Position numbers and translations under genes: made by a program
Part shown: piece by piece, positions 1-64,000 of the stretch
Layout of the letters: each line of letters opens with the position of its first letter
How positions within the stretch are numbered: position 1 is the first letter of the stretch
DNA from: a virus
DNA: 64,000 bases
Reading direction: 5' to 3' (one strand)
IMG/VR virus record: IMGVR_UViG_3300032893_000021
Location: 25,287-89,286 of that record
Notes under the pieces: generated by a model
Told to the model about the DNA's origin: nothing
Seen by the model: the letters and a program-made list of their open reading frames with translations, nothing else
Database searches by the model: none

Positions 1-2
1 AC

Positions 3-1418
3 CGGGCGCGCTCGATCCTGCGGGCCGGGTTCCTCGCGGCCCTGGTCGGCGGCGCCCGGGACGCCGCGGCCGAGGCGGGCGAGGACCCGGACCTATGGGG
101 CGAGGGCGACTTCGGGGACGAGGCGGACGCCCTCGTCGAGGGCCAGCACCACTGGATCGCCGGGCTGGCGTCGGTCCTCGCGCTCGGGCAGCTCACAGAG
201 GGGATGCTCTCGTCGCGGGCGGGGCTCTACGCGAGCGGCATGTACGGCGCGTACGAGTCCGGCTTCGCGGACGGCGTCGGGGCGTCACGGCCGGGCTGGA
301 CGGCCACGTGGAGGACGGAGGGCGACAAGGAGGTCTGCGAGCTCTGCGCCGACCGCGACGGGGCGTCCTGGCCCGCCGACGGGTCGTACCCGCTCCCCGG
401 CGAGGGCGGCTTCGGCGACCAGTGCGACGGAGGCCCGAACTGCCGGTGCGCGGTCGACTACACGTACGACGGCGACGCGGCCCAGGCCCCCGACGCCCCA
501 GAGGAGCCGCTCGACGTCGCGGCCGCCGCCACGGCCGACCTGCTGAAGCTCCGCGACGGCGCTATGTGGGACGAGTACTGGAACTCTAGGTCCCCGGCCA
601 AGGTCGCCGACCCGGACTGGACGGAGCTCCCGACCCCGACGCTGCTCCGGGTGGCGGCGGTCCTGCGCAAGTACAGCGAGGACCAGCCGCGAGTACCGGC
701 GGGCAGCGCAGAGGGAGGCGAGTTCGCGTCGGCCGGTGGCGAGTCGGCCCACCTCGCGGCCATGTCGAGGATGGACGCGGCCGGGGTCGCGGCGTACGTC
801 GAGGCCCACACGGGCACCAGGGTCGACTACTCCCGCACGGACAACTACGGTCACGCGATCCCCGACGCCAAGCCGAAGATGTCGTGGCTCCGCCCGGCGA
901 TGGCGCGGTTCGTCGCGCTCCACGAGCAGTTCCCAGGAGTGACCGTCACCAAGATCGGGTTCGGGACCGCGTCCGGCAAGAACGCGGGCAGCGTGCTCGC
1001 GTTCTGCACCAGGGACCCGTGGAACGGGACCTCGGAGATCACGCTGGTCACGACGTACTGGGCCGGGCACTGGGGCATCAATATGGCAGAGGGCTGGAAC
1101 GCGGCCGGGCCGAGCCCGGAGGCGATCATGACCCACGAGTTCGGCCACGCCGTCGACGCCGCCGCCTTCCGGGCGGCGGACCAGCAGACGGTCTACCCCG
1201 ACTCCGACCTCGGGTGGCGCCTCAACACCTTCATGAAGGCCCCGGCGATCTCGGGCTACGGGCGGTCGGACGACTCCGATCTCCGCAAGGAGAAGTTCGC
1301 CGAGCTGTTCGCGGCCGTGTACGCGCCGACGGGGAACCCACCGGCAGACCAGGAGGCCGGGCTGCGGGCGTACCTCGCGGCGGCGCTCGGGACCGCCAAG
1401 GCCGCGCTCGTCGGCTAG
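3..1418 (+). CDS. MuF-like minor head protein fused to a zincin metalloprotease domain (5' partial)
   Basis: The reading frame is open to the left edge, so the start is missing; 471 residues are visible. An N-terminal half resembles the phage Mu F / SPP1 gp7 minor head family: helical, then CELC (about 112-115) and PNCRC (about 145-149) flanking a short basic loop, the usual MuF ending. A linker with a DQPR...GGEFAS motif follows. The C-terminal half carries HEFGH (about 378-382), the HExxH zinc site of zincins, in a domain of about 200 residues. MuF proteins enter the head with the portal, so the peptidase may be packaged or injected (inference). The portal gene should lie just upstream, outside the window. 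Confidence 0.72.
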   Translation, partial: RARSILRAGFLAALVGGARDAAAEAGEDPDLWGEGDFGDEADALVEGQHHWIAGLASVLALGQLTEGMLSSRAGLYASGMYGAYESGFADGVGASRPGWTATWRTEGDKEVCELCADRDGASWPADGSYPLPGEGGFGDQCDGGPNCRCAVDYTYDGDAAQAPDAPEEPLDVAAAATADLLKLRDGAMWDEYWNSRSPAKVADPDWTELPTPTLLRVAAVLRKYSEDQPRVPAGSAEGGEFASAGGESAHLAAMSRMDAAGVAAYVEAHTGTRVDYSRTDNYGHAIPDAKPKMSWLRPAMARFVALHEQFPGVTVTKIGFGTASGKNAGSVLAFCTRDPWNGTSEITLVTTYWAGHWGINMAEGWNAAGPSPEAIMTHEFGHAVDAAAFRAADQQTVYPDSDLGWRLNTFMKAPAISGYGRSDDSDLRKEKFAELFAAVYAPTGNPPADQEAGLRAYLAAALGTAKAALVG

Positions 1419-1574
1419 GGGTGCCTGGGGCTGGCCCTGCGGCCCGGCAGCGCCTAGAGTTGGGCCCTCGGTCCAGCTCGGGAGGCGAAGTTGAGAACCA
1501 GGATCGCGAGCATCCGGGTCGGGGTGGGCACCCCCGAGATCAAGCGCGTGCCAGAGCGAATAGGAGGCCCGACC

Positions 1575-1892
1575 GTGGCGTTCCAGATCCGCGACGACCA
1601 GCAGGTCACCCTGACCGCCTCGGCCCTCGACGACGAGGGCAACCCGGCGGCCGCCACCATCGCGTTCAGCTCGTCGGACGAGACGGTCGCCGCCGTCACC
1701 GACAACGGGGACGGCACGGCGCTGCTCGTGGCGTCGCCCGGCGAGGGCGGCCTCGGCACGGCGACCGTCACGGCGACCGTGACTGACCTGTCCGGCGACG
1801 CAGTCATCACCGGGACGTTCGACGTCGAGGTCGTGGCGGGCGACGCCGTGACCGTGAACATCACCCCCGGCGCGCCCGAGCCGAAGGCATAG
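1575..1892 (+). CDS. Ig-like (Big_2-type) small virion protein
   Basis: A 105-residue protein that is one Ig-like beta-sandwich: repeated T-V-x-A strands, the signature SSDETVAAVTDNGDGTA, and an acidic GDAVTVNITPG ending. Domains of this kind decorate capsids and tails and are thought to bind surface glycans weakly. The GTG at 1575 is preferred because AGGAGG stands seven bases upstream and the domain begins directly after it. An in-frame TTG at 1491 with GGAGG upstream would add 28 residues. A possible -10 (TAGAGT) lies near 1455. It converges on the minus-strand operon that ends at 1896. Confidence 0.7.
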   Translation: MAFQIRDDQQVTLTASALDDEGNPAAATIAFSSSDETVAAVTDNGDGTALLVASPGEGGLGTATVTATVTDLSGDAVITGTFDVEVVAGDAVTVNITPGAPEPKA

Positions 1893-1895
1893 CCG

Positions 1896-2255
1896 TCAGG
1901 GGCGGCGCCCCGTCATCTCCGAGAGCCGGGCGGCCGTCATCGGCCCGGCCGTCCGGCCAGAGCATCCCTGGCACCTCCCGCCCGGCGTCCCGGGCCGGAT
2001 CGTGACCATGCAGGACGGGGACAGGCACCGCCGCGTCTCGCGCTCGACCCAGGCGCGCGCCCGGGCGGTCGAGCGCGCCCCCACGTAGCCTCCGTGGACC
2101 CTGCAGACCCAGACGTCCGTCCGGCGGACGTACGGGCGCTCCGCGCGGGCCGCGGTCCCGGCCGGTACGACGCGCCACCACGGGGAGGCCGCGGGCCACC
2201 ACGCCGAGCAGGCGGCGCACCATCTGACCTCCCGGCCGCCGACCGTCCGCGTCAC
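1896..2255 (-). CDS. Cys-rich small protein, last gene of the minus-strand operon
   Basis: 119 residues with a GTG start that overlaps the upstream stop (GTGA). Cysteines form WCAAC, CRVHGG, CLSPSC and CQGC groups, consistent with one or two zinc ribbons. The middle is arginine-rich. No family was recognised. It is the eighth and last gene of the cassette that runs leftwards from 4647 and stops three bases from the convergent Ig-like gene. Confidence 0.5.
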   Translation of the reverse strand: MTRTVGGREVRWCAACSAWWPAASPWWRVVPAGTAARAERPYVRRTDVWVCRVHGGYVGARSTARARAWVERETRRCLSPSCMVTIRPGTPGGRCQGCSGRTAGPMTAARLSEMTGRRP

Positions 2256-2536
2256 GTCCGGGTCCCCGGCCGCCGGGACGGCTTCATCCAGACTGGGCGG
2301 CCGTACCGGGGCTCCGCCTCCCCCCCGGGCTCCGCCTCCCCGGGCTCCGCCGGGTCGTAGCCCTCGAGCCGGGCGAGCGCGCGGTACCGCTCCGGCAGGG
2401 AGCCAGCGTCGCCCGTGTCGAGGAAGCGGCGGATGGCCGCCGTCTCGGCCGGGGTATGGGCCCGGAAGGCCCAGCCGTGGACGACGCGGTTGCGGCGCCG
2501 CTGCTCCAGGGCGGCGGGCGAGCCCCTACCCGGCAT
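2252..2536 (-). CDS. small hypothetical protein
   Basis: 94 residues. The ATG at 2536 has GGGAGG eight bases upstream and overlaps the previous stop. The N-terminal half (LEQRRRNRVVHGWAFRAHT) looks helical and basic. The C-terminal half is a P-G-E-A-E-P stretch encoded by a threefold DNA repeat of GGGCTCCGCC near 2314-2356, a likely site of length variation. No family was recognised. It sits in the minus-strand accessory operon and is coupled by overlap to the next gene. Confidence 0.5.
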   Translation of the reverse strand: MPGRGSPAALEQRRRNRVVHGWAFRAHTPAETAAIRRFLDTGDAGSLPERYRALARLEGYDPAEPGEAEPGGEAEPRYGRPVWMKPSRRPGTRT

Positions 2537-2807
2537 CCCGGTCGCCTCCCTCGTCGTCCGGGTCGTCGGGGTCCGGCTGTCGGTCCGCCACCTCCTGCGC
2601 CCGAGCGAGCTGCGCGACGATCGGGTCGGGCCCCTCGGCCTCCCAAAGGCGCTGGCAGAGCTCCCACGCCTGGTCCTTGAGCCGCCCGGCGGCCTCGTTG
2701 CCGGGGCGGTTGTAGCCGCCGCGCCTCCATGCCTCGAGCCGCCGCCGCTGCCGGGCCTCGGCCCGGCGGGCGACGATCTGGAGGCGGCGCGCCGAGACCA
2801 TGTCCAT
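2526..2807 (-). CDS. small basic helical protein
   Basis: 93 residues starting at an ATG preceded by AGGAGGGGG. Residues 5-45 are strongly basic and helical (ARRLQIVARRAEARQRRRL). The C-terminus is very acidic (DPDDPDDEGGDRD), giving a charge-split protein that could bind nucleic acid or a partner. No family was recognised. It lies between the 269-residue gene and the 94-residue gene of the same operon. Confidence 0.5.
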   Translation of the reverse strand: MDMVSARRLQIVARRAEARQRRRLEAWRRGGYNRPGNEAAGRLKDQAWELCQRLWEAEGPDPIVAQLARAQEVADRQPDPDDPDDEGGDRDAG

Positions 2808-2823
2808 CGTCCCCCTCCTCCTT

Positions 2824-3633
2824 CTACCGGGCCAGGACGAACGCTCGGGCCTTGTTGACGACCAGCGGGAGGTCGTCGGGGCCCTTGACGTAGGGGCTGA
2901 TCCAGATCTGCCGGTGCAGGTTGAGCGTCGAGTACCACTGGTTCCGCCAGTGCCCGCCCACGATCCAGCGGTGGCTCCATTCGACGTGCCCGTGCTCGGG
3001 CTCGTGCTCCGGCCCCGCCGGTCGCCGGAGGCGGACCACCGTGACGTACTCGTGGGGCAGGCGAACCCGCTCCGCCCGGCGCAGATAGGCCCGCGGCGGG
3101 CGCTCCTTGGTCCAGACCGCCATGGTCTGGTTGAGCAGCCGCCAGACCGCCTGAACCTGCGTCTGGACCTTGAGGTGGCCACGGTTCGGGAGGCCCTCCG
3201 GGATCATCGCCCCGATGTCCCAGAGGACGGTGTGAGTCGGCACCCAGCGGCTGGCCCGCCGGGCCTCCCGGGCCGCCGCCGGGTCCTGCGCGTCGAGTTC
3301 ATCCGGGACGTCCTGATCGTGGTAGAGCGTCAGCATGACGCTGGCCCCGTTGGCCTGCCACGCGGCGACCGACCACGTCAGGGTGGCCGCCGGGACCTCC
3401 GAGCCGTCCACGCGGATGCGGACCTCGCCGGGCTCCGGTGTGATCGACAGCGGGCGGGGGAAGATGACGAGCCCGTTGCGGGTGATCAGGTCCTCCTCGA
3501 TGAGCGGCTTGGGCCGGAAGCCGTCGATCGCGGCCTCGACCACCTTCATCATCTCGGGCTCGACCCAGACCGGCTCCGCGTTGAACACCCGGGTGGCCTC
3601 GGACCGGGCCCACCAGTCGGCCATCCAGATCAT
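2824..3633 (-). CDS. conserved phage protein with HRW...GHWRNQ...IWI...KGP C-terminal motif
   Basis: 269 residues. The ATG at 3633 overlaps the stop of the 42-residue gene (ATGA). The last 60 residues carry SHRWIVGGHWRNQWY followed by IWISPYVKGP. From memory this arrangement recurs in actinobacterial and actinophage proteins of unknown function. The N-terminal two thirds is a mixed alpha/beta region without catalytic motifs that could be recognised. It is the largest gene of the minus-strand cassette and probably its main effector. No function is assigned. Confidence 0.65.
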   Translation of the reverse strand: MIWMADWWARSEATRVFNAEPVWVEPEMMKVVEAAIDGFRPKPLIEEDLITRNGLVIFPRPLSITPEPGEVRIRVDGSEVPAATLTWSVAAWQANGASVMLTLYHDQDVPDELDAQDPAAAREARRASRWVPTHTVLWDIGAMIPEGLPNRGHLKVQTQVQAVWRLLNQTMAVWTKERPPRAYLRRAERVRLPHEYVTVVRLRRPAGPEHEPEHGHVEWSHRWIVGGHWRNQWYSTLNLHRQIWISPYVKGPDDLPLVVNKARAFVLAR

Positions 3634-3758
3634 GCCCTCGCCGTCGACGTCCTGACCGCGGTGGCGGCCATCCATCTGCGGGCGAACCGCTCGCCCACGT
3701 CGCTCGCGAGGAAGTTGTAGATGTCGATCTGCACGTCGAGCGCGTCCTGCCAGCCCAT
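3630..3758 (-). CDS. 42-residue protein between operon genes
   Basis: A short frame (MGWQDALDVQIDIYNFLASD...) starting six bases after the stop of the upstream gene, with a G-run as possible ribosome site. It ends in an ATGA overlap with the 269-residue gene. Codon third positions are GC like the neighbours and the sequence looks like a folded amphipathic helix, so it is more likely a real small gene than spacer. Confidence 0.5.
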   Translation of the reverse strand: MGWQDALDVQIDIYNFLASDVGERFARRWMAATAVRTSTARA

Positions 3759-3761
3759 CGC

Positions 3762-4193
3762 CTACGTCCCCCCGCCCACGCTGCGGGCGCTGGCGGCGAG
3801 CAGCGAGGCCTCGGGCACCGGCGCGTTGGCGGCCGGGTCGTAGTGGTCGAGGTCGCCCGCGACGATCGCGGTGAGGTCGAACGCCGCCCCGTAGGCGGCC
3901 TCCGCCTCGCGGCACGCCGCCGAGTCGAGCCCGGCGTCCAGGAGCGCCATCGACGCCGCGATGTGCTTGCGGACGTCGGCAGCGGCCTTCCGCGCCTGCG
4001 CGCGGCGGTCCTTCCCGTTCTCCATCTCGTTCCTCCTCTGGCCGGGCCTCCCGGGCGCCAACGCCGTCGAGACGCGCGGCTCGCCCTGCTCGCCCGGGTC
4101 GCCGTCGGCGGCGTCGCGCACGAGCGCGTAGAGGCGCTCGCGCTCCTCCGGCGTGTAGGGCTCCTGCCCCGGCATCATCCCGTCTTCGGTCAT
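3762..4193 (-). CDS. helical accessory protein with possible internal start
   Basis: 143 residues from an ATG overlapping the upstream stop (ATGA). Residues 1-40 are acidic (PYTPEERERLYALVRDAADG). Residues 57-143 form a separate helical block beginning MENGKDRRAQARK. The internal ATG at 4025 has an excellent AGAGGAGG ribosome site, so an 87-residue product (4025 to 3762) is probably also or instead made. No family was recognised. Confidence 0.55.
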   Translation of the reverse strand: MTEDGMMPGQEPYTPEERERLYALVRDAADGDPGEQGEPRVSTALAPGRPGQRRNEMENGKDRRAQARKAAADVRKHIAASMALLDAGLDSAACREAEAAYGAAFDLTAIVAGDLDHYDPAANAPVPEASLLAASARSVGGGT

Positions 4194-4513
4194 CGGACCT
4201 GTCCCCCCCTCTCCGCGTCGCGCATCTCGGCGCGGTAGCGGCTGTCGTCCGGGGCCGCCCAGTAGGACTCGGGCGGCCCGTCCGGCTCGAACTCCGGCTC
4301 GGCGGGCTCGACGTCGAACCCGTCCGACCCGTCGCAGTCCGGGTCGTTGCAGTAGGCGATGACGCCCGTCGGGAACTCGCGGTGGGCCTCGTGGTCGAGG
4401 ACCGCCTCGACGCCGCACGTCGGGCACTCGCGGCGCTCCGTCCACTCGCGGTCGGCGCCGCCGATCTGGTACTCGCGCCCGGTCACGCCGGGCGGGTAGT
4501 TCGACAGGGTCAT
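4190..4513 (-). CDS. zinc-ribbon protein
   Basis: 107 residues; the ATG overlaps the preceding stop (ATGA). CPTC followed about 25 residues later by YCNDPDC forms a four-cysteine ribbon. The rest is acidic and disordered (EPAEPEFEPDGPP). Probably a small nucleic-acid or protein binder; no specific family was recognised. Second gene after the divergent promoter. Confidence 0.55.
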   Translation of the reverse strand: MTLSNYPPGVTGREYQIGGADREWTERRECPTCGVEAVLDHEAHREFPTGVIAYCNDPDCDGSDGFDVEPAEPEFEPDGPPESYWAAPDDSRYRAEMRDAERGGQVR

Positions 4514-4647
4514 CGCGCGGCCTTCCGCGCCAGCGCGAGAGCGAGCGCCAGGCGCCGCGTGATCGCGTCCGCGTAGGCCCGGCAGGCCGGGCACGTCGCG
4601 AGCGCGCCGCCCCCGTGGGGCTTGCCCGTGTGGCCAGATCCCATCAT
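4510..4647 (-). CDS. 45-residue protein, first gene of the minus-strand operon
   Basis: It starts ATG ATG at 4647 with GGAGG seven bases upstream, about 40 bases after the minus-strand -10 box. It carries a single CPAC pair and an alanine/leucine/arginine helix (RRLALALALARKAAR). It overlaps the next gene (ATGA). Promoter, ribosome site and coupling support a real gene; function unknown. Confidence 0.5.
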   Translation of the reverse strand: MMGSGHTGKPHGGGALATCPACRAYADAITRRLALALALARKAAR

Positions 4648-4689
4648 CGTCAACCTCCGTGACTGGGGCCTCCGCCCCGATCCGTCCAC

Positions 4690-4751
4690 AGCATAGCCGG
4701 TCCGCGGATCATTGTAAACCCCTTTACATAGGTTCCCAGACCGGCTATGCT
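4690..4751. promoter_or_regulatory. mirror-symmetric divergent promoter
   Basis: Plus strand: TTTACA at 4723-4728, 17 bp, TATGCT at 4746-4751. Minus strand: TTTACA (complement of 4713-4718), 17 bp, TATGCT (complement of 4690-4695). The -35 boxes are two arms of a palindrome, TGTAAA-CCCC-TTTACA. The outer 13 bp at each end (4690-4702 and 4739-4751) are exact inverted repeats. It drives the minus-strand cassette (4647 leftwards) and the plus-strand genes from 4797. The central palindrome is a natural operator for one dimeric regulator acting on both directions (inference). Confidence 0.85.
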
Positions 4752-4796
4752 CGCGACGGAGCCCGGCGAGGGCCGGGCGCTCGAGGAGGAAGCTGG

Positions 4797-5063
4797 ATGG
4801 GCGGCACGAGCCTCGGCCCCTGCGGGTGCGACCTGCTGGAGGGCCGCTGCGCCCGGCATCGGGCGATGATGGAGGCGATCCACGACGCGTGGTACGGCCT
4901 GGTTCCGATGAGCGGCACGACAGACGCGATCTGGGCCCTGAGCGACGGCTACGGGACGCCGGGCTTCGTGCCCGCCCAAGGCCACGACTGGAGCGGCATC
5001 CGGGACAGCTCGATCGGGGCCGTCGAGGCCATGTACGCGGCCGCCACGGGAGGCGCGCGATGA
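4797..5063 (+). CDS. small hypothetical protein, first gene after the promoter
   Basis: 88 residues, ATG with GAGGAGG upstream, 46 bases downstream of the -10 box. Begins MGGTSLGPCGCDLLEGRCARH with three to four cysteines and a histidine in the first 25 residues, then a mixed region containing YGLVPMSGTTDAIWALSDG. No family was recognised. Stop overlaps the next ATG (ATGA). Confidence 0.55.
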   Translation: MGGTSLGPCGCDLLEGRCARHRAMMEAIHDAWYGLVPMSGTTDAIWALSDGYGTPGFVPAQGHDWSGIRDSSIGAVEAMYAAATGGAR

Positions 5064-5845
5064 GCGCGGCTGGCGGTCGCGATCCGCTCTGGCCCGCCGG
5101 GGACCGCCCGATGTGCGGCGAGTGCAAGGCGGTCCCGGTCTACATGGCCGGACTCTGCGGAAGCTGCTGGGCCGCGAAGGGCCGCGCCGCGGCTGCCGTG
5201 ACGTGCAGCGGGTGCGGCCACGCCCACCACTGGCGCGAGTGCCAAGCCGACGTGCTGGGGCTGCTGGGCACGGCCTACCGCTGCCCGTGCCGTAGACGCG
5301 GCCCGCGCGGGTCCGAGGGGCCGGAGGTCGGCGGGACGAGCATCCGCTCGACGCTCGGGGCAGCGGACGTGGTCCTCGGGGAGGTCGAGGAGCGCACCTG
5401 GACGGTCGTCCAGCACGAGGTCGACGGCTTCCCGGTCCCGGGCTCGACCGGCCGCCGGGAGGTCAGCCGCGAGGTGCGCTTCGCCTTCCGGCTCGAGGCG
5501 GAAGCCTGGGCCGAGGCGCAGCGCGCGGAGGGGTTCACCGAGTTCCACTTCAGCCACACCGCCTGCGGGTACTACGGGCCGACCGACTCGCTCGGGAACT
5601 GCTGGACCGCCACGGCGCGCCGCCGGATCGCCCGCTCGGGTGACCGGGTCGAGGTCGTTTGGCCCGGCAGCGCCTTCGAGGGGCGGACCGGGGTCGTCGA
5701 GCAGGCGTTCGACGAGACGGCCAACGTCGTCCTCGACTCGCCCGGCGTCCGCGAGCCACACATGAACTTCGGGCTCCAGGAGCTGCGGGTCCTCGACGAG
5801 GCCTGGGAGGACAACATGGAGAGGTTCGCGAGGGGCGACTCATGA
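5060..5845 (+). CDS. multi-zinc-ribbon protein with KOW/SH3-like domain
   Basis: 261 residues. N-terminus: MCGEC and LCGSC, then TCSGCGHAHHWREC and CPC, enough for two zinc sites in the first 80 residues. The middle is a beta-rich region (100-180). The C-terminal RSGDRVEVVWPGSAFEGRTG reads like a KOW/SH3-type barrel. Such barrels bind nucleic acid or ribosomal components in other proteins. Function unknown. Overlaps both neighbours by ATGA. Confidence 0.6.
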   Translation: MSAAGGRDPLWPAGDRPMCGECKAVPVYMAGLCGSCWAAKGRAAAAVTCSGCGHAHHWRECQADVLGLLGTAYRCPCRRRGPRGSEGPEVGGTSIRSTLGAADVVLGEVEERTWTVVQHEVDGFPVPGSTGRREVSREVRFAFRLEAEAWAEAQRAEGFTEFHFSHTACGYYGPTDSLGNCWTATARRRIARSGDRVEVVWPGSAFEGRTGVVEQAFDETANVVLDSPGVREPHMNFGLQELRVLDEAWEDNMERFARGDS

Positions 5846-5997
5846 CGGACACCCTGTTCGGCATCGCCGCCGTCGCGGCGATCGCGTACACCGTGACGGA
5901 CCTCGTCCGGCGGCTCGACCGCTGGCTCGACCGCAAGACCGGGATGACGGCGCGCTGGAGCCCGCCGCGGCAGGCGCACCGGGGACGGCGGAGGTGA
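5842..5997 (+). CDS. 51-residue membrane protein
   Basis: Starts by ATGA overlap. Residues 4-22 (TLFGIAAVAAIAYTVTDLV) are one hydrophobic segment followed by a very basic tail (RRLDRWLDRK ... RGRRR), giving an N-out/C-in single-span topology. A holin-like role is possible but there is no lysin beside it. Confidence 0.55.
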   Translation: MTDTLFGIAAVAAIAYTVTDLVRRLDRWLDRKTGMTARWSPPRQAHRGRRR

Positions 5998-6236
5998 GCG
6001 TCAGCAGGTCCTGCGACCGCTGCCGCATGGCGCGCCAGCGCGTCCTGGACGGGCGCCCGGTCAGCGTCGTCCGGCGGTACACGATGTCGGTCCAGGTCCC
6101 CGGCGGCGGGGCCCGCTACGGCTTCGGCGCCATCGACCTGTGCGACGAGTGCTGGGAGGAGGTCTGCCAGCCGAAGCAGCGCCCGACGCGCGGGACGCCG
6201 CGCAAGCACCCGTCGATGCTGGGGGCCGGGCGATGA
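5994..6236 (+). CDS. zinc-ribbon protein
   Basis: 80 residues, GTG start overlapping the previous stop (GTGA). CDRC near the N-terminus and CDEC near residue 53 flank a beta region, a typical two-knuckle ribbon. The C-terminus is basic (PKQRPTRGTPRKHP), compatible with nucleic-acid binding. No specific family. Confidence 0.55.
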   Translation: MSVSRSCDRCRMARQRVLDGRPVSVVRRYTMSVQVPGGGARYGFGAIDLCDECWEEVCQPKQRPTRGTPRKHPSMLGAGR

Positions 6237-6487
6237 GCCGCCGCCCGCTCCCGCCGGTCCGCTCGACCCACACCGGGGTCGCCGAGGCGGACGCCGCCTG
6301 CTCCGACTGCCAGTTCACGGCCGAGGGCAAGAACGCGCTCGGCCTCGGGAACGTCCACGCGCGCCGGACCGGGCACGAGGTGGTCTGCTCCCAGACGATC
6401 GTCGCGGTCTACAACCGCAACGACGGAGCCGGGGCGCCCGAGCGCCGGGGCGCCGCGACGGACAGGCTGTTCGGAGACGTGCCGTGA
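6233..6487 (+). CDS. C2H2-like zinc-finger protein
   Basis: 84 residues, ATGA overlap. CSDCQFTAEG followed by VHARRTGHEV gives C-x2-C-x18-H-x5-H, the pattern of small phage C2H2 finger proteins seen often in actinophages (from memory). Likely DNA or RNA binding. It directly precedes the glycosyl/methyltransferase island and is coupled to it by a GTGA overlap. Confidence 0.55.
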   Translation: MSRRPLPPVRSTHTGVAEADAACSDCQFTAEGKNALGLGNVHARRTGHEVVCSQTIVAVYNRNDGAGAPERRGAATDRLFGDVP

Positions 6488-7230
6488 GGGTCCTCTGCGG
6501 CTGGACGGACCTTCAGCCCGAGACGCGCGCCGCGCTCGACTCCTCGGGCTACCCCGTCGAGTACGTCGACTGCCGTGGCGACCAGTCGCGCTACCACGGC
6601 GCGCTCGAGGCGGCGTGGAGGGTCGGCGGCGACCTCGCCGTGGTCGAGCACGACATCGTCCCGTGGCCCGGCGCCCTCGCGGAGCTCGAGGCCTGCTGGC
6701 GCTCCTGGTGCGCGTTCCCGTACGAGCTGTCGGTCGGCTACGGGTCGTGGCTCGGCTGCGCCCGGTTCTCGGCCAGCCTGCTCGACGCGGTCCCGGACGC
6801 GCCAGCGGCCGTCGACCGGCTGCGCGACGACGGGACGCCCCGGCGCTACTGGGCGCGCCTCGACACCCGGCTGGCCCAGGTCCTCGAGGCGAACGGGCAC
6901 CGGCAGCACCAGCACTGGCCAGCGGTCGGGCACCTCAACCCGGCCCAGAGGTTCCTCGGGGCGGTCAACTGCTCGGCATGCGGGGCGCCGGTCCCGCCCG
7001 AGCAGATGCGCCTCGGGCCGCCGCCGTACGCCTGCCGGTCCTGCGGCTGGACGCCGCGCTGCGCCGAGTCGGTCTACCGGCGCGGAGAGCGCCTGCCGTG
7101 CCCGAACAGGGCCCGTATGATTGCGCTCGGCTCGCCGGGCGCCGCATGGACTCCCCTCTGCGGGACCCACGAGAACACCGACCGCTGGGCCAACTACCCG
7201 GACATCGACTGGAGGCCCGTCACGGCGTGA
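6484..7230 (+). CDS. glycosyltransferase-like protein (GT-A type) with C-terminal zinc ribbon
   Basis: 248 residues, GTG start. The N-terminal half has a Rossmann-like strand pattern and the motif VVEHDIVPWPG (about residues 55-65). This is equivalent to the metal-binding DxD-like loop shared with three other genes in this window (9443, 20206, 28913). A zinc ribbon follows (CSACG ... CRSCG) and further cysteines near the end. Probably transfers a sugar to a virion component or to nucleic acid; the acceptor cannot be inferred. First enzyme of the island at 6.5-10.1 kb. Confidence 0.5.
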   Translation: MRVLCGWTDLQPETRAALDSSGYPVEYVDCRGDQSRYHGALEAAWRVGGDLAVVEHDIVPWPGALAELEACWRSWCAFPYELSVGYGSWLGCARFSASLLDAVPDAPAAVDRLRDDGTPRRYWARLDTRLAQVLEANGHRQHQHWPAVGHLNPAQRFLGAVNCSACGAPVPPEQMRLGPPPYACRSCGWTPRCAESVYRRGERLPCPNRARMIALGSPGAAWTPLCGTHENTDRWANYPDIDWRPVTA

Positions 7231-7700
7231 GGATCGAGATAGGCGGCGGCGCCGTCCCCGTCGACGCGACCACGATGAACCTCGACCCCGTCCACGGGGA
7301 GGGCGAGTGGAGGCGTCCTGCCCAGGACGTCCCGTGGCCCTGCGAGGACGGGACGGTCGAGTCGGTCCGCGCCTCCCACGTGATGGAGCACGTCCCGGCC
7401 GCGGACCGGATCGCCGTGTTCAACGAGGCGTGGCGCGTCCTCCGGCCCGGCGGCTCGTTCGAGGTCGTCGTCCCGATCCTGTCGGCGTCGCTCGGGCCGT
7501 CCGGCCAGGTCTTGTTCGACTGGGGGGCGCTCGCCGACCCGACCCACGTGTCACTCTGGGTCCGGGAGTCGTTCGCCTACTTCACGGGCGCGATCCGCCC
7601 CAACGCCGAGTACGGCATCTCGCTCTGGCGCGAGCAGTCCTGGAGGGTCGAGCGCCAGCCGTTCGGCGACGAGGGGCACTGGACCGGGGTGAAGCCGTGA
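7227..7700 (+). CDS. SAM-dependent methyltransferase-like protein (short)
   Basis: 157 residues, GTG start overlapping the previous stop. It matches the second half of type-11 methyltransferases: SHVMEHVPAADR, then EAWRVLRPGGSFEVVVP (motifs IV-VI). The glycine-rich motif I is not visible, as in the short phage versions, so it may depend on a partner or be a reduced enzyme. It lies between two glycosyltransferase-like genes, suggesting methylation of a transferred sugar (inference). Confidence 0.6.
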   Translation: MRIEIGGGAVPVDATTMNLDPVHGEGEWRRPAQDVPWPCEDGTVESVRASHVMEHVPAADRIAVFNEAWRVLRPGGSFEVVVPILSASLGPSGQVLFDWGALADPTHVSLWVRESFAYFTGAIRPNAEYGISLWREQSWRVERQPFGDEGHWTGVKP

Positions 7701-8476
7701 CCGTGGCGGCCGTCTCGATGGTCAAGGACGAGGCCGACTTGATCGGGGCCGCCGTCCGGCACATGATCGACCAGGTCGACCTCGTCATCGTCGCGGACAA
7801 CGGCTCGACCGACGGGACGCGGGACGAGCTCTCCGACCTCGCCCGCGCCTACCCGGGCTGGCTGGAGGTCGTCGACGAGCCGCGGGCGGCGTACCTCCAG
7901 GCCGAGACGATGAACCGCCTCGCCGAGCGGGCCGCCGGGGCCGACTGGATCGTGCCGTTCGACGCTGACGAGCGGTGGGAGGCAGTCTCGTCCTGCTGCG
8001 TCTCGTCCCTCCTCGACGGGCTCCCGGAAGCAGTCCAGATCGTCGCGGCCGAGACGTACGACGTCGTCCCGGCGCCCGGGGCGGAGCCGTGGGGCGGACC
8101 TCTCCTCCACCGTCCGGGGTCGCTATGGGAGCTGCCGGGCCACGGCAAGGTCGCCTACCGGCCCGGGTCCGGGCGGCGCCTCGTCCAGGGGAGCCACGCC
8201 GTGGAGGGGCTCGCGACCCCGTCCCCGGACGGCTCGCTCCGCGTCCTCCACCTGCCGTTCCGGTCGCTCGAGCAGGCGCGGCGCAAGCTGCGCAACGGCA
8301 AGGCGGCCGTCGAGGCGGCCGGGGAGGCGCTTCCGCCCTCGTCCGCGTGGCACTGGCGCGAGTGGGGCGCGCTCGACGACGAGGCCCTCGCCGCGTGGTG
8401 GGCGGACTGGACCCGCCCGGAAGGCCTGGAGCCCGTCCCGTGGAGGGGGCCGCGCGAGCAGGAGGCGATGCCGTGA
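7697..8476 (+). CDS. family-2 glycosyltransferase
   Basis: 259 residues, GTG start. N-terminal MVKDEADLIGAAVRHMIDQVD, then VADNGSTDGTRDEL and WIVPFDADERW (the DxD metal/nucleotide-sugar site, about residues 90-100). These are the hallmark motifs of GT2 enzymes. The C-terminal part (FRSLEQARRKLRNGKAAVE) is typical of GT2 enzymes of this length. Most confident enzyme in the island; the sugar and acceptor are unknown. Confidence 0.8.
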   Translation: MTVAAVSMVKDEADLIGAAVRHMIDQVDLVIVADNGSTDGTRDELSDLARAYPGWLEVVDEPRAAYLQAETMNRLAERAAGADWIVPFDADERWEAVSSCCVSSLLDGLPEAVQIVAAETYDVVPAPGAEPWGGPLLHRPGSLWELPGHGKVAYRPGSGRRLVQGSHAVEGLATPSPDGSLRVLHLPFRSLEQARRKLRNGKAAVEAAGEALPPSSAWHWREWGALDDEALAAWWADWTRPEGLEPVPWRGPREQEAMP

Positions 8477-9039
8477 CGCCCGAGGTGATGGCCTTCGTCC
8501 GGTCAGCCCTGCCGGGCGACCTCGTCCGCGGCCGCGACGTCCTCGAGGTGGGGTCGCGGGACGTGAACGGCTCGCCGCGCCACTACCTCAAGTCACTCTC
8601 CCCGGCGTCGTACATCGGCGTTGACGCGGTCGACGGGGACGGGGTCGACCTGGTCCTCCAGGCCGAGGGCCTGGAGGCGCACTTCGGAGCGGACCGGTTC
8701 GGGGTCGTCGTCTCGACCGAGATGCTCGAGCACGCCGAGGACTGGAGGACGGCGCTCCTCGGGATGATGGCAGTGGCGGCCCCGGGCGGCGTCCTCGTCC
8801 TGACGACCCGGTCCCCCGGCTTCGACCGGCACGAGTGGCCTGGTGACTACTGGAGGTTCACGACCGCCGACCTCGCGGCCGCCCTCGACGGGTGGATCGG
8901 CGTCGTCTCGGTCCCGGACCCGTACTACCCGGGCGCGTTCGCCTCGGCCCGCAAGCCGGAGCCGTGGGACCGCGCCCGCGCCGCCGGGCGGCTCGAGTCC
9001 GTCCTGCCCAGCCCGGCCCCCGAGGAGGAGACGCCGTGA
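8473..9039 (+). CDS. SAM-dependent methyltransferase (type 11)
   Basis: 188 residues, GTG start. DVLEVGSRDVNGS is motif I, YIGVDAVDGDGVD motif II, VVVSTEMLEHAEDW motif IV, PGGVLVLTTRSPGF motif V-VI: a complete small class-I fold. Coupled by overlaps to the GT2 gene and to the next gene. In such clusters these enzymes usually methylate the glycan or a small precursor; the substrate is not shown by the sequence. Confidence 0.78.
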   Translation: MTPEVMAFVRSALPGDLVRGRDVLEVGSRDVNGSPRHYLKSLSPASYIGVDAVDGDGVDLVLQAEGLEAHFGADRFGVVVSTEMLEHAEDWRTALLGMMAVAAPGGVLVLTTRSPGFDRHEWPGDYWRFTTADLAAALDGWIGVVSVPDPYYPGAFASARKPEPWDRARAAGRLESVLPSPAPEEETP

Positions 9040-9446
9040 AGATCCTATGGCACCCGACCTGCGGCGGGGTCGTCGCGCCGCCCGAGGACGGCGCCTGGGC
9101 CCTCTGCCGCTGCGGCAACAGCGCCATCCGGCTGGTCGACCGGACCCGCGTGGTCGCCGAGGCCGCCTCCCGAGACGGCTCGCGGGACGCCCGCATCATC
9201 GGCCTCCACAACGGGTACCTCAACGCCGGGGTCGGGGAGGCCCTCTCGGACCTGTCCTGGAGGACACGCTGGGCGCTCGCCCGCTCGATCACGCCAGACC
9301 ACTACTTGTACGCCAGGCGGGAGAGCCCGCTCGTCGTCTTCGAGCCCGGCGAGACGTACGACTCGTCGTGGAGCGAGTGGCCCGAGCCTGTCGCCCTGGG
9401 CCCACTGTTCTTTCCGTCGGATCCGGGCCGCGGACGAGTCCCTTGA
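9036..9446 (+). CDS. small protein with N-terminal zinc knuckle
   Basis: 136 residues, GTG start. CGG...CRCGN in the first 30 residues can bind zinc; the remainder (DARIIGLHNGYLNAGVGEALSDL) is mixed alpha/beta and unassigned. It is embedded in the transferase island and overlaps both neighbours. Confidence 0.5.
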   Translation: MKILWHPTCGGVVAPPEDGAWALCRCGNSAIRLVDRTRVVAEAASRDGSRDARIIGLHNGYLNAGVGEALSDLSWRTRWALARSITPDHYLYARRESPLVVFEPGETYDSSWSEWPEPVALGPLFFPSDPGRGRVP

Positions 9447-10117
9447 TCTCCTCCTACGCCGTCGCCACGCCCAGCCGCGGGCTGATCCACTCGCGGACGG
9501 TCGAGGCAGTGGCGCGCGAGTCGGCCGACACGCCCGGCTTCACGGGATGGGCGATCACGCACGACCTGCCGATACCGCTCGCCCACGAGCAGGCCGTCGC
9601 CTCGGCGATCGGGCGCTGGCTCCCGGAGGCGGTCATCATGGTCGAGGAGGACGTGATCCCGCCCGAGGGCTCGTTCGGGGCGCTGCTCCTCGCACTCGAG
9701 GCGGGGGCCGACGTCGCCGGTGTCGACTACCCGGTCGGAGAGGACTGGGGCTGCGCGGTCCGCGACGAGGCAGGGGCGGTCCTATGGGTCGGGACCGGCC
9801 TGGCGGCCCTGTCCGTCCCCGCCCTCGAGCGCCTAGAGCGGCCGTGGTTCAGGACGGACCGCCGCTGGCTCAGGGGCCCCGACGGCGGCTGGCACGACGT
9901 CCCGGCGGCGCCCGACGAGCGCGACCGCTTCGGCCAGCAGGACATAGAGCTCTGCCGCCGGGTCCGCGAGGCGGGCGGCCGCGTCTCGGTCGTCCCCGGG
10001 ATGACGGCCGCCCACGCCCAGGTCCGCGGGATGGGGCGCCAGGGCTCCAACGTCGGCTGGCACGACGTCCGCCTCAGGACCGAGATCCGCGAGCAGTACC
10101 CGGGGGACCGCGGATAG
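9443..10117 (+). CDS. glycosyltransferase-like protein (GT-A type)
   Basis: 224 residues. TTG start inside a TTGA overlap. MVEEDVIPPEGSF is the same E-x-D-[VI]-[VI]-x-P loop seen at 6484, 20206 and 28913. DRFGQQDIELCRRVREAGGRV resembles the C-terminal acceptor/metal region of GT-A enzymes, and AAHAQVRG supplies a late histidine. Last gene of the transferase island and just upstream of the prohead protease. Confidence 0.55.
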   Translation: MISSYAVATPSRGLIHSRTVEAVARESADTPGFTGWAITHDLPIPLAHEQAVASAIGRWLPEAVIMVEEDVIPPEGSFGALLLALEAGADVAGVDYPVGEDWGCAVRDEAGAVLWVGTGLAALSVPALERLERPWFRTDRRWLRGPDGGWHDVPAAPDERDRFGQQDIELCRRVREAGGRVSVVPGMTAAHAQVRGMGRQGSNVGWHDVRLRTEIREQYPGDRG

Positions 10118-10186
10118 GCTGTACGCGCGCCCCCCGCCCGCGCTAGGCTCTGGCGCGACAGGCACCTGGGCGCGAGGAGGCTGGTA

Positions 10187-12802
10187 CTGGCGACGCGGGC
10201 CGGTAGGGGCGACGACATCGAGTACGGCTGGGTCCCGATCGTCAAGGTCGAGCGGGACCCGCTCGACCCGTCGGTCAGGATCGTCTACGGGAAGGTGACC
10301 GACGGGACGGTGGACTCGGACGAGCAGATCGTCGACCCCGAGTACGCCCGGAAGGCGATGGCCGACTGGTACGAGACGGCCGCGAACGTCCGACAGATGC
10401 ACAGCACGAACCTGCCACCGGCGGGCAAGGGCATCATGCTTGAGCACCGCGACGGGGACGGGGCCGAGGGCGGCGAGTGGGTCCGGTCCCGCGTCGTCGA
10501 GCCGACCGCGGTCAAGCTCTGCGACGAGGGGGTGTACGGCGGCTACTCCGTCGGGATCGCCCGGCCCCGGATCGTCCGTGACGCCCGGGCCCGCGGCGGG
10601 CGCATCGTAGGCGGGCGCATCGTCGAGATCAGCCTGGTCGACCGGCCCGCCAACTACAACGCCAAGTTCGCCCTGGCGAAGGCCGACCGGTCCGGCAGGA
10701 TGGCCTACGTCGGGAAGGTCGTCTCGCTCCGGCCCGCCGAGGTGGACCCGGCGCCGCGCGCGCCGCGCATCCGCGAGGGCTCGGTCATCAAGATCACCGA
10801 GGCCGACGGCTCAGTCGCCACGGGGCGCGTCGTCACGGCCGGGGCGCGCTGGGCGCGCATCGACACGCTCGGCTACGGCGGGACCGGGATCGAGCTAGTG
10901 GACCGGCGGGGCGCGAGCGTCGAGAAGTACAGCGACTCACAGGAGCGCGACGACCACGGGCGCTGGTCCGGAGGTGGCTCGGGCGAGGGCACCCGGTCAT
11001 GGCAGGACAGGGTCCCACCGGCCCACCAAGGGCGCGAGGGGCACGATGTCCACCTCGTCCTCAACGGCGGGGCCAACGTTCGCGGCACGGTGTCGTCGGT
11101 GACGCCCGACAAGACAGTCTTCCGGACGGGAGCCACGACGGCCGGGTCGAGCCCCGGCATGAGGACGAACGGGGATCCCCCCCAGACGTACGTCGACCAC
11201 TCGGAAGTGGCCCAGATCAAGGACTACACGACCAACGAGCGCGTGAGCCCGAACAACATCGTACTCGGCACAGTCAAGGCGCAGGCGGGGCCTAATCCGG
11301 CCGACATGGAGGACTCTGTGGCAGACGACGCGGACACCACCAAGGGGGCCGACCTCGCGTCTGCCGCCGAGAACATCGCCGACGCGGCGGACGACCTCAA
11401 GGACGCGGCCGGGGACCTCGGCGACACGGCCGGTGGGGACGACTCGGACGACGGGGACGACTCGGACGCCGACAAGGCGGCCAAGGGCAAGGTCCCGCCC
11501 CAGTTCCTGGAGCACCAGAAGCCGAAGGCTGGCGCCGACGCACCGGCCGACGGCGCTGCGGACGACGACTCCGCCGACAAGGCCGCGGGCCGCAAGTGCC
11601 CGTCCTGCGGCGGGATGTTCGGCGACTCGGACAAGTGCGTGAAGTGCGGCAAGGCCTGGACGACCGACGGCACCGACGACGCCGAGAAGGCCGAGCGCAA
11701 GGCGGCCAAGGCCGCGCGCAAGGCCGCCAAGGCCGCGGCGGCCAAGATCGTCGCGGCGCCCGGCGACGGCGAGGAGGTCTCCTACCTCGTCCGGCGCGCG
11801 CACGACGTCACCTGCGGAGCATACGGGACGGACGCGCTGGCGGCCGCCTACCCGTCCGTCGAGAAGAGGCTCGGGGACGCGCTCGGCGCGTCCGCCCGCG
11901 ACGCGGCCTACGCGGCCCTCGCGTCCGAGGTCCGGGAGGGCGGGACGCCAGCGGGCATCGTGGCGCTCGGCAAGGCCATCTCCGCCCTCGACGCCCTGTC
12001 GGGGCACGCCGAGGCGCTCGCCGCGGCCCGCGAGGGCCTCGTCGAGGCGTTCCGCGCGGCCAACAAGGACGCCGCCGAGCCGGTCGGGCTCCCGAGCCCG
12101 TCCGAGACGATCACGCCCGGCCAGTTCCGGCGCGGCTACATCTCGGAGGGCCACCAGGACCAGGGCGGCACGGGCCACCCGCACGCGACGATCCCGTCTG
12201 CCACCCACCCGCTGGACCCCGCCTCGATCGACCGCGGTCCGCTGACGGACGGGCACCAGCGCTACCTGGCCTCCAAGATGGCCGAGGTCCACGACGGCCT
12301 CGCCGACTGGAGGCCCGAGCTCTGCCTGATGGACGCCGGTGGCTCGAACGCCTTCGACCGGCAGCCGTACCCGTCGCCGTCCCAGAGGCCGCCCGCCCTG
12401 CCGTCGATCCCCAACCGGTCGGCGGACTCCGGCCCCGTCCCCGTGGTCGCCGTCCCGGCCGCGGCGCCCGTCGCCAAGACGTACACCCCCGAGGAGTTCG
12501 AGGCGGCCCTCTCGAAGGCCACCGCGCCCCTCGCCACCAAGATTGCCAACCTGGAGCAGGCGTACGAGGACCTCGCGTCCTCGCCTGACACGACGGCCGC
12601 CGCCCCGCGCGGGCTCCGGCAGCCGTCGGCCTCGGACAAGCTGGCCACCGCAGACGCCGCCAAGGCCGCGCGCAAGGCGCGGAAGGCGGAGAAGCGCTCG
12701 CGGCGCGCCGGTTTCTACGAGGACCTGGCAGGCTCCTCCGACCCCGTCACCCGGAACCGAGCGGTCGACTGGCTCGCCCGCCACGGCCGGTCCATCAACT
12801 GA
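10187..12802 (+). CDS. prohead protease fused to scaffold-like region, apparent CTG start
   Basis: 871 residues if read from CTG at 10187. No ATG/GTG/TTG lies between the ribosome site GAGGAGG (10174-10180) and the conserved YGWVPIVKVERDP sequence. Residues 30-160 resemble XkdF-type phage serine proteases: VYGKVTDG, H72 in RQMHS, S121 in GVYGGYSVGI, and EISLVDRPA. A DSQERDDHGRWS motif and a beta region follow, then an Asp/Ala-rich stretch, a zinc ribbon (CPSC...CVKC) and a long Ala/Lys/Glu helical region, probably the internal scaffold cut away during maturation. Directly precedes the capsid gene, as expected. Confidence 0.75.
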   Translation: MATRAGRGDDIEYGWVPIVKVERDPLDPSVRIVYGKVTDGTVDSDEQIVDPEYARKAMADWYETAANVRQMHSTNLPPAGKGIMLEHRDGDGAEGGEWVRSRVVEPTAVKLCDEGVYGGYSVGIARPRIVRDARARGGRIVGGRIVEISLVDRPANYNAKFALAKADRSGRMAYVGKVVSLRPAEVDPAPRAPRIREGSVIKITEADGSVATGRVVTAGARWARIDTLGYGGTGIELVDRRGASVEKYSDSQERDDHGRWSGGGSGEGTRSWQDRVPPAHQGREGHDVHLVLNGGANVRGTVSSVTPDKTVFRTGATTAGSSPGMRTNGDPPQTYVDHSEVAQIKDYTTNERVSPNNIVLGTVKAQAGPNPADMEDSVADDADTTKGADLASAAENIADAADDLKDAAGDLGDTAGGDDSDDGDDSDADKAAKGKVPPQFLEHQKPKAGADAPADGAADDDSADKAAGRKCPSCGGMFGDSDKCVKCGKAWTTDGTDDAEKAERKAAKAARKAAKAAAAKIVAAPGDGEEVSYLVRRAHDVTCGAYGTDALAAAYPSVEKRLGDALGASARDAAYAALASEVREGGTPAGIVALGKAISALDALSGHAEALAAAREGLVEAFRAANKDAAEPVGLPSPSETITPGQFRRGYISEGHQDQGGTGHPHATIPSATHPLDPASIDRGPLTDGHQRYLASKMAEVHDGLADWRPELCLMDAGGSNAFDRQPYPSPSQRPPALPSIPNRSADSGPVPVVAVPAAAPVAKTYTPEEFEAALSKATAPLATKIANLEQAYEDLASSPDTTAAAPRGLRQPSASDKLATADAAKAARKARKAEKRSRRAGFYEDLAGSSDPVTRNRAVDWLARHGRSIN

Positions 12803-12828
12803 CGCATCCCCACAGGGGAGGAGAGTTT

Positions 12829-14622
12829 CTGGCAACCCTGTTCAGGGCGGGCGACTTCCGCCCGTCGTCCGGCAAGGCCCGGACCGAGCTGGCGACCCAG
12901 GCCGCCGAGCTCGTCAAGGGCGAGGGGTACGCCCGCGTCGGCGGCAACAGGCCGCTGCGGAGCACCTCGAAGATCATGGACCACGGCATGCGCCTCGCGA
13001 AGGCCATGCGGAGGGTGTCCGAGCGCTCCCGCCGGGACGGCGCCGACGCCTTCAAGTCGATGAACCCGTCGTTCATCACCGAGTTCGGCCGCTTCTACGC
13101 CGCCCAGCCGCAGCAGCAGGCGATGACCCAGCTGTTCGCCGCGGTCCAGGAGCTGGCCGCCTCCGTCGGCAAGACGATCTCGCTCTCGTCGCCGCTCTCG
13201 ACGGGCCTCGTCCCGTACGACCTCGTGGCCCCGAGCCGCCTGATCTACCCGGTCTACTCGCCCCTCCGCAACAAGCTCCCCAGGACCCAGGGCCAGGGCA
13301 CGTCCCGCCGGGTCAAGGTGTTCACCGGCATCTCGGGCTCGCACACAGGCGGCCAGTCCGTCCTGCGCTGGTCCATCCCGGAGTTCCCGGGCGGCGGCGG
13401 GCTCGCCGCGACGAACTGGCCCAACCAGCTCCCGGCCGCGGGCTCCCAGCACGCCGAGGACGTCACGATCCCGTACAAGTTCTTCGGGATCACCGAGGCC
13501 CTCTCGTGGCTCGCCCAGTTCAGCGGCCAGGGCTTCGAGGACATCTCGGCGCTCGCGAACCTGATCCTGCTGCAGGAGGCCATGCTCGCGGAGGAGCACA
13601 CGATCCTCCAGGCGAAGATCGACAACGTCTCGGCCCCGTCCGCGCCCACCGTCGCTGCCCGCACCGCGGCCACCGGCGAGACGGCCCTGTCGGGCGTCAC
13701 CACGGCGGTCTACGTCAAGGTGACGGCCACCACGTTCTTCGGCGAGTCCCTGCCGTCCTCGGCGGGCACGGCGAACTGGTCGGCCGGTCAGGTCTGCGAC
13801 GTCACGATCGTCCCGACCGCGGGCGCGGCCCAGTACAACATCTACGTCACGACCGGCACGGCCGCCGGGACGTACTACCTGATGGCCTCCGGCGTCGGCG
13901 GCCACAAGTACACCCTGCAGGGGGCGCTCCCGACGGGCGGCACCCAGCCCCCGACGGCCGACTCCGGAACCGGCAACTCCAACGACTACGACGGCCTGTT
14001 CCCGATCCTCGACGGGTCGACCCACACGGGCTCCTACCCGGCGTCCGGCTACAAGGCCGGGTACATCAACCAGTCCGTCGGCAGCCAGCTGACGATCGCC
14101 GTCCTCGCCGACATGTGGCGCGGCCTCTGGGACAACACGGCGTCGAACAACGCCTCGGACTCCGGCGGCTTCCGGGCCGACCCGGCCGAGCTGCTCGTCG
14201 AGGGCACCGACTCGGCGAACTTCGCCGAGAACATCCTCGCGCAGTCCTCGGGCGGCCAGCAGGCGTACCAGATCCGCATCGACATGGACGACGTCGGGAA
14301 CATCCGCGCTGGCGCCGCGGTCTCCCAGATCCAGAACCCGATCACGCGGTCGATGGTCGCCCTCGTCACCCACCCGTACATGCAGCAGGGCAACGCGCTG
14401 GCGCTGACCTACCAGCTGCCCCAGTCGTTCTCCAACGTCGGCAACGCCTGGGAGGTCACGAACGTCCAGGACTACGTCAGCATCAGCTGGCCGGTCATCG
14501 ACGTCACGTTCCGGTACTCGCTCTTCCAGTACGGCGCCCTCGTCGGCATCGCCCCGCAGTTCTCCGGCCGCCTCGGCGGCATCCAGAAGTCGGGCGACTC
14601 CACGAACGGCAACTGGGCCTAG
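12829..14622 (+). CDS. major capsid protein with inserted Ig/FN3-like domain, apparent CTG start
   Basis: 597 residues from CTG at 12829, five bases after GGGGAGGAG. The first ATG is at 12976 and would remove the N-terminal arm. The fold is HK97-like by context and content: an N-terminal helical arm, a long region with KIMDHGMRLAKAMRR, and a C-terminal FRYSLFQYGALVGIAPQFSG. Residues about 270-377 form a separate Thr/Ala-rich beta domain (ETALSGVTTAVYVKVTATT ... GAAQYNIYVTTGTAAGTYY) inserted into the fold, probably exposed on the capsomer. It is followed by a strong hairpin. Confidence 0.8.
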   Translation: MATLFRAGDFRPSSGKARTELATQAAELVKGEGYARVGGNRPLRSTSKIMDHGMRLAKAMRRVSERSRRDGADAFKSMNPSFITEFGRFYAAQPQQQAMTQLFAAVQELAASVGKTISLSSPLSTGLVPYDLVAPSRLIYPVYSPLRNKLPRTQGQGTSRRVKVFTGISGSHTGGQSVLRWSIPEFPGGGGLAATNWPNQLPAAGSQHAEDVTIPYKFFGITEALSWLAQFSGQGFEDISALANLILLQEAMLAEEHTILQAKIDNVSAPSAPTVAARTAATGETALSGVTTAVYVKVTATTFFGESLPSSAGTANWSAGQVCDVTIVPTAGAAQYNIYVTTGTAAGTYYLMASGVGGHKYTLQGALPTGGTQPPTADSGTGNSNDYDGLFPILDGSTHTGSYPASGYKAGYINQSVGSQLTIAVLADMWRGLWDNTASNNASDSGGFRADPAELLVEGTDSANFAENILAQSSGGQQAYQIRIDMDDVGNIRAGAAVSQIQNPITRSMVALVTHPYMQQGNALALTYQLPQSFSNVGNAWEVTNVQDYVSISWPVIDVTFRYSLFQYGALVGIAPQFSGRLGGIQKSGDSTNGNWA

Positions 14623-14630
14623 CACTTCAC

Positions 14631-14668
14631 GCGGGGCGGGCGGTGCTCTCCCTCACCGCCCGCCCCGC
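14631..14668 (+). terminator. hairpin after the capsid gene
   Basis: A perfect 15-bp stem (GCGGGGCGGGCGGTG and its complement) with an eight-base loop starts nine bases after the capsid stop codon. There is no T-run, as is common in high-GC genomes. It may terminate or protect the capsid message. Confidence 0.6.
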
Positions 14669-14689
14669 CGGGACCATAGGAGGCGCAAC

Positions 14690-14992
14690 GTGCCCTTGTT
14701 CCAGCTCCTCGGGGGCGCCCGGGGCCTCGACATGCCCGACGGGTCGTCCGTCCAGGCCGACAGGCATGGGCGGGTGGTCGTGCAGGACGAGGCGGCGGCG
14801 TCCATCCGCGGGAGCGCGGCCATGAGGCGCTACGACGCCATCGTCGAGATCGCTCCGGCGCGCTACTCCGCCGGGGCGGTCGACGGCCGGGAGTGCCCGT
14901 CCTGCGGGCGCTCGTGCTGGCCCTGGACAACCGAGTGCGGCAGGTGCGGCTCCGCCCTGGCGCCAAGCGACGGAGGCTCATTGAGGACATGA
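14690..14992 (+). CDS. zinc-ribbon protein downstream of capsid
   Basis: 100 residues; GTG start with AGGAGG six bases upstream. The N-terminal half (MPLFQLLGGARGLDMPDGS) is unassigned. The C-terminal CPSCGRSCWPWTTECGRCG is a compact zinc ribbon. Position suggests a head accessory protein but no family is recognised. Confidence 0.55.
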   Translation: MPLFQLLGGARGLDMPDGSSVQADRHGRVVVQDEAAASIRGSAAMRRYDAIVEIAPARYSAGAVDGRECPSCGRSCWPWTTECGRCGSALAPSDGGSLRT

Positions 14993-15339
14993 CCGTCTAC
15001 CTCCAGCACACCTTCTACAGCATCGGCATCCCCGAGACGGGGCACGTGCACAACCGGAACGCGCCGCCCGAGGACGAGACGCCGACGGCGATCGACTGCG
15101 ATCTGTGCGAGCCGTACCTCGTCAAGAACGCCGGTGCCGTGTACGACACCCGCCTCCTGCCGCCGACGCAGGCCCAGGCCGAGCGCGCCGAGCGCGAGTC
15201 CGGCCAGGGCAGCACGGCGGCCGAGATCGGGGAGCGGATCGCCGAGGCGCTGGAGGGCCGCCCCGCGCGGCGCGGTCGCAAGGACAAGGCCGCGGCGGCG
15301 GACGGGCCGGAGGTCCGTGTCGTCGTCGACGGGGGCTGA
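14989..15339 (+). CDS. hypothetical head-region protein
   Basis: 116 residues, ATG overlapping the previous stop (ATGA). N-terminal YLQHTFYSIGIPETGHVHN and CDLC, then a long helix (QAQAERAERESGQ) and a basic RRGRKDKAAAADG tail. No family was recognised. Possibly a head-tail region accessory protein. Confidence 0.5.
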   Translation: MTVYLQHTFYSIGIPETGHVHNRNAPPEDETPTAIDCDLCEPYLVKNAGAVYDTRLLPPTQAQAERAERESGQGSTAAEIGERIAEALEGRPARRGRKDKAAAADGPEVRVVVDGG

Positions 15340-15345
15340 CCAGGG

Positions 15346-15537
15346 ATGGGGCGGCCGAAGCGGCTATGCCGCCTCTGCGCCCGCCCGGGCCAGTACACGG
15401 TAGAGAACTGCTCGGACTGCGGGCACCCGCACTGCAGCGAGCACATAGTCTGGACGGGCGACCGATGGCGATGCCGGAGGTGCGCCCGCCGGGCGACCGG
15501 TCGGGGCAACCAGGCCGGGGAGGCGGCGGAGGCGTAG
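15346..15537 (+). CDS. small Cys/His-rich zinc-binding protein
   Basis: 63 residues with CRLC, CSDCGHPHC, H and CRRC: eight to nine potential ligands in 45 residues, enough for two interleaved zinc ions (RING- or B-box-like spacing). Ribosome site is weak (CAGGG). Function unknown. Confidence 0.5.
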   Translation: MGRPKRLCRLCARPGQYTVENCSDCGHPHCSEHIVWTGDRWRCRRCARRATGRGNQAGEAAEA

Positions 15538-15538
15538 G

Positions 15539-15658
15539 GTGGCGAAGGGCACGGTCAGTCCCAAGGGCGACCTCGGGATCGCGGTGCGCCGCGCCGAGCC
15601 GTCGCCGGTCCGGCGCCTCGCCGACGCCATCGCATCTCTCTTGAGGAGGACTTCCTGA
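15539..15658 (+). CDS. 39-residue protein coupled to the next gene
   Basis: GTG start two bases after the previous stop. The product VAKGTVSPKGDLGIAVRRAE is basic. Its stop overlaps the CTG start of the next gene (CTGA), and its last codons contain the AGGAGG that serves that gene. It may exist mainly to deliver ribosomes to the next start. Confidence 0.4.
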   Translation: MAKGTVSPKGDLGIAVRRAEPSPVRRLADAIASLLRRTS

Positions 15659-16524
15659 CCAGCATCCCGTCCATCCGCATCCCGCTCCTGGGCGGGAGGC
15701 TCGCCTACCTCGCGCGGCGCGAGGACGCCGCGATCACGGCCCAGCAGCTGTTCGCGACGCGCCTCTACGCGCTCCACCGCGACCGGCACGGGCACGTCAT
15801 CTCCGACAACCGCGACGACTTCGACCTCCTCCGCGGTCTGGGCTACGACCTCGGCTCCGGGGCGGTGACGAACGTCGGGGTCATGGCGATGGCCAACGAC
15901 TATGCGTGGTCGGCCCAGCTGAACCTGTCGACGATCGGCCTCGCCAACTACCACGCCTGGGGCACGAACGCGACCGCCGCCGCCGCGACCGACATCGCGC
16001 TCGGCACGCTCGCCGCGCCGACGACGACCACCGCCGTGACCGGGACGGCGTCGAACGTCTCGACGGCCAACTCCCAGCAGTACCGCACCGTCGCGACGAT
16101 CTCGGCTGGCGGCTCCCTTGCCATCACCGAGTGGGGCGTCCACTCCCTCGCGACCCTGACCTCGTCCACGGGCACCCCGTTCACGGCCACGTCGGCCACG
16201 ACATGGACGGACACGGGCTCCGCCCAGACCGCGTCCTCCGCGACCGTCCGCGGCCTCCAGCAGACCATCGTCAAGCCGGGCACCACGACCGTCTGGGGCC
16301 TGAACCTCTCGAACACGACCCACATCGGCACGCTCGCCGTCGGGGCGCTCGCGTCGGGCTGGTTCAAGGTCGCGGACGGCACGGGCGGCTCGACCCCGGG
16401 CGCCACCGAGGCGTTCACGATCCTGCCGGTCATGCTCGACCACAAGCAGTTCTCGGCGATCAACGTCATCAACGGCGACTCCATCCAGTTCACCTACACC
16501 CTGACGCTGAACTCCGGCGGGTAG
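15655..16524 (+). CDS. putative virion surface protein, apparent CTG start
   Basis: 289 residues from CTG at 15655, five bases after GAGGAGG; the GTG at 15865 would remove 70 residues. The first 70 residues are charged (YLARREDAAITAQQLFATR). The rest is a Thr/Ser/Ala-rich beta-sandwich typical of decoration proteins (ATISAGGSLAITEWGVHSLA ... NVINGDSIQFTYTLTLN). No enzyme motif. A hairpin follows at 16551. Confidence 0.6.
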   Translation: MTSIPSIRIPLLGGRLAYLARREDAAITAQQLFATRLYALHRDRHGHVISDNRDDFDLLRGLGYDLGSGAVTNVGVMAMANDYAWSAQLNLSTIGLANYHAWGTNATAAAATDIALGTLAAPTTTTAVTGTASNVSTANSQQYRTVATISAGGSLAITEWGVHSLATLTSSTGTPFTATSATTWTDTGSAQTASSATVRGLQQTIVKPGTTTVWGLNLSNTTHIGTLAVGALASGWFKVADGTGGSTPGATEAFTILPVMLDHKQFSAINVINGDSIQFTYTLTLNSGG

Positions 16525-16550
16525 CCCCGTCCGGGGGGGGAGCGCGAGCC

Positions 16551-16580
16551 GGGGGCGGGCGCCCGCGGGGCCCCGCCCCC
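16551..16580 (+). terminator. G/C hairpin between virion genes
   Basis: GGGGGCGGG (16551-16559) pairs with CCCGCCCCC (16572-16580). It lies in the 74-base gap before the next GTG. Terminator, processing site or RNA stabiliser; no T-run. Confidence 0.45.
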
Positions 16581-16598
16581 ACAGCGATCGAGGTGTAG

Positions 16599-17063
16599 GT
16601 GGCGAACAACGTCAAGATTCCCGCGACGGGCTCAGGCGACGCCACCCCGACGATCGCGTCCGAGGGGATCGGCTCGACGCCGGTCGTCCAGTACCAGCAG
16701 ATGAAGCTGGTCGACGGGACGGTCGGATCGACCACGCCCGTCGACGCGGGCCCCGGCGCCCCCGCCAACGGCCTCCGCGTCGTCGACGCCACGTCGTCGA
16801 CCCCGACCTCCACCAACGTGTCGGGAACCACGACATCCACGACCCTGCTCGCGGCGAACGCGAGCCGGGCGGGCGCGACGTTCTTCAACGACTCGACGGC
16901 CACCCTGTACCTCCTGCTCGGCTCCGGCACGGCCTCGGCGACCAGCTTCACGGTCAAGATCGCCTCGGGCGGGTACTACGAGCTGCCCTACGAGTACGAG
17001 GGCCAGGTGGTCGGCGTCTGGAGCGCGGCGGCCGGGGCGGTCCGGATCACCGAGCTCGTCTGA
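16599..17063 (+). CDS. small beta-rich virion protein
   Basis: 154 residues, GTG start with GAGGTG upstream. Thr/Ser/Ala-rich (SSTPTSTNVSGTTTSTTLLA), ending in a compact beta module (RAGATFFNDSTATLYLLLG ... SGGYYELPYEYEGQVVGVW). From memory this module recurs in phage tail and decoration proteins. Probably a decoration or fibre-associated protein. Confidence 0.55.
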   Translation: MANNVKIPATGSGDATPTIASEGIGSTPVVQYQQMKLVDGTVGSTTPVDAGPGAPANGLRVVDATSSTPTSTNVSGTTTSTTLLAANASRAGATFFNDSTATLYLLLGSGTASATSFTVKIASGGYYELPYEYEGQVVGVWSAAAGAVRITELV

Positions 17064-17065
17064 CG

Positions 17066-19369
17066 ATGGCCGCCGCGTACCGCAACAGGGCCGCGTCCGC
17101 CGGGTCGACGACCTCGATCACGGCGACCGTCCCGTCCGGTGTCGTCGACGGCGACGTCATGGTCCTCGTGGTGGCCACGGTCGGCCAGCCGACCTGCACG
17201 ACGCCGACGGGGTGGGCACCCCTGCTCAACAACCTCGCCGCGAACATCGGCCAGCGCTTGTTCTGGAGGGTCGCCGCGTCCGAGCCGTCCTCGTACTCCC
17301 TGACGCTCGGCAGCGCGGTGTACAGCGTGACGACGGTGGTCGCGTTCTCGGGCGTCGACCCGGTCATCCCCACGCCCTCGCAGTACGCCGGTCAGACGGC
17401 CTCCGCGTCGGCGAGCATCGTCTCGCCCGCGCTCGGGTCGTGGGCGTCGTGCAACGGCGTCGACGTGAACTTCGCCGCCTCCCGAGTCGGGACGGCGATC
17501 ACGCAGCCGGGCGGCTACTCGGACACCGGGAACACGAACTCCGGCGGCGCGGGTCAGCTGGAGGCCGAGGCCTCCTACTCGATCCTCAGCGGCGTCACCA
17601 CGGTCGGGTCGGTCACGGCGACGACGTCCGGCGGCGACTACAACTCGGGCCAGCACGTGTTCCTCCGCTCGTCCGGGTCGGTCGGTACGGCCTACGCGGC
17701 CGCCGCCGCGAAGACGACGTCCCTGTACGCGGCCCGCTTCGACTCGGGCTCCGGCTTCGGGGCGGCCTACTCGTCGCCGTCGTCGCCGTCCTCGTACCCC
17801 GCCACGCTCGCCTCGCCGGACAGGGCGACCGCCGTCATCATGGGCGAGTCGTCGCCCGGGTACGACGCGGCGGCGTTCCCGTTCCTGGTCGCCTCCGGCT
17901 GGGGGACGCGCTACGGGAACGCGCCCGGCGCGGTCAACTACCCCAACGGCCTCGCCGCCGTCAGCGGCGCCGTCGCCATGTCGGGGAGCACGACGCCGTA
18001 CCTCGAGGCGTGGCCGTGGAGCGCTGGCTTCGGCTCCAAGTACGCCGACCCGGGGACGCTGCCCGAGGCCGACTGCTACAGCATCGCGTTCACGCCGTCG
18101 AAGGCCGCCGTCATCGTCGGCATCAACGCCTCTCCGTACATCGGGGCGTGGCACTTCGCCTCCGGCTGGGGGTCCAGGTACTCGAACCCGGCGTCGCTCC
18201 CGACCCTGATGGGCAACGCACTGGCCGTGTCGCCGGACGGCAAGGCCGTGATCGCCGGTGACTCGTCGGCGTCGTTCCTGAGCGCGTACCACTGGGACGA
18301 CTCGACCGGCTTCGGGTCCAAGTACTCCGCCCCCGGCACGGCCCTCCCGGGGAGCCCCAACTCGATCGCGTTCAGCCCCGACGGGTCGGTCGTCCTGTTC
18401 GCGCTGAACTCCTCCCCGTACGTCTCGGCCTACGCCTTCAACAGCACGACCGGCTTCGGCTCCAAGTACGCCGACCCGGTGATCGGCCCGGGGGTGGTCG
18501 TCTACGGCGCGGCGTTCACGCCGGACGGCAAGGCGGTCGTGCTCGGGATCTCCGGCTCGCCGTACATGGCGGCGTTCCAGTGGGTTCCCGGCACCGGGTG
18601 GGGATCGCGGATGAACTCCCCGCTCTCGTCGCCCGGCGCGGACATGGGGTTCCCGGTCATCATGGCCTCGCCGCCCGACCAGTACGACCTGTCGGTGCTC
18701 TCCGACTCGCCGCTCGCGTACCTGCGGCTCGACGAGTCGAAGGGCTCCGTCCCGGCCGACTCGTCCGGCAACACGAGGACGTGGGTGTACGGCGGGACGG
18801 TGCGTCAGGGGGTCCAGGGGATCGGGGTCGGGGGCGGCGCGCTCGGCCTCGACGGGTCGACGGGCTACGTGGGCGACACGGCCGACAACTTCATGCCGAC
18901 CGGCAACGGGTCGTGGACCGCCGAGGCGTGGGTCCGGGTCCCGGCGTCGGCGAACGCGCAGGCCGTCGGGTGGGGGGCCTACTCCGCGAACCAGTCGTGG
19001 TTCCTCGGCTGGGACTCGTCGGGGCACATGTACGCGGTGCTCTACGGCGGGTCGAACAACTTCCTCGACACCGCGTCGAACGTCTCGGACGGGGCCCTCC
19101 ACCACATCGCGGCGACCTGGGACGGGACGCACCTCGTCGGCTACCTCGACGGGGTCCGGGGGTCGGGCGGCATCCTGACGCCGGGGATCACGGGGGCCGT
19201 CCCCGCGTCCCAGTCGATCTACGTCGGGGTCTGGTCCGCCTACATGGGCGGGTCGATCTCGCGCGTGGCGCTGTACGGGACGGCGCTCTCCGCCGCGAGG
19301 ATCGCCGAGCACTACGCCATCGGCGCCGCCGTCCCCGGCGTCCGGCTCGTCCGGCACAGGTCGGTCTGA
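17066..19369 (+). CDS. beta-propeller + LamG-like adhesin
   Basis: 767 residues. Residues 1-210 form a beta domain. Residues about 215-530 contain six or so repeats with G-F-G-S-K-Y-x-D-P or GWGSRYSNP followed by F-T/S-P-D-G-K-A-V, as in WD40-like propellers. Residues 550-750 match the LamG/ConA-like fold (SPLAYLRLDESKGSVPADSSG ... SWTAEAWVRVP ... HHIAATWDGTHLVGYLDG). This architecture suggests glycan binding on host or particle surface. Unusually, it lies between the capsid and connector genes rather than after the tail-tip genes. Confidence 0.7.
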   Translation: MAAAYRNRAASAGSTTSITATVPSGVVDGDVMVLVVATVGQPTCTTPTGWAPLLNNLAANIGQRLFWRVAASEPSSYSLTLGSAVYSVTTVVAFSGVDPVIPTPSQYAGQTASASASIVSPALGSWASCNGVDVNFAASRVGTAITQPGGYSDTGNTNSGGAGQLEAEASYSILSGVTTVGSVTATTSGGDYNSGQHVFLRSSGSVGTAYAAAAAKTTSLYAARFDSGSGFGAAYSSPSSPSSYPATLASPDRATAVIMGESSPGYDAAAFPFLVASGWGTRYGNAPGAVNYPNGLAAVSGAVAMSGSTTPYLEAWPWSAGFGSKYADPGTLPEADCYSIAFTPSKAAVIVGINASPYIGAWHFASGWGSRYSNPASLPTLMGNALAVSPDGKAVIAGDSSASFLSAYHWDDSTGFGSKYSAPGTALPGSPNSIAFSPDGSVVLFALNSSPYVSAYAFNSTTGFGSKYADPVIGPGVVVYGAAFTPDGKAVVLGISGSPYMAAFQWVPGTGWGSRMNSPLSSPGADMGFPVIMASPPDQYDLSVLSDSPLAYLRLDESKGSVPADSSGNTRTWVYGGTVRQGVQGIGVGGGALGLDGSTGYVGDTADNFMPTGNGSWTAEAWVRVPASANAQAVGWGAYSANQSWFLGWDSSGHMYAVLYGGSNNFLDTASNVSDGALHHIAATWDGTHLVGYLDGVRGSGGILTPGITGAVPASQSIYVGVWSAYMGGSISRVALYGTALSAARIAEHYAIGAAVPGVRLVRHRSV

Positions 19370-19379
19370 GGAGGCGGCG

Positions 19380-19928
19380 ATGGCGTACTACGCGCCCGAG
19401 GTCATGCCGATCGGCGGGATCATCCTGTGGTCCGGCTCGATCGCCTCGATCCCCTCCAACTGGCAGCTGTGCGACGGCACGAACGGGACGCCCGACCTGC
19501 GCGACAAGTTCGTGGTCGGCGCGCGACAGGACAACGCGGGCGTCGCCAACACCAACCTGACCGGGTCGCTCACCCAGTCCGGCGCGGCGGCCGCCTCGAG
19601 CCACTCGCTCTCCACGAGCGTCGCGGTCAGCGCCCATACGCTGTCCACGAACGTCTCGCTCTCGAGCCACACCCTGACGACCAACGTCGCGATCGCGGCC
19701 CACACCCTCAACACGTCGTCGACCTTCCGGACCTCGTCCGCCTCGACCTCGGCGGCCGTCACGGGGCCGACCAGCCTGACGCACACGATCACCCAGCCCG
19801 TGGTTGGAGACCACTCGATCACCCAGCCGGTCGTCTCCGCCCACTCGATCACCCAGCCGGTCGTCGCCGACCATACGACCGCCTGGCCCGGCTACTATGC
19901 GCTCGCGTACATTCAGCGAATCGCGTAG
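19380..19928 (+). CDS. tail-collar-like fibre protein with His repeats
   Basis: 182 residues. N-terminal PIGGIILWSGSIASIPSNW ... LCDGTNGTPDLRDKFVVGA matches the phage tail-collar fold of short tail fibres. The rest is a regular beta repeat with one histidine every 10-12 residues (SSHSLST, SAHTLST, SSHTLTT, AAHTLNT, then GDHSITQPVV, SAHSITQPVV). In known fibres such histidine ladders coordinate metal along the trimer axis. Probably a receptor-binding fibre. Confidence 0.7.
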   Translation: MAYYAPEVMPIGGIILWSGSIASIPSNWQLCDGTNGTPDLRDKFVVGARQDNAGVANTNLTGSLTQSGAAAASSHSLSTSVAVSAHTLSTNVSLSSHTLTTNVAIAAHTLNTSSTFRTSSASTSAAVTGPTSLTHTITQPVVGDHSITQPVVSAHSITQPVVADHTTAWPGYYALAYIQRIA

Positions 19929-19943
19929 AGGGGAGCATGGCCG

Positions 19944-20213
19944 ATGAAGGCGAAGGTCTTCGAGGAGGAGGTCGCGCGCCTCCGGGAATCCCTGCCGGAC
20001 GGCTGGGCATGGACCGGCCTCAAGCTGCACGACGAGACCACGGACGAGATGCACGGCGAGATGTGGACCGCGACCGTCCGCTCCAGGCTGCCGCCGCTCG
20101 ACGGGTCGGGCGGCGTCATCCTCTGGGAGCGGGAGGGCCCTCCGAGGGCGACCCCGGCCGACGCGCTGGACGCCGTCAGGGGGGAGATCAGGAAGCAGGC
20201 GCGCCGTGGGTAG
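19944..20213 (+). CDS. small hypothetical protein
   Basis: 89 residues, ATG. Mixed alpha/beta: helical FEEEVARLRESLPDGW, strand ATVRSRL, helical ADALDAVRGEIRKQARRG. No family recognised. Its last codons overlap the next gene by eight bases, so it is coupled to the glycosyltransferase-like gene. Confidence 0.5.
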   Translation: MKAKVFEEEVARLRESLPDGWAWTGLKLHDETTDEMHGEMWTATVRSRLPPLDGSGGVILWEREGPPRATPADALDAVRGEIRKQARRG

Positions 20214-20952
20214 GGGGAAGGCCTCGAAGGCCGGGACCGCCCCCGCCGCCGTGCAGGACCCCCCGCCCGGGGACGTGTTCGTCGCCGAGGCCCCCGTCCC
20301 GGACCGCGAGGACTCGGTCCTGATCGGCTGCCCGACGTACAAGGGCCTCGCCCCGATCCTGAAGGAGTGGCTCGAGCACGTCGCCGCCCTCCACTGGAAG
20401 AACCGCCGGACCATCCTGGTTGACAACACGGCCGACGGCGGGAAGTACGCCGACCGGGTCAGGCGCAAGTGGACGAAGGTCTACGGCGACCTCGACGTCC
20501 GCCACGTCGAGCCCTCGAAGGACTGGGAGGATACGTTCTACCGCTCGTGGAGGGTGATCGCGGACCACGCCGAGTTCAACGGGTACGACTGGGTCTGGAG
20601 CCTCGAGCAGGACGTGATCGTCCCCGAGCTGACGCTCGACACGCTCCTCAACGTGGCTGGCTACATCAAGGCCCCGTTCGTGACCCACACCTACCCGTAC
20701 CATAACGGCCGCCCGGGGTACTACCAGGGCCTCGGGTGCACCCTGATGAAGATGGAGCTCCTGATCGGGGCCCTCGGGATCGCGTACAAGCGGGTGCCGC
20801 TGGTCGAGGGAGCGGTCTACGACGTCGCCAAGCGCGGCACGCACGCGTCGCTCCACGAGGTCCTCGCGATCGAGCACCGCGACAACGACGGCCGGTACTG
20901 GCAGTTCGGCACCCTCGACGGCGAGGAAGCCGCCGTCCGCATCGAGCCGTAG
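20206..20952 (+). CDS. glycosyltransferase-like protein (GT-A type)
   Basis: 248 residues, GTG start. VLIGCPTYKGLAPILKEWLEH and ILVDNTADGG are GT2-like N-terminal motifs. WVWSLEQDVIVPELTLD carries the DxD-like loop (about residue 130), and YYQGLGCTLMKMELL resembles the acceptor helix. Third of four related genes in the window. It lies between the collar-like fibre and the giant repeat protein, so a virion surface protein is a plausible acceptor (inference). Confidence 0.65.
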   Translation: MGRGKASKAGTAPAAVQDPPPGDVFVAEAPVPDREDSVLIGCPTYKGLAPILKEWLEHVAALHWKNRRTILVDNTADGGKYADRVRRKWTKVYGDLDVRHVEPSKDWEDTFYRSWRVIADHAEFNGYDWVWSLEQDVIVPELTLDTLLNVAGYIKAPFVTHTYPYHNGRPGYYQGLGCTLMKMELLIGALGIAYKRVPLVEGAVYDVAKRGTHASLHEVLAIEHRDNDGRYWQFGTLDGEEAAVRIEP

Positions 20953-20962
20953 CCGGGGCTGA

Positions 20963-23900
20963 TTGAGCCTCCTCACACTCCTCCACGGGGCGTCGACCGG
21001 CGGCGGGACGACCTACACCTCGACCCTGACCGCCAGCATGTCCCCGGCCGCCTCGTCGTTCTCAAGGGCGTCGAAGCGCGCGCTGACCGCCACGGAGGGT
21101 CCAGCCGGGGCGCTCGCCCGCCTGTCGGCCAGGGCGATGGCCGCCTCCGTCACCCCGTCCGGCTCGGCCGCCCGCCGCACGGCGCGCTCGCTGGCGGCGT
21201 CCGTCAGCCCGGCCGGTGTCCTCCTGCGGGCCCTTCCGCACTCGATGACCGCCTCAATGGGCCCGGCGGGCGCCGCCGCCCGGCGGACGGCCCGGGCCCT
21301 TGCGGCGTCCTCCGGCCCGGCCGGTTCGCTCGTCCGCACCGGGATGCCGGTCAGGATGACGGCCTCGGAGTCCCCGTCCGGGTCGGCGGCCCGGCGGACG
21401 GCCCGCGCCCTCGCGGCCTCCGTCACCCCGGCCGGGGCCCTCTCGCGCTCGGCTTCGAGGGCCCTGTCGGCTACCATCTCGCCTGCGGGGTCGGCGGCCA
21501 AGCGGGCGGCGCGCTCGCTGACTGCGGCCGAGGGTCCGTCCGGGTCGCTGCTCCGCTTCACGACGCGAACGCTCGCCGGGTCCATCGGCCCGGCTGGCGC
21601 TGCCGCTCGGGCGTTCCCCCACGCCCTCGCCGCCTCGATCGGGTTCGGCCCCCCAGGCTCGTCCGGCCTCGGCGCCCTGCTCGGCGCCGCGGTCCCCGGC
21701 TCGACCGTCCTCGGCTCGTACGGCGCCGCCGCGACCGACGCGCTGACGAGGTCGACCAGGCGCGCCCTCGCGGCCGCGGCGTCCTCGTCTGGGGCGCTCG
21801 GAAGGGCCGGGATGCCGGTCCGCCTGACGGCGGCGATCGGGCCCGCAGGGGCCGCCGTGCGCTCGACCGCCAGGAAGCTCTCGGCCTCAGTCACCCCGGC
21901 CGGGACGGTCCTCCGGGCGTACGTCCGGGCCCTCGCGGCCTCCGTCGCACCGGCCGGTGCGCTGGCGCGCGCATCCGCAGTCCCGCTCTCGGCCTCGATC
22001 TCGTCGGGCGGGGCGTACGCTCGCCGCACCTCGAGGGCGCTCGCGGCCGCCGTCTCCCCGTCCGGCGCGGCGGCCAAGGCCGTTGCGAGGGCGCTGGCCG
22101 CCTCGGTCACCCCGACCGGGACGGTCCTGCGGGCCCAGGTCCGCGCCCTCTCGGCCTCCGTATCCATGTCGGGGTCAGTCTCGCGGAGCGCCGCCCGGTC
22201 CCTCGCGGCGTCGATCGGACCGGCTGGCGCCGCCGTCAGGTCGACCGCACGGGCCCTCGCCGCGTCCGCCTCGCCGTCCGGCGTCCTCGGCCGGGCCGGG
22301 ATGCCGGTCAGGATGGCCGCCTCGGTCACGCCAGCCGGGGCCGCCGCCCGCCGCACGGCGAGGGCGCTTGCCGCCGCCGTCGCCTCCTCGGGCGCCCTCG
22401 CGCGCTCGGGGATGCCGGTCAGGATGACGGCCACGATCGGCCCGGCCGCCTCACTCACCCGCTCGTTCCCGTACCGCCTCGCCGCGTCGATCGGCCCGGC
22501 CGGGACTCTCGCCAGGTCCGCCGCGCGCCAGCTGGCCGCGTCCCTCTCGCCCGCCGGGGCCGTCCTCCGGGCGCAGGTCAGGACCCTGGCAGCGTCCGTC
22601 ACCCCGTCCGGGGCCGCGTCCAGGAGGACGGCGCGCCCCATGCCAGCCTCGCTGTCGCCAGCCGGGGCGGCCGCCCGCGCCGTGGCAAGGGCGCTCGCCG
22701 CGTCCGTCTCGCCCGCCGGGGCGATCGGCCGGGCCGGGATGCCGGTGCGGATGACGGCTGCCCTCGCGGCATCCGGCGCCGCCGCCCGGCGGACGGCCCG
22801 CGCCCTGATCGCCTCCGCGTCCCCGGCCGGGGTCCTCGTCCGCACCGGGATGCCGGTCCGCCTGACGGCGGCCGTCGCACCGGCCGGTGCCCTGCTCAGG
22901 GCGTTCCCCTACCGGCTCGCGGCGTCCGTCGCGCCAGCCGGTGCGATCACCAGGTCGACTGCCCGCGCCCTGTCCGCGTCGCTCTCCGCGGCCGGTTCGG
23001 CCTCGCGCGGCTTCCCGTACAGGATGACGGCCTCGGTCAGCCCGGCCGGGACGGTCCTGCGGGCGTTCCCGTACCGGCTGGCCGCGTCGGTCACCCCGGC
23101 GGGCGCCGCGGCCCGGCGGACGGCGCGCCAGCTGGCGGCCTCGGCCTCGCCGTCCGGCGTCGTCTGGCGCTCCTTCCCGTACCGGCTCGCGGCCGCGTCA
23201 CTCTCTCCTGCCGGGGCCGTCCTCCGGGCGCTCCCGCACACGATGTCGGCAGCCGTCTCCCCGGCCGGGTCCGCGGCCCGCCTGACGGCGCGCAGGCTGG
23301 CGGCGTCCGTCGGCCCGTCCGGCTCGATCGCCCGGGCGGCCTCCAGGGCCCTGTCCGCGTCGATCGGCCCCGCGGCCTCGCTCGCACGCCTGGCGGCCCG
23401 GGCCCTCGCGGGTGCCCTGTCGCCCGTCGGGTCCCTCGAGTCGTCCGGCGGCAGGTTCGTCTACCTGACGGCCGCGATCACGACGTCCGCGTCGGTCGCC
23501 ATGTCGACCTCGAGGAGGCTCGCCGCCGCCCTGCCACCGGCCGGTGCGCTGGCCAGGGCGCGCCTCGTCTCGCTCGCGGCCGCCCTATCGTCGTCAGCCT
23601 CGCTGGCCCGGCGCACGGCCCGGGCGCTGGCCGGGGCCTCGTCACCCGCCGGGGCGGCGTCCCTCAGGACCGGCGTCCCGCTCGCCGGGACCGCCTCCCC
23701 GGCCGGTTCGGCCTCGAGGTCCACCGCCAGGAAGCTCTCCGCCTCGGCCTCCCCGGCCGGTTCGCTCGCCCGGGCGGCCTCCAGGCAGCTCGCGGCCGCC
23801 GTCTCCGCCTCGGGCGCCCTCACCCGGCGCACTGGCCGCCTCCTCGCCGCGTCGGCCTCGGCGTCCGCCTCGCTGGCGCGGGCGTCCTCGAGGGCCCTGT

Positions 23901-24589
23901 CAGCCGCGCTCGACGCGGCCGGGTCACTCGCGTGGTCCCATCTCGGGCCGACCCTGGTCGATCTGGCCGCGTCGCTGTCCCCGTCCGCCGCGCTGGCCAG
24001 GACGACCGCTCGCGGGCTGGCCGGGGCGGCCTCACCGGCCGGTGCCCTGTCGCGCGTCGGGACGAGGGCGCTGGCCGCGTCGGTCTCGCCAGCGGGCGCC
24101 GCCGTCCGCAGGACGGCGCGGAGCCTCGCCGGGGCACTCGGGGCGGCCGGGGCGGCCTCGAGGTCCACCGGCGTCCCGCTCGCGGCCTCGATCGCCTCGG
24201 CCGGTTCGATCCTGAGGACGAGGCCGGTCCAGCTCGCCGCCGCCCTCACGTCCGCCGCCGCCCTCGCCCGCTCGACGGCTCGGTCCATGACGGCCTCGAC
24301 GCTGCCCTCGGGGGCGATCGCGCGCCGCGTCTCGGTGGCCCTCCGGGCGGCCCTCGGCCTCCTCGGCTTCCTCGCGTCCCAGTTCAGGCCGAGCATCCGG
24401 GCCGACCGCGTCTCCGCCGCCGACTACGCCGCCTTCTCGGCCGCGGCGTCCGACGCGGCGGCGGCTACCGTCGCGACGGCCGATGGGGTAGCCTTCGGCG
24501 TGGGGACGGCGGACTCCGCCGGGCACGCCGTCGCCCAGGCAGCCTCGGCGACGTACGCCGTCGCGGTGTCGGACGCCCTGACGGACTGA
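20963..24589 (+). CDS. giant Ala/Ser/Arg repeat protein
   Basis: 1208 residues, TTG start, no strong ribosome site. About 59 repeats of 18-19 residues follow the pattern R-x-L-x-A-S-x-x-P-A-G-x-x-x-R. Within the repeats there are almost no Asp, Glu or Lys, so the protein is extremely basic. Variants carry a FPYRL or GMPVRM spacer. Two non-repeat breaks occur near residues 225-260 and 820-840. The last 70 residues are Ala-rich and acidic (AADYAAFSAAASDAAAATVA). Probably an extended fibre or internal DNA-binding virion protein; no family assigned. Confidence 0.7.
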   Translation: MSLLTLLHGASTGGGTTYTSTLTASMSPAASSFSRASKRALTATEGPAGALARLSARAMAASVTPSGSAARRTARSLAASVSPAGVLLRALPHSMTASMGPAGAAARRTARALAASSGPAGSLVRTGMPVRMTASESPSGSAARRTARALAASVTPAGALSRSASRALSATISPAGSAAKRAARSLTAAEGPSGSLLRFTTRTLAGSIGPAGAAARAFPHALAASIGFGPPGSSGLGALLGAAVPGSTVLGSYGAAATDALTRSTRRALAAAASSSGALGRAGMPVRLTAAIGPAGAAVRSTARKLSASVTPAGTVLRAYVRALAASVAPAGALARASAVPLSASISSGGAYARRTSRALAAAVSPSGAAAKAVARALAASVTPTGTVLRAQVRALSASVSMSGSVSRSAARSLAASIGPAGAAVRSTARALAASASPSGVLGRAGMPVRMAASVTPAGAAARRTARALAAAVASSGALARSGMPVRMTATIGPAASLTRSFPYRLAASIGPAGTLARSAARQLAASLSPAGAVLRAQVRTLAASVTPSGAASRRTARPMPASLSPAGAAARAVARALAASVSPAGAIGRAGMPVRMTAALAASGAAARRTARALIASASPAGVLVRTGMPVRLTAAVAPAGALLRAFPYRLAASVAPAGAITRSTARALSASLSAAGSASRGFPYRMTASVSPAGTVLRAFPYRLAASVTPAGAAARRTARQLAASASPSGVVWRSFPYRLAAASLSPAGAVLRALPHTMSAAVSPAGSAARLTARRLAASVGPSGSIARAASRALSASIGPAASLARLAARALAGALSPVGSLESSGGRFVYLTAAITTSASVAMSTSRRLAAALPPAGALARARLVSLAAALSSSASLARRTARALAGASSPAGAASLRTGVPLAGTASPAGSASRSTARKLSASASPAGSLARAASRQLAAAVSASGALTRRTGRLLAASASASASLARASSRALSAALDAAGSLAWSHLGPTLVDLAASLSPSAALARTTARGLAGAASPAGALSRVGTRALAASVSPAGAAVRRTARSLAGALGAAGAASRSTGVPLAASIASAGSILRTRPVQLAAALTSAAALARSTARSMTASTLPSGAIARRVSVALRAALGLLGFLASQFRPSIRADRVSAADYAAFSAAASDAAAATVATADGVAFGVGTADSAGHAVAQAASATYAVAVSDALTD
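21020..24330 (+). repeat. tandem 54-57-bp coding repeats
   Basis: The DNA behind the repeat protein consists of about 59 diverged units of mostly 54 or 57 bp. Recurring blocks include GCCCGGCGGACGGC, GGGATGCCGGTC and TTCCCGTACCGGCT. The units differ enough to be old duplications reshuffled by recombination. They are in frame throughout and have no CRISPR-like spacer arrangement. Confidence 0.75.
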
Positions 24590-24600
24590 GGAGGCGCTCA

Positions 24601-24927
24601 GCGAGCGAACCGCCCAACCGGTACACCGTAGGGAATGCCGTCACGGTCTCCGGGACCTACACGAACAAGAAGACGGGCTCCACGGTCGACCCCGACGTGG
24701 CATGCGTCGACGTGGTCGACCCGACCGGCAAGACGACGACGTACCGCACGGACGACGTCGGGTCTCCGATCGTCCGCGCCTCGTCCGGCGTCTACACCCT
24801 CGACGTCGACACGTCCGCGAAGCCGGGCCGCTGGCAGTACCGCTGGTGGTCTCCGCCCGGCGGCTCGGTCCAGACAGCCGGGGCGGGCGAGTTCCTCGTC
24901 TCGGCCTTCCCGGCCCCGGTCCCGTGA
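24601..24927 (+). CDS. small beta virion protein with no normal start codon
   Basis: 108 codons are open after GAGGAGG at 24588-24594. Where a start is expected (24601, six bases on) the codon is GCG rather than GTG or ATG; no ATG, GTG or TTG is in frame nearby. The product (RYTVGNAVTVSGTYTNKKTG ... GRWQYRWWSPPGG) is a clear Ig-like beta-sandwich, so the frame is coding. Either a GCG start, a CTG start at 24586, or a sequence variant. Confidence 0.55.
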   Translation, partial: ASEPPNRYTVGNAVTVSGTYTNKKTGSTVDPDVACVDVVDPTGKTTTYRTDDVGSPIVRASSGVYTLDVDTSAKPGRWQYRWWSPPGGSVQTAGAGEFLVSAFPAPVP

Positions 24928-25283
24928 CGGAGCAGTACGCCAACGGCGCCAGGACGACCGTCGCCTCGCCGGTCGGGAGCGGCGACGGGACGGTGTCCGT
25001 GGCGAGCGCGACCGGGTTCCCGACGTCCGGGAACTTCCGGCTCCTCGTCTGCCGCGCCGACCTGACGAACGCCGAGCTGATGCTCGTGACCTCGGTCGCC
25101 GGGACGACCTTCACGGTCTCGAGGGCGGCCGAGCCGTACGGCGGCGCCCAGAGCGCCGTGTCCCACGCGTCCGGGGAGGTCGCGGCCCACGTCCTGACGG
25201 TCGCCTCGCTCCCGACCGGCGGGGCGGCCCCGCCCGCGGTCACGGCGGCTGCGCTCCTCTACGCCTACCAGAACATGAGGTGA
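24924..25283 (+). CDS. small beta-rich virion protein
   Basis: 119 residues, GTG start overlapping the previous stop. GDGTVSVASATGFPTSGNF ... AELMLVTSVAGTTFTVSRA ... SHASGEVAAHVLTV is a compact beta module. A close relative of the module is found near the N-terminus of the tail tube protein at 29602. Probably a structural or assembly domain. Confidence 0.6.
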   Translation: MTEQYANGARTTVASPVGSGDGTVSVASATGFPTSGNFRLLVCRADLTNAELMLVTSVAGTTFTVSRAAEPYGGAQSAVSHASGEVAAHVLTVASLPTGGAAPPAVTAAALLYAYQNMR

Positions 25284-25287
25284 CCTG

Positions 25288-25710
25288 ATGGCTGCCGGGA
25301 CGAGCCCCATCTTCTACGCGACCCCGAAGACGGCCGCCGTTCAGTTCGCGAACGGCGACGGCACGTCCCTGAAGACGCTCCTCACCGCTGGCTCGAACGG
25401 CAGCCTCGTCCTGGGCGTCGAGGCGACCACGACCGACACGGCCGCCAACGACGTGGGCCTCTACGTCCAGATCGGCGGGTCGGGCACCAACTACCCGATC
25501 GGCGGCAAGCGGGTCCCGGCCGGGTCGGGCGACGCAACCGCCTCCAACCCGACCGCGGCCGTGCAGGTCCTCGACGTCGGCCAGTTGCCGTTCCTGCTGC
25601 CTGACGGCACGCTCCAACTCGGCGCGGGCGACGTTCTGAAGGCCGGTGTGCAGGCGGCCGTGACCTCGGCCAAGACGCTCACGCTGCTCGCCCAGTACGG
25701 CGACTTCTAG
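25288..25710 (+). CDS. small virion (tail-tip-like) protein
   Basis: 140 residues, ATG. FYATPKTAAVQFANGDGTSLKT and GVEATTTDTAANDVGLYVQ are the kind of beta sequence seen in phage decoration or baseplate accessory proteins. The end is AAVTSAKTLTLLAQYGDF. No enzyme motif. Function unassigned but virion association is likely from position and composition. Confidence 0.55.
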   Translation: MAAGTSPIFYATPKTAAVQFANGDGTSLKTLLTAGSNGSLVLGVEATTTDTAANDVGLYVQIGGSGTNYPIGGKRVPAGSGDATASNPTAAVQVLDVGQLPFLLPDGTLQLGAGDVLKAGVQAAVTSAKTLTLLAQYGDF

Positions 25711-26427
25711 GTGTCGAGGGTCCTCGTCCCGAGCAAGCACGCAGGGGTCCCGAGGCAGCAGGCCGTCCCGTTCCCGGGCGCCTCCAAGTGGTCCAACCCT
25801 GTCTGGATGCGGCCTGGGCTGTCGAGCCCCTACGCCCGCGACTTCACGGCCATGCCGGGCCGGGCGTCCCTCGACCGCGTCGTGCGCAACCGCGGCTTCT
25901 CCACGCCGTCGACCAGCATCCTCGTGCCGGGCGGAGGGCAGCCGGTCGAGGTGTACTTCGACACGCAGGGAGCCGCGGTCTACTGGCAGGCCCCCCCTGG
26001 CGACTGGGAGATCGTCGTCGAGTTCAGCGGCTACTCTGCTGGCAATGGCGGAATCGAGATGGTCGGCCCGTTCACCGTCGACGCCTCCGGCACGGGGCAG
26101 GCGTGCACCCAGTACAACAACCCGGCCGGAGTCGTCAACTGGGGCCTGTCGAGCTGGGCGTACGCCTCGTCCGGCAACACCGCGACGTGGACCGGCGGTC
26201 CATTCAACGACCAGCGCCGCATGTGGCAGACCCTGAGGAAGTCCGGCACGGCGTACACCGGCAAGCACAGCGACGACGGGTCGACGTGGACGTCGTACCA
26301 GACGGCCAACACATGGGCTGGCACGCCGGTCTGGATCGGCGTGGGCCGGTTCTACACCGCGATCCAGTTCTGGTGGCGGCTGTGGCGGGTCACGGTCTGG
26401 CCCGGCCCGACGTTCTTCCCAGGCTGA
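25711..26427 (+). CDS. LamG-like (ConA fold) protein, copy 1 of a tandem pair
   Basis: 238 residues, GTG immediately after the previous stop. Core motifs: SNPVW, RDFTAMPGR, RGFSTPSTSILVPGGGQ, APPGDWEIVVEFSGY, MWQTLRKSGTAYTGKHSDDG, TWAGTPVWIGVGRF. The DWEIVVEF ... HSDDGSTW pattern is typical of beta-sandwich domains that bind glycans. Probably a receptor-binding or capsid-fibre protein. Confidence 0.65.
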   Translation: MSRVLVPSKHAGVPRQQAVPFPGASKWSNPVWMRPGLSSPYARDFTAMPGRASLDRVVRNRGFSTPSTSILVPGGGQPVEVYFDTQGAAVYWQAPPGDWEIVVEFSGYSAGNGGIEMVGPFTVDASGTGQACTQYNNPAGVVNWGLSSWAYASSGNTATWTGGPFNDQRRMWQTLRKSGTAYTGKHSDDGSTWTSYQTANTWAGTPVWIGVGRFYTAIQFWWRLWRVTVWPGPTFFPG

Positions 26428-27125
26428 TGTACGCGAAGCAGCAGCGCCGGTCCGCCTACCCGACCCGGGTGCCGCAGGTCGGCGTCCCGTTCAACCAGCG
26501 GACGTGGTCCAACCCCGTGCGCTACCGGATGTCGTCCTACGGCCGCGACTTCACGGCGTTGCGCAACCGGCCGGACCTCGACCGGCGCGTCGCCAACCGC
26601 GGCTTCAGCGCGCCCGCGGCGAGCATCCTCGTCCCGGGCGGCGGGCAGGGTGTCGAGGTGCTGCTAGACGCATCGGCCGCGGCGCTCTACTGGCCTGCTC
26701 CGCCCGGCGACTGGGAGATCGTCGTCGAGTTCGCTGGCTACACGGCCATCGCCAACACCGAGATGGCCGGGCCGTTCGCCGTCGACTCAAGCGGCACCGG
26801 CGTCGGCGCCTCCCAGTACAACAACTCAGCCGGGATCTACTGTTGGAACCTCGTTTCGTGGGCCTACAGCAGCACGGGCGGGTCGGCCGCGTGGTCCAGC
26901 CCGATCACACGCCAACACATGTGGCAGACGCTGAAGAAGTCGGGCACGACCTACACAGCCAGGCACTCCGACGACGGCTCGACGTTCACCGCCTACACGG
27001 CCAACACCACGTGGGCCGGGACGCCCGCGTGGATCGGCTTCGGCCGGTTCACCGCTGGCACGATCGGCTGGTACCACCTCTACCGGCTCAACGTCTACCC
27101 GGCACCGGCCTTCTTCACCGGCTAG
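26427..27125 (+). CDS. LamG-like (ConA fold) protein, copy 2 of a tandem pair
   Basis: 232 residues; TGATG overlap with copy 1. The same block order is kept (SNPVRY, RDFTALRNR, RGFSAPAASILVPGGGQ, APPGDWEIVVEFAGY, MWQTLKKSGTTYTARHSDDG, TWAGTPAWIGFGRF). The ligand-side loops between the blocks have diverged. A tandem duplication with later divergence fits widening of receptor range. Confidence 0.65.
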   Translation: MYAKQQRRSAYPTRVPQVGVPFNQRTWSNPVRYRMSSYGRDFTALRNRPDLDRRVANRGFSAPAASILVPGGGQGVEVLLDASAAALYWPAPPGDWEIVVEFAGYTAIANTEMAGPFAVDSSGTGVGASQYNNSAGIYCWNLVSWAYSSTGGSAAWSSPITRQHMWQTLKKSGTTYTARHSDDGSTFTAYTANTTWAGTPAWIGFGRFTAGTIGWYHLYRLNVYPAPAFFTG

Positions 27126-27175
27126 GCAGCGGCAGGCCCGAGGCGCTAACCTCTCCATAGGAGGAACGGACCCGA

Positions 27176-28138
27176 GTGACGACAGGGCTGACACCGTACA
27201 TCACGCCCAAGGTCCTGCTCGCGACCAACTACGGCGTCGACTGGAAGTCGTTCCCGCGCCAGGGCGCCTCGTCAGAGGACCAGCTGGCGGCGCAGCTCGA
27301 CGCCTGCTGGAAGGCGACGTCGGAGGCGGACGCGGTCGCGAACCAGTCGCTCAGGGCCGGGGTCGACACGGAGACGGAGTTCGGGCCCGACCTCGCCGTG
27401 ACCGTCCCCGGCAACGGCTGGGCCAGGATGAGGATGACGAGGTCCCCGGTCCTCCGGGTCGTCGGGGCCGCCGCCGGTCCCGCGGCCGCCACGCCGCCGG
27501 TGGCCCTCTCGCCGATCCCGGCCACGTCACTCGTGGTCGAGCACGGTGGGCAGCACCAGACCGGGACCATCGTCCCCGCGGGCGGGTCCCCGTCGCCGAC
27601 CACCATCCTCGTCGCGCCCGGCTACGTCTCGTGGGCCCTCGGGCGCAACGGCTACATGCTGCAGGTCACCACCGTCTCCGGGTTCCCGGTCGCCGGGATC
27701 GACGCCGCCGCGGCCGCCGGGGACACCGAGATCCACGTCGACGACGTCTCCGGGTGGTGGGACCCGGACCAGGGGCTCGGCGCGGCCGGGACGGTGGCCG
27801 ACCCGCCGACGCGCGAGGACGTGTCCGTGTCGGGCATGACGCCCGACGTCCCGGGCGCCATCTCGGGGCCCGGGACGCTGACGCTGGCGGCGCCCCTCCA
27901 GTTCCCGCACGTCCCGCTGGTCGGCGGCCTGACCGGGCCCGACCAGCGCGTCCTCCTGACGGCGATGCCGCAGACCCTCCAGAACGCCGTCCTCTACTTC
28001 GCGACCTACTTCGGCCTGATGCGCGGCTCGGCCGCGCTCGCCCCCCAGCAGGCACGCGGCGCGATCGGCGGCGTGGCCCGCCAGGACTGGTACGAGCGAG
28101 GGGAGAAGGCCGTCGCCCGGTTCGCGAGGACCTGGTGA
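27176..28138 (+). CDS. probable head-tail connector/adaptor protein
   Basis: 320 residues, GTG start with AGGAGG upstream and a possible -10 (TAACCT) near 27149, so a new transcript may begin here. N-terminal AAQLDACWKATSEADAVANQ is helical as in adaptor proteins. The middle has beta modules (SFPVAGIDAAA-type, GDTEIHVDDVSGWWDPDQG). The end is helical (QNAVLYFATYFGLMRGS). Assigned by position just before the tail genes. Confidence 0.5.
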   Translation: MTTGLTPYITPKVLLATNYGVDWKSFPRQGASSEDQLAAQLDACWKATSEADAVANQSLRAGVDTETEFGPDLAVTVPGNGWARMRMTRSPVLRVVGAAAGPAAATPPVALSPIPATSLVVEHGGQHQTGTIVPAGGSPSPTTILVAPGYVSWALGRNGYMLQVTTVSGFPVAGIDAAAAAGDTEIHVDDVSGWWDPDQGLGAAGTVADPPTREDVSVSGMTPDVPGAISGPGTLTLAAPLQFPHVPLVGGLTGPDQRVLLTAMPQTLQNAVLYFATYFGLMRGSAALAPQQARGAIGGVARQDWYERGEKAVARFARTW

Positions 28139-28644
28139 GCATCTACTCGGTCGAGCACTGGGCGGCGGACGGCCTCAGCGGCCTTGAGTCGCCGGGCCTC
28201 GACCCGGTCCAGTCATGGGTCGCCCCGCCCCCGCCCGGGTCGGCCTTCATGACCACGCCGCAGGCCTTCGTCTGGGGCGGCAGGGGCCGCGAGACGAGAC
28301 TCACCCTCCCGCGCGCGCGCTCGGCCGCCGACGCCGCCGCCGGGCGGGCCGGGCAGCGGCAGGCGAGACACCAGCTGACGGTCTGGGTCATGTGGGCGTC
28401 GGACGTCTCGATCTCGGTCCAGGACCTGTTCCCGGTCCTCCTGCGGACCGTCCTCGACTTCTTCCGGTACGCCGAGCTCGGCCAGACGATCGCCGACCCG
28501 ACCGACGGCTCGACGTCCGTCCTCCAGACCGTCGGCGAGGACATCGAGTGGCGGTACGGCCCGCCCGTGGCGTCGGGGGACGGCCTCTACCTCTACCACG
28601 CCGCCGAGCTGACCGTCGCCGCGGTCGAGGCCTGGCAGTCATGA
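28135..28644 (+). CDS. probable head-closure or tail-terminator protein
   Basis: 169 residues, GTG start. RQARHQLTVWVMWASDVSISV and LFPVLLRTVLDFFRYAELG, then TVGEDIEWRYGPP and HAAELTVAAVEAWQS: a small alpha/beta protein. Size and position between connector and tail tube fit a head-closure or tail-terminator protein. No diagnostic motif. Confidence 0.5.
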   Translation: MSIYSVEHWAADGLSGLESPGLDPVQSWVAPPPPGSAFMTTPQAFVWGGRGRETRLTLPRARSAADAAAGRAGQRQARHQLTVWVMWASDVSISVQDLFPVLLRTVLDFFRYAELGQTIADPTDGSTSVLQTVGEDIEWRYGPPVASGDGLYLYHAAELTVAAVEAWQS

Positions 28645-28916
28645 GGGTCGCCGTCGACAGGTCCGTCCGCGAGGTCGTGATGGCGGACGGGACCTCCTAC
28701 CCGGTCGGGGCGTCCGGCCGTGTGGTCGTCACGGAGCCATCCCACGTCGAGGAGCTCCGTCGGCGCGGCCCGGTGGACGGCCGGGGCTCGACGAGGGGTG
28801 ACTACGCCGCCGAGGTCAAGGCGCCCCCGCGCGGGTCCGGCGGCTGGACCTGCGCCTGCGGCTGGGACGGCTGGGAGTGGACGAGGCGCTGCGGCCGCTG
28901 CGGGGCGCCCCGGTGA
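28641..28916 (+). CDS. zinc-ribbon protein
   Basis: 91 residues, ATGA overlap. N-terminal beta strands (REVVMADGTSYPVGASGRVV), C-terminal WTCACGWDGWEWTRRCGRCG, a tryptophan-rich zinc ribbon. Function unknown; it sits between the tail-terminator candidate and a glycosyltransferase-like gene. Confidence 0.55.
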   Translation: MRVAVDRSVREVVMADGTSYPVGASGRVVVTEPSHVEELRRRGPVDGRGSTRGDYAAEVKAPPRGSGGWTCACGWDGWEWTRRCGRCGAPR

Positions 28917-29605
28917 GCTGGCCGCCGGACCCGCTGGTGTACGTCCCGTACGTCCCCGGCATGCTCAGGCCGGAGACGGAGGCCGCCCTCGCGCCCCACA
29001 ACCCGGTCCATGCCGTGCTCGACCCGGAGGACCCGGCCGCCTACTGGGGCCTGCTCTCGGGCGTCTGGGCGGACGGCCTGACGTTCGCGGTCGTCGAGCA
29101 GGACGTGGTCCCCGAGCCCGGGACGGTGGAGGGGTTCGCGGCCTGCCCGCAGGGGTGGTGCGCGGTCCCGTACCTCTGGGGCGACCTGCCCCTGACGGCG
29201 TTCGGGTGCGTGCGCTTCCGCGACTCGTTCATCGCGCGGCACCCGGACGTGTTCTGCAGGATCCCCGAGGCGCAGCGCGACTGGAGGTCGCTCGACTCGA
29301 TGGTGATCGGCGAGCTGCACCGGCGCGGCGAGTCCGAGCACGTCCACGGGCCCAGGGCCCTGCACCTGCGCGACCCCGAGCCGAAGGCGGCCAGGCTAGC
29401 GTTCCGGGGCCCCGTGCGGCTACGCTGGGTCGGGGACGGGCGCCGCCGCCTCGACGGGGTCCCGGCCGCCGACACGGAGCTGGGCGACCCGGCGATGGTC
29501 GCGATAGCGCTGGAGTCCGGCCTGTACGTGCGGGCCGGTGGAGACGACGAGCCCCGGCGAGCCCGGGCGACGGCGCCCGAGGATGCGCCGAGAGGAGGTA
29601 CTTGA
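28913..29605 (+). CDS. glycosyltransferase-like protein (GT-A type)
   Basis: 230 residues, GTG start. LTFAVVEQDVVPEPGTVEGFA is the same DxD-like loop as at 6484, here about residue 60. WCAVPYLWGDLPLTAFGCVRF and DWRSLDSMVIGELHRRGE follow the layout of the first copy. It lacks the zinc ribbon of that copy. It directly precedes the tail tube gene and is translationally coupled to it (TTGA), which makes tail-tube glycosylation worth testing. Confidence 0.55.
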   Translation: MSWPPDPLVYVPYVPGMLRPETEAALAPHNPVHAVLDPEDPAAYWGLLSGVWADGLTFAVVEQDVVPEPGTVEGFAACPQGWCAVPYLWGDLPLTAFGCVRFRDSFIARHPDVFCRIPEAQRDWRSLDSMVIGELHRRGESEHVHGPRALHLRDPEPKAARLAFRGPVRLRWVGDGRRRLDGVPAADTELGDPAMVAIALESGLYVRAGGDDEPRRARATAPEDAPRGGT

Positions 29606-30831
29606 CCACCGGATACGGCAGCATCCCGCTGTCCTCCCTCCAGGCCTTCACGGAGGCGGCGCGGGTCTCGGCCACCAACCTCAACCCAGGCTACACGACG
29701 CTCGCCGCGGCCGTCACCGGCACCGGCGGGACCTCGATCAGCGTGACCTCGGCAGCCGGGTTCCCCGGCTCGGGACCGTTCTACGTCATGATCGACGCCG
29801 AGCAGATGCAGGTCACCGCTGGCTTCGGGACCACGTCCTGGACCGTCAGCCGCGGCGCCAACGGGACCACGGCGGCGACGCACGCCAGCGGCGCGCTCGT
29901 CTTCCAGTCCGCCACGTCGCTCATCCCCATCGAGCCGATCATGTTCGAGCCGATGGTCGACCGCTACATGCCCGCCCTGATGCGGAACTCGTTCGTCGCC
30001 TTCTACGAGTCGATGATCGTCTCGGAGCGCTCCGAGCTGAAGGGGCTCAAGATGCCCCAGACGTTCGAGGTCCTGCCGAACCTCCTCGGCTTCGCGGTCA
30101 AGGGCGGCGTCGTCCCGTCACAGAGCCCAACCGGGGTCTACACCTGGGACTTCTCCCCGACCCTCGCGGCGGACGACATCTCCGGGCTAGGCGCCGAGAT
30201 GGGCTCCGACACGGCGTTCTACCACATCGCCGCCCTGTACTGCGACCAGCTGGTCCTCGAGTTCGTCCGCGGGACTGACGCGGCCCAGGCCACGGTCGAC
30301 TTCATCGGGCAGATGGCCTTCCAGATGGGCGCCCGGACCCCGGGCCTGACCCGCCTGGACCTGAACATGATCAACCCGGCGTACACGTCCACGTTCATCG
30401 ACTCGGCGACGATCGGGACGACGCCGTTCAACGACATGTCCAGCGCGAAGGCGACCCTCAAGAACGGCATCCAGCAGCTCTACTTCCTCAACGGGAAGCT
30501 GTACTCGACCGCGATCGCCCGCCCGACGCGCGCGCTCGATGTCGAGCTGGTCCAGTGGTTCGACGACTCGACCGAGCTCTCGAACGCCATGAACGCGGTC
30601 GGGAACGGGGTCGAGCGGAAGCTGAGGCTCGCCGCGACGGGCACGCAGATCGCCTCGACCGGGGTCAACCGCTCGCTGACGCTCGACGCGTACCTCTACT
30701 GGAGGACGTTCCCCTTCAAGGCCGAGAACGAGACCTGGCGGGTGACGTACACCGGCACGACCGTCTACGACGACACGGCCGGGCGCGACTGGAAGATGAC
30801 GCTCGTCAACGACCTCGCCGCGGCGGCCTGA
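29602..30831 (+). CDS. major tail (tube) protein
   Basis: 409 residues, TTG start with AGAGGAGG seven bases upstream. N-terminal region holds a beta module (GTGGTSISVTSAAGFPGSG ... TSWTVSRGANGTTAATHASG) shared with the protein at 24924. The rest matches long siphophage tube proteins (YESMIVSERSELKGLKMPQ ... DISGLGAEMGSDTAFYHIA ... WRTFPFKAENETWRVTYTG). Position before the tail-completion and chaperone genes agrees. Confidence 0.7.
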   Translation: MTTGYGSIPLSSLQAFTEAARVSATNLNPGYTTLAAAVTGTGGTSISVTSAAGFPGSGPFYVMIDAEQMQVTAGFGTTSWTVSRGANGTTAATHASGALVFQSATSLIPIEPIMFEPMVDRYMPALMRNSFVAFYESMIVSERSELKGLKMPQTFEVLPNLLGFAVKGGVVPSQSPTGVYTWDFSPTLAADDISGLGAEMGSDTAFYHIAALYCDQLVLEFVRGTDAAQATVDFIGQMAFQMGARTPGLTRLDLNMINPAYTSTFIDSATIGTTPFNDMSSAKATLKNGIQQLYFLNGKLYSTAIARPTRALDVELVQWFDDSTELSNAMNAVGNGVERKLRLAATGTQIASTGVNRSLTLDAYLYWRTFPFKAENETWRVTYTGTTVYDDTAGRDWKMTLVNDLAAAA

Positions 30832-30832
30832 C

Positions 30833-31261
30833 ATGGGCGCCTGGGAGGACGCGTGGCAGAGGTTCGAGGCGGAGGCGGGGCCGGTCCTCTCCTCCGCCCT
30901 GTCCGACGCCGCGCCGTACTCCACAGGGGAGCTCGCGGCGAGCATGACGTGGGAGGACCAGCAGGGGCGGCTGACGGCCGGGTCCTCCGACGCCCGCGGG
31001 CCGATCGCGGCCTACGTGACGCGGGGGACGGCGCCCCACGGGATCGATCCCGTCTACGCCTCCGTCCTCCACTTCTTCGCGGGCGACGGCACCGAGGTGT
31101 TCGCGTCCCACGTCGATCACCCCGGCACGGCCGCGAACCCGTTCCACATCGACGCCTGGGGGGCGGCCCGGGACGGCGTCCTCGCCGCGTTCCGGCGAGA
31201 GATGCCGGGCGCGGCGCTCTCCTACCTCAACCCGTGGCGCAACAGGACGCTGGAGGTGTAA
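30833..31261 (+). CDS. tail-completion/neck protein, HK97 gp10-like
   Basis: 142 residues, ATG right after the tube gene. SAAPYSTGELAASM-like N-terminus, YVTRGTAPHGIDP, VLHFFAGDGTEVFASHVDHPGTAANPF: the G-T-x-x-H...HPG-x-x-x-NPF signature of HK97 gp10-like proteins, which join tail to head. Good family match by pattern. Confidence 0.7.
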   Translation: MGAWEDAWQRFEAEAGPVLSSALSDAAPYSTGELAASMTWEDQQGRLTAGSSDARGPIAAYVTRGTAPHGIDPVYASVLHFFAGDGTEVFASHVDHPGTAANPFHIDAWGAARDGVLAAFRREMPGAALSYLNPWRNRTLEV

Positions 31262-31265
31262 TGGC

Positions 31266-31796
31266 ATGGGGTTCCTCTCAGGCTTCGAGCATGTGACGAT
31301 CCGGTTCAACGACCGGTTCCAGGTCGACGAGGCCGGGAAGTGGTGGGTCCGGGTCCAGACGTCCCTCGAGCGCAAGGCGTTCCGGCGGGCGCAGGCCAAG
31401 CTGATGACGCCGGTCATGGTGGCCAAGGGCAAGGACGTGTCAACGACGGCGAACGTCTCGTCGGCCGAGTACGTGGACGAGCTCGTGTTCGCCGCCGTCC
31501 TCGACTGGAACTTCACGGACCGGGAGGACAAGCCGCTCCCGCTCGCCCCCGACGCCGCCAAGCGCGAGAGCATCGACGCGCTCCCGGAGGAGGTCGTCGA
31601 GGCGATCCACAAGGCGGTCCGGGACGGGACGCCCGGGGCGGACACCTCCGAGGACGGGCTCAAGGGGGACGAGGCCGAGCGCGAGCGCTTTCCGGAAGGC
31701 GGTCAGGGACGTCCTGATGTTCCCGTCGCGGGAGAGGGACCCCGAGGCGGAGCAGACCCTGGCGGAGATCCAGGCGGCCCGGCTGATGTGGCGTGA
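31266..31796 (+). CDS. tail assembly chaperone (short, G-type product)
   Basis: 176 residues, ATG with GGAGGT eight bases upstream. The N-terminal beta/alpha part (HVTIRFNDRFQVDEAGKWWV ... KLMTPVMVAKGKDV) resembles gpG-type chaperones. After residue 140 the frame turns to low-complexity Gly/Pro sequence (EGPRGGADPGGDPGGPADVA). That marks the zero-frame read-through beyond the shift site at 31689. It lies directly before the tape-measure gene. Confidence 0.7.
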   Translation: MGFLSGFEHVTIRFNDRFQVDEAGKWWVRVQTSLERKAFRRAQAKLMTPVMVAKGKDVSTTANVSSAEYVDELVFAAVLDWNFTDREDKPLPLAPDAAKRESIDALPEEVVEAIHKAVRDGTPGADTSEDGLKGDEAERERFPEGGQGRPDVPVAGEGPRGGADPGGDPGGPADVA

Positions 31797-31956
31797 GCTC
31801 GGCGTCCCGGCGACGGCCGACGCCGACGGCTGGACAGTCTCGCGCTGGGAGCGCGTCCTGACGGCCCTGCCGGAGATCGTCACCTTCGAGAACACCGAGG
31901 CCAGGGCCCGGGCCGAGTCGGACGCGAGGGCCCACAGCCAGCAGAGAAGGCGGTAG
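31266..31956 (+). CDS. tail assembly chaperone frameshift product (G-T type), probable +1 shift
   Basis: The zero frame reads ...GAG CGC TTT CCG. One base on, TTC CGG AAG opens a second frame (FRKAVRDVLMFPSRERD...) running to 31956 that has no good start of its own. The phenylalanyl-tRNA on TTT can re-pair with TTC after a +1 slip, followed by a proline codon, giving a 229-residue fusion. Tail chaperones upstream of the tape measure are classically made this way. Most use -1; here the frame relation requires +1 (or -2). Confidence 0.7.
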
Positions 31957-31960
31957 GGTA

Positions 31961-34900
31961 CTGGCGTTCGACGAGGAGTACGTCGTCCTCCTCGCCCTGG
32001 AGGCGCGCGAGAACGCGGTCCGGGCCGTCGAGTCGGTCGACCGCTCCCTCAACAAGCTGGCCGGGTCGTCCGGGCGCGCCAGGCGCTCCCTCGAGGGGAT
32101 GTCCGGCGCCCAGAAGGCGCTCGGGATCGGCCTCGGGGCCGTGGCCGCCGGGGTGGCGACCTACTTCGTGGCCGCGGAGCACTCGGCCGCCGAGCTCCAG
32201 ACGGCGATGGCGACCGTCCAGGTCAACGCCAACCTGACCGGGGACGCCGCGGCCGCGATGGGGCAGCAGATCGAGGAGGCCGCCGTCGGCACGACCGCCT
32301 CGGCGACCGACATGGCCCGCGCCCTCGGGCCGATCGCCGGAGAGCTGAGGAGGATCCAGGGCGGCTCGCTCGACGCCGCGTCCGCGACCGAGGTCCTGTC
32401 CTCGGCCCAGGACCTGGCAGCCGGGTCGGGGACCTCGCTCAGGTCGACCACCAAGGCGATCACGGACCTCCTCCTCGTCTACCACAAGCACGCCGAGGAC
32501 GCGGCCTCCGTCTCGGACTCGCTCCAGCAGGCCCACGCCGACCTCGGGATCGGCGTCGACCGGCTGGCGATGATGCTCCAGCGGCTCCAGCCGAGGATCG
32601 CCGGGTCCGGCGTCGACATGCAGCACCTGCTCGGCATCGTCCGCGAGCTGGCCCCGGCCGTCGGCTCCGGCCAGCGGGCGATGATGATGGTCGGGAACAT
32701 CCTCTCGATCCTCCAGAACCCGTCGAAGGCGGCCCAGTCCGCGCTCGCCTCGCTCGGCGTCACGCTGACCGACTCGACCGGGAAGTTCGTCGGGTTCTCG
32801 AAGGCGGTCGACCTGATCAAGGGGGCGTACGACCAGCTCCCGGCCGCGGTCGGCAAGACGGCCGCGTCCCAGCGGCTCGCCAAGGACGAGGCGATGCTCG
32901 CCAAGCTGGCGACCGAGGCGTCCTCGAAGGCCGTCACCGCCCACAAGAACGCCCTGACTGCCGACGTCAAGGGCCTCCTCGCCCACGGGGCCCAGCTGAC
33001 CCAGAACACCCTGCTCCAGGCCCTGTTCGGCAGGCAGGCCAACATCGCGTCGTCGCTCATCACGGGCGGGTCCGCCGCGATCGAGGACAACACCACGGCG
33101 CTCGCGAGGAACATGACGGCCGCGCAGGCGGCCGCGACGACTGACGCGACGGTGTCCGGGCAGCTCGAGGTCCTCCACAAGATGCTGTCCACCGTCTCGG
33201 CCGCGATCGGGTCGGTGTTCATCCCGGCCACCGCGTCCGCGCTCCACGCCGTCGTGTCGATCCTCCAGCCGATCGCGGCCTGGATCGTCGCGAACCCCCA
33301 GATCGCGACCACGGCCCTCGCGGTCGCGGGCGCCGTCGCCGGGCTGGGGGCGGCCCTGGTGTTCGTCAAGCCGCTGGTCATCGGGGCGGCGGAGGAGCTC
33401 ATCGGGCTCCTGGGCCCGGCCATCGCGCTCGCGGCCCCGGTAGCGCTCGTGGCCGCCGCGGTCCTCGGGCTCAGGACCGGCATCGGCCCGGTCGACTCCG
33501 CCCTCGACTCGCTGAGGCACGGGATCGACCTCGTCGTCCCGCCGTTCGCGGCGTTCGCGTCTGCGCTGGCGGCGCTCCTGTCTGGCTCTGGCTCCGTCGG
33601 GTCGGTCGCGAACGCGGCCGAGGGCCTCGGGCGCACGCTCCTCGGCCTGGCGTCCGCCGCCTCCGCCTGGGCCGTCGCGGCGGTCCAGAACGTCATGCCG
33701 CAGGTGATCGACACGCTCGAGCAGGTCGGCGCCGCGGCCGCGGCCTGGGTCGCCGACCAGGTCCCGAAGTGGGTCGCGACGGCCCAGGGCTGGATCGGCG
33801 CCGCGGCGGACTGGCTCCAGACGACCGGAGTCCCGCTGTTCGTCAACGCCGTGGGCGTCCTGATCGACAAGGCCGTCGGGGTCATCGGGGACGGCAGCAC
33901 GATCACCGCGGTCGTCAAGCAGCTGTCGCAGTGGGCAACCGCGCTCGCGGCGTGGGCCATCACCGCCGGGGCCGAGGCGGCCGCGGCCCTCGTGGCCTGG
34001 ATCACGGCGACCCTCGTCAGCAAGGGGCCCGAGATCATCGGCGGCCTATGGACCCTCGCCTCGAGCATCGTGTCAGGCCTGGTCCAGGGCATCCTCGCGG
34101 ACCCCGGCAAGGTCGCCCAGGCCGTGCTCGTCCTGCTGACCGGCGCGACGGTCGTGCACATGGTGGCGGCCGCGGCGGGCGTCCTCGCCGAGGCGTTCAA
34201 CGCCGCCTACGCCGCCGCCGTGGCGGCCGGGCAGATGCTGGTGGCCGCCCTGCGCGGGCTGCTCCTCGGGACCGCCGTGACGGAGGTCGCGGCCGAGGCG
34301 GGCGCCGAGATGGGCGACGAGCTGATGGCGTCGTTCATGGCCGTGGCGGCGGGGCCCGCGGCGGCGGCGGAGGCCGCCACGGCGGGGGAGGCGCTCGCGA
34401 GCGGGGTCGGGGCCGGGATCGCGGGCGGGGTCGGAATCGGGGCGATCGCCACCGGCCTCGGGACGGCGCTCGTCGCCGCCATCCCGATCGCGCTCCTCTG
34501 GGCCGCCTCGAAGGCCAAGTACACGGACACCACCGCGGCCCAGAAGGCCATCATCTCGGCCGCCACGAGCACGGGCCACCGGTACGCCATGCCAGCCGGG
34601 TCCTCGGGATCGCCGGTCATGATCGAGACGGGCGGCGCGAGCGCGGCGGACATGGCCGTCTCCGCGACGACGCGGGCGGTCGACAAGCTGACCGGCTCGC
34701 TGGGCGCCGAGGCCAACGCGTGGTCGTACTCGGCCGAGGCGGTCCAGGCGGCCCAGAACGCCTTCCGCGAGGGCGAGCGCTCGGCAACCGCGAGCGGCAA
34801 CGCCATCTCGGCGTCGGCGTCCGACTGGAGCAACGTCTGGATCGACTCGATCCACGGCGCGGTCCAGGTCTCGAACGCGGCAGCGTCCAGCCTCGGGCGC

Positions 34901-35761
34901 CCAATCTCGTCGGCGATCCAGCGCGCGCACGACATCGCCGTGCGGATCGCCTCCTCGACGCCCGGCGACGTCGCCAGCGCGATCAAGGACGGCGCCGCCG
35001 CCGTGACCTCCGCCATGGGCCAACTGAACGCGGACCTGGCCAAGATCGACCCCAAGACGGGGAAGCTCAAGGCCGGGAAGGCGGGCGCCGGTGTCATGCC
35101 CAACTACGCCGACCAGATCCGGCAGCAGCAGACGGCGGTCGAGGCCGCGACCGGGCAGCTGACGGCGGCCCAGATCGCGGCGATCCAGAAGGGCCACGAC
35201 AAGTTCGCCCAGGCCGGGCTGGCGAACGGCGTCGCGATCGCCCACGGGCTCGGCTCGTCATACGACCAGATCAAGGCCGACGCCGGGGCGGCGCTGCAGG
35301 GCGCCCAGGACCAGCTGACTGCGCTCCAGGCCGCGGCCGGTGCGAACGGCTACAGCACCGGCGTCACCTACGCCAACAACCTCGCCAACGGAATCGCGAC
35401 CGGTGAGGTCTCCGTGAAGGCCGCGCTGCGGAACATCGGCCAGCTGCTGCACGCCGAGAGCCCGCCCGGGCCGCGCAGCCCGCTCCACGAGATCGACCTA
35501 TGGGGCGCCCGGACCGGCCAGGCGTTCGTCGACGAGTTCGCCAGGTCGCTGTCCGGCCTGTCCGCCGCCGCCGCCGCACCGCTGTCCGGCGCCGCCTCGG
35601 CGATGGCCGCCCCGCTCGCGGCCCCAGCCTCCGCCTCCGGGCGGCGCGGCGACGTCCACGTCTACCTCGACGGCAAGCGCGTGTCGGGGGCCGTCAGCCA
35701 CCTGCTGTTCGACGAGGAGCGGACCTACGGCGGGGCGGCGAACCCGCTGAGCCCGTTCTGA
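31961..35761 (+). CDS. tail tape-measure protein, apparent CTG start
   Basis: 1266 residues from CTG at 31961 (the first ATG, 32099, would cut off 46 residues including VVLLALEARENAVRAVESVD). Long helical N-terminus, repeated hydrophobic blocks (ATTALAVAGAVAGLGAALVF; LLGPAIALAAPVALVAAAVL), alanine-rich helices and a conserved end (NIGQLLHAESPPGPRSPLHE). By the usual 1.5 angstrom per residue rule the tail would be about 190 nm. No lytic domain was recognised. Confidence 0.85.
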   Translation: MAFDEEYVVLLALEARENAVRAVESVDRSLNKLAGSSGRARRSLEGMSGAQKALGIGLGAVAAGVATYFVAAEHSAAELQTAMATVQVNANLTGDAAAAMGQQIEEAAVGTTASATDMARALGPIAGELRRIQGGSLDAASATEVLSSAQDLAAGSGTSLRSTTKAITDLLLVYHKHAEDAASVSDSLQQAHADLGIGVDRLAMMLQRLQPRIAGSGVDMQHLLGIVRELAPAVGSGQRAMMMVGNILSILQNPSKAAQSALASLGVTLTDSTGKFVGFSKAVDLIKGAYDQLPAAVGKTAASQRLAKDEAMLAKLATEASSKAVTAHKNALTADVKGLLAHGAQLTQNTLLQALFGRQANIASSLITGGSAAIEDNTTALARNMTAAQAAATTDATVSGQLEVLHKMLSTVSAAIGSVFIPATASALHAVVSILQPIAAWIVANPQIATTALAVAGAVAGLGAALVFVKPLVIGAAEELIGLLGPAIALAAPVALVAAAVLGLRTGIGPVDSALDSLRHGIDLVVPPFAAFASALAALLSGSGSVGSVANAAEGLGRTLLGLASAASAWAVAAVQNVMPQVIDTLEQVGAAAAAWVADQVPKWVATAQGWIGAAADWLQTTGVPLFVNAVGVLIDKAVGVIGDGSTITAVVKQLSQWATALAAWAITAGAEAAAALVAWITATLVSKGPEIIGGLWTLASSIVSGLVQGILADPGKVAQAVLVLLTGATVVHMVAAAAGVLAEAFNAAYAAAVAAGQMLVAALRGLLLGTAVTEVAAEAGAEMGDELMASFMAVAAGPAAAAEAATAGEALASGVGAGIAGGVGIGAIATGLGTALVAAIPIALLWAASKAKYTDTTAAQKAIISAATSTGHRYAMPAGSSGSPVMIETGGASAADMAVSATTRAVDKLTGSLGAEANAWSYSAEAVQAAQNAFREGERSATASGNAISASASDWSNVWIDSIHGAVQVSNAAASSLGRPISSAIQRAHDIAVRIASSTPGDVASAIKDGAAAVTSAMGQLNADLAKIDPKTGKLKAGKAGAGVMPNYADQIRQQQTAVEAATGQLTAAQIAAIQKGHDKFAQAGLANGVAIAHGLGSSYDQIKADAGAALQGAQDQLTALQAAAGANGYSTGVTYANNLANGIATGEVSVKAALRNIGQLLHAESPPGPRSPLHEIDLWGARTGQAFVDEFARSLSGLSAAAAAPLSGAASAMAAPLAAPASASGRRGDVHVYLDGKRVSGAVSHLLFDEERTYGGAANPLSPF

Positions 35762-35762
35762 C

Positions 35763-37682
35763 ATGGCGACCGGGATCCTCGTCACCATAGCGTCGGTCGA
35801 CCGGACGCAGTCAGCCCCGCTGTCGACCGCGCCGGACGGGAACCAGAGCTGGATCACGATGACGGAGCAGGTCCCCGGGACCTCGACCGCGCGCATCCTC
35901 CTCTACGACCCGGACAACTCGATCTGGGTGGACCGGCTGTCCCTGATCACCGTCAGCGACCTGGCGAACCCCGGCAAGAACGTGTTCAACGGCTACGTCA
36001 ACAGGCGCGAGATCATCGTCGTCGCGACCTACCGGTTCTGGCAGCTGGACTGCGTCGATCTGAACGCGGTCCCGGACACGACGAACGTCGGCGTCCCCAA
36101 CGGGACGGCCTGGCAGCTCGACCAGTCGGGCCAGTACATCCCCGTCGACCCCAACGCGATCGTGATCGGCGGGTCCGACTCCGAGAACGTCCAGCGCCTG
36201 TTCGCGGCCTACTGGGCCGGTCCGGTCGACGTGGACACAACGACGTACGTCGACACGATCTCGCCGGACCTGGGCCTCGTCGAGCCGGTCGTCTGGAACA
36301 GGGTCTCGCTCCGGAACGCGCTCGACGACATCGCGACGCTGGCCGGGCCGTACACGCGCTGGTGGATCGACGCAGACGCCTTCCTCCACTGGACGTCGGT
36401 CCCACAGGCCGGGGCCCCGTCCGGCGGCGGCGGCGTGACCGGCTCGCTGCCGATGCTCTTCCCCCAGTCGGACGCCCCGCTATGGCCGCCCGCCCCGTAC
36501 GCCGTCTCGGACTCCCCGGACGGCGTCACCTCCATCTCGTACGAGAACTTCAAGTACGTGATGGACGACACGGGTGCTGCCGCCAGCCTCTACGCGAACG
36601 GCGCGACGGACTACACGATGGCCCTCAACCCGCGGCCCACGCCGGACGGTGTGGTGGCCGCGGTCGACGTCCCGCCGCCGGTCCGGCCGAACAACGGCTC
36701 CGACTACGTCGTCTACCTGACCGCCGCCGTCCAGGTGTACGGGGTGGACTGGTCGGATCCCGACAACCCGGTGAGGCTCGACACGACGACGCCCTACGGC
36801 TCGGCCGGGACGTTCGTGAACACGACGTACGAGTCGATCCCCTCCTCGGACGGGACGGTCAAGCAGTACTACGTGATCCACACCGACGGATCGCTGGTGT
36901 TCCCGGACGGCTACGCGATCTGGTCGGGCCTCGTCTCGATCCGCATCTACCCGTACACCTCGAACCCCAACCACAAGGGGGCGGACCTCGGGGTCGGCGG
37001 CACCGGCTGGGTCCAGGACGGCGACCCGTCGTGGCTGTCGAGGTACATCGACCTGCCCTCGGCGTCCTCCCAGGCGGCCCGCGACACGCAGGGCGGGACC
37101 GCCCTCGACTACGCCTCCGACTCGCTGATCCGCGGGTCGTGCGACGTGGTCTACCCGTCCGTCCTGTTCCGGGCCGGGATGGGCCTCGAGGTCACCAGCG
37201 CCCCGGCCGGTCTGGACGCCGAGACGTTCATGATCACCAAGGTCACGACGACCTTCCTGTCCGGCACGGACCTGCGGCGCGCGGCGCTCGAGTGGGGGAC
37301 CGGCCCCTTCGGGACGCTGGGGATGCGCGAGCAGGCGAAGCGCAAGGCGGCGAAGAAGCTGGGGGCCACGATCCACCGGGTCTGGTTCACGAACGCGAAC
37401 CCGTCGCCCGGGTCGACCGTGACCGCCAAGACGCAGCTCTGCAACCACGCCGGGGAGCCGTGGCACATCCGCGGGAAGCCGGTCGACTGGTCGGTCCAGG
37501 TCTTCGACCGCCACGGCAACGACGTGACGGCCGCCCAGAAGCGCCGGACCTCCTTCGCCCACGGCTGGAAGCTGTCGGCCACGTCGTCGCTCACCGACCA
37601 CTACGGCAGGGCGTCCACCCGCCTGACGCTCTCGACCTCGAAGGGCCTACAGTACTTCATGACGGCGACGACGCCGGACTAG
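35763..37682 (+). CDS. tail-tip (distal tail/hub-like) protein
   Basis: 639 residues, ATG one base after the tape-measure stop. N-terminal beta domain (VPGTSTARILLYDPDNSIWV ... NVFNGYVNRREIIVVATYRF) reads like distal-tail/hub proteins. A WWIDADAFLHWTS segment is typical of tail hub domains. The C-terminal 110 residues form an Ig-like domain (VWFTNANPSPGSTVTAKTQ ... YGRASTRLTLSTSKG). Confidence 0.65.
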   Translation: MATGILVTIASVDRTQSAPLSTAPDGNQSWITMTEQVPGTSTARILLYDPDNSIWVDRLSLITVSDLANPGKNVFNGYVNRREIIVVATYRFWQLDCVDLNAVPDTTNVGVPNGTAWQLDQSGQYIPVDPNAIVIGGSDSENVQRLFAAYWAGPVDVDTTTYVDTISPDLGLVEPVVWNRVSLRNALDDIATLAGPYTRWWIDADAFLHWTSVPQAGAPSGGGGVTGSLPMLFPQSDAPLWPPAPYAVSDSPDGVTSISYENFKYVMDDTGAAASLYANGATDYTMALNPRPTPDGVVAAVDVPPPVRPNNGSDYVVYLTAAVQVYGVDWSDPDNPVRLDTTTPYGSAGTFVNTTYESIPSSDGTVKQYYVIHTDGSLVFPDGYAIWSGLVSIRIYPYTSNPNHKGADLGVGGTGWVQDGDPSWLSRYIDLPSASSQAARDTQGGTALDYASDSLIRGSCDVVYPSVLFRAGMGLEVTSAPAGLDAETFMITKVTTTFLSGTDLRRAALEWGTGPFGTLGMREQAKRKAAKKLGATIHRVWFTNANPSPGSTVTAKTQLCNHAGEPWHIRGKPVDWSVQVFDRHGNDVTAAQKRRTSFAHGWKLSATSSLTDHYGRASTRLTLSTSKGLQYFMTATTPD

Positions 37683-37694
37683 AGGAGCCGCCCA

Positions 37695-38918
37695 GTGGGC
37701 AACCCCGATTACCCCTCGAACGGGCAGGCCGAGAGGGTCGACGCCCTCGTCGGCATCGATGACACAGCGCGCCTGAAGCTGGGCCTCGGGGACGTCGCAG
37801 TGCCGGGCGCCTCGACCGACGCCGCATGGCACGCGGCCGGGACCCACCTGTCCGGAGACGTCCTCGGGACGACGTACGGCGGCGACGACGCCGTCTCGCT
37901 GGGCGCCGTCTCGTCCGGCGGCTCCGTGGTCCCGCTCGCGGGCGACGCGGCGGGCGGGGCGCACTCGGCCGTCCTGGCGCCCGCACCGTCCGGCCTCCAC
38001 CTGGCGCAGGCGTCCGGCACGCTCTCGGCCGGGACGTACGGCTACCGGGTGACGGCCAAGACGGCGGCCGGGGAGTCCCTCGCCTCCGTCGAGGCGACCC
38101 TCGGCATCTCGGCGTCCCACGGCGTGGCGCTGACGTGGTCCCCGGTCCCGGGCGCCGTCCGGTACGGCGTCTACGGGAGGACCGCCGGGTCCGAGCAGTG
38201 GCTCGCCGACACGGCGGGCCCGGTCACGTCGTACACCGACGACGGGTCCGGCTCGCCGTCCGGCGCGCTCCCGTCGGCCTCGACCGCCTTCACCGGCCTC
38301 GCGGCCGGATGGGACGGCTCCGAGCCGAGGGCCATCGCGGTCGACGCCGCTGGCCGGGCCGCTGTCTCCGCGGCGGGCGCCTGGGCCGGGTCGGCCTACG
38401 CGGTCCCGGTGGCCGTCGACGCGAACGGCAACGTGATGACGACGCGCCTCGCGCCGTCCGGCGGCCTCGCCTACACCCTGGCGAAGTCGGGGATGGCGGC
38501 CACCGCGGCCGGGCAGCTCCTCGTCGTCGAGGGCCCGTCCGGGGAGAGCGCGTTCGTGACACGGGTGACGATCTGGAACCCAGGCATCCAGACGACCCCC
38601 GGCATCACCGAGTTCGCGGTCCGCAGGACGACGACCACGGGGACGGGCGGGACGCAGACACCGGCGGCCCACGGCGCGTTCGGGTCGTACGGCGGCGTCT
38701 GCCGGTCGCTCCCCTCGCCGGGCGGGACGCTCGGCGACACCCTGGCCCCGCTCTCGGCCTACGTCCCCTCGGCCGCCGCCGGTTTCGCGCCGCTCGTCGT
38801 GGACTTCTCCGACGCCCCGGTCGAGATCGTGTCCGGCGCCGGTCTCGCGCTCTACTCGCCGGGCGCGGCCGGTTCGGCCGGGATCTCGGCCTCGATCGAC
38901 TTCTTCACGATCACGTGA
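37695..38918 (+). CDS. tail-tip protein with FN3-like domain
   Basis: 407 residues, GTG start with GAGGAG upstream. Residues 110-200 resemble a fibronectin-III-like domain (LSAGTYGYRVTAKTAAGES ... VALTWSPVPGAVRYGVYGR). The C-terminal 180 residues are a beta domain (AAGQLLVVEGPSGESAFVTR ... AGFAPLVVDFSDAPVEIVSG). Probably an adhesion or host-recognition component at the tail tip. Confidence 0.6.
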   Translation: MGNPDYPSNGQAERVDALVGIDDTARLKLGLGDVAVPGASTDAAWHAAGTHLSGDVLGTTYGGDDAVSLGAVSSGGSVVPLAGDAAGGAHSAVLAPAPSGLHLAQASGTLSAGTYGYRVTAKTAAGESLASVEATLGISASHGVALTWSPVPGAVRYGVYGRTAGSEQWLADTAGPVTSYTDDGSGSPSGALPSASTAFTGLAAGWDGSEPRAIAVDAAGRAAVSAAGAWAGSAYAVPVAVDANGNVMTTRLAPSGGLAYTLAKSGMAATAAGQLLVVEGPSGESAFVTRVTIWNPGIQTTPGITEFAVRRTTTTGTGGTQTPAAHGAFGSYGGVCRSLPSPGGTLGDTLAPLSAYVPSAAAGFAPLVVDFSDAPVEIVSGAGLALYSPGAAGSAGISASIDFFTIT

Positions 38919-39217
38919 GCATCGAGGGGACGTCGCCGCCCGCCACGGACTCCGGCGACCTCGGGGGAGCCACCGGCTACGGGACCTCGGGCGGCGCGAC
39001 GGTGGAGGTCGAGATCGCGGGCGGCGAGCTCGCGATCGTCGGGTGGTCGTCCCCGAGCGGGCCGCCCGTGATCGAGGCCGTCTCCGGCCCGGCCCCGGTG
39101 ACCTCCCTGGCGTCGACCGGGTCCGGCGGGTCCGGCTGGTTCACGGGCGACGGCGTCTACGCCGTCACCCAGGACGTGGGAGCCGCGTGGATCGTGGTCG
39201 CGGGAGCCGGGTCGTGA
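38915..39217 (+). CDS. small tandem paralogue 1 (tail-tip accessory)
   Basis: 100 residues, GTG start. Begins VSIEGTSPPATDSGDLGGA; then VEVEIAGGELAIVGWSS and GWFTGDGVYAVTQDVGAAWI. It has the same layout as the two following genes, most closely the third (WFTGDG followed by a hydrophobic strand). Probably a small trimeric accessory or decoration protein. Confidence 0.55.
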   Translation: MSIEGTSPPATDSGDLGGATGYGTSGGATVEVEIAGGELAIVGWSSPSGPPVIEAVSGPAPVTSLASTGSGGSGWFTGDGVYAVTQDVGAAWIVVAGAGS

Positions 39218-39525
39218 GCATCACGGGGACCTCGGCAGCCGCGACGGCAGGAGACGGCGGCGAGGGCGGCGGGGCGGCCGCCTACGCGGGCGTCGTCGTC
39301 TCGGCCACGGTCGAGCCCGGCCAGATCGGCCTGTTCACGGCGGTCGGGGCCGCGGACGATTTCTCGGCGACCGGAGCCTTCTCGGGCCTGTACGCCTCCT
39401 ACGGCGGGGGCACGTGGATCGGCTACCTCTGGGTCGACGACGCGGACCAGGGCGGGACGGTGTCCCTGTCTGCCGAGGGCCAGATAACCCTGGTCGTCGC
39501 CGACCTCGGCGTCCACCTGGCCTGA
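39214..39525 (+). CDS. small tandem paralogue 2
   Basis: 103 residues, GTG start in a GTGA overlap. Begins VSITGTSAAATAGDGGEGG; VVVSATVEPGQIGLFTAVG corresponds to the central strand pair of the neighbours. The WFTGDG block is replaced by TWIGYLWVDDADQGG. Same length and start motif show common origin. Confidence 0.55.
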   Translation: MSITGTSAAATAGDGGEGGGAAAYAGVVVSATVEPGQIGLFTAVGAADDFSATGAFSGLYASYGGGTWIGYLWVDDADQGGTVSLSAEGQITLVVADLGVHLA

Positions 39526-39528
39526 GGG

Positions 39529-39858
39529 ATGCCGATCACCGGGACATCCGCACCGGCCGACGTCTCCGGCTCGGCCGGGGGCGGGGGAGCCACCGGCCAC
39601 GGGTCCGTCGCGATGGCGATCGACATCGACGTGGCTCCTGGCGAGGTGGCGCTCGTGATGTCGGCTGGCTTCGAGGCGCCGTCCGTGACGGCCAACTCGG
39701 GACCGGGCCCGGAAGTCGTCATCGCGTTCACGCCCGACGAGTTCGACAGCGGGATCGCGGCCGGGTGGTTCACCGGCGACGGCAACTACCACGTCTCGGC
39801 CCCCGGCTCCCTGACGGTCCTCGTCGTCGCGCTCGGGGCCGTCGCGGGGGGGACGTGA
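39529..39858 (+). CDS. small tandem paralogue 3
   Basis: 109 residues, ATG. Begins MPITGTSAPADVSGSAGGGG; IDIDVAPGEVALVMSAGFE and AGWFTGDGNYHVSAPGSLTVL match copy 1. Last gene of the plus-strand structural block; its end overlaps the 3' end of the convergent Arr-like gene by about 90 bp. Confidence 0.55.
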   Translation: MPITGTSAPADVSGSAGGGGATGHGSVAMAIDIDVAPGEVALVMSAGFEAPSVTANSGPGPEVVIAFTPDEFDSGIAAGWFTGDGNYHVSAPGSLTVLVVALGAVAGGT

Positions 39859-40231
39859 GTCCAGAGGCGATCTCCGCCCTGATCGCATTCCTGATCGCTG
39901 GCCTCAGCGGGCCGAGGACGCGGACGACCACGGCCATCGGCGCCTGGAGCGACCCGCCGCCCGGGCCCCGGTAGTCGGGGTCTGGCTCGACCAGGCCGAC
40001 CGGGTCGACCTCGTACACCCAGCCGCCGAGCGCGGCCGGGTAGAGGGCCGCGAACAGATCGGCGACCATCGGGTCCTCCGTGAAGTACACCCGGTCGCGC
40101 CGGACGAGCTCCGCCCCCGGCGTCCCGGGCCTGACGTAGTCGACCGCAGCCCTGTGCCCGGTCGCGGTCGGAGGGAGGAGGTCCTGGCCGAGGCGCAGCC
40201 CGGGTGCCCCGCCGTGGTAGTACGCGGTCAC
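39770..40231 (-). CDS. Arr-like ADP-ribosyltransferase
   Basis: 153 residues, GTG start in a GTGA overlap. YYHGGAPGLRLGQDLLPP, VYFTEDPMVADLFAALYP, GWVYEVDPVGLVEPDPDY and PMAVVVRVLGPL follow the order of rifampin ADP-ribosyltransferase (YHGT..., VY.T..., IY.VEP.G...DDP..., PLRVVGEV). The catalytic His, Tyr and Asp positions appear kept. In Arr proteins these bind NAD+ and modify the drug. In a phage the target could be a host protein or nucleotide (inference). The last 30 residues are an Arg-rich extension overlapping the convergent gene. Confidence 0.65.
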   Translation of the reverse strand: MTAYYHGGAPGLRLGQDLLPPTATGHRAAVDYVRPGTPGAELVRRDRVYFTEDPMVADLFAALYPAALGGWVYEVDPVGLVEPDPDYRGPGGGSLQAPMAVVVRVLGPLRPAIRNAIRAEIASGLTSPPRRPRARRRGPSGSRGPRRGSCRRR

Positions 40232-41277
40232 GGGCGCGCCCCCGCGGCGCCGTCTCTGGCCACCCCGAGCATGTCAAGGAGCGCGGCGGTGACGCTTTCG
40301 AGCATGTAACGGCGCTTCAGGGCCATCTCGTCGGGCGGCTCCACTGCCGCATCGGCCTCGTCGAGCGCGTCGAGGACCGCATCGGTGATGTACAGCGTCA
40401 GCGCGGCGCGCCCTGTGCCGCGCTTGACCGTGGGGCCCTTGCCGTTCTGCGCGATCCGCAGTCCACGCGCCGCCCTCATCGCCTGCGCGTGGCGGGTCAG
40501 CGTCCGGAGCACCGCGTCGGCCACGAGTTCGCGCCTCGCCTCATGATCAATCGCGGGCCTCCGCTCGCTCTCCAGCGGCGCGGGGGCGGACGCCTGCGCC
40601 TCGATCTGGAAGACGAGGTCGATGGGCTCGTTCGCCGTCCGCGGGATCTCGCGCCCCGTCAGCATGTCGTGCAGCCGCCGCCCGGCCTCGGTCAGCGGGT
40701 CGGGCCACTTCGCCGCAACTGTGGGGTCCAGCGGCGCGGCGGGGGCGGGCGTGTAGACCTGACCGTCCGGCGTGGTGACACGCGCGACAGGCGGCTCGTA
40801 CAGTCCGGCCCCCGGCGTCGGGCAGGGCGTCATGCCGGGTCCGATGCGCTGGCCGCAGTCCACGCACATGATGTCGTGGTCGAGCGGAGACGCCTCGGGC
40901 CGCAGCATCCCGTCGTCGTTGTAGTCGTCGAGGAACGGCGCGGGCTTGATGATGTCCGGCGCGTTGTGCTCCGTCATCGTGATGCCGAGCCTCGCCGACG
41001 ACTCTCGGACGGACGGGACCCGCTCCATCCGGTGACCCTCGCACCCGTCGCCCACCCAATGTTCGCGGTCCAGCGGCGCGGCGGGGGCGGCTGCGGCGTC
41101 GAGGACTCTGCTCGGCTCGGCAACCCTACGTGCGAGCAGGCCGCGGGCGAGGTCGTCGAGCGCCCGCTCGCTGATGACCGGCTCGCCGTGCGTCGCGGCG
41201 CCGACCAGTTCCAGCGCGTTCGCCCGGAGCGTCTCGCGGATGACCTCCCTCATCTCGTCAACGGGGTCGGGGGTCAT
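40228..41277 (-). CDS. hypothetical protein with Ala/Pro linkers
   Basis: 349 residues, ATG. N-terminal MREVIRETLRANALELVG helix; a CVDCGQRIGPGMTPC zinc-like pair near residue 140. Three APAAPLD-type linkers are encoded by near-identical DNA repeats (40571, 40727, 41069). The C-terminus is helical (TLYITDAVLDALDEADAAVE). The linkers suggest three modules strung together. Function unknown. Codon use is a little less GC-extreme than neighbours, a hint of later arrival. Confidence 0.55.
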   Translation of the reverse strand: MTPDPVDEMREVIRETLRANALELVGAATHGEPVISERALDDLARGLLARRVAEPSRVLDAAAAPAAPLDREHWVGDGCEGHRMERVPSVRESSARLGITMTEHNAPDIIKPAPFLDDYNDDGMLRPEASPLDHDIMCVDCGQRIGPGMTPCPTPGAGLYEPPVARVTTPDGQVYTPAPAAPLDPTVAAKWPDPLTEAGRRLHDMLTGREIPRTANEPIDLVFQIEAQASAPAPLESERRPAIDHEARRELVADAVLRTLTRHAQAMRAARGLRIAQNGKGPTVKRGTGRAALTLYITDAVLDALDEADAAVEPPDEMALKRRYMLESVTAALLDMLGVARDGAAGARP

Positions 41278-41467
41278 GTGGGCACCTCCAGCGCGGCGAG
41301 CCAGCGGAGCCGCTGCGCTCGTAGGGGTGGTTGACGTGATACTGCGGGTGCCGCGGGTTCGGGCAGCCCTGCTCGCTGTGGCACGACTCTGGGGAGGGGC
41401 AGCAGGCGCCCGGCGGCTGCGGCCTCGCGGGCGCCATGCGCGGAGACCCGTCCTTGCGGGCGCTCAT
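41258..41467 (-). CDS. Cys-rich small protein
   Basis: 69 residues; ATG directly after the previous stop. CCPSPESCHSEQGCPNPRHP gives four cysteines and two histidines, with a fifth cysteine later (WRCPH). It overlaps the start of the next gene by 20 bp. Compatible with a zinc-binding miniprotein; no family. Confidence 0.5.
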   Translation of the reverse strand: MSARKDGSPRMAPARPQPPGACCPSPESCHSEQGCPNPRHPQYHVNHPYERSGSAGSPRWRCPHDPRPR

Positions 41468-41773
41468 CTAGTCCCTCCCGAACCCGCGCGGCAGGTCCAC
41501 GCCCTCGACCTCGTCGAGGAGGGCCTCGATGTCGCCGAAGACGTCCACGTCCACGTCGTCCAGGCCGAGGTTGGTGACCTCCTCCAGCTTCTCCTCGGTG
41601 GCCGTGCCGCGCGCGACGTCGGCCAGGTTGTCGAGCCAGTCCTGGTACTCGGACTGGAGGTCCCTCAGGGTGTCGAACGCGGCCTCGATGTCGCTCCTGG
41701 CCGTGTCGATCGCCGAGCGCGCCTCGGCTGCGGCCGCCGCCCAGCGGTCCGGCCTGCTCAGTGTCCTCGCCAT
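41468..41773 (-). CDS. coiled-coil acidic protein, first gene of the second minus-strand operon
   Basis: 101 residues, ATG with AAGGAGG upstream, about 50 bases after the minus-strand -10. Residues 10-50 form a long amphipathic helix (AAAAAEARSAIDTARSDIEA ... LQSEYQDWLDNLADV). The C-terminal half is very acidic (LDDVDVDVFGDIEALLDEVE). It may be a DNA mimic or adaptor; no homologue recognised. Confidence 0.55.
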   Translation of the reverse strand: MARTLSRPDRWAAAAAEARSAIDTARSDIEAAFDTLRDLQSEYQDWLDNLADVARGTATEEKLEEVTNLGLDDVDVDVFGDIEALLDEVEGVDLPRGFGRD

Positions 41774-41821
41774 CTCGTCTGCCCTCCTTGGCGGCCCGGC
41801 CTCCCGGGCCCCGCTGGCGAC

Positions 41822-41883
41822 ACCATACCAGGTCGGCAGGACGTTGTAAAGCCCTTTACAATCCCCGGCATGACTGCTATGGT
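41822..41883. promoter_or_regulatory. second symmetric divergent promoter
   Basis: Plus strand: TTTACA 41855-41860, 17 bp, TATGGT 41878-41883. Minus strand: TTTACA (complement of 41845-41850), 17 bp, TATGGT (complement of 41822-41827). The -35 boxes form the palindrome TTGTAAAGCCCTTTACAA. Same geometry to the base pair as the promoter at 4690-4751. It drives the DUF932 gene rightwards and the Arr-like operon leftwards. Confidence 0.85.
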
Positions 41884-41929
41884 GGCCCCAGCGCCGGGGC
41901 GGACCCGGCAGCAAAGGAGGCTAGGGCTG

Positions 41930-43087
41930 ATGGGAGTCAAGAAGGTCAAGGAGGCGCTGCCCGCTGGCGCCACCCCGGAGACAAGGCCGGACCTGTTCGG
42001 GACGCGCGGCCAGTTCGCACGCGACCAGGACGGCGGGATGATCACGTTCGTCAACGACGCCGACAAGCCGGAGTACGCGACCCCCGAGGCGTCCGGCGTC
42101 GAGCGCGGGTTCTACGTCGCGGACCGCGGGCTGCCCTGGCACGTGGCTCTCTCTCGCACGCTCGGGACGCGCGAGCTGATGGAGGGGCGCGACTCCCTGC
42201 TGGGGGTCGACGAGGCCTGGGAGGCGCTGGGCGGCATCGAGATCGCCAAGGTCCCGGTCCTCACCCCGGACGGGGTCCCCGTCCCCGGCTGGGTCGCGAC
42301 CGTGGACGCCAAGACGGGCGCCCCCACGGGCGGCGTCGTCTCGCCGCGGTACAACGTGTTCCAGGAGCGGGACCTGATCCAGCTGGCAGTCGACCTGGTC
42401 GACGCGGGCGCGATCATCGAGACGGGCGCACACATGGCCGGGACCTCCAGGTTCTGGGTCAGCCTCGAGCTCCCCTCGCTGGAGGTCAGCGTCCCGGGCG
42501 ACGAGTCCGGCCTCCAGTCGTACCTGCTCCTCCGGAGCGGCCATGACGGCGGCATGAAGGCGCAGGCGTACATCACGCAGGTCCGCTCGGTCTGCGCGAA
42601 CACCGAGAACCTGGCGATCGACCGATCGAAGGCGGTCTGGATGCTCTCGCACCGCTCGCGGCTCGAGGGCCACATCGAGGAGGCGCGCCGCTCGCTCGGC
42701 ATCGCGTTCAAGCAGTCCCAGGAGGTCAAGGCGCTGACGACCATCCTCGCCCGCAAGCGGCTCGTCGACGACCAGGTCCGGGAGATCCTCGAGAAGGCCG
42801 TCTGGCCGGTCTCCGGCGACTCGGGCAAGGTCAGCCGCCACGCCGCCGCGGCGTACGAGGACTACCTCGAGAGCCCGACCCTGGACGGCATCCGGGGGAC
42901 GGCCTGGGGCGCGTACAACGCGGTCACGGAGTACCTCGACCACGTCCTCGATTACAAGGACGCGGCCCGGCGGACCGAGGGGCGCCGCCAGCCAGCCGAC
43001 GAGGTCAGGGCCGAGTACCTGATCGACGGCCGGGGGGCCGAGGTGAAGAACCGGGCGCTGCGCGCCCTGGTCACGGCTGCCAAGTAG
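41930..43087 (+). CDS. DUF932 / phage-plasmid LF812-like protein
   Basis: 385 residues. The ATG at 41930 has AAGGAGG nine bases upstream and lies 46 bases after the -10. GFYVADRGLPWHVALSRTLG, GWVATVDAKTGAPTGGVVS, SPRYNVFQERDL, HMAGTSRFWVSLEL, and ITQVRSVCANTENLAIDRS are the ordered motifs of the DUF932 family. It is common in phages and plasmids near replication/recombination genes and has no proven function. First gene of the early operon. Confidence 0.75.
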   Translation: MGVKKVKEALPAGATPETRPDLFGTRGQFARDQDGGMITFVNDADKPEYATPEASGVERGFYVADRGLPWHVALSRTLGTRELMEGRDSLLGVDEAWEALGGIEIAKVPVLTPDGVPVPGWVATVDAKTGAPTGGVVSPRYNVFQERDLIQLAVDLVDAGAIIETGAHMAGTSRFWVSLELPSLEVSVPGDESGLQSYLLLRSGHDGGMKAQAYITQVRSVCANTENLAIDRSKAVWMLSHRSRLEGHIEEARRSLGIAFKQSQEVKALTTILARKRLVDDQVREILEKAVWPVSGDSGKVSRHAAAAYEDYLESPTLDGIRGTAWGAYNAVTEYLDHVLDYKDAARRTEGRRQPADEVRAEYLIDGRGAEVKNRALRALVTAAK

Positions 43088-43097
43088 GACGGGCGCC

Positions 43098-43137
43098 GAC
43101 CCGGCCGGGGCCCTCGCGAGGGGGTCCCGGCCGGGTC
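43098..43137 (+). terminator. long G/C hairpin after DUF932 gene
   Basis: GACCCGGCCGGG (43098-43109) pairs with CCCGGCCGGGTC (43126-43137). The loop itself contains the palindrome CCCTCGCGAGGG. It fills the 70-base gap between genes. Terminator or attenuator without a T-run. Confidence 0.55.
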
Positions 43138-43157
43138 GCAACCGGAGGGAGGTCTCA

Positions 43158-44297
43158 ATGAACACGAAGGGCCGCGGGCACGTCACCCCCGCGATGATCG
43201 AGGCGATCCGGCGCGGCGGGTCCGAGGGCTTGAGCAGGGACGCCATCGCGGCCCGCCTGGGGCTCGCGCCGACCACGGTCGGGGCCTACCTGGCGGACCC
43301 GGCCCGCTACGACGCGACGGTCGTCAGGATGCTCCGGGACGGCGTCACGCAGGCCGAGGTCATCGCCTCGACCGGGCAGGCGCAGGAGTACGTCTCGAAG
43401 GTGAACCGCTCGCTCGAGGGCGAGGCGGCGGCGCGCAGGGTCCTGGCAGGCGGCGCGCGAGACGACGACGGGCCGTTCAAGGTGGAGGCGGCCGCCGCGG
43501 AGCCCCCGGAGGCCAAGGACGAGGGAGGCATCCGGGCCCGCGTCCTCCGGGTCCTCGCCAGGCACGGCCAGCAGCGCGACACGGACAAGCTGCTCTACGA
43601 GTTCAAGCGCGACGGCGGGAACGTGCGGACAGGCCTCCACGAGATGCAGCACGTCGTCCGCTCCCTCGGCAAGCAGGGGCTCGTCGAGTTCACCGAGACG
43701 CGCCGCGGGACGAACCAGACCATCCTGGCCAACATCGCGCTGACGGCATCGGCCGTCGCCGAGGCCAAGGCGATCAAGGCGGCGGCGCACGTCGGCGGCG
43801 TCCGCGCGGGGACCGGCGTCGGGATCGCGGCCCGGGTCGACGAGGAGCACGAGGGGCCGTCCGGCGAGCGCGTCATCGACAAGGCGACGCTCGTCGAGGT
43901 GTCGCTGGTCGCCCACGACTGCCCGTCCTCCGGGCCCGGCAAGGTCTGCGAGCACGGGGTCGGCCGTGCCACGGCCGTCGACACCGACGACGTCGTCCGC
44001 GCCCGAGAGATCGAGGGCGTCAAGTCCAGCGGCTGGGTCACGCCGGACGCCGTGGTCCTCGTCCCGACCGAGCCCGCCCCCGAGCCGGACCGCTACCCGC
44101 TCCTCGCCGAGCTGATCCGGCGGTCCAGCCGCGGGGCGGAGCGGGGCCGCCTCCTGCGGGCGGCCGCCGAGCTGGCCGACGACGACGGGCAGCGCCAGGA
44201 GATCGAGGTGCTGGCCCTCGAGGCCGAGCAGCCGCGGCTCAGCGCGCTGGAGCTCGAGTTCATCGCATACGCCAGAGAGCACAGGAGGACCGCATGA
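43158..44297 (+). CDS. HTH DNA-binding regulatory or replication protein
   Basis: 379 residues, ATG with GGAGGGAGG upstream. Two helix-turn-helix segments: GLSRDAIAARLGLAPTTVGAY (22-42) and GVTQAEVIASTGQAQEYVSK (60-80). A winged region follows around 125-190 (RVLARHGQQRDTDKLLYEFK ... VVRSLGKQGLVEFTETRRGT). The C-terminal 180 residues are unassigned. Probably an early regulator or replication-initiation factor. Confidence 0.6.
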   Translation: MNTKGRGHVTPAMIEAIRRGGSEGLSRDAIAARLGLAPTTVGAYLADPARYDATVVRMLRDGVTQAEVIASTGQAQEYVSKVNRSLEGEAAARRVLAGGARDDDGPFKVEAAAAEPPEAKDEGGIRARVLRVLARHGQQRDTDKLLYEFKRDGGNVRTGLHEMQHVVRSLGKQGLVEFTETRRGTNQTILANIALTASAVAEAKAIKAAAHVGGVRAGTGVGIAARVDEEHEGPSGERVIDKATLVEVSLVAHDCPSSGPGKVCEHGVGRATAVDTDDVVRAREIEGVKSSGWVTPDAVVLVPTEPAPEPDRYPLLAELIRRSSRGAERGRLLRAAAELADDDGQRQEIEVLALEAEQPRLSALELEFIAYAREHRRTA

Positions 44298-44623
44298 CGG
44301 CCTGCGTCGGCTGCGGGGCGGAGGCCACCGGCCTCCGCTGCCGGGCCTGCAACATCAAGGAGCAGAGGCGGCTCTCGCTCGCCGAGTCGGCCGCCCGGGA
44401 CCGGGACCTGATCGCGTCGGTCGAGTCGGAGGGGCTCAACTCGACCCGGCTGGCCAACAGGCTGGGCGTCTCGCGGGTCGCCGCCGCCCGGCGGATCCGC
44501 GACGCGCGGCGCCGGGAGCAGGAGCGCGCCGAGGCCCTCGAGGCGGCCTCCGTCGGCGACGTCGTGCCGTCCCTCGGGGGGGACGGCGAGTCCGAGGTCG
44601 TCTCGGCCTGGACGCGCGCGTAA
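44294..44623 (+). CDS. zinc-ribbon HTH protein
   Basis: 109 residues, ATGA overlap. CVGCG...CRACN zinc ribbon at the N-terminus, then helical RRLSLAESAARDRDLI, then SEGLNSTRLANRLGVSRVAA, a clear helix-turn-helix. A small transcription-factor-like protein; its stop codon forms part of the next promoter's upstream element. Confidence 0.6.
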   Translation: MTACVGCGAEATGLRCRACNIKEQRRLSLAESAARDRDLIASVESEGLNSTRLANRLGVSRVAAARRIRDARRREQERAEALEAASVGDVVPSLGGDGESEVVSAWTRA

Positions 44624-44627
44624 CCCC

Positions 44628-44657
44628 TTTACAGGTATTCGCCGACGGGCGTATGAT
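44628..44657 (+). promoter_or_regulatory. promoter of the recombination/replication operon
   Basis: TTTACA 44628-44633, 18 bp, TATGAT 44652-44657, preceded by TAACCCC. Member of the promoter family described at 4690, but one-directional. Drives the genes from 44704. Confidence 0.75.
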
Positions 44658-44703
44658 CGGGGGGAGTCCCAGCACGCGCTGGGCCACCGTTCAGGAGGAT
44701 TCG

Positions 44704-45414
44704 ATGGGAGCCAAGGGGATGACGCTCTACAAGGTCACGGCCCCGGACGGGACGCCGATCCACGGCGGGAGCGGAGCCTGGCCCCTCCCGTCAGTCGACC
44801 GCCTCGGGCGGCACCGCCGGGGCCGCTGGCGAGCCGTCCCGGACGGGCCGCCGCTCGACCCGTGCGCCTTCGGGCTGCACCTGACCGACGCCGAGCATCT
44901 CCTGGGATGGATTCCGCGCCACTCCCAGTTCTCGGTCTGGGAGGCCGAGACGTCCGACGCGGCCGCAATCGACGCCGGTGACAAGATCGTCGTCAGGCGC
45001 GCTCGGCTCGTCAGGCTGGTCGGGACGATCGGGCCCGAGCGAGTGAAGGACTGGGAGGGCTACCGGCGCGTCCGGGCCCCCGCGCCCGGCGCCGGGCTCT
45101 TCGCCGACTTCGAGGACCACCTCGAGAAGATGGAGGCAGCACGGCTCGCGGCGGCCGCGCGGGAGGAGGAGCTCGCCGAGACGGACGCCCTCCGGGCCGC
45201 CGCCCGGGGCCGCCGGATCGTGTTCGGCAAGCACAGGCTACCGGCGGACCAGGCGGTCTGCCAGGCGTGGCCGACTGGCCAGCAGTGGGAGCGGACGATG
45301 CGCGCGCGGACGGACGCCCTCACGCGCTCGATCCTCGGGGTCACCAGGGCGATGGAGCGGCTCGCCGCCCACTCCCCGGAGATGGCGTCGATGGTGTTCG
45401 GGGTGAAGCGATGA
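44704..45414 (+). CDS. phage protein with YKV...GG...GLHL N-terminal domain
   Basis: 236 residues, ATG with CAGGAGG upstream. MTLYKVTAPDGTPIHGGSGA ... PCAFGLHLT is a phage domain of unknown function (resembles DUF7666). It occurs again at the right edge of the window (63844). A helical middle (DFEDHLEKMEAARLAAAARE) and a second domain with FGKHRLPADQAVC follow. First gene of the recombination operon; function unknown. Confidence 0.6.
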   Translation: MGAKGMTLYKVTAPDGTPIHGGSGAWPLPSVDRLGRHRRGRWRAVPDGPPLDPCAFGLHLTDAEHLLGWIPRHSQFSVWEAETSDAAAIDAGDKIVVRRARLVRLVGTIGPERVKDWEGYRRVRAPAPGAGLFADFEDHLEKMEAARLAAAAREEELAETDALRAAARGRRIVFGKHRLPADQAVCQAWPTGQQWERTMRARTDALTRSILGVTRAMERLAAHSPEMASMVFGVKR

Positions 45415-46469
45415 TGACAGAGGACGAGCCCGCCGGGGCCGGGACGCGCGGCTTCGACGCCACCGCGGCGTTCGAGGCGGAGCGCGCCCACTCGATCGGG
45501 TCGACCGACTCGCCCGCGATCCTCGGGCTGTCGCGCTGGGGGTCGATGCTGACCGTCTGGCGCCGCCTGACGGGGCGGGAGGAGCGGCGGTCGTCCTCGC
45601 TCCCAGCCTGGATCGGGACGCGCATCGAGGGTGTTGTCGACGAGATGTACCGGACCTCGACCGGGAACCCGACGAGGGCCGACAACCTCTGGCACCCGCA
45701 CCCGACCATGCCCGGCATCGGATGCCACATCGACCGCAGGGTCGTGGGCGAGCCGATCGTCGTCGAGCTCAAGACGCGGGCCGGGACGCGCGGCTTCGGG
45801 GACGACGGGTCCTCGGCCGTCCCGCCCGACATCTTCTGCCAGGTCCAGCACCAGATGATGTGCCTCCCGGCCGTCCGCGAGGTCCACGTCGCCGTCCTGT
45901 TCGGCCTGGGCTTCGACTTCCGCGTGCTGCGCGTCCAGCGCGACCCGGAGTTCATCGCCGAGCTGGAGCGGGCGCTGGCCGAGTTCCAGGCCGTGTACCT
46001 CGAGACGGGGGTCGAGCCCCCGGCGGGCGCCACGGAGGCAGACGCGGAGGCGGTCAAGGTCGAGCAGGAGGGCGAGGGGGTCCTCTCCGCAACACCCGAG
46101 CAGGCCGAGGCCCTCGCCGGGCTCCGGGCGGCGGCGCGCGTCTACGCGGCCGCCGCGTACGACCTGGCCCGCGAGAAGAACAGGGCGGTCCAGATGATCG
46201 GGACGGCGGCCGGGATCGTCGGGCCGTTCGGGGTCGTCACCAACAAGGAGCAGGCTGGCCGCCCGGCCCACGCCCGGATCGCGGAGGAGTACAAGGCCGC
46301 GCTCGCCGGGGCGCTGGCGGCCTGGGACGCCCCGCTCGACCCGTCGGCGCCGCTCGCGATCGAGCAGGCCAGGAACACCCTGGAGACGGCCGCCGCCCGC
46401 AACACGGGCCGCCCGTTCCGGGTCCTCAGGATGCAGTGGAGCGACGAGCAGGAAGAGGAGGGCGAGTAG
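45411..46469 (+). CDS. YqaJ-type recombination exonuclease
   Basis: 352 residues; ATGATG start overlapping the previous stop. RAHSIGSTDSPAILGLSRWG is the conserved YqaJ entry motif. D108 in CHIDRR, then E119 and K121 in VVELKTRAG, form the PD-(D/E)xK nuclease core; FCQVQHQMMCL follows as in the family. It degrades the 5' strand of dsDNA ends and hands 3' tails to the annealing protein encoded next (RecT). Confidence 0.85.
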   Translation: MMTEDEPAGAGTRGFDATAAFEAERAHSIGSTDSPAILGLSRWGSMLTVWRRLTGREERRSSSLPAWIGTRIEGVVDEMYRTSTGNPTRADNLWHPHPTMPGIGCHIDRRVVGEPIVVELKTRAGTRGFGDDGSSAVPPDIFCQVQHQMMCLPAVREVHVAVLFGLGFDFRVLRVQRDPEFIAELERALAEFQAVYLETGVEPPAGATEADAEAVKVEQEGEGVLSATPEQAEALAGLRAAARVYAAAAYDLAREKNRAVQMIGTAAGIVGPFGVVTNKEQAGRPAHARIAEEYKAALAGALAAWDAPLDPSAPLAIEQARNTLETAAARNTGRPFRVLRMQWSDEQEEEGE

Positions 46470-46470
46470 A

Positions 46471-47502
46471 ATGGCACGACCGGAAGCGGGCGCCCCGCCC
46501 GTCAGGTCCTCGGCGGTCGCGACGCGGCCGAGGGACTCCCAGATCGAGACGTACAGGTCGATCGCCGACCTGATGAGGCGCCCGGACCGATGGGCGGACC
46601 TGGTCGCGATGACCGGCTCCGTCGAGGCCGCCGAGCGGTTCCTCTCGGTCGCGATGTCGTACATCGCGTCCGGCCGGGACCTCCTCGACTCGACGCCCGA
46701 GTCGCTCATCCAGGCGATCAAGGACGCCGCCGTCCTGGGCCTCGAGCCGACCGGCGTGGCGGGAGAGGCGGCCATCGTCACCTACGCCGGGGTGGCCCGC
46801 CTCCAGCCGATGTACCGGGGAATCCTCAAGCGGGTCCGCAACACCCAGCAGGTGGACTTCATCGACTGCCCGCCGCCGGTCATGGAGGCCGACGAGTTCG
46901 AGTACGGCTGGACCGAGCGCGGCTTCTGGTTCCGGCACAACCCGGACAAGCTCGACCTCGGGGCGGCCCCGGACGGGACGCCGCGCGGCCGGGGCGGATA
47001 CGTCAAGTTCTACGCCTACGCCGTGATGCCCTCGGGCTACGTCCACGGCGAGGTCATGGCCGACTCCGAGGTCCGCGAGGTCCGGGACCAGTACTCGAGG
47101 GCGTACCAGAGATGGCTCAGAGACCAGACGAAGGAGCCGCCGCCCTGGGTCAAGTCCTACGCCGAGATGGGACGCAAGACGGTCCTCCTCAGGATGGGCA
47201 AGCGGATGCCCCAGTCGGCGTTCGACCAGCGCCTGCTCGAGCTCGACGCGATGGCCGAGCGGGCAGCCGACGACGCGACGGCGACGGTCCGCAGGATCGA
47301 CGTGACGAGCGCCCGCCAGCGCGCCATCGAGGCGGCCCGCGGCCTCCCGGCCCCGGCCTCGAGGCAGCTCCCGGCCGGGGAGGCGGCCGCCGCCGAGGCC
47401 CAGGCAGCGCAGACGGAGGAGGAGATGCTCGCCGACGCTCGTGCCGCGACCGAGGTGGCGGCACGGCCCGACCAGGGGCAGGAGGAGCCGCTCGACTTCT
47501 AG
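46471..47502 (+). CDS. recT: RecT-family ssDNA annealing protein
   Basis: 343 residues, ATG two bases after the exonuclease gene. RFLSVAMSYIASGRDLLDST, SLIQAIKDAAVLGLEPTGVA, EAAIVTYAGVARLQPMYRG, GYVKFYAYAVMPSGYVHGE, and PPPWVKSYAEMGRKTVLLRM are the ordered RecT motifs. Alanine-rich tail. With the YqaJ exonuclease it makes a complete two-gene recombinase for replication restart and genome circularisation. Confidence 0.9.
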   Translation: MARPEAGAPPVRSSAVATRPRDSQIETYRSIADLMRRPDRWADLVAMTGSVEAAERFLSVAMSYIASGRDLLDSTPESLIQAIKDAAVLGLEPTGVAGEAAIVTYAGVARLQPMYRGILKRVRNTQQVDFIDCPPPVMEADEFEYGWTERGFWFRHNPDKLDLGAAPDGTPRGRGGYVKFYAYAVMPSGYVHGEVMADSEVREVRDQYSRAYQRWLRDQTKEPPPWVKSYAEMGRKTVLLRMGKRMPQSAFDQRLLELDAMAERAADDATATVRRIDVTSARQRAIEAARGLPAPASRQLPAGEAAAAEAQAAQTEEEMLADARAATEVAARPDQGQEEPLDF

Positions 47503-47669
47503 CGCGACCGCCGCGCGCCCGCGCCGCCCGGGTGGTAGGATGGGCGGACCGCCTGCGCCGTCCCCGCGAGGGACGCCCCCGGCGGCGCGTGGAAACGGGC
47601 GCGATAGCGGGTCCGGTGCTGACACCGCCGGGCCCGCACCGTCTCCGCCCCTTGTGTCAGGAGGGAACG
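47503..47669 (+). other. structured gap before the primase gene
   Basis: No ORF with support. It contains a -10-like TAGGAT near 47535 and several stable hairpins: CGTCCC-CGCGA-GGGACG, and a stem beginning GCGGGTCCGG. A strong CAGGAGGG ribosome site is at the end. Likely the 5' leader of the primase operon, possibly with an attenuating or regulatory RNA fold. Confidence 0.4.
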
Positions 47670-47714
47670 ATGGACCACTCGACCCCAGGCGCCACGTCAG
47701 GGCGCGTCCCGTGA
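47670..47714 (+). CDS. 14-codon leader ORF before primase
   Basis: ATG with CAGGAGGG upstream, reading MDHSTPGATSGRVP, stop overlapping the GTG of the primase (GTGA). The primase GTG itself has no good ribosome site, so translation of the primase is probably coupled to this leader. Confidence 0.5.
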   Translation: MDHSTPGATSGRVP

Positions 47715-48646
47715 GCCAGTACGACCCCGTGGAGGTGGCCACGGTCTACATCGCCATGTTCGCCGCCCGCCTCGACGACCACGCCTTCTGGCGCCCCACG
47801 CCGGACGGCGAGGCGGAGGGCCACTGGGAGCGGGCCCGGCGCCCGCTGACGCCCGAGGCGGCGCTCGGCGGCCTGCGCGGGGACAAGCCCGTCTCGTCCT
47901 ACATGGAGGACGCCGTCGGGGCGACCCACGTCGGAGCCGTGGACTTCGACACCGAGGACGGCTACGCGCGGGGCCTCGAGGTCGCTGGCGTGATGGCGCG
48001 CGCCGGGGCGTACCCGATGCTCGAGAGGTCGAGGCGCGGCTGCCATCTCTGGGTCGTCATCGACGACCAGGTGCCGGGGCAGGCCATGCGGCTCGCGCTG
48101 CGCTGGTGGACCGGTCAGGCGAACGCCCACTGGGCCCGTGACCCGAAGGTCGAGATCCTCCCGAAGCGGCTCGAGCAGCGCGGCCCGGACACGGTCGGCA
48201 GCCCGCTCCGCATGCCGATGATGCCGCACCCGGTGGCAGGGCGCCGCTGGCCCCTCCTGAGGGCCGACGGGACGCGCCTCGGCGAGTCCGTCTCGGCGAC
48301 CCTCCTCGCGGTCGACCAGACACCGGCCGGTCTCGTGCGCGAGGCCGCCGAGCGGGCCCCGCTGCCGCCGGACGAGTGCAGGATTCCCGCCTGGGCCAGG
48401 CCGGTGGCCCGCGAGCCCGGCGACTGCGTCCAGGTCCTCGAGGCCGCCGGGGTGGCCCGCGCGGTCCCGGGACGCGGCTGCCGATGCCCGCTCCACGACG
48501 ACCGGGTCGCGTCCCTCTCGATCGCCCGGGACGGCGAGCGCGTCTGGTGCAAGTCGCCGTCCTGCGTCGCCTACAACAACGGCCGCGGCCTGGGGGCCGA
48601 CCAGCTCGCCCGGGCGCTGGGCGAGCTGGCGGCGGCACCGGCATGA
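47711..48646 (+). CDS. AEP-type DNA primase with CHC2-like zinc finger
   Basis: 311 residues, GTG start. VGAVDFDTEDG (DxD at 78-80), MLERSRRGCHLWVVI (107-117), and EILPKRLEQRGPDTVGSPLR are the catalytic motifs of archaeo-eukaryotic-primase-like phage primases. The C-terminal CRCPLHDDRVASLSIARDG ... CKSPSC is a CHC2-like zinc finger as in DnaG, a mixed architecture known from mobile elements. Probably makes primers together with the RepA-like helicase four genes on. Confidence 0.75.
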   Translation: MSQYDPVEVATVYIAMFAARLDDHAFWRPTPDGEAEGHWERARRPLTPEAALGGLRGDKPVSSYMEDAVGATHVGAVDFDTEDGYARGLEVAGVMARAGAYPMLERSRRGCHLWVVIDDQVPGQAMRLALRWWTGQANAHWARDPKVEILPKRLEQRGPDTVGSPLRMPMMPHPVAGRRWPLLRADGTRLGESVSATLLAVDQTPAGLVREAAERAPLPPDECRIPAWARPVAREPGDCVQVLEAAGVARAVPGRGCRCPLHDDRVASLSIARDGERVWCKSPSCVAYNNGRGLGADQLARALGELAAAPA

Positions 48647-49617
48647 CCACCACGACGCTGGCGGCCGCCAACCCGGTCATCGCCTCGTCGGTCGCGTTCC
48701 GCGACATGCGGCGCGCGGACCTCGAGCGGCACTACGCCGCCGTCCCCTGGACGACGCCGCGGTTCTACCAGAGCCCGACGGTCCTGGCTGGCGGCGGCTC
48801 GCAGTACAGGGCGGCGTTCGTCGAGGGCTGCCTCGCGATCCTCAAGTGGAAGCAGTTCTACTCCCAGCTCGTGGCGTACGCCTTCCTCCCGCCCATGTCA
48901 CCGACCGGCGACGCCGCAGACGAGAGGCGGGCCCTCGCCGAGCTCCGGGCCCGCGGGTTCGGCGTCATGCTCACGGCCGAGGACGGGCGGCGCCTGGACG
49001 TGCCCGCGTCCGACCTCGAGCCGGTCCCGTGGAACACCGAGTACATCTACCGGGCGTCCCATCTGGCGAGGCTCGAGGGCGGCGACTGGGCGAAGCTCAG
49101 GACGTACCGCAACCGGGCCCACCGGGACGGCTACCGCTGCGAGGACTCGCCCGCGGCCTCCACCGGCAACGAGGACATCCTCCGCCTGACGAAGGACTGG
49201 GTGGCGTACCGCCGCAAGGGCGGCGCGATGACGGGCTACATCAGGGCCCTCGGCTGGTGGCCCGCGACGCGCGTCTTCCGGATGTACGACCGCGACGGGG
49301 GCCTGGCCGCGTTCTCCTACACCGAGGACCTCGGCCCGGCGGGCACCGTCATCACCGGGCGCCTCCGCGACTACGCGCGGACCCTCATCCACGACCCGAT
49401 GCAGCTGATCGCCCACCACGAGGCCCTATGGGAGCTCGAGAACCGCGGCGACCGGCTGATGAACCTGGGGGCGGCGGACCCCGTCGGGGGCCCCGGCCTC
49501 CGCTACCACAAGATCGCCCTCAACCCGGTGTCCACCCAGCAGATATACCGCCTCGCGGCGACCGGCGACCCCGGCGCGGAGCCCGGGGCCGGAGAGGAGC
49601 AGATGGCGCTATGGTGA
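48643..49617 (+). CDS. DUF2156-like GNAT-fold acyl/aminoacyl transferase
   Basis: 324 residues, ATGA overlap. IYRASHLARLEGGDWAKLRT followed by YRNRAHR (about 135-160) and MNLGAADPVGGPGLRYHK (about 273-290) match the phosphatidylglycerol-lysyltransferase C-terminal family (GNAT fold). Members move acyl or aminoacyl groups from CoA or tRNA to an amine or hydroxyl. Inside a phage replication operon a nucleobase is a more likely acceptor than a lipid (inference). Coupled to the Cys-cluster and PLP genes. Confidence 0.55.
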   Translation: MTTTTLAAANPVIASSVAFRDMRRADLERHYAAVPWTTPRFYQSPTVLAGGGSQYRAAFVEGCLAILKWKQFYSQLVAYAFLPPMSPTGDAADERRALAELRARGFGVMLTAEDGRRLDVPASDLEPVPWNTEYIYRASHLARLEGGDWAKLRTYRNRAHRDGYRCEDSPAASTGNEDILRLTKDWVAYRRKGGAMTGYIRALGWWPATRVFRMYDRDGGLAAFSYTEDLGPAGTVITGRLRDYARTLIHDPMQLIAHHEALWELENRGDRLMNLGAADPVGGPGLRYHKIALNPVSTQQIYRLAATGDPGAEPGAGEEQMALW

Positions 49618-50150
49618 CGGTCAGGGTGTCCGGCGCCCAGTTGCGGCAGCGGTTCGACGGCTGCCAGCCGGACTTCGTGGCGAACGTCTGCCACGGCATG
49701 TGCTGCTGCCCGACCAAGGGACCGGCGATGCCGGTCATCGTCGTGGCGCGGATCGGGGCCGGGACCTGGAGGCGGACGCCGGGGGAGGACGACATCCGCA
49801 TCACGCGGGACGCCTTGTGCCCGCACTTCGTCGACTACCGGTGCGGCCTCCACGGCGACCCCGAGAAGCCGATGGGCTGCCTCGTCGCCCCGTTCTACAT
49901 CAGCGAGCACGGCCTCCTCGGGGTGCGCAACAGGTACAGGCGGTTCCCGTGCTTCAACGGCGGCGCTCGCCTGCCCGCCTACGTCGCCTTCAGGTCCGGG
50001 CTCGACAGCATCTTCGGGCGCGAGGCGGCCCAGGGGGTCGCCGACGCCGCTGAGGCCGGGGTGGGTATCTTCACGGCCGAGATTCCCGACGGGGCCTACG
50101 CCGCCCTGAAGGAGGTCCAGAGGATCGAGAGTTCCCCGTGGGTCAGATGA
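49611..50150 (+). CDS. Cys-cluster protein (YkgJ-like)
   Basis: 179 residues. ATG at 49611 overlaps the previous stop by seven bases. VCHGMCCCPTKG holds C27 and C31-33; further cysteines sit in LCPHF, YRCGLHGD, GCLVAPFY and RFPCFNGG. The pattern, a CxxxCCC cluster then C-P-x-F...C-G-L-H...G-C, resembles the YkgJ-type Zn/Fe-Cys-cluster family, presumed to hold a metal or Fe-S centre. Middle gene of the GNAT/Cys/PLP cassette; it could be an oxidoreductase or maturation partner. Confidence 0.6.
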   Translation: MVTVRVSGAQLRQRFDGCQPDFVANVCHGMCCCPTKGPAMPVIVVARIGAGTWRRTPGEDDIRITRDALCPHFVDYRCGLHGDPEKPMGCLVAPFYISEHGLLGVRNRYRRFPCFNGGARLPAYVAFRSGLDSIFGREAAQGVADAAEAGVGIFTAEIPDGAYAALKEVQRIESSPWVR

Positions 50151-51064
50151 CGATGTCGCTCGAGTCGCCGGGCCGCGGGCCCTGGGTCTGCGAGCGCTGC
50201 GGGAAGTCCGTCCCCGCCGGTCCGGTCGTCCCGAGCCGCGCCGACAAGGGCCTCGCGCACGGCCAGTGCTACGCCTGCGACGACGCCACGCGCTGGCGCC
50301 GGGCCGAGCCGCTGACGCCGGTCGAGCAGTACGGCGAGTTCTACGTGAAGCGCGACGACGCCTACGAGCGCGCGGGCGTCCGGGGCGGCAAGGTCAGGAC
50401 CTGCTGGCGGCTCGCCCAGGGCGCGGTCGGGCTCGTCACGGCCGGGAGCAGGAGCAGCCCGCAAGTCAACATCGTCGCCCACATCGCCCGGGAGCTCGGA
50501 GTCCCCTGCAGGGTCCATACCCCGCAGGGCGAGCTGTCCCCCGAGGTCGCGGACGCGGCCGCCTGCGGCGCCGAGGTCGTCCAGCACCCGGCCGGGTACA
50601 ACAGCGTCATCACGGCGCGGGCCCGGGACGACGCGGCGTCCCTCGGCTGGACCCTGATCCCGTTCGGGATGGAATGCGAGGAGGCGGTCCGGGCGACGGC
50701 GTCCCAGGCCGACCTGCCGCCCGGCGTCCGTCGGGTGATCGTCCCGGTCGGGAGCGGCATGACGCTGGCGGGCATCCTGACCGGGCTGGCGCGCCATGCC
50801 AGCAGGACGCCGGTGGTGGGGGTCTCGGTCGGGGCCGACCCGACGGCCCGGCTCCAGCGCTGGGCGCCCGACTACCCCGGGCTCGAGATCGTCCCGCCCT
50901 CGTCCGACTACCACGCCCCGGCGCCGTCGCGCGTCTCGATCGGGGGCGCCGACCTCGTCCTCGACCCGCACTACGAGGCCAAGGCGGCCGCCTGGCTCGG
51001 GCCGCGCCTGGAACCGGGCGACCTCCTATGGGTGGTCGGCATCCGGAGGACGGCCGAGGGATGA
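50147..51064 (+). CDS. PLP-dependent fold-type-II enzyme (ACC-deaminase/D-Cys-desulfhydrase-like) with zinc ribbon
   Basis: 305 residues, ATGA overlap. Residues 15-44 form a zinc ribbon (C15, C18, C41, C44) not usual in this family. FYVKRDDAYERAGVRGGKVR places K82 as the Schiff-base lysine; LVTAGSRSSPQVNIVA and VPVGSGMTLAGILTG are the cofactor-phosphate loops. Relatives deaminate ACC or remove sulfide from D-cysteine. The N before the lysine (GGNK in relatives) is replaced. In this setting it may supply or rearrange an amino acid group attached to DNA or a nucleotide (inference). Confidence 0.7.
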   Translation: MTMSLESPGRGPWVCERCGKSVPAGPVVPSRADKGLAHGQCYACDDATRWRRAEPLTPVEQYGEFYVKRDDAYERAGVRGGKVRTCWRLAQGAVGLVTAGSRSSPQVNIVAHIARELGVPCRVHTPQGELSPEVADAAACGAEVVQHPAGYNSVITARARDDAASLGWTLIPFGMECEEAVRATASQADLPPGVRRVIVPVGSGMTLAGILTGLARHASRTPVVGVSVGADPTARLQRWAPDYPGLEIVPPSSDYHAPAPSRVSIGGADLVLDPHYEAKAAAWLGPRLEPGDLLWVVGIRRTAEG

Positions 51065-52467
51065 CGGACAAGCCAGCGATCCCCGAGGGGCTCTCCGAGT
51101 CGCCGTTCGGGCTGCGCTACCACGTCCCCGAGGTCAGGGTCCTCGTCGAGATCATCGACCTCCGCCGGAAGTCGGGCGAGCTATGGGGCGAGATGACCGT
51201 CCGCTGCAACCTCGAGGGCGTCCGGGCCCAGCTCGACGGCAACCGCCTCAGGCAGGGGAACTTCAACTTCTCGTCCGTCTCGACCCGCAAGATATGGGCC
51301 AACGCCCTCGACGACATGACGGGCGAGGCCTTCCGCAAGACGGGCTGGCAGTGGGCCAACCTGATGGAGCGCATCTGCCAGTCCGTCCTCGACCACGAGC
51401 GCGAGGGGACCGTCCGCGGCGGGTTCATCACCGGCGAGAGGATCGCGGCCGGTGGGCGGCCCTGGGCGGCGTTCCCGATCGTTCCCCACGGCGAGATGGC
51501 CACGCTCTTCTCGCGCGGCGGGTCGGGGAAGACGCAGCTGGCGTACTGCCTGGCCTTCGGCATGGCACTCGGCAGGTCCGTCATCGAGGGGGTGCGGGTC
51601 GACCGCCCGTACCGGGTGGCCATCCTCGACTGGGAGACGAGCAAGGAGACGGCAGACGACATCTGGGGCATCATCTCCGAGACCACCGGGATCCGCGTCC
51701 CGGAGGGCATCTGGTACGAGCCGATGGACACGCCGCTCGAGCGCGGGCTCCCCAAGATCGCGACGGTCCTCGAGCGCTCCCGGGCGAACCTGGTCATCGT
51801 CGACTCGGTCGAGATGGCCCTGCTGTCCTCGTCCGAGGGGGCCGGGGACCCGGCCGACTCGATCACCCGCGTCTACCAGAGCCTCCGGCGGCTGGGGACC
51901 TGGGGCCTGATGATCGACCACGTGACGGGGGGCGACCTCAGGTCCCGGAAGGTCGCCCTCAAGGCGTACGGCAGCATCTTCCGGATGAACCTCGCCCGCC
52001 ACGCGATCGCGCTGCACGTCGGCCAGCGGTCGGGGGACACCTCCGAGGCGTACCTCGTCTGCGTCAAGTCGAACCTCTACCGCGACCGCTGGGCTATGCC
52101 GGGGACGCTCCTGCGGTCCGACGACGAGCTCTCGTGGTCCTTCGGCGACGCCGACTACGGCCTCTACGACCGCCTCCTGTCGTCCGGCGACACGACCGCC
52201 TCCGACGCCCCCGTCGGGGAGGGTGCGTACCAGGGTACGATGAGCGCCGGTGACAGGTTCCTCCGCGTCCTGCTCGACGCCGGTCCGGCCGGTCTGACCA
52301 TCGCCGGGATCTCAGAGCAGGCGCGCTACAAGTCGACGGCGTACATCCGCAAGGTCATGAATTCGTACGAGGGCATGGGGCTGGTCAGGGCCTACGACGG
52401 GCCAGGGCCGACCAGGGAGAAGCTCTGGACGCTGACGCCGGACGGCGTCTCGGCGATCGGCGAGTGA
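51061..52467 (+). CDS. RepA-like hexameric helicase (AAA_25)
   Basis: 468 residues, ATGA overlap. FSRGGSGKTQLAYCLAFGMA is Walker A (about 151-158). VAILDWETSKETADDIW follows, LVIVDSVEMALLS is Walker B (about 244), and GLMIDHVTGGDLRSRK is the sensor region. This order is typical of RepA/RecA-like replicative helicases of plasmids and phages. The C-terminal 70 residues form a winged helix (GLTIAGISEQARYKSTAYIR). It lies just upstream of the iteron region, as origin-linked helicases often do. Confidence 0.8.
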   Translation: MTDKPAIPEGLSESPFGLRYHVPEVRVLVEIIDLRRKSGELWGEMTVRCNLEGVRAQLDGNRLRQGNFNFSSVSTRKIWANALDDMTGEAFRKTGWQWANLMERICQSVLDHEREGTVRGGFITGERIAAGGRPWAAFPIVPHGEMATLFSRGGSGKTQLAYCLAFGMALGRSVIEGVRVDRPYRVAILDWETSKETADDIWGIISETTGIRVPEGIWYEPMDTPLERGLPKIATVLERSRANLVIVDSVEMALLSSSEGAGDPADSITRVYQSLRRLGTWGLMIDHVTGGDLRSRKVALKAYGSIFRMNLARHAIALHVGQRSGDTSEAYLVCVKSNLYRDRWAMPGTLLRSDDELSWSFGDADYGLYDRLLSSGDTTASDAPVGEGAYQGTMSAGDRFLRVLLDAGPAGLTIAGISEQARYKSTAYIRKVMNSYEGMGLVRAYDGPGPTREKLWTLTPDGVSAIGE

Positions 52468-52477
52468 CAACGATGGA

Positions 52478-52730
52478 GGGTACGCACCCGGGTACGAAGC
52501 GGATGATTCACGGGCTGGTTGAGGGGCCATCGTACCCATCGTACCCAGGGTACGTACCCCTCCTGCCCGCCGGGGCCCCGCCTCGTGCGCGCGTGCGCGA
52601 CGGGAGAGGGTATATACCCTGGCCACCCCCTTTCAGGGGGTGTGGCCCTGGGGTACGTTGGGATCGAGTCGGCTCCTGGGGCTGTCGGCTGGCCCGACTC
52701 GGCTTGTTGCCGGGAACGGGAGCCGACTCG
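52478..52730. repeat. iteron cluster, putative replication origin
   Basis: A 326-base region without a convincing gene. The 7-mer GGGTACG or its complement occurs at 52478, 52490, 52531, 52540, 52548, 52553 and 52651. The 12-bp palindromes GGGTACGTACCC (52548-52559) and GGGTATATACCC (52608-52619) are included; the second holds the only AT-rich step. A CACCCCC...GGGGGTG hairpin sits at 52624-52642. An inverted repeat CGAGTCGGCTCC / GGAGCCGACTCG lies at 52665-52676 and 52719-52730. Composition and position after the helicase fit an origin or a multi-site operator. Confidence 0.65.
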
Positions 52731-52792
52731 GCCCAGCAGGGCCGGTCGGCGCTCTGTCGAGGAGAGAGGTAGGATGGATCGGATGGGAGAGC

Positions 52793-54106
52793 ATGCCTGA
52801 CGAGTTCGACCCCCGGATGGGGATGGAGAAGGCCGAGGGCTTCGGGGTCGCCCGCAACCAGATCAGGGACCTCAACTACATGGCGAAGCGGGAGGCCGCC
52901 AGGCGGGCCGAGGAGGGCGCCGCCGCGAAGGCCGTGTTCGGCGAGCCGGAGACGTTCACCAGCCGGGCCGGGGCGATCGTCACCAGGTACGCCGCGCCGC
53001 CCTTCTCGGTCCTCGACACACGGCAGGGCTACTGGCAGGAGAGGCGCCGCAAGTGGCTCGCCCTCGGGATCAAGTCGGAGCTCGGCCGGGGCGAGGCCGG
53101 TGCCCTGAAGATCAGCAAGGCGGTGTCCGACACGGCCGGGCTCGACATCCACCCGTCGATGGCGCCCGGCTCGGCCCGGGCGTTCGGCGTCGACCTGATG
53201 AGGGGCGAGACGGACGGGCGGGACGCGGGCTACAACTACGCGGCCCACAAGCGCCGGGCGCCCGGGACCGGGGCGATCCCCATGACCGGGCTGGCGGGCG
53301 ACTGGAACAAGGACATGCGGGCCGGGCCCGAGGCCGACCCTACGATGCCGATGGACGGCGCGGACGAGGTGGAGGGCCCGTCGGCGCCGGGGACCAGCAT
53401 CTTCGACCCGGTCCTCTGCGAGCTCGCCTACCGCTGGTGGTGCCCGCCCGGCGGGGCTGTCCTCGACCCGTTCGCGGGCGGCTCGGTCCGCGGCGTGGTG
53501 GCCGCGATGCTGGGCCACCCGTACACGGGGATCGACCTGTCCCGGGCCCAGGTCGAGGCCAACCGCGAGCAGGCGGCCCAGATCGTCCCGCCCGGGCTGC
53601 CGATGCCGACCTGGATCGTGGGGGACAGCCACCTCGTCCTCGAGTCGCTCGGGGAGGACGAGTACGACGCGGTGTTCACGTGCCCGCCGTACTACGACCT
53701 CGAGGTCTACTCGGACGACCCGGCCGACCTCTCCAACCTCCCGACGTACGGCGGGTTCGCGGTCCGGTACCGGGAGATCCTCGAGAAGGCGGCGGCCCGC
53801 CTCCGGACCGGCCGGTTCGCGACCGTCGTCGTCTCCGAGGTCCGCGACAAGACGGGCGCCTACGTGGGGCTCGTCCCGGACACCATCCGGGCCCTCCAGC
53901 TCGCCGGGCTCAGGTACTACAACGAGGCTGTCCTCGTCAACGTGGCCGGGTCGCTGCCGCTGAGGGTCCAGGGCCAGTTCGAGGCCGGGCGCAAGCTCGG
54001 CCGGATGCACCAGAACGTCATCTCGGCCGTCAAGGGGGACGCCCCGCGCGGCTGGGACCACGCACGGGAGGAGCCGCCCGACCCGCAGATGGGCCTGGGG
54101 CTGTAG
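52793..54106 (+). CDS. DNA methyltransferase (N6-adenine/N4-cytosine type)
   Basis: 437 residues. ATG at 52793 with GGGAGAG upstream; earlier in-frame starts lie in the iteron region. PPFSVLDTRQGYWQERRRKW (about 68-87) is a phage DNA-methylase signature. LDPFAGGS (224-231) is motif I, TGIDLS motif II, and TCPPYYDLEVYS (about 296) a CPPY version of the catalytic DPPY. Motif order I then IV fits the gamma/alpha class. It may protect phage DNA or take part in base modification together with the cassette upstream. Confidence 0.75.
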   Translation: MPDEFDPRMGMEKAEGFGVARNQIRDLNYMAKREAARRAEEGAAAKAVFGEPETFTSRAGAIVTRYAAPPFSVLDTRQGYWQERRRKWLALGIKSELGRGEAGALKISKAVSDTAGLDIHPSMAPGSARAFGVDLMRGETDGRDAGYNYAAHKRRAPGTGAIPMTGLAGDWNKDMRAGPEADPTMPMDGADEVEGPSAPGTSIFDPVLCELAYRWWCPPGGAVLDPFAGGSVRGVVAAMLGHPYTGIDLSRAQVEANREQAAQIVPPGLPMPTWIVGDSHLVLESLGEDEYDAVFTCPPYYDLEVYSDDPADLSNLPTYGGFAVRYREILEKAAARLRTGRFATVVVSEVRDKTGAYVGLVPDTIRALQLAGLRYYNEAVLVNVAGSLPLRVQGQFEAGRKLGRMHQNVISAVKGDAPRGWDHAREEPPDPQMGLGL

Positions 54107-54116
54107 GAGGCGCGAG

Positions 54117-54731
54117 ATGGGCGAGACGATGATGGTCCGGGCGGGGGTCCCGGAGGGCGACGCGGTGATCGTCGTGGCGGACTCGAGGAGGGCCGAGGTC
54201 TACGTCGCCCTCGCCTACGGCGGCACGACGCTGGAGCCCGGCAACCCGGTTGGAGACGTCGAGCTGCCGATCGGCGGCTGGCGGGTCTGGAACGTCAAGA
54301 GCGTCCCGGATCCGCGGGCCCGCTTCGTCAACGGGGGCGAGCACCGGCCGGTGTGCGACGTGATCGTCGTGTCCCGGAAGCCGTGGACCGTCCTCGGGAT
54401 GATCCGGCGCGAGCAGTGGGCGTACGGCGTCCCGGTCGTCCCCGGCCGCCGCGCCCAGGCGTGCTGGAACGTCCCGAGGGCAGCGGTCCTGCCAGCCCCG
54501 CCGCGGCGGATGGTGGTCGGCTACGACGACCCGGCGCTCTACGAGATGACGTGGGACGACCTGCTCCACGCGGACTGGAACGACCGGGGGCGGCGCCGCC
54601 GGGCCCGCGAGACCGAGGGGCAGCCGGAGCCGCTGCCCGGCATCGGCGAGCGCCAGGCCCACCCGACCGGGCTCGCCCTGCGCAGCGGGCACGCGCCCGG
54701 CAAGGACAACTGGAGGCGGCGCAGGCCGTAA
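54117..54731 (+). CDS. hypothetical protein
   Basis: 204 residues, ATG with TAGGAGG upstream, ten bases after the methyltransferase gene. The N-terminal half is alpha/beta (DAVIVVADSRRAEVYVALAY ... CDVIVVSRKPWTVLGMIRRE). The C-terminal half is basic and probably disordered (DRGRRRRARETEGQPEP). No family was recognised; co-transcription with the methyltransferase suggests a DNA-related role. Confidence 0.55.
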   Translation: MGETMMVRAGVPEGDAVIVVADSRRAEVYVALAYGGTTLEPGNPVGDVELPIGGWRVWNVKSVPDPRARFVNGGEHRPVCDVIVVSRKPWTVLGMIRREQWAYGVPVVPGRRAQACWNVPRAAVLPAPPRRMVVGYDDPALYEMTWDDLLHADWNDRGRRRRARETEGQPEPLPGIGERQAHPTGLALRSGHAPGKDNWRRRRP

Positions 54732-54739
54732 TACCCCCC

Positions 54740-54768
54740 TTTACAACTTCTGGGCCCGAGGGTATGCT
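54740..54768 (+). promoter_or_regulatory. TTTACA-17-TATGCT promoter
   Basis: TTTACA 54740-54745, 17 bp, TATGCT 54763-54768, preceded by ATACCCCCC. Same family as at 4690, one-directional. Drives the small genes from 54824. Confidence 0.8.
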
Positions 54769-54781
54769 CGGGGCGTGGGCC

Positions 54782-54808
54782 GGGGCCCCCGCCCGGGGGC
54801 CGGGCCCC
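54782..54808 (+). other. alternative G/C hairpins abutting a ribosome site
   Basis: GGCCCCC (54784-54790) can pair with GGGGGCC (54795-54801). GGGGCCC (54782-54788) can instead pair with GGGCCCC (54802-54808), directly before GAGGAGGG. The two folds exclude each other, so the leader could control access to the ribosome site. Confidence 0.4.
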
Positions 54809-54823
54809 GAGGAGGGCAGCGAG

Positions 54824-55123
54824 ATGATGGCGTACACCCCCGTGGACGGGGTCTTCGTCAGCAGGCCGCCCTGCGCCCGATGCGGCGCGGCGGCGCGCCT
54901 CCACATGCTGAGCCGCAGCGGCGAGCTCGGCCCCTGCCCGACCGCGTGGCGGCCCGGGACGGCGGCCGAGGCCGAGGCGGAGCTCCGGTCCGCCCTGGCC
55001 TCGGGCGACGAGGCCAGGGTCTTCGCGGCCCGCGGCAACCTCCAGCGCCTGACCGGGCGCTGCATCGAGTGCGGCCTGCCGCGCGCGGCCGGGGAGGCGT
55101 GCTCGTGCCCTCCGACGCGATGA
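54824..55123 (+). CDS. zinc-ribbon protein
   Basis: 99 residues, ATGATG start. CARCG...GPCP at the N-terminus and CIECGLPRAAGEACSCP at the C-terminus make two cysteine pairs around a helix (TAAEAEAELRSALASGDEAR). Function unknown. First gene after the promoter. Confidence 0.55.
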   Translation: MMAYTPVDGVFVSRPPCARCGAAARLHMLSRSGELGPCPTAWRPGTAAEAEAELRSALASGDEARVFAARGNLQRLTGRCIECGLPRAAGEACSCPPTR

Positions 55124-55341
55124 CGGCCTACCTCGACGAGCACCCCGAGTACCGCCTCTGCGACGAGTGCCGCCACGCCGCGGACGCCCATCTCCTGGCA
55201 TGGGACTACATGCCGGGCAGCCCGGCGCGGGCCTACGTGTTCGAGCACGCGACCTGCTGGGCGGAGGACATCTGCCCCGAGTGCGACCCCGAGGCGCACG
55301 CGGCCGCGCTGGCCCTCGCCCCGGCGCCCCCGCTGGCGTAG
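55105..55341 (+). CDS. zinc-binding small protein
   Basis: 78 residues. The GTG at 55105 is preferred because GGGGAGG stands seven bases upstream; the ATG at 55120 overlapping the previous stop is the alternative. RLCDECRHAADAHLLAWDYM, HATCWAEDICPECDPEAH: two CxxC pairs and several histidines. Probably one zinc domain; no family. Confidence 0.5.
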   Translation: MPSDAMTAYLDEHPEYRLCDECRHAADAHLLAWDYMPGSPARAYVFEHATCWAEDICPECDPEAHAAALALAPAPPLA

Positions 55342-55516
55342 ACTGGGCGGCGGACGGCGTCGCGCTCACGGCACCGAACGCCGGGAATGGCACAGGTGCC
55401 GACCGGAGAGCGCGCCGGGTGCCGGTCCGGGGTATCCCATCCCCCGCCCGGCTGAACAACCCGGCGCGCGGTGACACGGCCTAACCGGCGCGGCCCGGCC
55501 GCCGTCCTAACCCCCC
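55342..55516. other. gap without supported gene
   Basis: About 240 bases separate this stop from the next gene start. Open frames here lack ribosome sites and codon bias of genes. No tRNA cloverleaf or T-loop sequence was found. A TAGACT (-10-like) lies near 55340. The second half holds the next promoter. Confidence 0.35.
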
Positions 55517-55545
55517 TTTACACGCGGGCGGCGTCCGCGTATGAT
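55517..55545 (+). promoter_or_regulatory. TTTACA-17-TATGAT promoter
   Basis: TTTACA 55517-55522, 17 bp, TATGAT 55540-55545, preceded by TAACCCCCC. Same family as at 4690, one-directional. Drives the operon from 55584. Confidence 0.8.
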
Positions 55546-55583
55546 GTCCATGGCGGGCGAAGGGCCCGCAAGGAGGCAGCGAG

Positions 55584-56327
55584 ATGGGAGTCACCAACGT
55601 CCTCGAGCTGGCAAGCGAGTACGACCTCGCGGCCGCCGACGGATCTCGCGACAGCGTCACGGAGTTCTACTCCTACCGTCCACGGACGGTCACGCTGGGC
55701 GGGACGGCCTACCGGACGTCCCAGGACGTCCTCGACCGCGTGGCGGCCGGGGAGGCGCGCTTCGCCGAGTACGGCGGGCGCTGGCACCTCGTCGAGTACG
55801 AGGGCGCCACGCTCGGCCCGGCGAGCATCCAGGTCATGTCGGACGTCTGGGAGGCCGGGGCGCGGGTCTGGGACGGCAAGCGGGTCCGCGAGGTCCTCGG
55901 CGGCTGCGCGGAGGACGCGACGCCGGAGGTCCTGGCGGCCGTCCGGGCCGTCTCGGCGGAGGCCGAGTACCGGGCCGCGCGGGCGGCCGAGGAGCGGGCC
56001 TGGCTGGCCGACGCGCAGGAGGCCTCGTCCCGGACGCGCCCGGGGGCCCGGGTCCGCGTCGCCAGGGGGCGCAAGGTCCCGATCGGGACGGAGGGCGAGG
56101 TCTTCTGGACGGGCGAGGGCTACCTCGGGCGCGGGACCCGGGTCGGGCTCCGCGACGCCGGGGGCGGGGTCCACTGGACGGACGCCGGGAACCTCGACCC
56201 GATCGTCGACCCGGACGACATCCCGGCGCTCTCGGAGTACCGGGCCCCGGAGGCCGACCTCCGCGCTGCGGCGGCCGAGCGGGCCGCCCGGTCCTGGCCC
56301 GCGCCCCGGGCGGCGGCCGCCGCATGA
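55584..56327 (+). CDS. hypothetical protein with C-terminal KOW/SH3-like domain
   Basis: 247 residues, ATG with AAGGAGG upstream. N-terminal alpha/beta half (SVTEFYSYRPRTVTLGGTAY ... ARFAEYGGRWHLVEYEGATL). A helical stretch follows (AEAEYRAARAAEERAWLADA). The C-terminal PGARVRVARGRKVPIGTEGE ... VGLRDAGGGVHWTDAGNLD reads as a small barrel of KOW/SH3 type. A comparable barrel is at the end of the 5060 gene. Function unknown. Confidence 0.55.
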   Translation: MGVTNVLELASEYDLAAADGSRDSVTEFYSYRPRTVTLGGTAYRTSQDVLDRVAAGEARFAEYGGRWHLVEYEGATLGPASIQVMSDVWEAGARVWDGKRVREVLGGCAEDATPEVLAAVRAVSAEAEYRAARAAEERAWLADAQEASSRTRPGARVRVARGRKVPIGTEGEVFWTGEGYLGRGTRVGLRDAGGGVHWTDAGNLDPIVDPDDIPALSEYRAPEADLRAAAAERAARSWPAPRAAAAA

Positions 56328-56533
56328 GCGGCAAGCCCGCCGGTCACGAGGCGTACCGCTCAGTCGCGGCCGAGATGTACGAGCCGGGCGAGACCGGCTA
56401 CAGGAAGCCGGGCGAGGTCCTCGCGGACCTCGAGCCGTCAGTCGTCGAGGAGGCGAAGTCGTACGCCAAGCGAGCCCACAAGCGATGGCCGCCGCGCCCC
56501 GAGTGCGACGTCCCGATGCTCCGCACGTTCTAG
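56324..56533 (+). CDS. small hypothetical protein
   Basis: 69 residues, ATGA overlap. EMYEPGETGYRKPGEVLADL ... SVVEEAKSYAKRAHKRWPPR: acidic then basic helices. It lies directly before the VRR-NUC gene and may be a partner of it. Confidence 0.5.
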   Translation: MSGKPAGHEAYRSVAAEMYEPGETGYRKPGEVLADLEPSVVEEAKSYAKRAHKRWPPRPECDVPMLRTF

Positions 56534-56537
56534 GGCG

Positions 56538-56945
56538 GTGGCGCGCCGCCGCGGGCTGCCGCTGACGCCCGACGAGTACCGCCGGGCCGTCGCGGGGGCC
56601 GAGTCCGAGGACGACCTGCTGACCGACGTCCTCGGCCTGCTGCGCTCGCTCGGCTGGCGCGCGGTCCACTACCGCAACTCGCGGGCCGCCGTGACGCAGG
56701 GCGACCGCGGCCTGCCCGACGTGACCGCCGCTGGCCACGGGCGCGTCCTGTACGCGGAGCTCAAGCGCGAGGGGGAGCAGCCGACCAGGGACCAGATGGC
56801 GTGGCTCGACGCGCTCTCGCAGGGCGGGGCGGAGTGCTACGTGTGGCGACCGTCCGACTGGCTCGACGGCAGCATCGAGAGGATCGTCGCGGCTGGACCG
56901 TCGTCGGCCGAGCCGTCAAGGTGGGGGGAGAGGGAGGAGAGATGA
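56538..56945 (+). CDS. VRR-NUC nuclease
   Basis: 135 residues, GTG start. SEDDLLTDVLGLLRSLGWRA, then GLPDVTAAGHGRVLYAELKR (D, then ExK of the PD-(D/E)xK core), GEQPTRDQMAWLDALSQGG, and CYVWRPSDW match the stand-alone VRR-NUC family in order. Phage members are thought to cut Holliday junctions or branched DNA during replication or packaging. Confidence 0.85.
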   Translation: MARRRGLPLTPDEYRRAVAGAESEDDLLTDVLGLLRSLGWRAVHYRNSRAAVTQGDRGLPDVTAAGHGRVLYAELKREGEQPTRDQMAWLDALSQGGAECYVWRPSDWLDGSIERIVAAGPSSAEPSRWGEREER

Positions 56946-57262
56946 AGGGCGACATGGTCCGCGTCTACACGCGGGCGGGCTCGTCGGCGTCCGTGACGGC
57001 GGCGGCCCAGGGGCGCTCGGTCGCCGAGAGGCACCGCGGCCCTTGGCTGGACTTCGACGAGGTGACGAGGTCTGGATCCCCGACCGGAGTCCGCATCAGG
57101 GTCCGGGTCGAGGACCTGGCGATGATCGAGGAGGTGCGTCGTGACGATGACGGGAAGAGGCCCGCGTCCGGGCCCGGACCCACTCGCCCCCGCGTTCGGG
57201 CCGCGCGCGGGGGTAAGGCTCCCGCCGAAGCCCCGTCGCCGGACGCTGCGGCGCCCGAGTGA
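56942..57262 (+). CDS. small hypothetical protein
   Basis: 106 residues, ATGA overlap. The first 60 residues form a beta/alpha unit (DMVRVYTRAGSSASVTAAAQ ... GVRIRVRVEDLAMIEEV). The last 40 are Arg/Pro/Ala-rich and overlap the next gene by 122 bp, so they may be spare sequence read through by chance. Confidence 0.5.
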   Translation: MKGDMVRVYTRAGSSASVTAAAQGRSVAERHRGPWLDFDEVTRSGSPTGVRIRVRVEDLAMIEEVRRDDDGKRPASGPGPTRPRVRAARGGKAPAEAPSPDAAAPE

Positions 57263-57512
57263 CCTGACCGCGTTCGTCCACTGGGCCCGCTGGTCCAGGG
57301 ACGAGCCGCGCTTCCGGGGCTCGCTCGACGCGCTCGACCCGGGCCCCGGCGCGCCGGTCGCCGCGCTCGCGCGGTCCATCTCGGCGTCCTCCGGCCCGCT
57401 CGACGACGTCCCGGCGTACCGGCAGGTCGAGCCGGAGTGGGCGCGCCCGATCGTCGCGCTGTACGCGCTCAAGGCAGTCTGGGACGTCTACGTCCGGGAG
57501 CCCCGGCTGTGA
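57141..57512 (+). CDS. small hypothetical protein, long overlap with previous gene
   Basis: 123 residues, GTG start with GAGGAGG upstream inside the previous gene. Residues 1-35 are Pro/Arg-rich. The rest is a helical unit (LTAFVHWARWSRDEPRFRGS ... EWARPIVALYALKAVWDVYV) that looks conserved in type. No family recognised. Confidence 0.5.
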   Translation: MTMTGRGPRPGPDPLAPAFGPRAGVRLPPKPRRRTLRRPSDLTAFVHWARWSRDEPRFRGSLDALDPGPGAPVAALARSISASSGPLDDVPAYRQVEPEWARPIVALYALKAVWDVYVREPRL

Positions 57513-58099
57513 GGCGCGCGATGGCCCCGCTCGCGCTCGCCGCGACGATGGCCGCCGCCACGCTGCTGGCCGGGATCGCGCCGCGCGCGTCGGCGGTGCG
57601 CGAGTCCGCCTGGTCGCCGGAGCCCCCGGCGCTGTTCTCCCCAGTCCCCTCCCCGCCCGCCTCCCAGCCGACACCGGCCCTGGCGAGGCGGCCCACGGAG
57701 CCGACCGATGCCCCACCAGCCGCACCATCGACGAGTCCTGTGCCACCTCGCGTCCGGCAAGCCCCTGGTCCTGCTCACCCCCCGCTCCCCCGGCAAGTCG
57801 CACCGCGTCCTCGCCCTGCTCTGGGCGGCGGCCCTGTCCGAGGCGTCGCGACGTGGTACTGCGAGCCCGGCGTCTCAGTCTGCACCGCCGGGTACGACTG
57901 GCGGGGGGCCTACGGTGCCGCCGGGCCCGCCCTCCGGGCCGCCCTCGGGCCCCGATGGCGCGGACGGACCGTCTACGTGAACGGCGTCGCGGTCCGGCTC
58001 GTCGACTGGTGCGCGTGCGGGGGCGGCCACGTGATCGACGTCTACCACGCTACGTGGCTCCTGATCCCGCACCCCTCCGAGGCGGTGGTGACGTGGTGA
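57509..58099 (+). CDS. secreted RlpA-like (double-psi beta-barrel) protein
   Basis: 196 residues, GTG start. Signal-peptide-like N-terminus (RR, then MAPLALAATMAAATLLAGIA, A-x-A site near residue 29). An 80-residue Pro-rich linker follows, then GVATWYCEPGVSVCTAGYDW, TVYVNGVAVRLVDWCACGGG and HVIDVYHATW. The last block matches the RlpA/DPBB fold (GxATWY ... V.V.D...C.....IDL). Known relatives act on or bind peptidoglycan. The only cell-wall-related gene seen; possibly part of lysis or superinfection exclusion. Confidence 0.7.
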   Translation: MRRAMAPLALAATMAAATLLAGIAPRASAVRESAWSPEPPALFSPVPSPPASQPTPALARRPTEPTDAPPAAPSTSPVPPRVRQAPGPAHPPLPRQVAPRPRPALGGGPVRGVATWYCEPGVSVCTAGYDWRGAYGAAGPALRAALGPRWRGRTVYVNGVAVRLVDWCACGGGHVIDVYHATWLLIPHPSEAVVTW

Positions 58100-58488
58100 G
58101 CCTGTTCCGCCGCAAGCGCCGCCCGGTCCGAGTCGGCGTGAGCACGCCCCCGGGCCGCCCGCGCTACCTGCCCGGCGACTTCGCGTTTGGGCGCGGGTAC
58201 GACCCCGCGGTCGCGGAGGCCCGCATCCGGCGCGAGCAGGGCGCGGCGCGCGAGATCGCCGAGCGGTACGTCTGCCGCCACGTCGACGACAAGACGGGCG
58301 TCCACGAGGGGTGGCACGAGCTGCTCCACGACCTGATCTGGGCGGGGGCGCCGCGGTCGCTGCAGGACAAGGCGACGAAGCGCGTCCGCGACATCGAGCG
58401 CGACGCGATCGCGTGCTTCATCCAGAGCCAGTGGCAGGACGGCTGGGCGCCGGTCCTGCCCGAGGAGGAGAGTCATGTCCGCGAATAA
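58096..58488 (+). CDS. small hypothetical protein
   Basis: 130 residues, GTG start (GTGA overlap). Basic N-terminus (SLFRRKRRPVRVGVS), then helical RIRREQGAAREIAERYVCRH and DKATKRVRDIERDAIACFIQ. No motif recognised. It overlaps the next gene by 14 bases. Confidence 0.5.
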   Translation: MSLFRRKRRPVRVGVSTPPGRPRYLPGDFAFGRGYDPAVAEARIRREQGAAREIAERYVCRHVDDKTGVHEGWHELLHDLIWAGAPRSLQDKATKRVRDIERDAIACFIQSQWQDGWAPVLPEEESHVRE

Positions 58489-58801
58489 CTGGGCCGTGTG
58501 CCCCCGTTGCCGCGCGCGCGCCGAGGACGAGAAGGCGGGCCAGCAGGCAGCCGTCGCGGAGGCGTACGGCAAGGTGCCAGTGGAGGAGTTCGACGCGCTC
58601 CGGGCCGAGGCGTCCAAGACGGTCGACCTAGAGGGGCTGCGGACGTTCCGCGAGGACTGGGATCTCGGCGTGTTCACCGGGGGCGACGACGTCGAGGTCC
58701 ACTACACGGGCGGCTGCACAGTCTGCGGCCTCAAGGCGAAGGTCGATACCCGCCACCCGCTGATCGACGAGTTCGGGAAGGCCTGGGCCCCCGGTGCCTA
58801 G
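58475..58801 (+). CDS. zinc-binding small protein
   Basis: 108 residues, ATG with GAGGAGGAG upstream. CPRC near the N-terminus and CTVCG near residue 81 bracket a helical middle (QQAAVAEAYGKVPVEEFDAL). The end is GKAWAPGA. Probably a zinc-stabilised fold; no family. Confidence 0.5.
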   Translation: MSANNWAVCPRCRARAEDEKAGQQAAVAEAYGKVPVEEFDALRAEASKTVDLEGLRTFREDWDLGVFTGGDDVEVHYTGGCTVCGLKAKVDTRHPLIDEFGKAWAPGA

Positions 58802-59237
58802 AGACGACGGCGCCGACCCCGGCGCGATCCTCTCCGCCGACGACTGGGCCGGGGTCTGGTTCCGCGAGCGCACCGGCCCGAGGCCGAAGCAGCGCCCGCC
58901 CCGCGTAGAGGTCGGGCCGTGGCACCGGGTCACGGGCATCGAGGACGGATTCCGGCGGCCCGTCGCGGCGTGCCTCGGACCGGCGCGCTCCAGGACGTGG
59001 CCGAGCGGTGGCCTAAGGTGGGAGGTCGCCCGGCCGCTCGCGGCGTGGTACGGCGACACGCCCGACCACTACCTCCCGGGCGCGGTCTGCCCACGCTGCC
59101 TCGCGGCCGCCCCCGACGTGGAGAGGGAGGTCGCCGTGGCCGAGGTCGTCGTCGACCCGCTCGACGCGCTCGTGGACCGCGTCCTCGACCGGATGCGCGA
59201 GCGCGCCGAGGCGAAGATCGGGGGCCGCCGTGGCTAG
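58794..59237 (+). CDS. small hypothetical protein
   Basis: 147 residues, GTG start overlapping by eight bases. ILSADDWAGVWFRERTGPRP, WHRVTGIEDGFRRPVAACLG and a late CPRC, then helix VDRVLDRMRERAEAKIG. No family recognised. Last gene before the reversed HNH gene. Confidence 0.5.
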   Translation: MPRDDGADPGAILSADDWAGVWFRERTGPRPKQRPPRVEVGPWHRVTGIEDGFRRPVAACLGPARSRTWPSGGLRWEVARPLAAWYGDTPDHYLPGAVCPRCLAAAPDVEREVAVAEVVVDPLDALVDRVLDRMRERAEAKIGGRRG

Positions 59238-59247
59238 CCGCATCCAT

Positions 59248-59757
59248 CTAGGCACCGCGCTCCTCGACGTATCGGACGGCGGCCCGGAGTCGCTCGACGT
59301 CGTCGCCGAACGATCCGAGGCCCATATTGCAGGTATTGCAGAGGGTCCCGCGATAGAGCCCCGTCTTGTGACTATGATCCCAGCGGAGCCCTTCGGTCGC
59401 GCCGCATATCTCGCAGGCATCCGTCATCCCCGCACGCTTCCCGGCCCGGTAGGCGCGCTTGTACAGACGACCGCGCTCGGCGCTGTCCGGGTCGACGCAG
59501 CGCCAGCCGGAAGTCCCTTCGCCGCGTCGGCCGCGCCGACGGATACGCGTAGGGCCGCACGTGGCACAAACCGCAGTCCGGGTAGCCGGGTCGTCCTGAC
59601 TAAGCCGGTGCTTCCACCGACGGGTCGGTGTGCCCGACTCCAGATCGCCGTGGCGCAGTTTCCGGTAGTAGCAGGCTACGCAGAAACCCCGGGCCCTAGT
59701 CGGCTTCCCGCATCCCGGTTCGGAGCAAATACCGCCGTCGAGTGGGGGTGTGTCCAT
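59248..59757 (-). CDS. HNH recombination endonuclease VII-like (probable homing endonuclease)
   Basis: 169 residues on the opposite strand. CSEPGCGKPTRARGFCVACY is an N-terminal zinc module. CEICGATEGLRWDHSHKTGL ... YRGTLCNTCNMGLGSF is the endonuclease VII HNH core (C-x2-C ... DH ... C-x2-C-N). The start codon has no ribosome site; a -10-like TAGACT ends seven bases before it, suggesting a leaderless transcript. Codon use is less GC-rich than neighbours. A free-standing homing endonuclease inserted between two operons is the best reading. Confidence 0.8.
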   Translation of the reverse strand: MDTPPLDGGICSEPGCGKPTRARGFCVACYYRKLRHGDLESGTPTRRWKHRLSQDDPATRTAVCATCGPTRIRRRGRRGEGTSGWRCVDPDSAERGRLYKRAYRAGKRAGMTDACEICGATEGLRWDHSHKTGLYRGTLCNTCNMGLGSFGDDVERLRAAVRYVEERGA

Positions 59758-59763
59758 GTCGAG

Positions 59764-59770
59764 TAGTCTA
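59764..59770. promoter_or_regulatory. overlapping divergent -10 boxes
   Basis: TAGTCT on the plus strand (59764-59769) and TAGACT on the minus strand (complement of 59765-59770) share five bases. The minus start codon is seven bases from its box; the plus GTG at 59783 is 13 bases from its box. No -35 box is clear. Confidence 0.4.
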
Positions 59771-59782
59771 CCCGTTGTAAGC

Positions 59783-60277
59783 GTGCCGAAGCGTATTCAA
59801 AGGCAACGCACGAAGGGCTGGAGGCTTCCGGCGAATACCGTGATCGTCTCTCGACCGTCGCCGTGGGGCAACCCGTTCACGTGGGAGGGCGACCGGGCCG
59901 TCTGGTTCGCCCTCGCCGTCGGGGAGCGCGCCGACGAGGCGGGCCGCCGCGCGATGGCGGTCACGATGTTCCGCTGGTGGATCGCGGGGGCGCGGGCGGA
60001 GGACTTCCCGATCTCCGTCACGTGGCCGGAGCCGCGGGTCCCGGGGATGCCCAAGTCGGAGGTCGAGTTCAGCGACGGGACCCGGCGGCCGATCGCCGAC
60101 CTCGTCGCCGGTCTGGGGCTCGTGATCGCGCTCAAGGACCCGCTGGTCATCCCCCAGCGCCCCGACCTCGCGCCCCTCCGCGGCCGCGACCTCGCGTGCT
60201 GGTGCCCGCTCGACGCGCCGTGCCACGCCGACGTGCTGATCGAGTTGGCGAACGAGGACGGGAGGCAGGAAGGCTGA
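59783..60277 (+). CDS. DUF4326 protein
   Basis: 164 residues from GTG at 59783 (VPKRIQRQRTKGWRLPANTV), the usual DUF4326 N-terminus. An upstream ATG at 59756 would overlap the reversed HNH start. SRPSPWGNPFTWEG, and at the end LRGRDLACWCPLDAPCHADV, are the conserved blocks. The Cys/His set near the end looks like a metal or active site. Common in phages; biochemical role unknown. Confidence 0.8.
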   Translation: MPKRIQRQRTKGWRLPANTVIVSRPSPWGNPFTWEGDRAVWFALAVGERADEAGRRAMAVTMFRWWIAGARAEDFPISVTWPEPRVPGMPKSEVEFSDGTRRPIADLVAGLGLVIALKDPLVIPQRPDLAPLRGRDLACWCPLDAPCHADVLIELANEDGRQEG

Positions 60278-61149
60278 TGGGCACCAAGATCGAGTGGGCC
60301 GACGAGGTGTGGAACCCCGTCACCGGGTGCTCGAAGGTGAGCCCGGGCTGCGCGCACTGCTACGCCGAGCGCCTCGCGACGACGCGGCTCGTCGGCAAGC
60401 CGGGGTACACGGGCCTCCCGTGGACGCCGGAGAACGCCGCCGTCAACGTCGTGCTCAGGCCAGACCGGCTCGACCAGCCGCTCCGCTGGCGCAAGCCCTC
60501 GCGCGTGTTCGTCAACTCGATGTCGGACCTGTTCCACGAACTCGTGCCGTACCAGTACCTCGACCGCGTGTTCCTCACGATGGCGCTCGCCAGCCACCAC
60601 CGGTTCCTCGTGCTCACGAAGCGGCCGGAGCGGATGCGCGGCTACCTCTCCGACCCGGCCACGCTCGGGCGCCTGATGCTCCGGCTGGCCGAGGCGGCCC
60701 GGATGACCGGCATGGAGATGCGGTCGGAGTTCGCCGACGACGGGCTCGACGGCGTCCGCCTCCGGAACGTCTGGCTCGGCACGTCGGTCGAGAACCAGCA
60801 CTGGGCGGACGTCCGGCTCCCCCCGCTCCTCGACACCCCGGCGGCCGTCCGGTTCCTCTCGGTCGAGCCGCTGCTCGGGCCGATCGAGTTCTCGGACGCG
60901 ACCAACGCGCCGGACCTCCGGGAGCGGCTGGGCAGGCCAGCGCTGGAGGGGATCGACTGGATCATCGTCGGCGGCGAGTCCGGGCCGGGGCGCCGCGAGA
61001 TGGACCCGGCGTGGCTCGCGTCGATCGCCGCGCAGGCCGACGCCGCCGGGGTCGCGCTGTTCGTCAAGCAGGACTCGGGGCCGCGCTCCGGCCTCCGGGG
61101 CCGCATCCCGGACGCCCTCTGGGCGAGGAAGGAGTACCCCCGTGCCTAA
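60277..61149 (+). CDS. DUF5131 (phage Gp37/Gp68) family protein
   Basis: 290 residues, TGATG overlap. IEWADEVWNPVTGCSKVSPG then CAHCYAERL: a C-x6-C-x2-C cluster resembling a radical-SAM-type site. SRVFVNSMSDLFHELVPYQY, RFLVLTKRPERMRGYL, LGTSVENQHWADVRLPPLL, RFLSVEPLLGPI, WIIVGGESGPGRREM and FVKQDSGPRSGL are the ordered family motifs. Function not established. Confidence 0.85.
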   Translation: MGTKIEWADEVWNPVTGCSKVSPGCAHCYAERLATTRLVGKPGYTGLPWTPENAAVNVVLRPDRLDQPLRWRKPSRVFVNSMSDLFHELVPYQYLDRVFLTMALASHHRFLVLTKRPERMRGYLSDPATLGRLMLRLAEAARMTGMEMRSEFADDGLDGVRLRNVWLGTSVENQHWADVRLPPLLDTPAAVRFLSVEPLLGPIEFSDATNAPDLRERLGRPALEGIDWIIVGGESGPGRREMDPAWLASIAAQADAAGVALFVKQDSGPRSGLRGRIPDALWARKEYPRA

Positions 61150-61300
61150 GACGATCGCCCAGCAGGAGGCGTGCGGCCACCGCGGCGCCCAGCCGACGGA
61201 CCGGGTCTGCGCGGAGTGCGGCGGCATCCTCCGGCGGTGCTGCCAGAGCACGGTCCTGACCAGCCACGTCGCCGGGTGCCCGGAGGTAGCGAAGCGGTGA
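61142..61300 (+). CDS. 52-residue Cys-rich protein
   Basis: GTG at 61142 overlaps the previous stop by eight bases. Product VPKTIAQQEACGHRGAQPTD then VCAECGGILRRCCQS and a final GC: seven cysteines and two histidines. The stop overlaps the next GTG (GTGA), so it bridges two genes in the coupled operon and is very probably translated. A zinc-ribbon miniprotein. Confidence 0.55.
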   Translation: MPKTIAQQEACGHRGAQPTDRVCAECGGILRRCCQSTVLTSHVAGCPEVAKR

Positions 61301-61620
61301 ACGAGTTGCAGCAGGCCGTCTGGAAGGCCGTCCACGACCTGACGTGCGACGAGGGCGGGCCCCACGAGTGGACCGCGCACCTCCCGTGGGACGGCCCCGA
61401 CGCCGAGCGGGACGCCGAGGCGTGGGCCGACGCGATCATCGCCGCGGTCCGGGGGCACGTCCCGGGACCGGCCCGAGAGGAGGAGTTCGAGCTGGCCCGC
61501 CGCAACCCGGCGAGCGGCGCGTGGGTCGCGACCCCCCTCCCCTCGGACGGGGCGATCACGATCACGCGCTGGCGGTTCCTCAAGGACGGCCGCCTGATGG
61601 TCACGAGGCGCGTCCCGTGA
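61297..61620 (+). CDS. small hypothetical protein
   Basis: 107 residues, GTG. Acidic helical N-terminal part (LQQAVWKAVHDLTCDEGGPH ... ERDAEAWADAIIAAVRGHVP), C-terminal beta hairpin (AITITRWRFLKDGRLMVTRR). No family was recognised. Coupled on both sides by GTGA. Confidence 0.5.
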   Translation: MNELQQAVWKAVHDLTCDEGGPHEWTAHLPWDGPDAERDAEAWADAIIAAVRGHVPGPAREEEFELARRNPASGAWVATPLPSDGAITITRWRFLKDGRLMVTRRVP

Positions 61621-61970
61621 GCGAGCCGACGTTCGATGCGGACGGATACCCGACGGAGGCGACGCTCCGGGCGGTCCGGCGCTGGCCGGTCAAGACGCCC
61701 GACGACTGCACGGCGCTGCTCGCGTACGTCGGCCGGGCGTGGCACTGGCCCGACATGTTCCAGGCCGCCCCGAGGCTGAGCCGCCCGTTCCGCGGGTCGC
61801 GCACGCTGGAGCGCCGCTACCGGCTCGTGACCGGCGGCTGGTCGGGGAACGAGTCGCTGGTCGCGGCCCTGGACGGGAACCGGATGTTCACGATGCTCTG
61901 CTGGCGGGAGTCGCACCGGGGCGGCCTGCACGTCTACGCGGTCCCGGAGCGGATCGAGGAGCCGAGGTGA
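61617..61970 (+). CDS. small hypothetical protein
   Basis: 117 residues, GTG. EATLRAVRRWPVKTPDDCTA, LLAYVGRAWHWPDMF, then YRLVTGGWSGNESLVAALDG and MLCWRESHRGGLHVYAVPER. From memory the TGGWSGNE...L..N..F....W..S.RGG.H pattern is frequent in phage proteins of unknown role. Confidence 0.55.
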   Translation: MSEPTFDADGYPTEATLRAVRRWPVKTPDDCTALLAYVGRAWHWPDMFQAAPRLSRPFRGSRTLERRYRLVTGGWSGNESLVAALDGNRMFTMLCWRESHRGGLHVYAVPERIEEPR

Positions 61971-62377
61971 AGGCGCTGACCCTGACCCAGCCGTGGGCGT
62001 CGCTCGTGGTCCTCGGCGTCAAGCGCGTCGAGACTCGCTCGTGGCGGCCCCGCATCATCGCGGAGACGCGCATCGCGGTCCACGCAGCGAAGGGCTGGAC
62101 GGCGTACGACCGGGAGCTGGCGGCCGACCTGCACCTGCGCGGCGTCCTCCCGGTCCCCCCCGACTCCCTCCCACGCGGCGCCGTGATCGGGGAGGTCACG
62201 GTGACCGGGTGCCAACCGACCCAGGAGGCAGTCTGGAAGCTCGCGGCGCTGGAGTTCGAACTCGGCGACTACTCCTCGTTGCGCTGGGCGTGGCACCTCC
62301 GCGACCCGGCCGCCTACCCGGAGCCGGTCCCGGCCCGCGGGTCCCTCGGGCTCTGGGAGTGGGAGCCCGCTCCGTGA
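61967..62377 (+). CDS. ASCH-domain protein
   Basis: 136 residues, GTG. KALTLTQPWASLVVLGVKRV, ETRSWRPR, IAVHAAKGW and PRGAVIGEVTVTGCQPT, with a closing GSLGLWEWE, follow the ASCH fold (PUA-like). ASCH proteins bind RNA or modified nucleotides; a nuclease or reader role is possible. It may act on modified nucleic acid in this phage (inference). Confidence 0.78.
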   Translation: MKALTLTQPWASLVVLGVKRVETRSWRPRIIAETRIAVHAAKGWTAYDRELAADLHLRGVLPVPPDSLPRGAVIGEVTVTGCQPTQEAVWKLAALEFELGDYSSLRWAWHLRDPAAYPEPVPARGSLGLWEWEPAP

Positions 62378-62661
62378 CCGTCTACGTGGACGACATGCGC
62401 GCCCCGCTCGGGCGGATGGTCATGTGCCACATGATCGCGGACACGACCGGGGAGCTGCTGGCGATGGCCGACCGGATCGGGCTGAACCGGCTCTGGCTCC
62501 AGAAGGCCGGGACGCCGCACGAGCACTTCGACATCTCCCTGGCGAAGCGTCGCGCGGCGGTCGCCGCCGGTGCCCGCGAGGTGACGATGGACGAGCTCGG
62601 CGCGATCCTGCTCGCGCGGCGCCCCCGCTCTACCGCTGGCGGCCCGGGGGCCGTAGGATAG
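62374..62661 (+). CDS. DUF4031 protein
   Basis: 95 residues, GTG. VYVDDMRAPLGRMVMCHMIA, DTTGELLAMADRIGLNRLWL, TPHEHFDISLAKRRAAVAAG and REVTMDELGAIL are the conserved blocks of the family. It is a very common small phage and bacterial protein of unknown function. A possible -10 (TAGGAT) lies in its last codons, serving the next gene. Confidence 0.8.
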   Translation: MTVYVDDMRAPLGRMVMCHMIADTTGELLAMADRIGLNRLWLQKAGTPHEHFDISLAKRRAAVAAGAREVTMDELGAILLARRPRSTAGGPGAVG

Positions 62662-62662
62662 C

Positions 62663-62908
62663 GTGGTGAACGACTCCAGGATCGCCGCCCTCAGGGCGAT
62701 GGCCCACGCCGACGAGTCCCCGTTCGAGCGGGACGCCGCCCGGGCCAGGCTGGCCGAGGCGGGCATCCCCGTGGACCCGCCCCGCCCGCCCGCGCCCCCG
62801 GCGGCGCCCGCGCCCGGCCCGGGCCCGCGGTGGTGGACTGCGACGGCAACGGTCAACGTCGCGTGGGTCCACGTCGCGTGGGCGTCGGACGGCGTCAACA
62901 ACCTGTAG
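62663..62908 (+). CDS. small hypothetical protein
   Basis: 81 residues, GTG GTG start. RIAALRAMAHADESPFERDA is an N-terminal helix pair reminiscent of DUF2786. A Pro-rich linker and a short beta tail (TATATVNVAWVHVAWASDG) follow. Function unknown. Confidence 0.5.
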   Translation: MVNDSRIAALRAMAHADESPFERDAARARLAEAGIPVDPPRPPAPPAAPAPGPGPRWWTATATVNVAWVHVAWASDGVNNL

Positions 62909-62927
62909 GAGGCGCGCGAGGCAGCCC

Positions 62928-63644
62928 GTGGCATCCCCGAAGTGGACCCAGGAGCAGAAGGCGGAGGCCGTCAGGCTCTGCTTCAGCGTCGGTGCCAAGG
63001 CGGCCAGCGAGGCCACCGGCATCCCCGCCGGGAGCATCAAGGCATGGGCCAGGCTGGTGTCCGCGGTGGCGTCCGCCCAGGGGGTCGACCCGCTGACGGT
63101 GCCGGTCCGGGGCGAGCCGCCGGACAAGTTCGACGACCCCGTGATCGACCCCGACGACCTGCGGTGGGAGCCCGGCTCGCTGGAACCGGTCCCCTCGCCG
63201 GACGCCAGGGATATAGCCGCGGCCCTGTCGCGCGCGAGGCTGCCCGCGCTGCCCGAGGGCGAGTGGACGCGCAGGCGGGAGATCGCGGTCATGGGCGCGA
63301 TCGCGCGGGCATCGAACGCGGCGGCCCTTCGGGCGGCCGTCCGGCAGAAGTTCCTCGAGGTCGCGATGGACGCCCTCGACCGCGTGCACCTGCCGCACGT
63401 GGACTTCGTCGGCCAGGACGCGGACCGCGTCGTGTACCCCGAGGCCCCGGCGCGCGACTGGCTCTCGTACATGCGGACGGCGGCGCTCGGGCTCGACAAG
63501 TACCGGCTCGAGGTCGGGGAGTCGACGGACCGGACCGAGGTCATGCTCCGGCAGCGCCTCGAGCGCCTGTCGGTCGAGATCGGGGTGCCGGTCGACGAGC
63601 TCCTCCGGGACGCCCGCCGGATCGCCGGAGAGGCCGCCGAATGA
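62928..63644 (+). CDS. terminase small subunit (probable)
   Basis: 238 residues, GTG. QEQKAEAVRLCFSVGAKAAS and EATGIPAGSIKAWARL form an N-terminal helix-turn-helix. A helical core follows (AAALRAAVRQKFLEVAMDAL), then DWLSYMRTAALGLDKYRLEV and GESTDRTEVMLRQRLERLSV, a pattern seen in small terminase subunits. It would bind the packaging site and recruit the large subunit, expected just beyond the right edge. Confidence 0.6.
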   Translation: MASPKWTQEQKAEAVRLCFSVGAKAASEATGIPAGSIKAWARLVSAVASAQGVDPLTVPVRGEPPDKFDDPVIDPDDLRWEPGSLEPVPSPDARDIAAALSRARLPALPEGEWTRRREIAVMGAIARASNAAALRAAVRQKFLEVAMDALDRVHLPHVDFVGQDADRVVYPEAPARDWLSYMRTAALGLDKYRLEVGESTDRTEVMLRQRLERLSVEIGVPVDELLRDARRIAGEAAE

Positions 63645-63647
63645 GGC

Positions 63648-63677
63648 TAGAACTCCCGGGACCCGGTGCGCTACGAT
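63648..63677 (+). promoter_or_regulatory. possible promoter
   Basis: TACGAT (63672-63677) is a fair -10; TAGAAC 18 bases upstream is a weak -35. About 25 bases before the next start codon. Confidence 0.35.
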
Positions 63678-63703
63678 GGGGCAGCCCTCAACAGGAGTGA
63701 TCG

Positions 63704-63847
63704 ATGGGGACTCTGCGGGACCTGGCCACGATACTGCTGGCGCTCGCCGCGATCGCGCTGATGTCGCTCGCCGTGGCGGCGGCCGCCGGGGTCGCGGCCC
63801 ACGCGCTCGCCTACGCCTTCGCGGCCGGGTGGGCCTGGGCATGGTGA
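63704..63847 (+). CDS. 47-residue membrane protein
   Basis: ATG with AACAGGAG upstream. LATILLALAAIALMSLAVAA and GVAAHALAYAFAAGWAWAW give one long or two short membrane spans. The stop overlaps the next GTG. Could be a holin-like or membrane-anchoring peptide; no lysin is adjacent in the window. Confidence 0.55.
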   Translation: MGTLRDLATILLALAAIALMSLAVAAAAGVAAHALAYAFAAGWAWAW

Positions 63848-64000
63848 CGGGGCGGGGCGGCGTGACGCTGTACAAGGTGACCCGCGAGGACGGCCGCTCG
63901 ATGCACGGCGGCACGGGCCGCTGGACGCCGGGACGCTGGCGCAGCGTGTCGGGGCCCCTCGTGCCCTGCCGCAACGGCCTGCACCTCTGCCGCCCGCAGG
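63844..64000 (+). CDS. second YKV...GG...GLHL domain protein (3' partial)
   Basis: Starts at GTG 63844 (GTGA overlap) or GTG 63862. The visible part VTLYKVTREDGRSMHGGTGR ... VPCRNGLHLCRPQ repeats the N-terminal domain of the gene at 44704. The rest lies beyond the right edge. Confidence 0.6.
   Translation, partial: MTGRGGVTLYKVTREDGRSMHGGTGRWTPGRWRSVSGPLVPCRNGLHLCRPQ

What the first reader, a model, noticed from the sequence alone, without database searches (positions are those of the whole stretch)
48643..51064. GNAT-fold + Cys-cluster + zinc-ribbon PLP enzyme cassette inside the replication operon
Three overlapping genes between primase and helicase encode a DUF2156-like transferase, a YkgJ-like Cys-cluster (possible metal or Fe-S) protein, and a fold-type-II PLP enzyme fused to a zinc ribbon. 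None is needed for replication itself. Known phage DNA hypermodification pathways use PLP enzymes, Fe-S enzymes and GNAT transferases to build amino-acid-derived groups on bases, and Mom is a GNAT protein that modifies adenine. The zinc ribbon could dock the PLP enzyme on DNA. No thymidine-hydroxymethylating enzyme is visible, so an adenine- or cytosine-linked, or tRNA/nucleotide-linked, modification is more likely. The DNA methyltransferase at 52793 and the ASCH protein at 61967 could be maker and reader partners.
Basis: partly seen in the sequence, partly recalled or inferred. Interest (0 to 1): 0.85.

Follow-up and report, generated by a model that had tools for sequence, protein, structure and literature searches.

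The report
Phage DNA hypermodification enzyme cassette
A phage operon carries a vitamin-B6-type enzyme, a cysteine-rich protein and an unusual DNA methyltransferase that are repeatedly fused to one another in other phages, so they probably work together to put an unusual, perhaps amino-acid-like, group on phage DNA bases.

Summary
The three overlapping genes are real. The recurring unit, however, is not the triplet. It is the methyltransferase (MTase) at 52793-54106 plus the PLP enzyme plus the Cys protein. In 18 related loci the PLP domain is inserted at one fixed point inside the MTase fold; in others it lies next to it. Homologues of the Cys protein are fused to, inserted in or overlapping the same MTase in eight other loci. 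The GNAT gene has no partner of its Pfam family in 83 other MTase or PLP-enzyme records.

The MTase family shows a cofactor-pocket signature. Motif I reads DPFAGGSVRG (Arg) except in one clade that reads D-x-F-A-G-D-[ST]-V-F. That clade carries an S-adenosylmethionine decarboxylase gene directly downstream in 32 of 33 non-redundant members, and never a PLP gene. The PLP gene occurs only with the Arg type: 24 of 80 viral loci, and 23 of about 78 bacterial loci in a second sample.

I infer that the Arg type uses SAM, probably as donor of the 3-amino-3-carboxypropyl chain, to modify a base amine. The PLP enzyme (D-cysteine desulfhydrase/ACC-deaminase fold) would then tailor the resulting amino acid. 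The functional link is strong; the chemistry is inferred, not shown.

The parts
48643..49617 (+). GNAT-fold transferase, LPG_synthase_C (PF09924) type; probably window-specific tailoring enzyme
   Evidence: Pfam 7e-12; no phage or genome relative by tblastn or peptide patterns; no PF09924 match in 83 related records
49614..50150 (+). Cys-rich protein (Cys 17, 26, 30, 31, 32, 69, 77, 89, 113), putative metal or Fe-S protein, accessory of the MTase
   Evidence: 33.5% identity over 173 aa to a protein overlapping the L058 MTase, E 6e-26; family fused to MTases in L007, L008, L010, L032, L146, L226, L288
50147..51064 (+). Zinc ribbon (CERC 50189-50200, CYAC 50267-50278) plus fold-type-II PLP enzyme of the D-cysteine desulfhydrase / ACC deaminase type; Schiff-base Lys at 50390-50392
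   Evidence: Pfam PALP 6.6e-16; alignment of 27 relatives; Foldseek best hits D-cysteine desulfhydrase and ACC deaminase on the model of a fused relative; start by ATGA overlap
52793..54106 (+). DNA amino-MTase-like enzyme of the ParB-MTase family, here without a detectable ParB domain; motif I DPFAGGSVRG at 53465-53494 (Arg codon 53489-53491), motif IV CPPY at 53681-53692; PLP insertion point of relatives at about 53573-53600
   Evidence: phrog_12517 3.7e-94, phrog_498 1.4e-66; alignment A1; ParB profile finds nothing in the window; coordinates
53489..53491 (+). Codon of the family-diagnostic motif-I Arg (residue 233 of the MTase), replaced by Phe (once Met) in the branch that carries an AdoMet decarboxylase
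61967..62377 (+). ASCH-domain protein, possible partner
   Evidence: PF04266 3.1e-5; relatives near 13 other family MTases
47441..48646 (+). AEP-type primase, upstream neighbour overlapping the cassette (context)
   Evidence: AEP-TOTE 1.5e-5, just under its cut-off; ATGA overlap
51061..52467 (+). AAA_25 helicase, downstream neighbour overlapping the cassette (context)
   Evidence: AAA_25 9.3e-10; ATGA overlap

Best explanation
The cassette is part of a phage DNA hypermodification system centred on the MTase at 52793-54106. Inferred mechanism: (1) The MTase binds SAM in a motif-I loop carrying an Arg that would hold the carboxylate of SAM, and transfers a SAM-derived group, probably the 3-amino-3-carboxypropyl chain, to the exocyclic amine of adenine or cytosine in phage DNA. 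(2) The PLP enzyme, which in relatives sits inside the same polypeptide next to the SAM site, forms an aldimine with the alpha-amino acid now on the base and converts it (deamination, elimination or racemisation). (3) The Cys protein is an accessory metal protein of the MTase. (4) The GNAT may acylate or aminoacylate the new amine in this phage only. Shown here: operon structure, family membership, fusions and insertion, residue/partner covariation. Inferred: the substrate, the transferred group, the order of steps, and that DNA is the target.
For: PALP inserted at one point of the MTase (profile positions 70-73) in 18 loci, between the helix after beta2 and beta3 of the Rossmann fold; PALP adjacent in most other PALP loci. 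The Cys domain is fused or overlapping in five different arrangements. In a different branch of the same MTase, AdoMet decarboxylase lies directly downstream: 77 of 83 loci, 32 of 33 non-redundant, none next to an Arg/Lys-type MTase; the motif-I loop switches from GG-S-V-R to GD-[ST]-V-F. The AdoMetDC keeps the Ser, His and Cys aligned with T. maritima AdoMetDC, and one passes the NCBIfam equivalog cut-off. PALP co-occurs with the Arg type only: 24/80 vs 0/80 loci, Fisher 1.6e-8. The second, bacterial-genome sample agrees: all classifiable family MTases are Arg type, none with AdoMetDC, 23 with PALP. A PLP enzyme needs an alpha-amino acid, which an aminocarboxypropyl product supplies and an aminopropyl product does not.
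Against: No chemistry was tested. The AdoMetDC branch is one clade, so the residue swap is a single event and could be phylogenetic drift. About two thirds of Arg-type MTases have no PLP partner, also not elsewhere in 50 records, so plain methylation by those is possible. Phage AdoMetDC homologues can be ornithine or arginine decarboxylases (PMC9992855, PMC10407285). Fold-type-II enzymes acting on a base-linked amino acid have no precedent known to me. The best Foldseek hits of the window MTase model are RNA and other MTases at low TM-score, with pLDDT 66, so DNA as target rests on sequence similarity. In the window the PLP and MTase genes are separate.
Confidence: 0.45

Rival explanations
1. 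The MTase methylates DNA (N6-adenine or N4-cytosine) in the ordinary way, and the PLP enzyme acts on something else, for example it makes an amino-acid-derived donor from a free amino acid that another partner adds to DNA.
For: Nearest solved relatives are N4-C and N6-A MTases; most Arg-type members have no PLP partner; motif IV is a PPY motif.
Against: Motif I has an Arg where the solved DNA MTases in the same alignments have the GTT/GSGTT type; AdoMetDC next to a plain methyltransferase would make no sense; PALP is embedded within the MTase fold at a fixed point.
Confidence: 0.25
2. The PLP enzyme works on SAM itself, making a modified SAM that the MTase then uses, in the way CmoA makes carboxy-SAM for CmoX and, by inference, AdoMetDC makes dcSAM in the other branch.
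For: Parallel with AdoMetDC pairing and with CmoA/CmoX (PMC12783734); PALP lies beside the SAM-binding half of the MTase; ACC deaminase/D-Cys desulfhydrase fold.
Against: PALP-bearing and PALP-less Arg-type MTases share the same motif I, so they probably use the same cofactor.
Confidence: 0.15
3. One reading: the GNAT, Cys and PLP genes form a triplet pathway of their own, with a Mom-like GNAT as the base modifier.
For: Translational coupling of the three genes.
Against: Triplet found nowhere else; no LPG_synthase_C protein in 83 related records; PALP and Cys are fused to the MTase instead.
Confidence: 0.07
4. The cassette modifies tRNA or small molecules, or is metabolic cargo unrelated to DNA.
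For: Structural hits of the MTase model include tRNA and rRNA MTases; GNAT family members elsewhere act on lipids (established knowledge).
Against: Sequence relatives with solved structures are mostly DNA MTases; many relatives carry a ParB domain and sit next to terminase genes.
Confidence: 0.08

Closest known systems
CmoA / CmoX / CmoY system of Synechococcus phage S-B43 (PMC12783734)
   Same: Phage DNA MTase-type enzyme that uses a SAM analogue made by a phage partner gene, then further tailoring with an amino acid; Arg in the cofactor pocket for a carboxylate; ParBc proteins in the neighbourhood.
   Different: CmoX is a cytosine-C5 enzyme with an SPPC motif; here the motifs are DPFAGGSVRG and CPPY of the amino-MTase type; no CmoA gene was recognised; the partners are a PLP enzyme or AdoMetDC.
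Thymidine hypermodification pathways (5-hmdU based, with PLP and GNAT enzymes; from memory)
   Same: Multi-step base tailoring that uses PLP-dependent and GNAT enzymes.
   Different: Those start from 5-hydroxymethyluridine; here an MTase-fold enzyme is the core and no thymidine-hydroxymethylating enzyme was recognised.
Mom of phage Mu (from memory)
   Same: GNAT fold and base modification.
   Different: The window GNAT matches LPG_synthase_C, not Mom, and is not a conserved member of the system.
D-cysteine desulfhydrase / ACC deaminase family
   Same: Closest fold and sequence of the PLP domain; conserved GGK, SPQ, GSGM[TS] and YEAK motifs.
   Different: All NCBIfam scores far below equivalog cut-offs; inserted in or linked to a DNA MTase.
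TYW2 and other aminocarboxypropyl transferases of RNA (from memory)
   Same: Rossmann MTase fold that may move the 3-amino-3-carboxypropyl chain of SAM.
   Different: RNA substrates; no sequence relation shown here.

Membership tests
ParB-MTase family of phages (phrog_12517 / phrog_498) | MTase core with DPFAGGSVRG and CPPYxDLE motifs | tested here: met
ParB-MTase family of phages (phrog_12517 / phrog_498) | N-terminal ParB-like domain | tested here: not met
   ParB profile finds nothing in the window or its record; core family membership stands, the domain is absent here
D-cysteine desulfhydrase / ACC deaminase (fold-type-II PLP) | PALP fold with Schiff-base Lys | tested here: met
D-cysteine desulfhydrase / ACC deaminase (fold-type-II PLP) | Score above the curated equivalog cut-offs | tested here: not met
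   best 31.6 bits against cut-offs of about 266 or more; filed only as same fold, not as that enzyme
LPG_synthase_C (PF09924) GNAT family | Score above Pfam cut-off | tested here: met
   45.4 vs 27.5 bits
YkgJ / CxxCxxCC family (PF03692) | Pfam match | tested here: not met
   no family for P0002; DUF3109 below cut-off for two fused relatives
AdoMet decarboxylase of the sister branch | Catalytic Ser, His and Cys and the conserved Pro of SpeD | tested here: met
   aligned with T. maritima AdoMetDC; residues named in PMC10407285; position of the diagnostic Pro is my reading
AdoMet decarboxylase of the sister branch | Acts on SAM rather than ornithine or arginine | not testable with these tools
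   homologues with other substrates exist
CmoX (5-carboxymethylcytosine) | SPPC motif and CmoA partner | tested here: not met
   motif is CPPY; no CmoA-like cluster stood out among neighbours of 203 family loci; no CmoA profile was run
Mom (Mu) | Match to the Mom family | tested here: not met
   only LPG_synthase_C in Pfam, nothing in NCBIfam or PHROGs
Known DNA hypermodification system | Modified nucleoside in virion DNA | not testable with these tools
   needs LC-MS

The most novel reading that the evidence does not exclude
A widespread phage and prophage enzyme family has turned a DNA amino-methyltransferase into a side-chain transferase. It adds an amino acid (3-amino-3-carboxypropyl, from SAM) or, in a sister branch with its own AdoMet decarboxylase, an aminopropyl group to DNA bases. 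A PLP enzyme built into or linked to the same protein then remodels the DNA-borne amino acid. This would be, as far as I know, the first alpha-amino acid taken directly from SAM onto DNA and the first PLP enzyme embedded in a DNA modification enzyme.
Probability: 0.4. Interest if true: 0.9.

Novelty: new variant of a known kind. Interest (0 to 1): 0.72.

Why it matters
If right, it adds a new chemical route to phage DNA modification: donation of the SAM side chain itself, parallel to the 2025 carboxy-SAM route. It would explain why hundreds of phages and prophages carry this MTase, paired in many of them with either an AdoMet decarboxylase or a PLP enzyme. Cultured carriers exist (Pseudanabaena phage Pam4, Erythrobacter phages R6L and ZS04, Mycobacterium phage Vincenzo, Croceibacter phage P2559S, Pseudomonas phage ZRG1), so one LC-MS run per phage would decide it.

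Tried and rejected
GNAT relatives: tblastn against phages at E 1e-5 and 10, peptide scans of viral and genome contigs, and PF09924 in 83 related records gave nothing useful, so the triplet as a conserved unit was rejected.

A scan with a two-sequence Cys alignment returned only the L058 contig again.

Direct comparison of the window Cys protein with the fused Cys domains was borderline (E 0.01-0.03); L058 supplied the bridge.

A joint alignment with Cys fragments was misaligned and discarded.

PADLOC gave only generic MTase matches, not a defence system.

Literature searches for aminopropyl or aminocarboxypropyl DNA, PLP plus ParB, and related terms found no description of this system. The 2013 survey of base-modification systems by Iyer and colleagues is not in the library, so earlier mention there cannot be excluded.

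AdoMetDC exceptions: 6 loci of the Asp/Phe type lack it; 5 of the 6 were inspected and show terminase-type genes next.
Full report
OBSERVATION. The window is bases 25287-89286 of an 89,286-base virus record. The PLP gene therefore most likely starts at 50147. Gene A is a GNAT of the LPG_synthase_C family (E 7e-12), gene C a PALP-family PLP enzyme (6.6e-16); gene B matches no Pfam or NCBIfam model. The zinc ribbon at the start of gene C is two CxxC knuckles, CERC and CYAC. About 1.7 kb downstream lies an MTase (start ATG 52793) of phrog_12517/phrog_498.

THE PLP ENZYME BELONGS TO THE MTASE. A scan of viral contigs with the PLP protein gave 31 loci. Comparing the window's MTase with the same loci showed that many carry both in one reading frame, with the PLP domain inserted into the MTase domain. 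Profile coordinates place the insertion at one point (MTase profile positions 70-73) in 18 loci, including Pseudanabaena phage Pam4 and Erythrobacter phages R6L and ZS04. A structure model of such a fusion (L012, mean pLDDT 73) puts the PLP fold between the helix after strand 2 and strand 3 of the Rossmann MTase fold. In most other PALP loci, such as Mycobacterium phage Vincenzo, the PLP gene is adjacent. In the window the two are separated by the helicase gene. The PLP fold is nearest to D-cysteine desulfhydrase and ACC deaminase; the Schiff-base lysine is invariant in 51 members, so it is probably an active enzyme.

THE CYS PROTEIN BELONGS TO THE MTASE TOO. A Cys-rich domain is fused between MTase and PLP domains (L008, L010, L032), inserted together with the PLP domain (L007), at the MTase C-terminus (L146, L288), at its N-terminus (L226), or encoded by a gene overlapping the MTase gene (L058). 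The window protein is directly homologous to the L058 protein (33.5% over 173 aa, E 6e-26) and joins the rest by iteration. It occurs with PLP-bearing, PLP-less and decarboxylase-type MTases, so it is an accessory of the MTase.

THE GNAT IS NOT A CONSERVED MEMBER. No LPG_synthase_C protein was found in 83 other MTase- or PLP-bearing records, and the protein itself found no relative. Many of those records are fragments, so rare association is not excluded. Its place in the cassette rests on translational coupling alone.

A COFACTOR-POCKET SIGNATURE. In phage records, two MTases of the family (Croceibacter phage P2559S, Pseudomonas phage ZRG1) have an AdoMet decarboxylase gene immediately downstream, and their motif I reads D-x-F-A-G-D-T-V-F instead of DPFAGGSVR. 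Two further scans extended this. Among classified MTases of all loci held, 77 of 83 Asp-type members have the decarboxylase next to them and no Arg/Lys-type member does. Three loci hold one MTase of each type, and there the decarboxylase is next to the Asp/Phe type. After removing near-duplicates it is 32 of 33 against 0 of 92; the one Arg-type locus listed as carrying the gene (L179) is one of these mixed loci. The Asp/Phe branch is a single clade (support 0.955), so this is one evolutionary switch, not many. Gly-to-Asp and Arg-to-Phe (once Met) in the motif-I loop are among the few fully discriminating columns. Losing a positive and gaining a negative charge is what a pocket would need to exchange SAM for decarboxylated SAM. 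The solved DNA MTases aligned to the family do not have this Arg.

THE PLP ENZYME GOES ONLY WITH THE ARG TYPE. In the MTase-selected viral samples, PALP is in 24 of 80 Arg-type loci and 0 of 80 Asp/Phe-type loci (Fisher 1.6e-8). In a sample of 80 loci from bacterial genomes, all classifiable family MTases are Arg type, none has the decarboxylase, and 23 have PALP. Fifty PALP-less viral records have none elsewhere, so PALP is optional.

MECHANISM. The simplest account of both partners is that the enzyme family moves the carbon side chain of its cofactor: aminopropyl from decarboxylated SAM in one branch, 3-amino-3-carboxypropyl from SAM in the other. Only the second product is an alpha-amino acid and thus a substrate for a PLP enzyme, which would explain why the PLP partner is confined to that branch. 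The motif order and CPPY motif point to an exocyclic amine of adenine or cytosine. The GNAT could then acylate the new amine. Shown: gene structure, homology, fusions, covariation. Inferred: cofactor, product, order of steps, DNA as target. Ordinary methylation by the Arg type remains possible (rival 1), as does action of the PLP enzyme on SAM itself (rival 2).

COMPARISON. The nearest published idea is CmoA/CmoX/CmoY, in which a SAM analogue made by a phage enzyme is used by a phage cytosine-C5 enzyme and then joined to glycine (PMC12783734). That paper notes ParBc proteins near CmoX genes and their frequent fusion to DNA MTases, with unknown role there. The polyamine survey of viral AdoMetDC homologues does not mention MTases in the text held and warns that some homologues decarboxylate ornithine or arginine. 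No paper in the library describes the present system; the 2013 survey of base-modification gene systems was not available.

VERDICT. Observation confirmed; interpretation partly supported; the real unit is MTase + PLP enzyme + Cys protein, with a testable prediction of a new base modification.

Noticed in passing
61967-62377: ASCH-domain protein whose relatives lie within about 4 kb of eight Arg-type MTases and directly upstream of five decarboxylase-type MTases, including Croceibacter phage P2559S; possible reader or eraser of the modification. Background rate not measured.
   Followed up: partly
L179, L181, L182: Phage contigs with two family MTases, one Arg type and one Asp/Phe type with AdoMet decarboxylase, suggesting two different modifications in one phage.
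   Followed up: partly
L148, L153, L156, L205, L207: Asp/Phe-type MTases without a neighbouring AdoMet decarboxylase; terminase-type genes follow instead. They may rely on host decarboxylated SAM.
   Followed up: partly
L016 and L048: MTases with motif I DPFGGEAVKG or DPFGGEQTKG: Lys in place of the Arg with an added Glu, possibly a third cofactor type; L016 has a PLP gene beside it.
   Followed up: no
L049:4866-5594: Staphylococcus phage Alsa_1 encodes a small PALP protein in its replication region about 1 kb from a more distant DNA methyltransferase.
   Followed up: no
41174-43087: DUF932 protein (Pfam 1.3e-38) upstream of the recombination genes; not examined.
   Followed up: no
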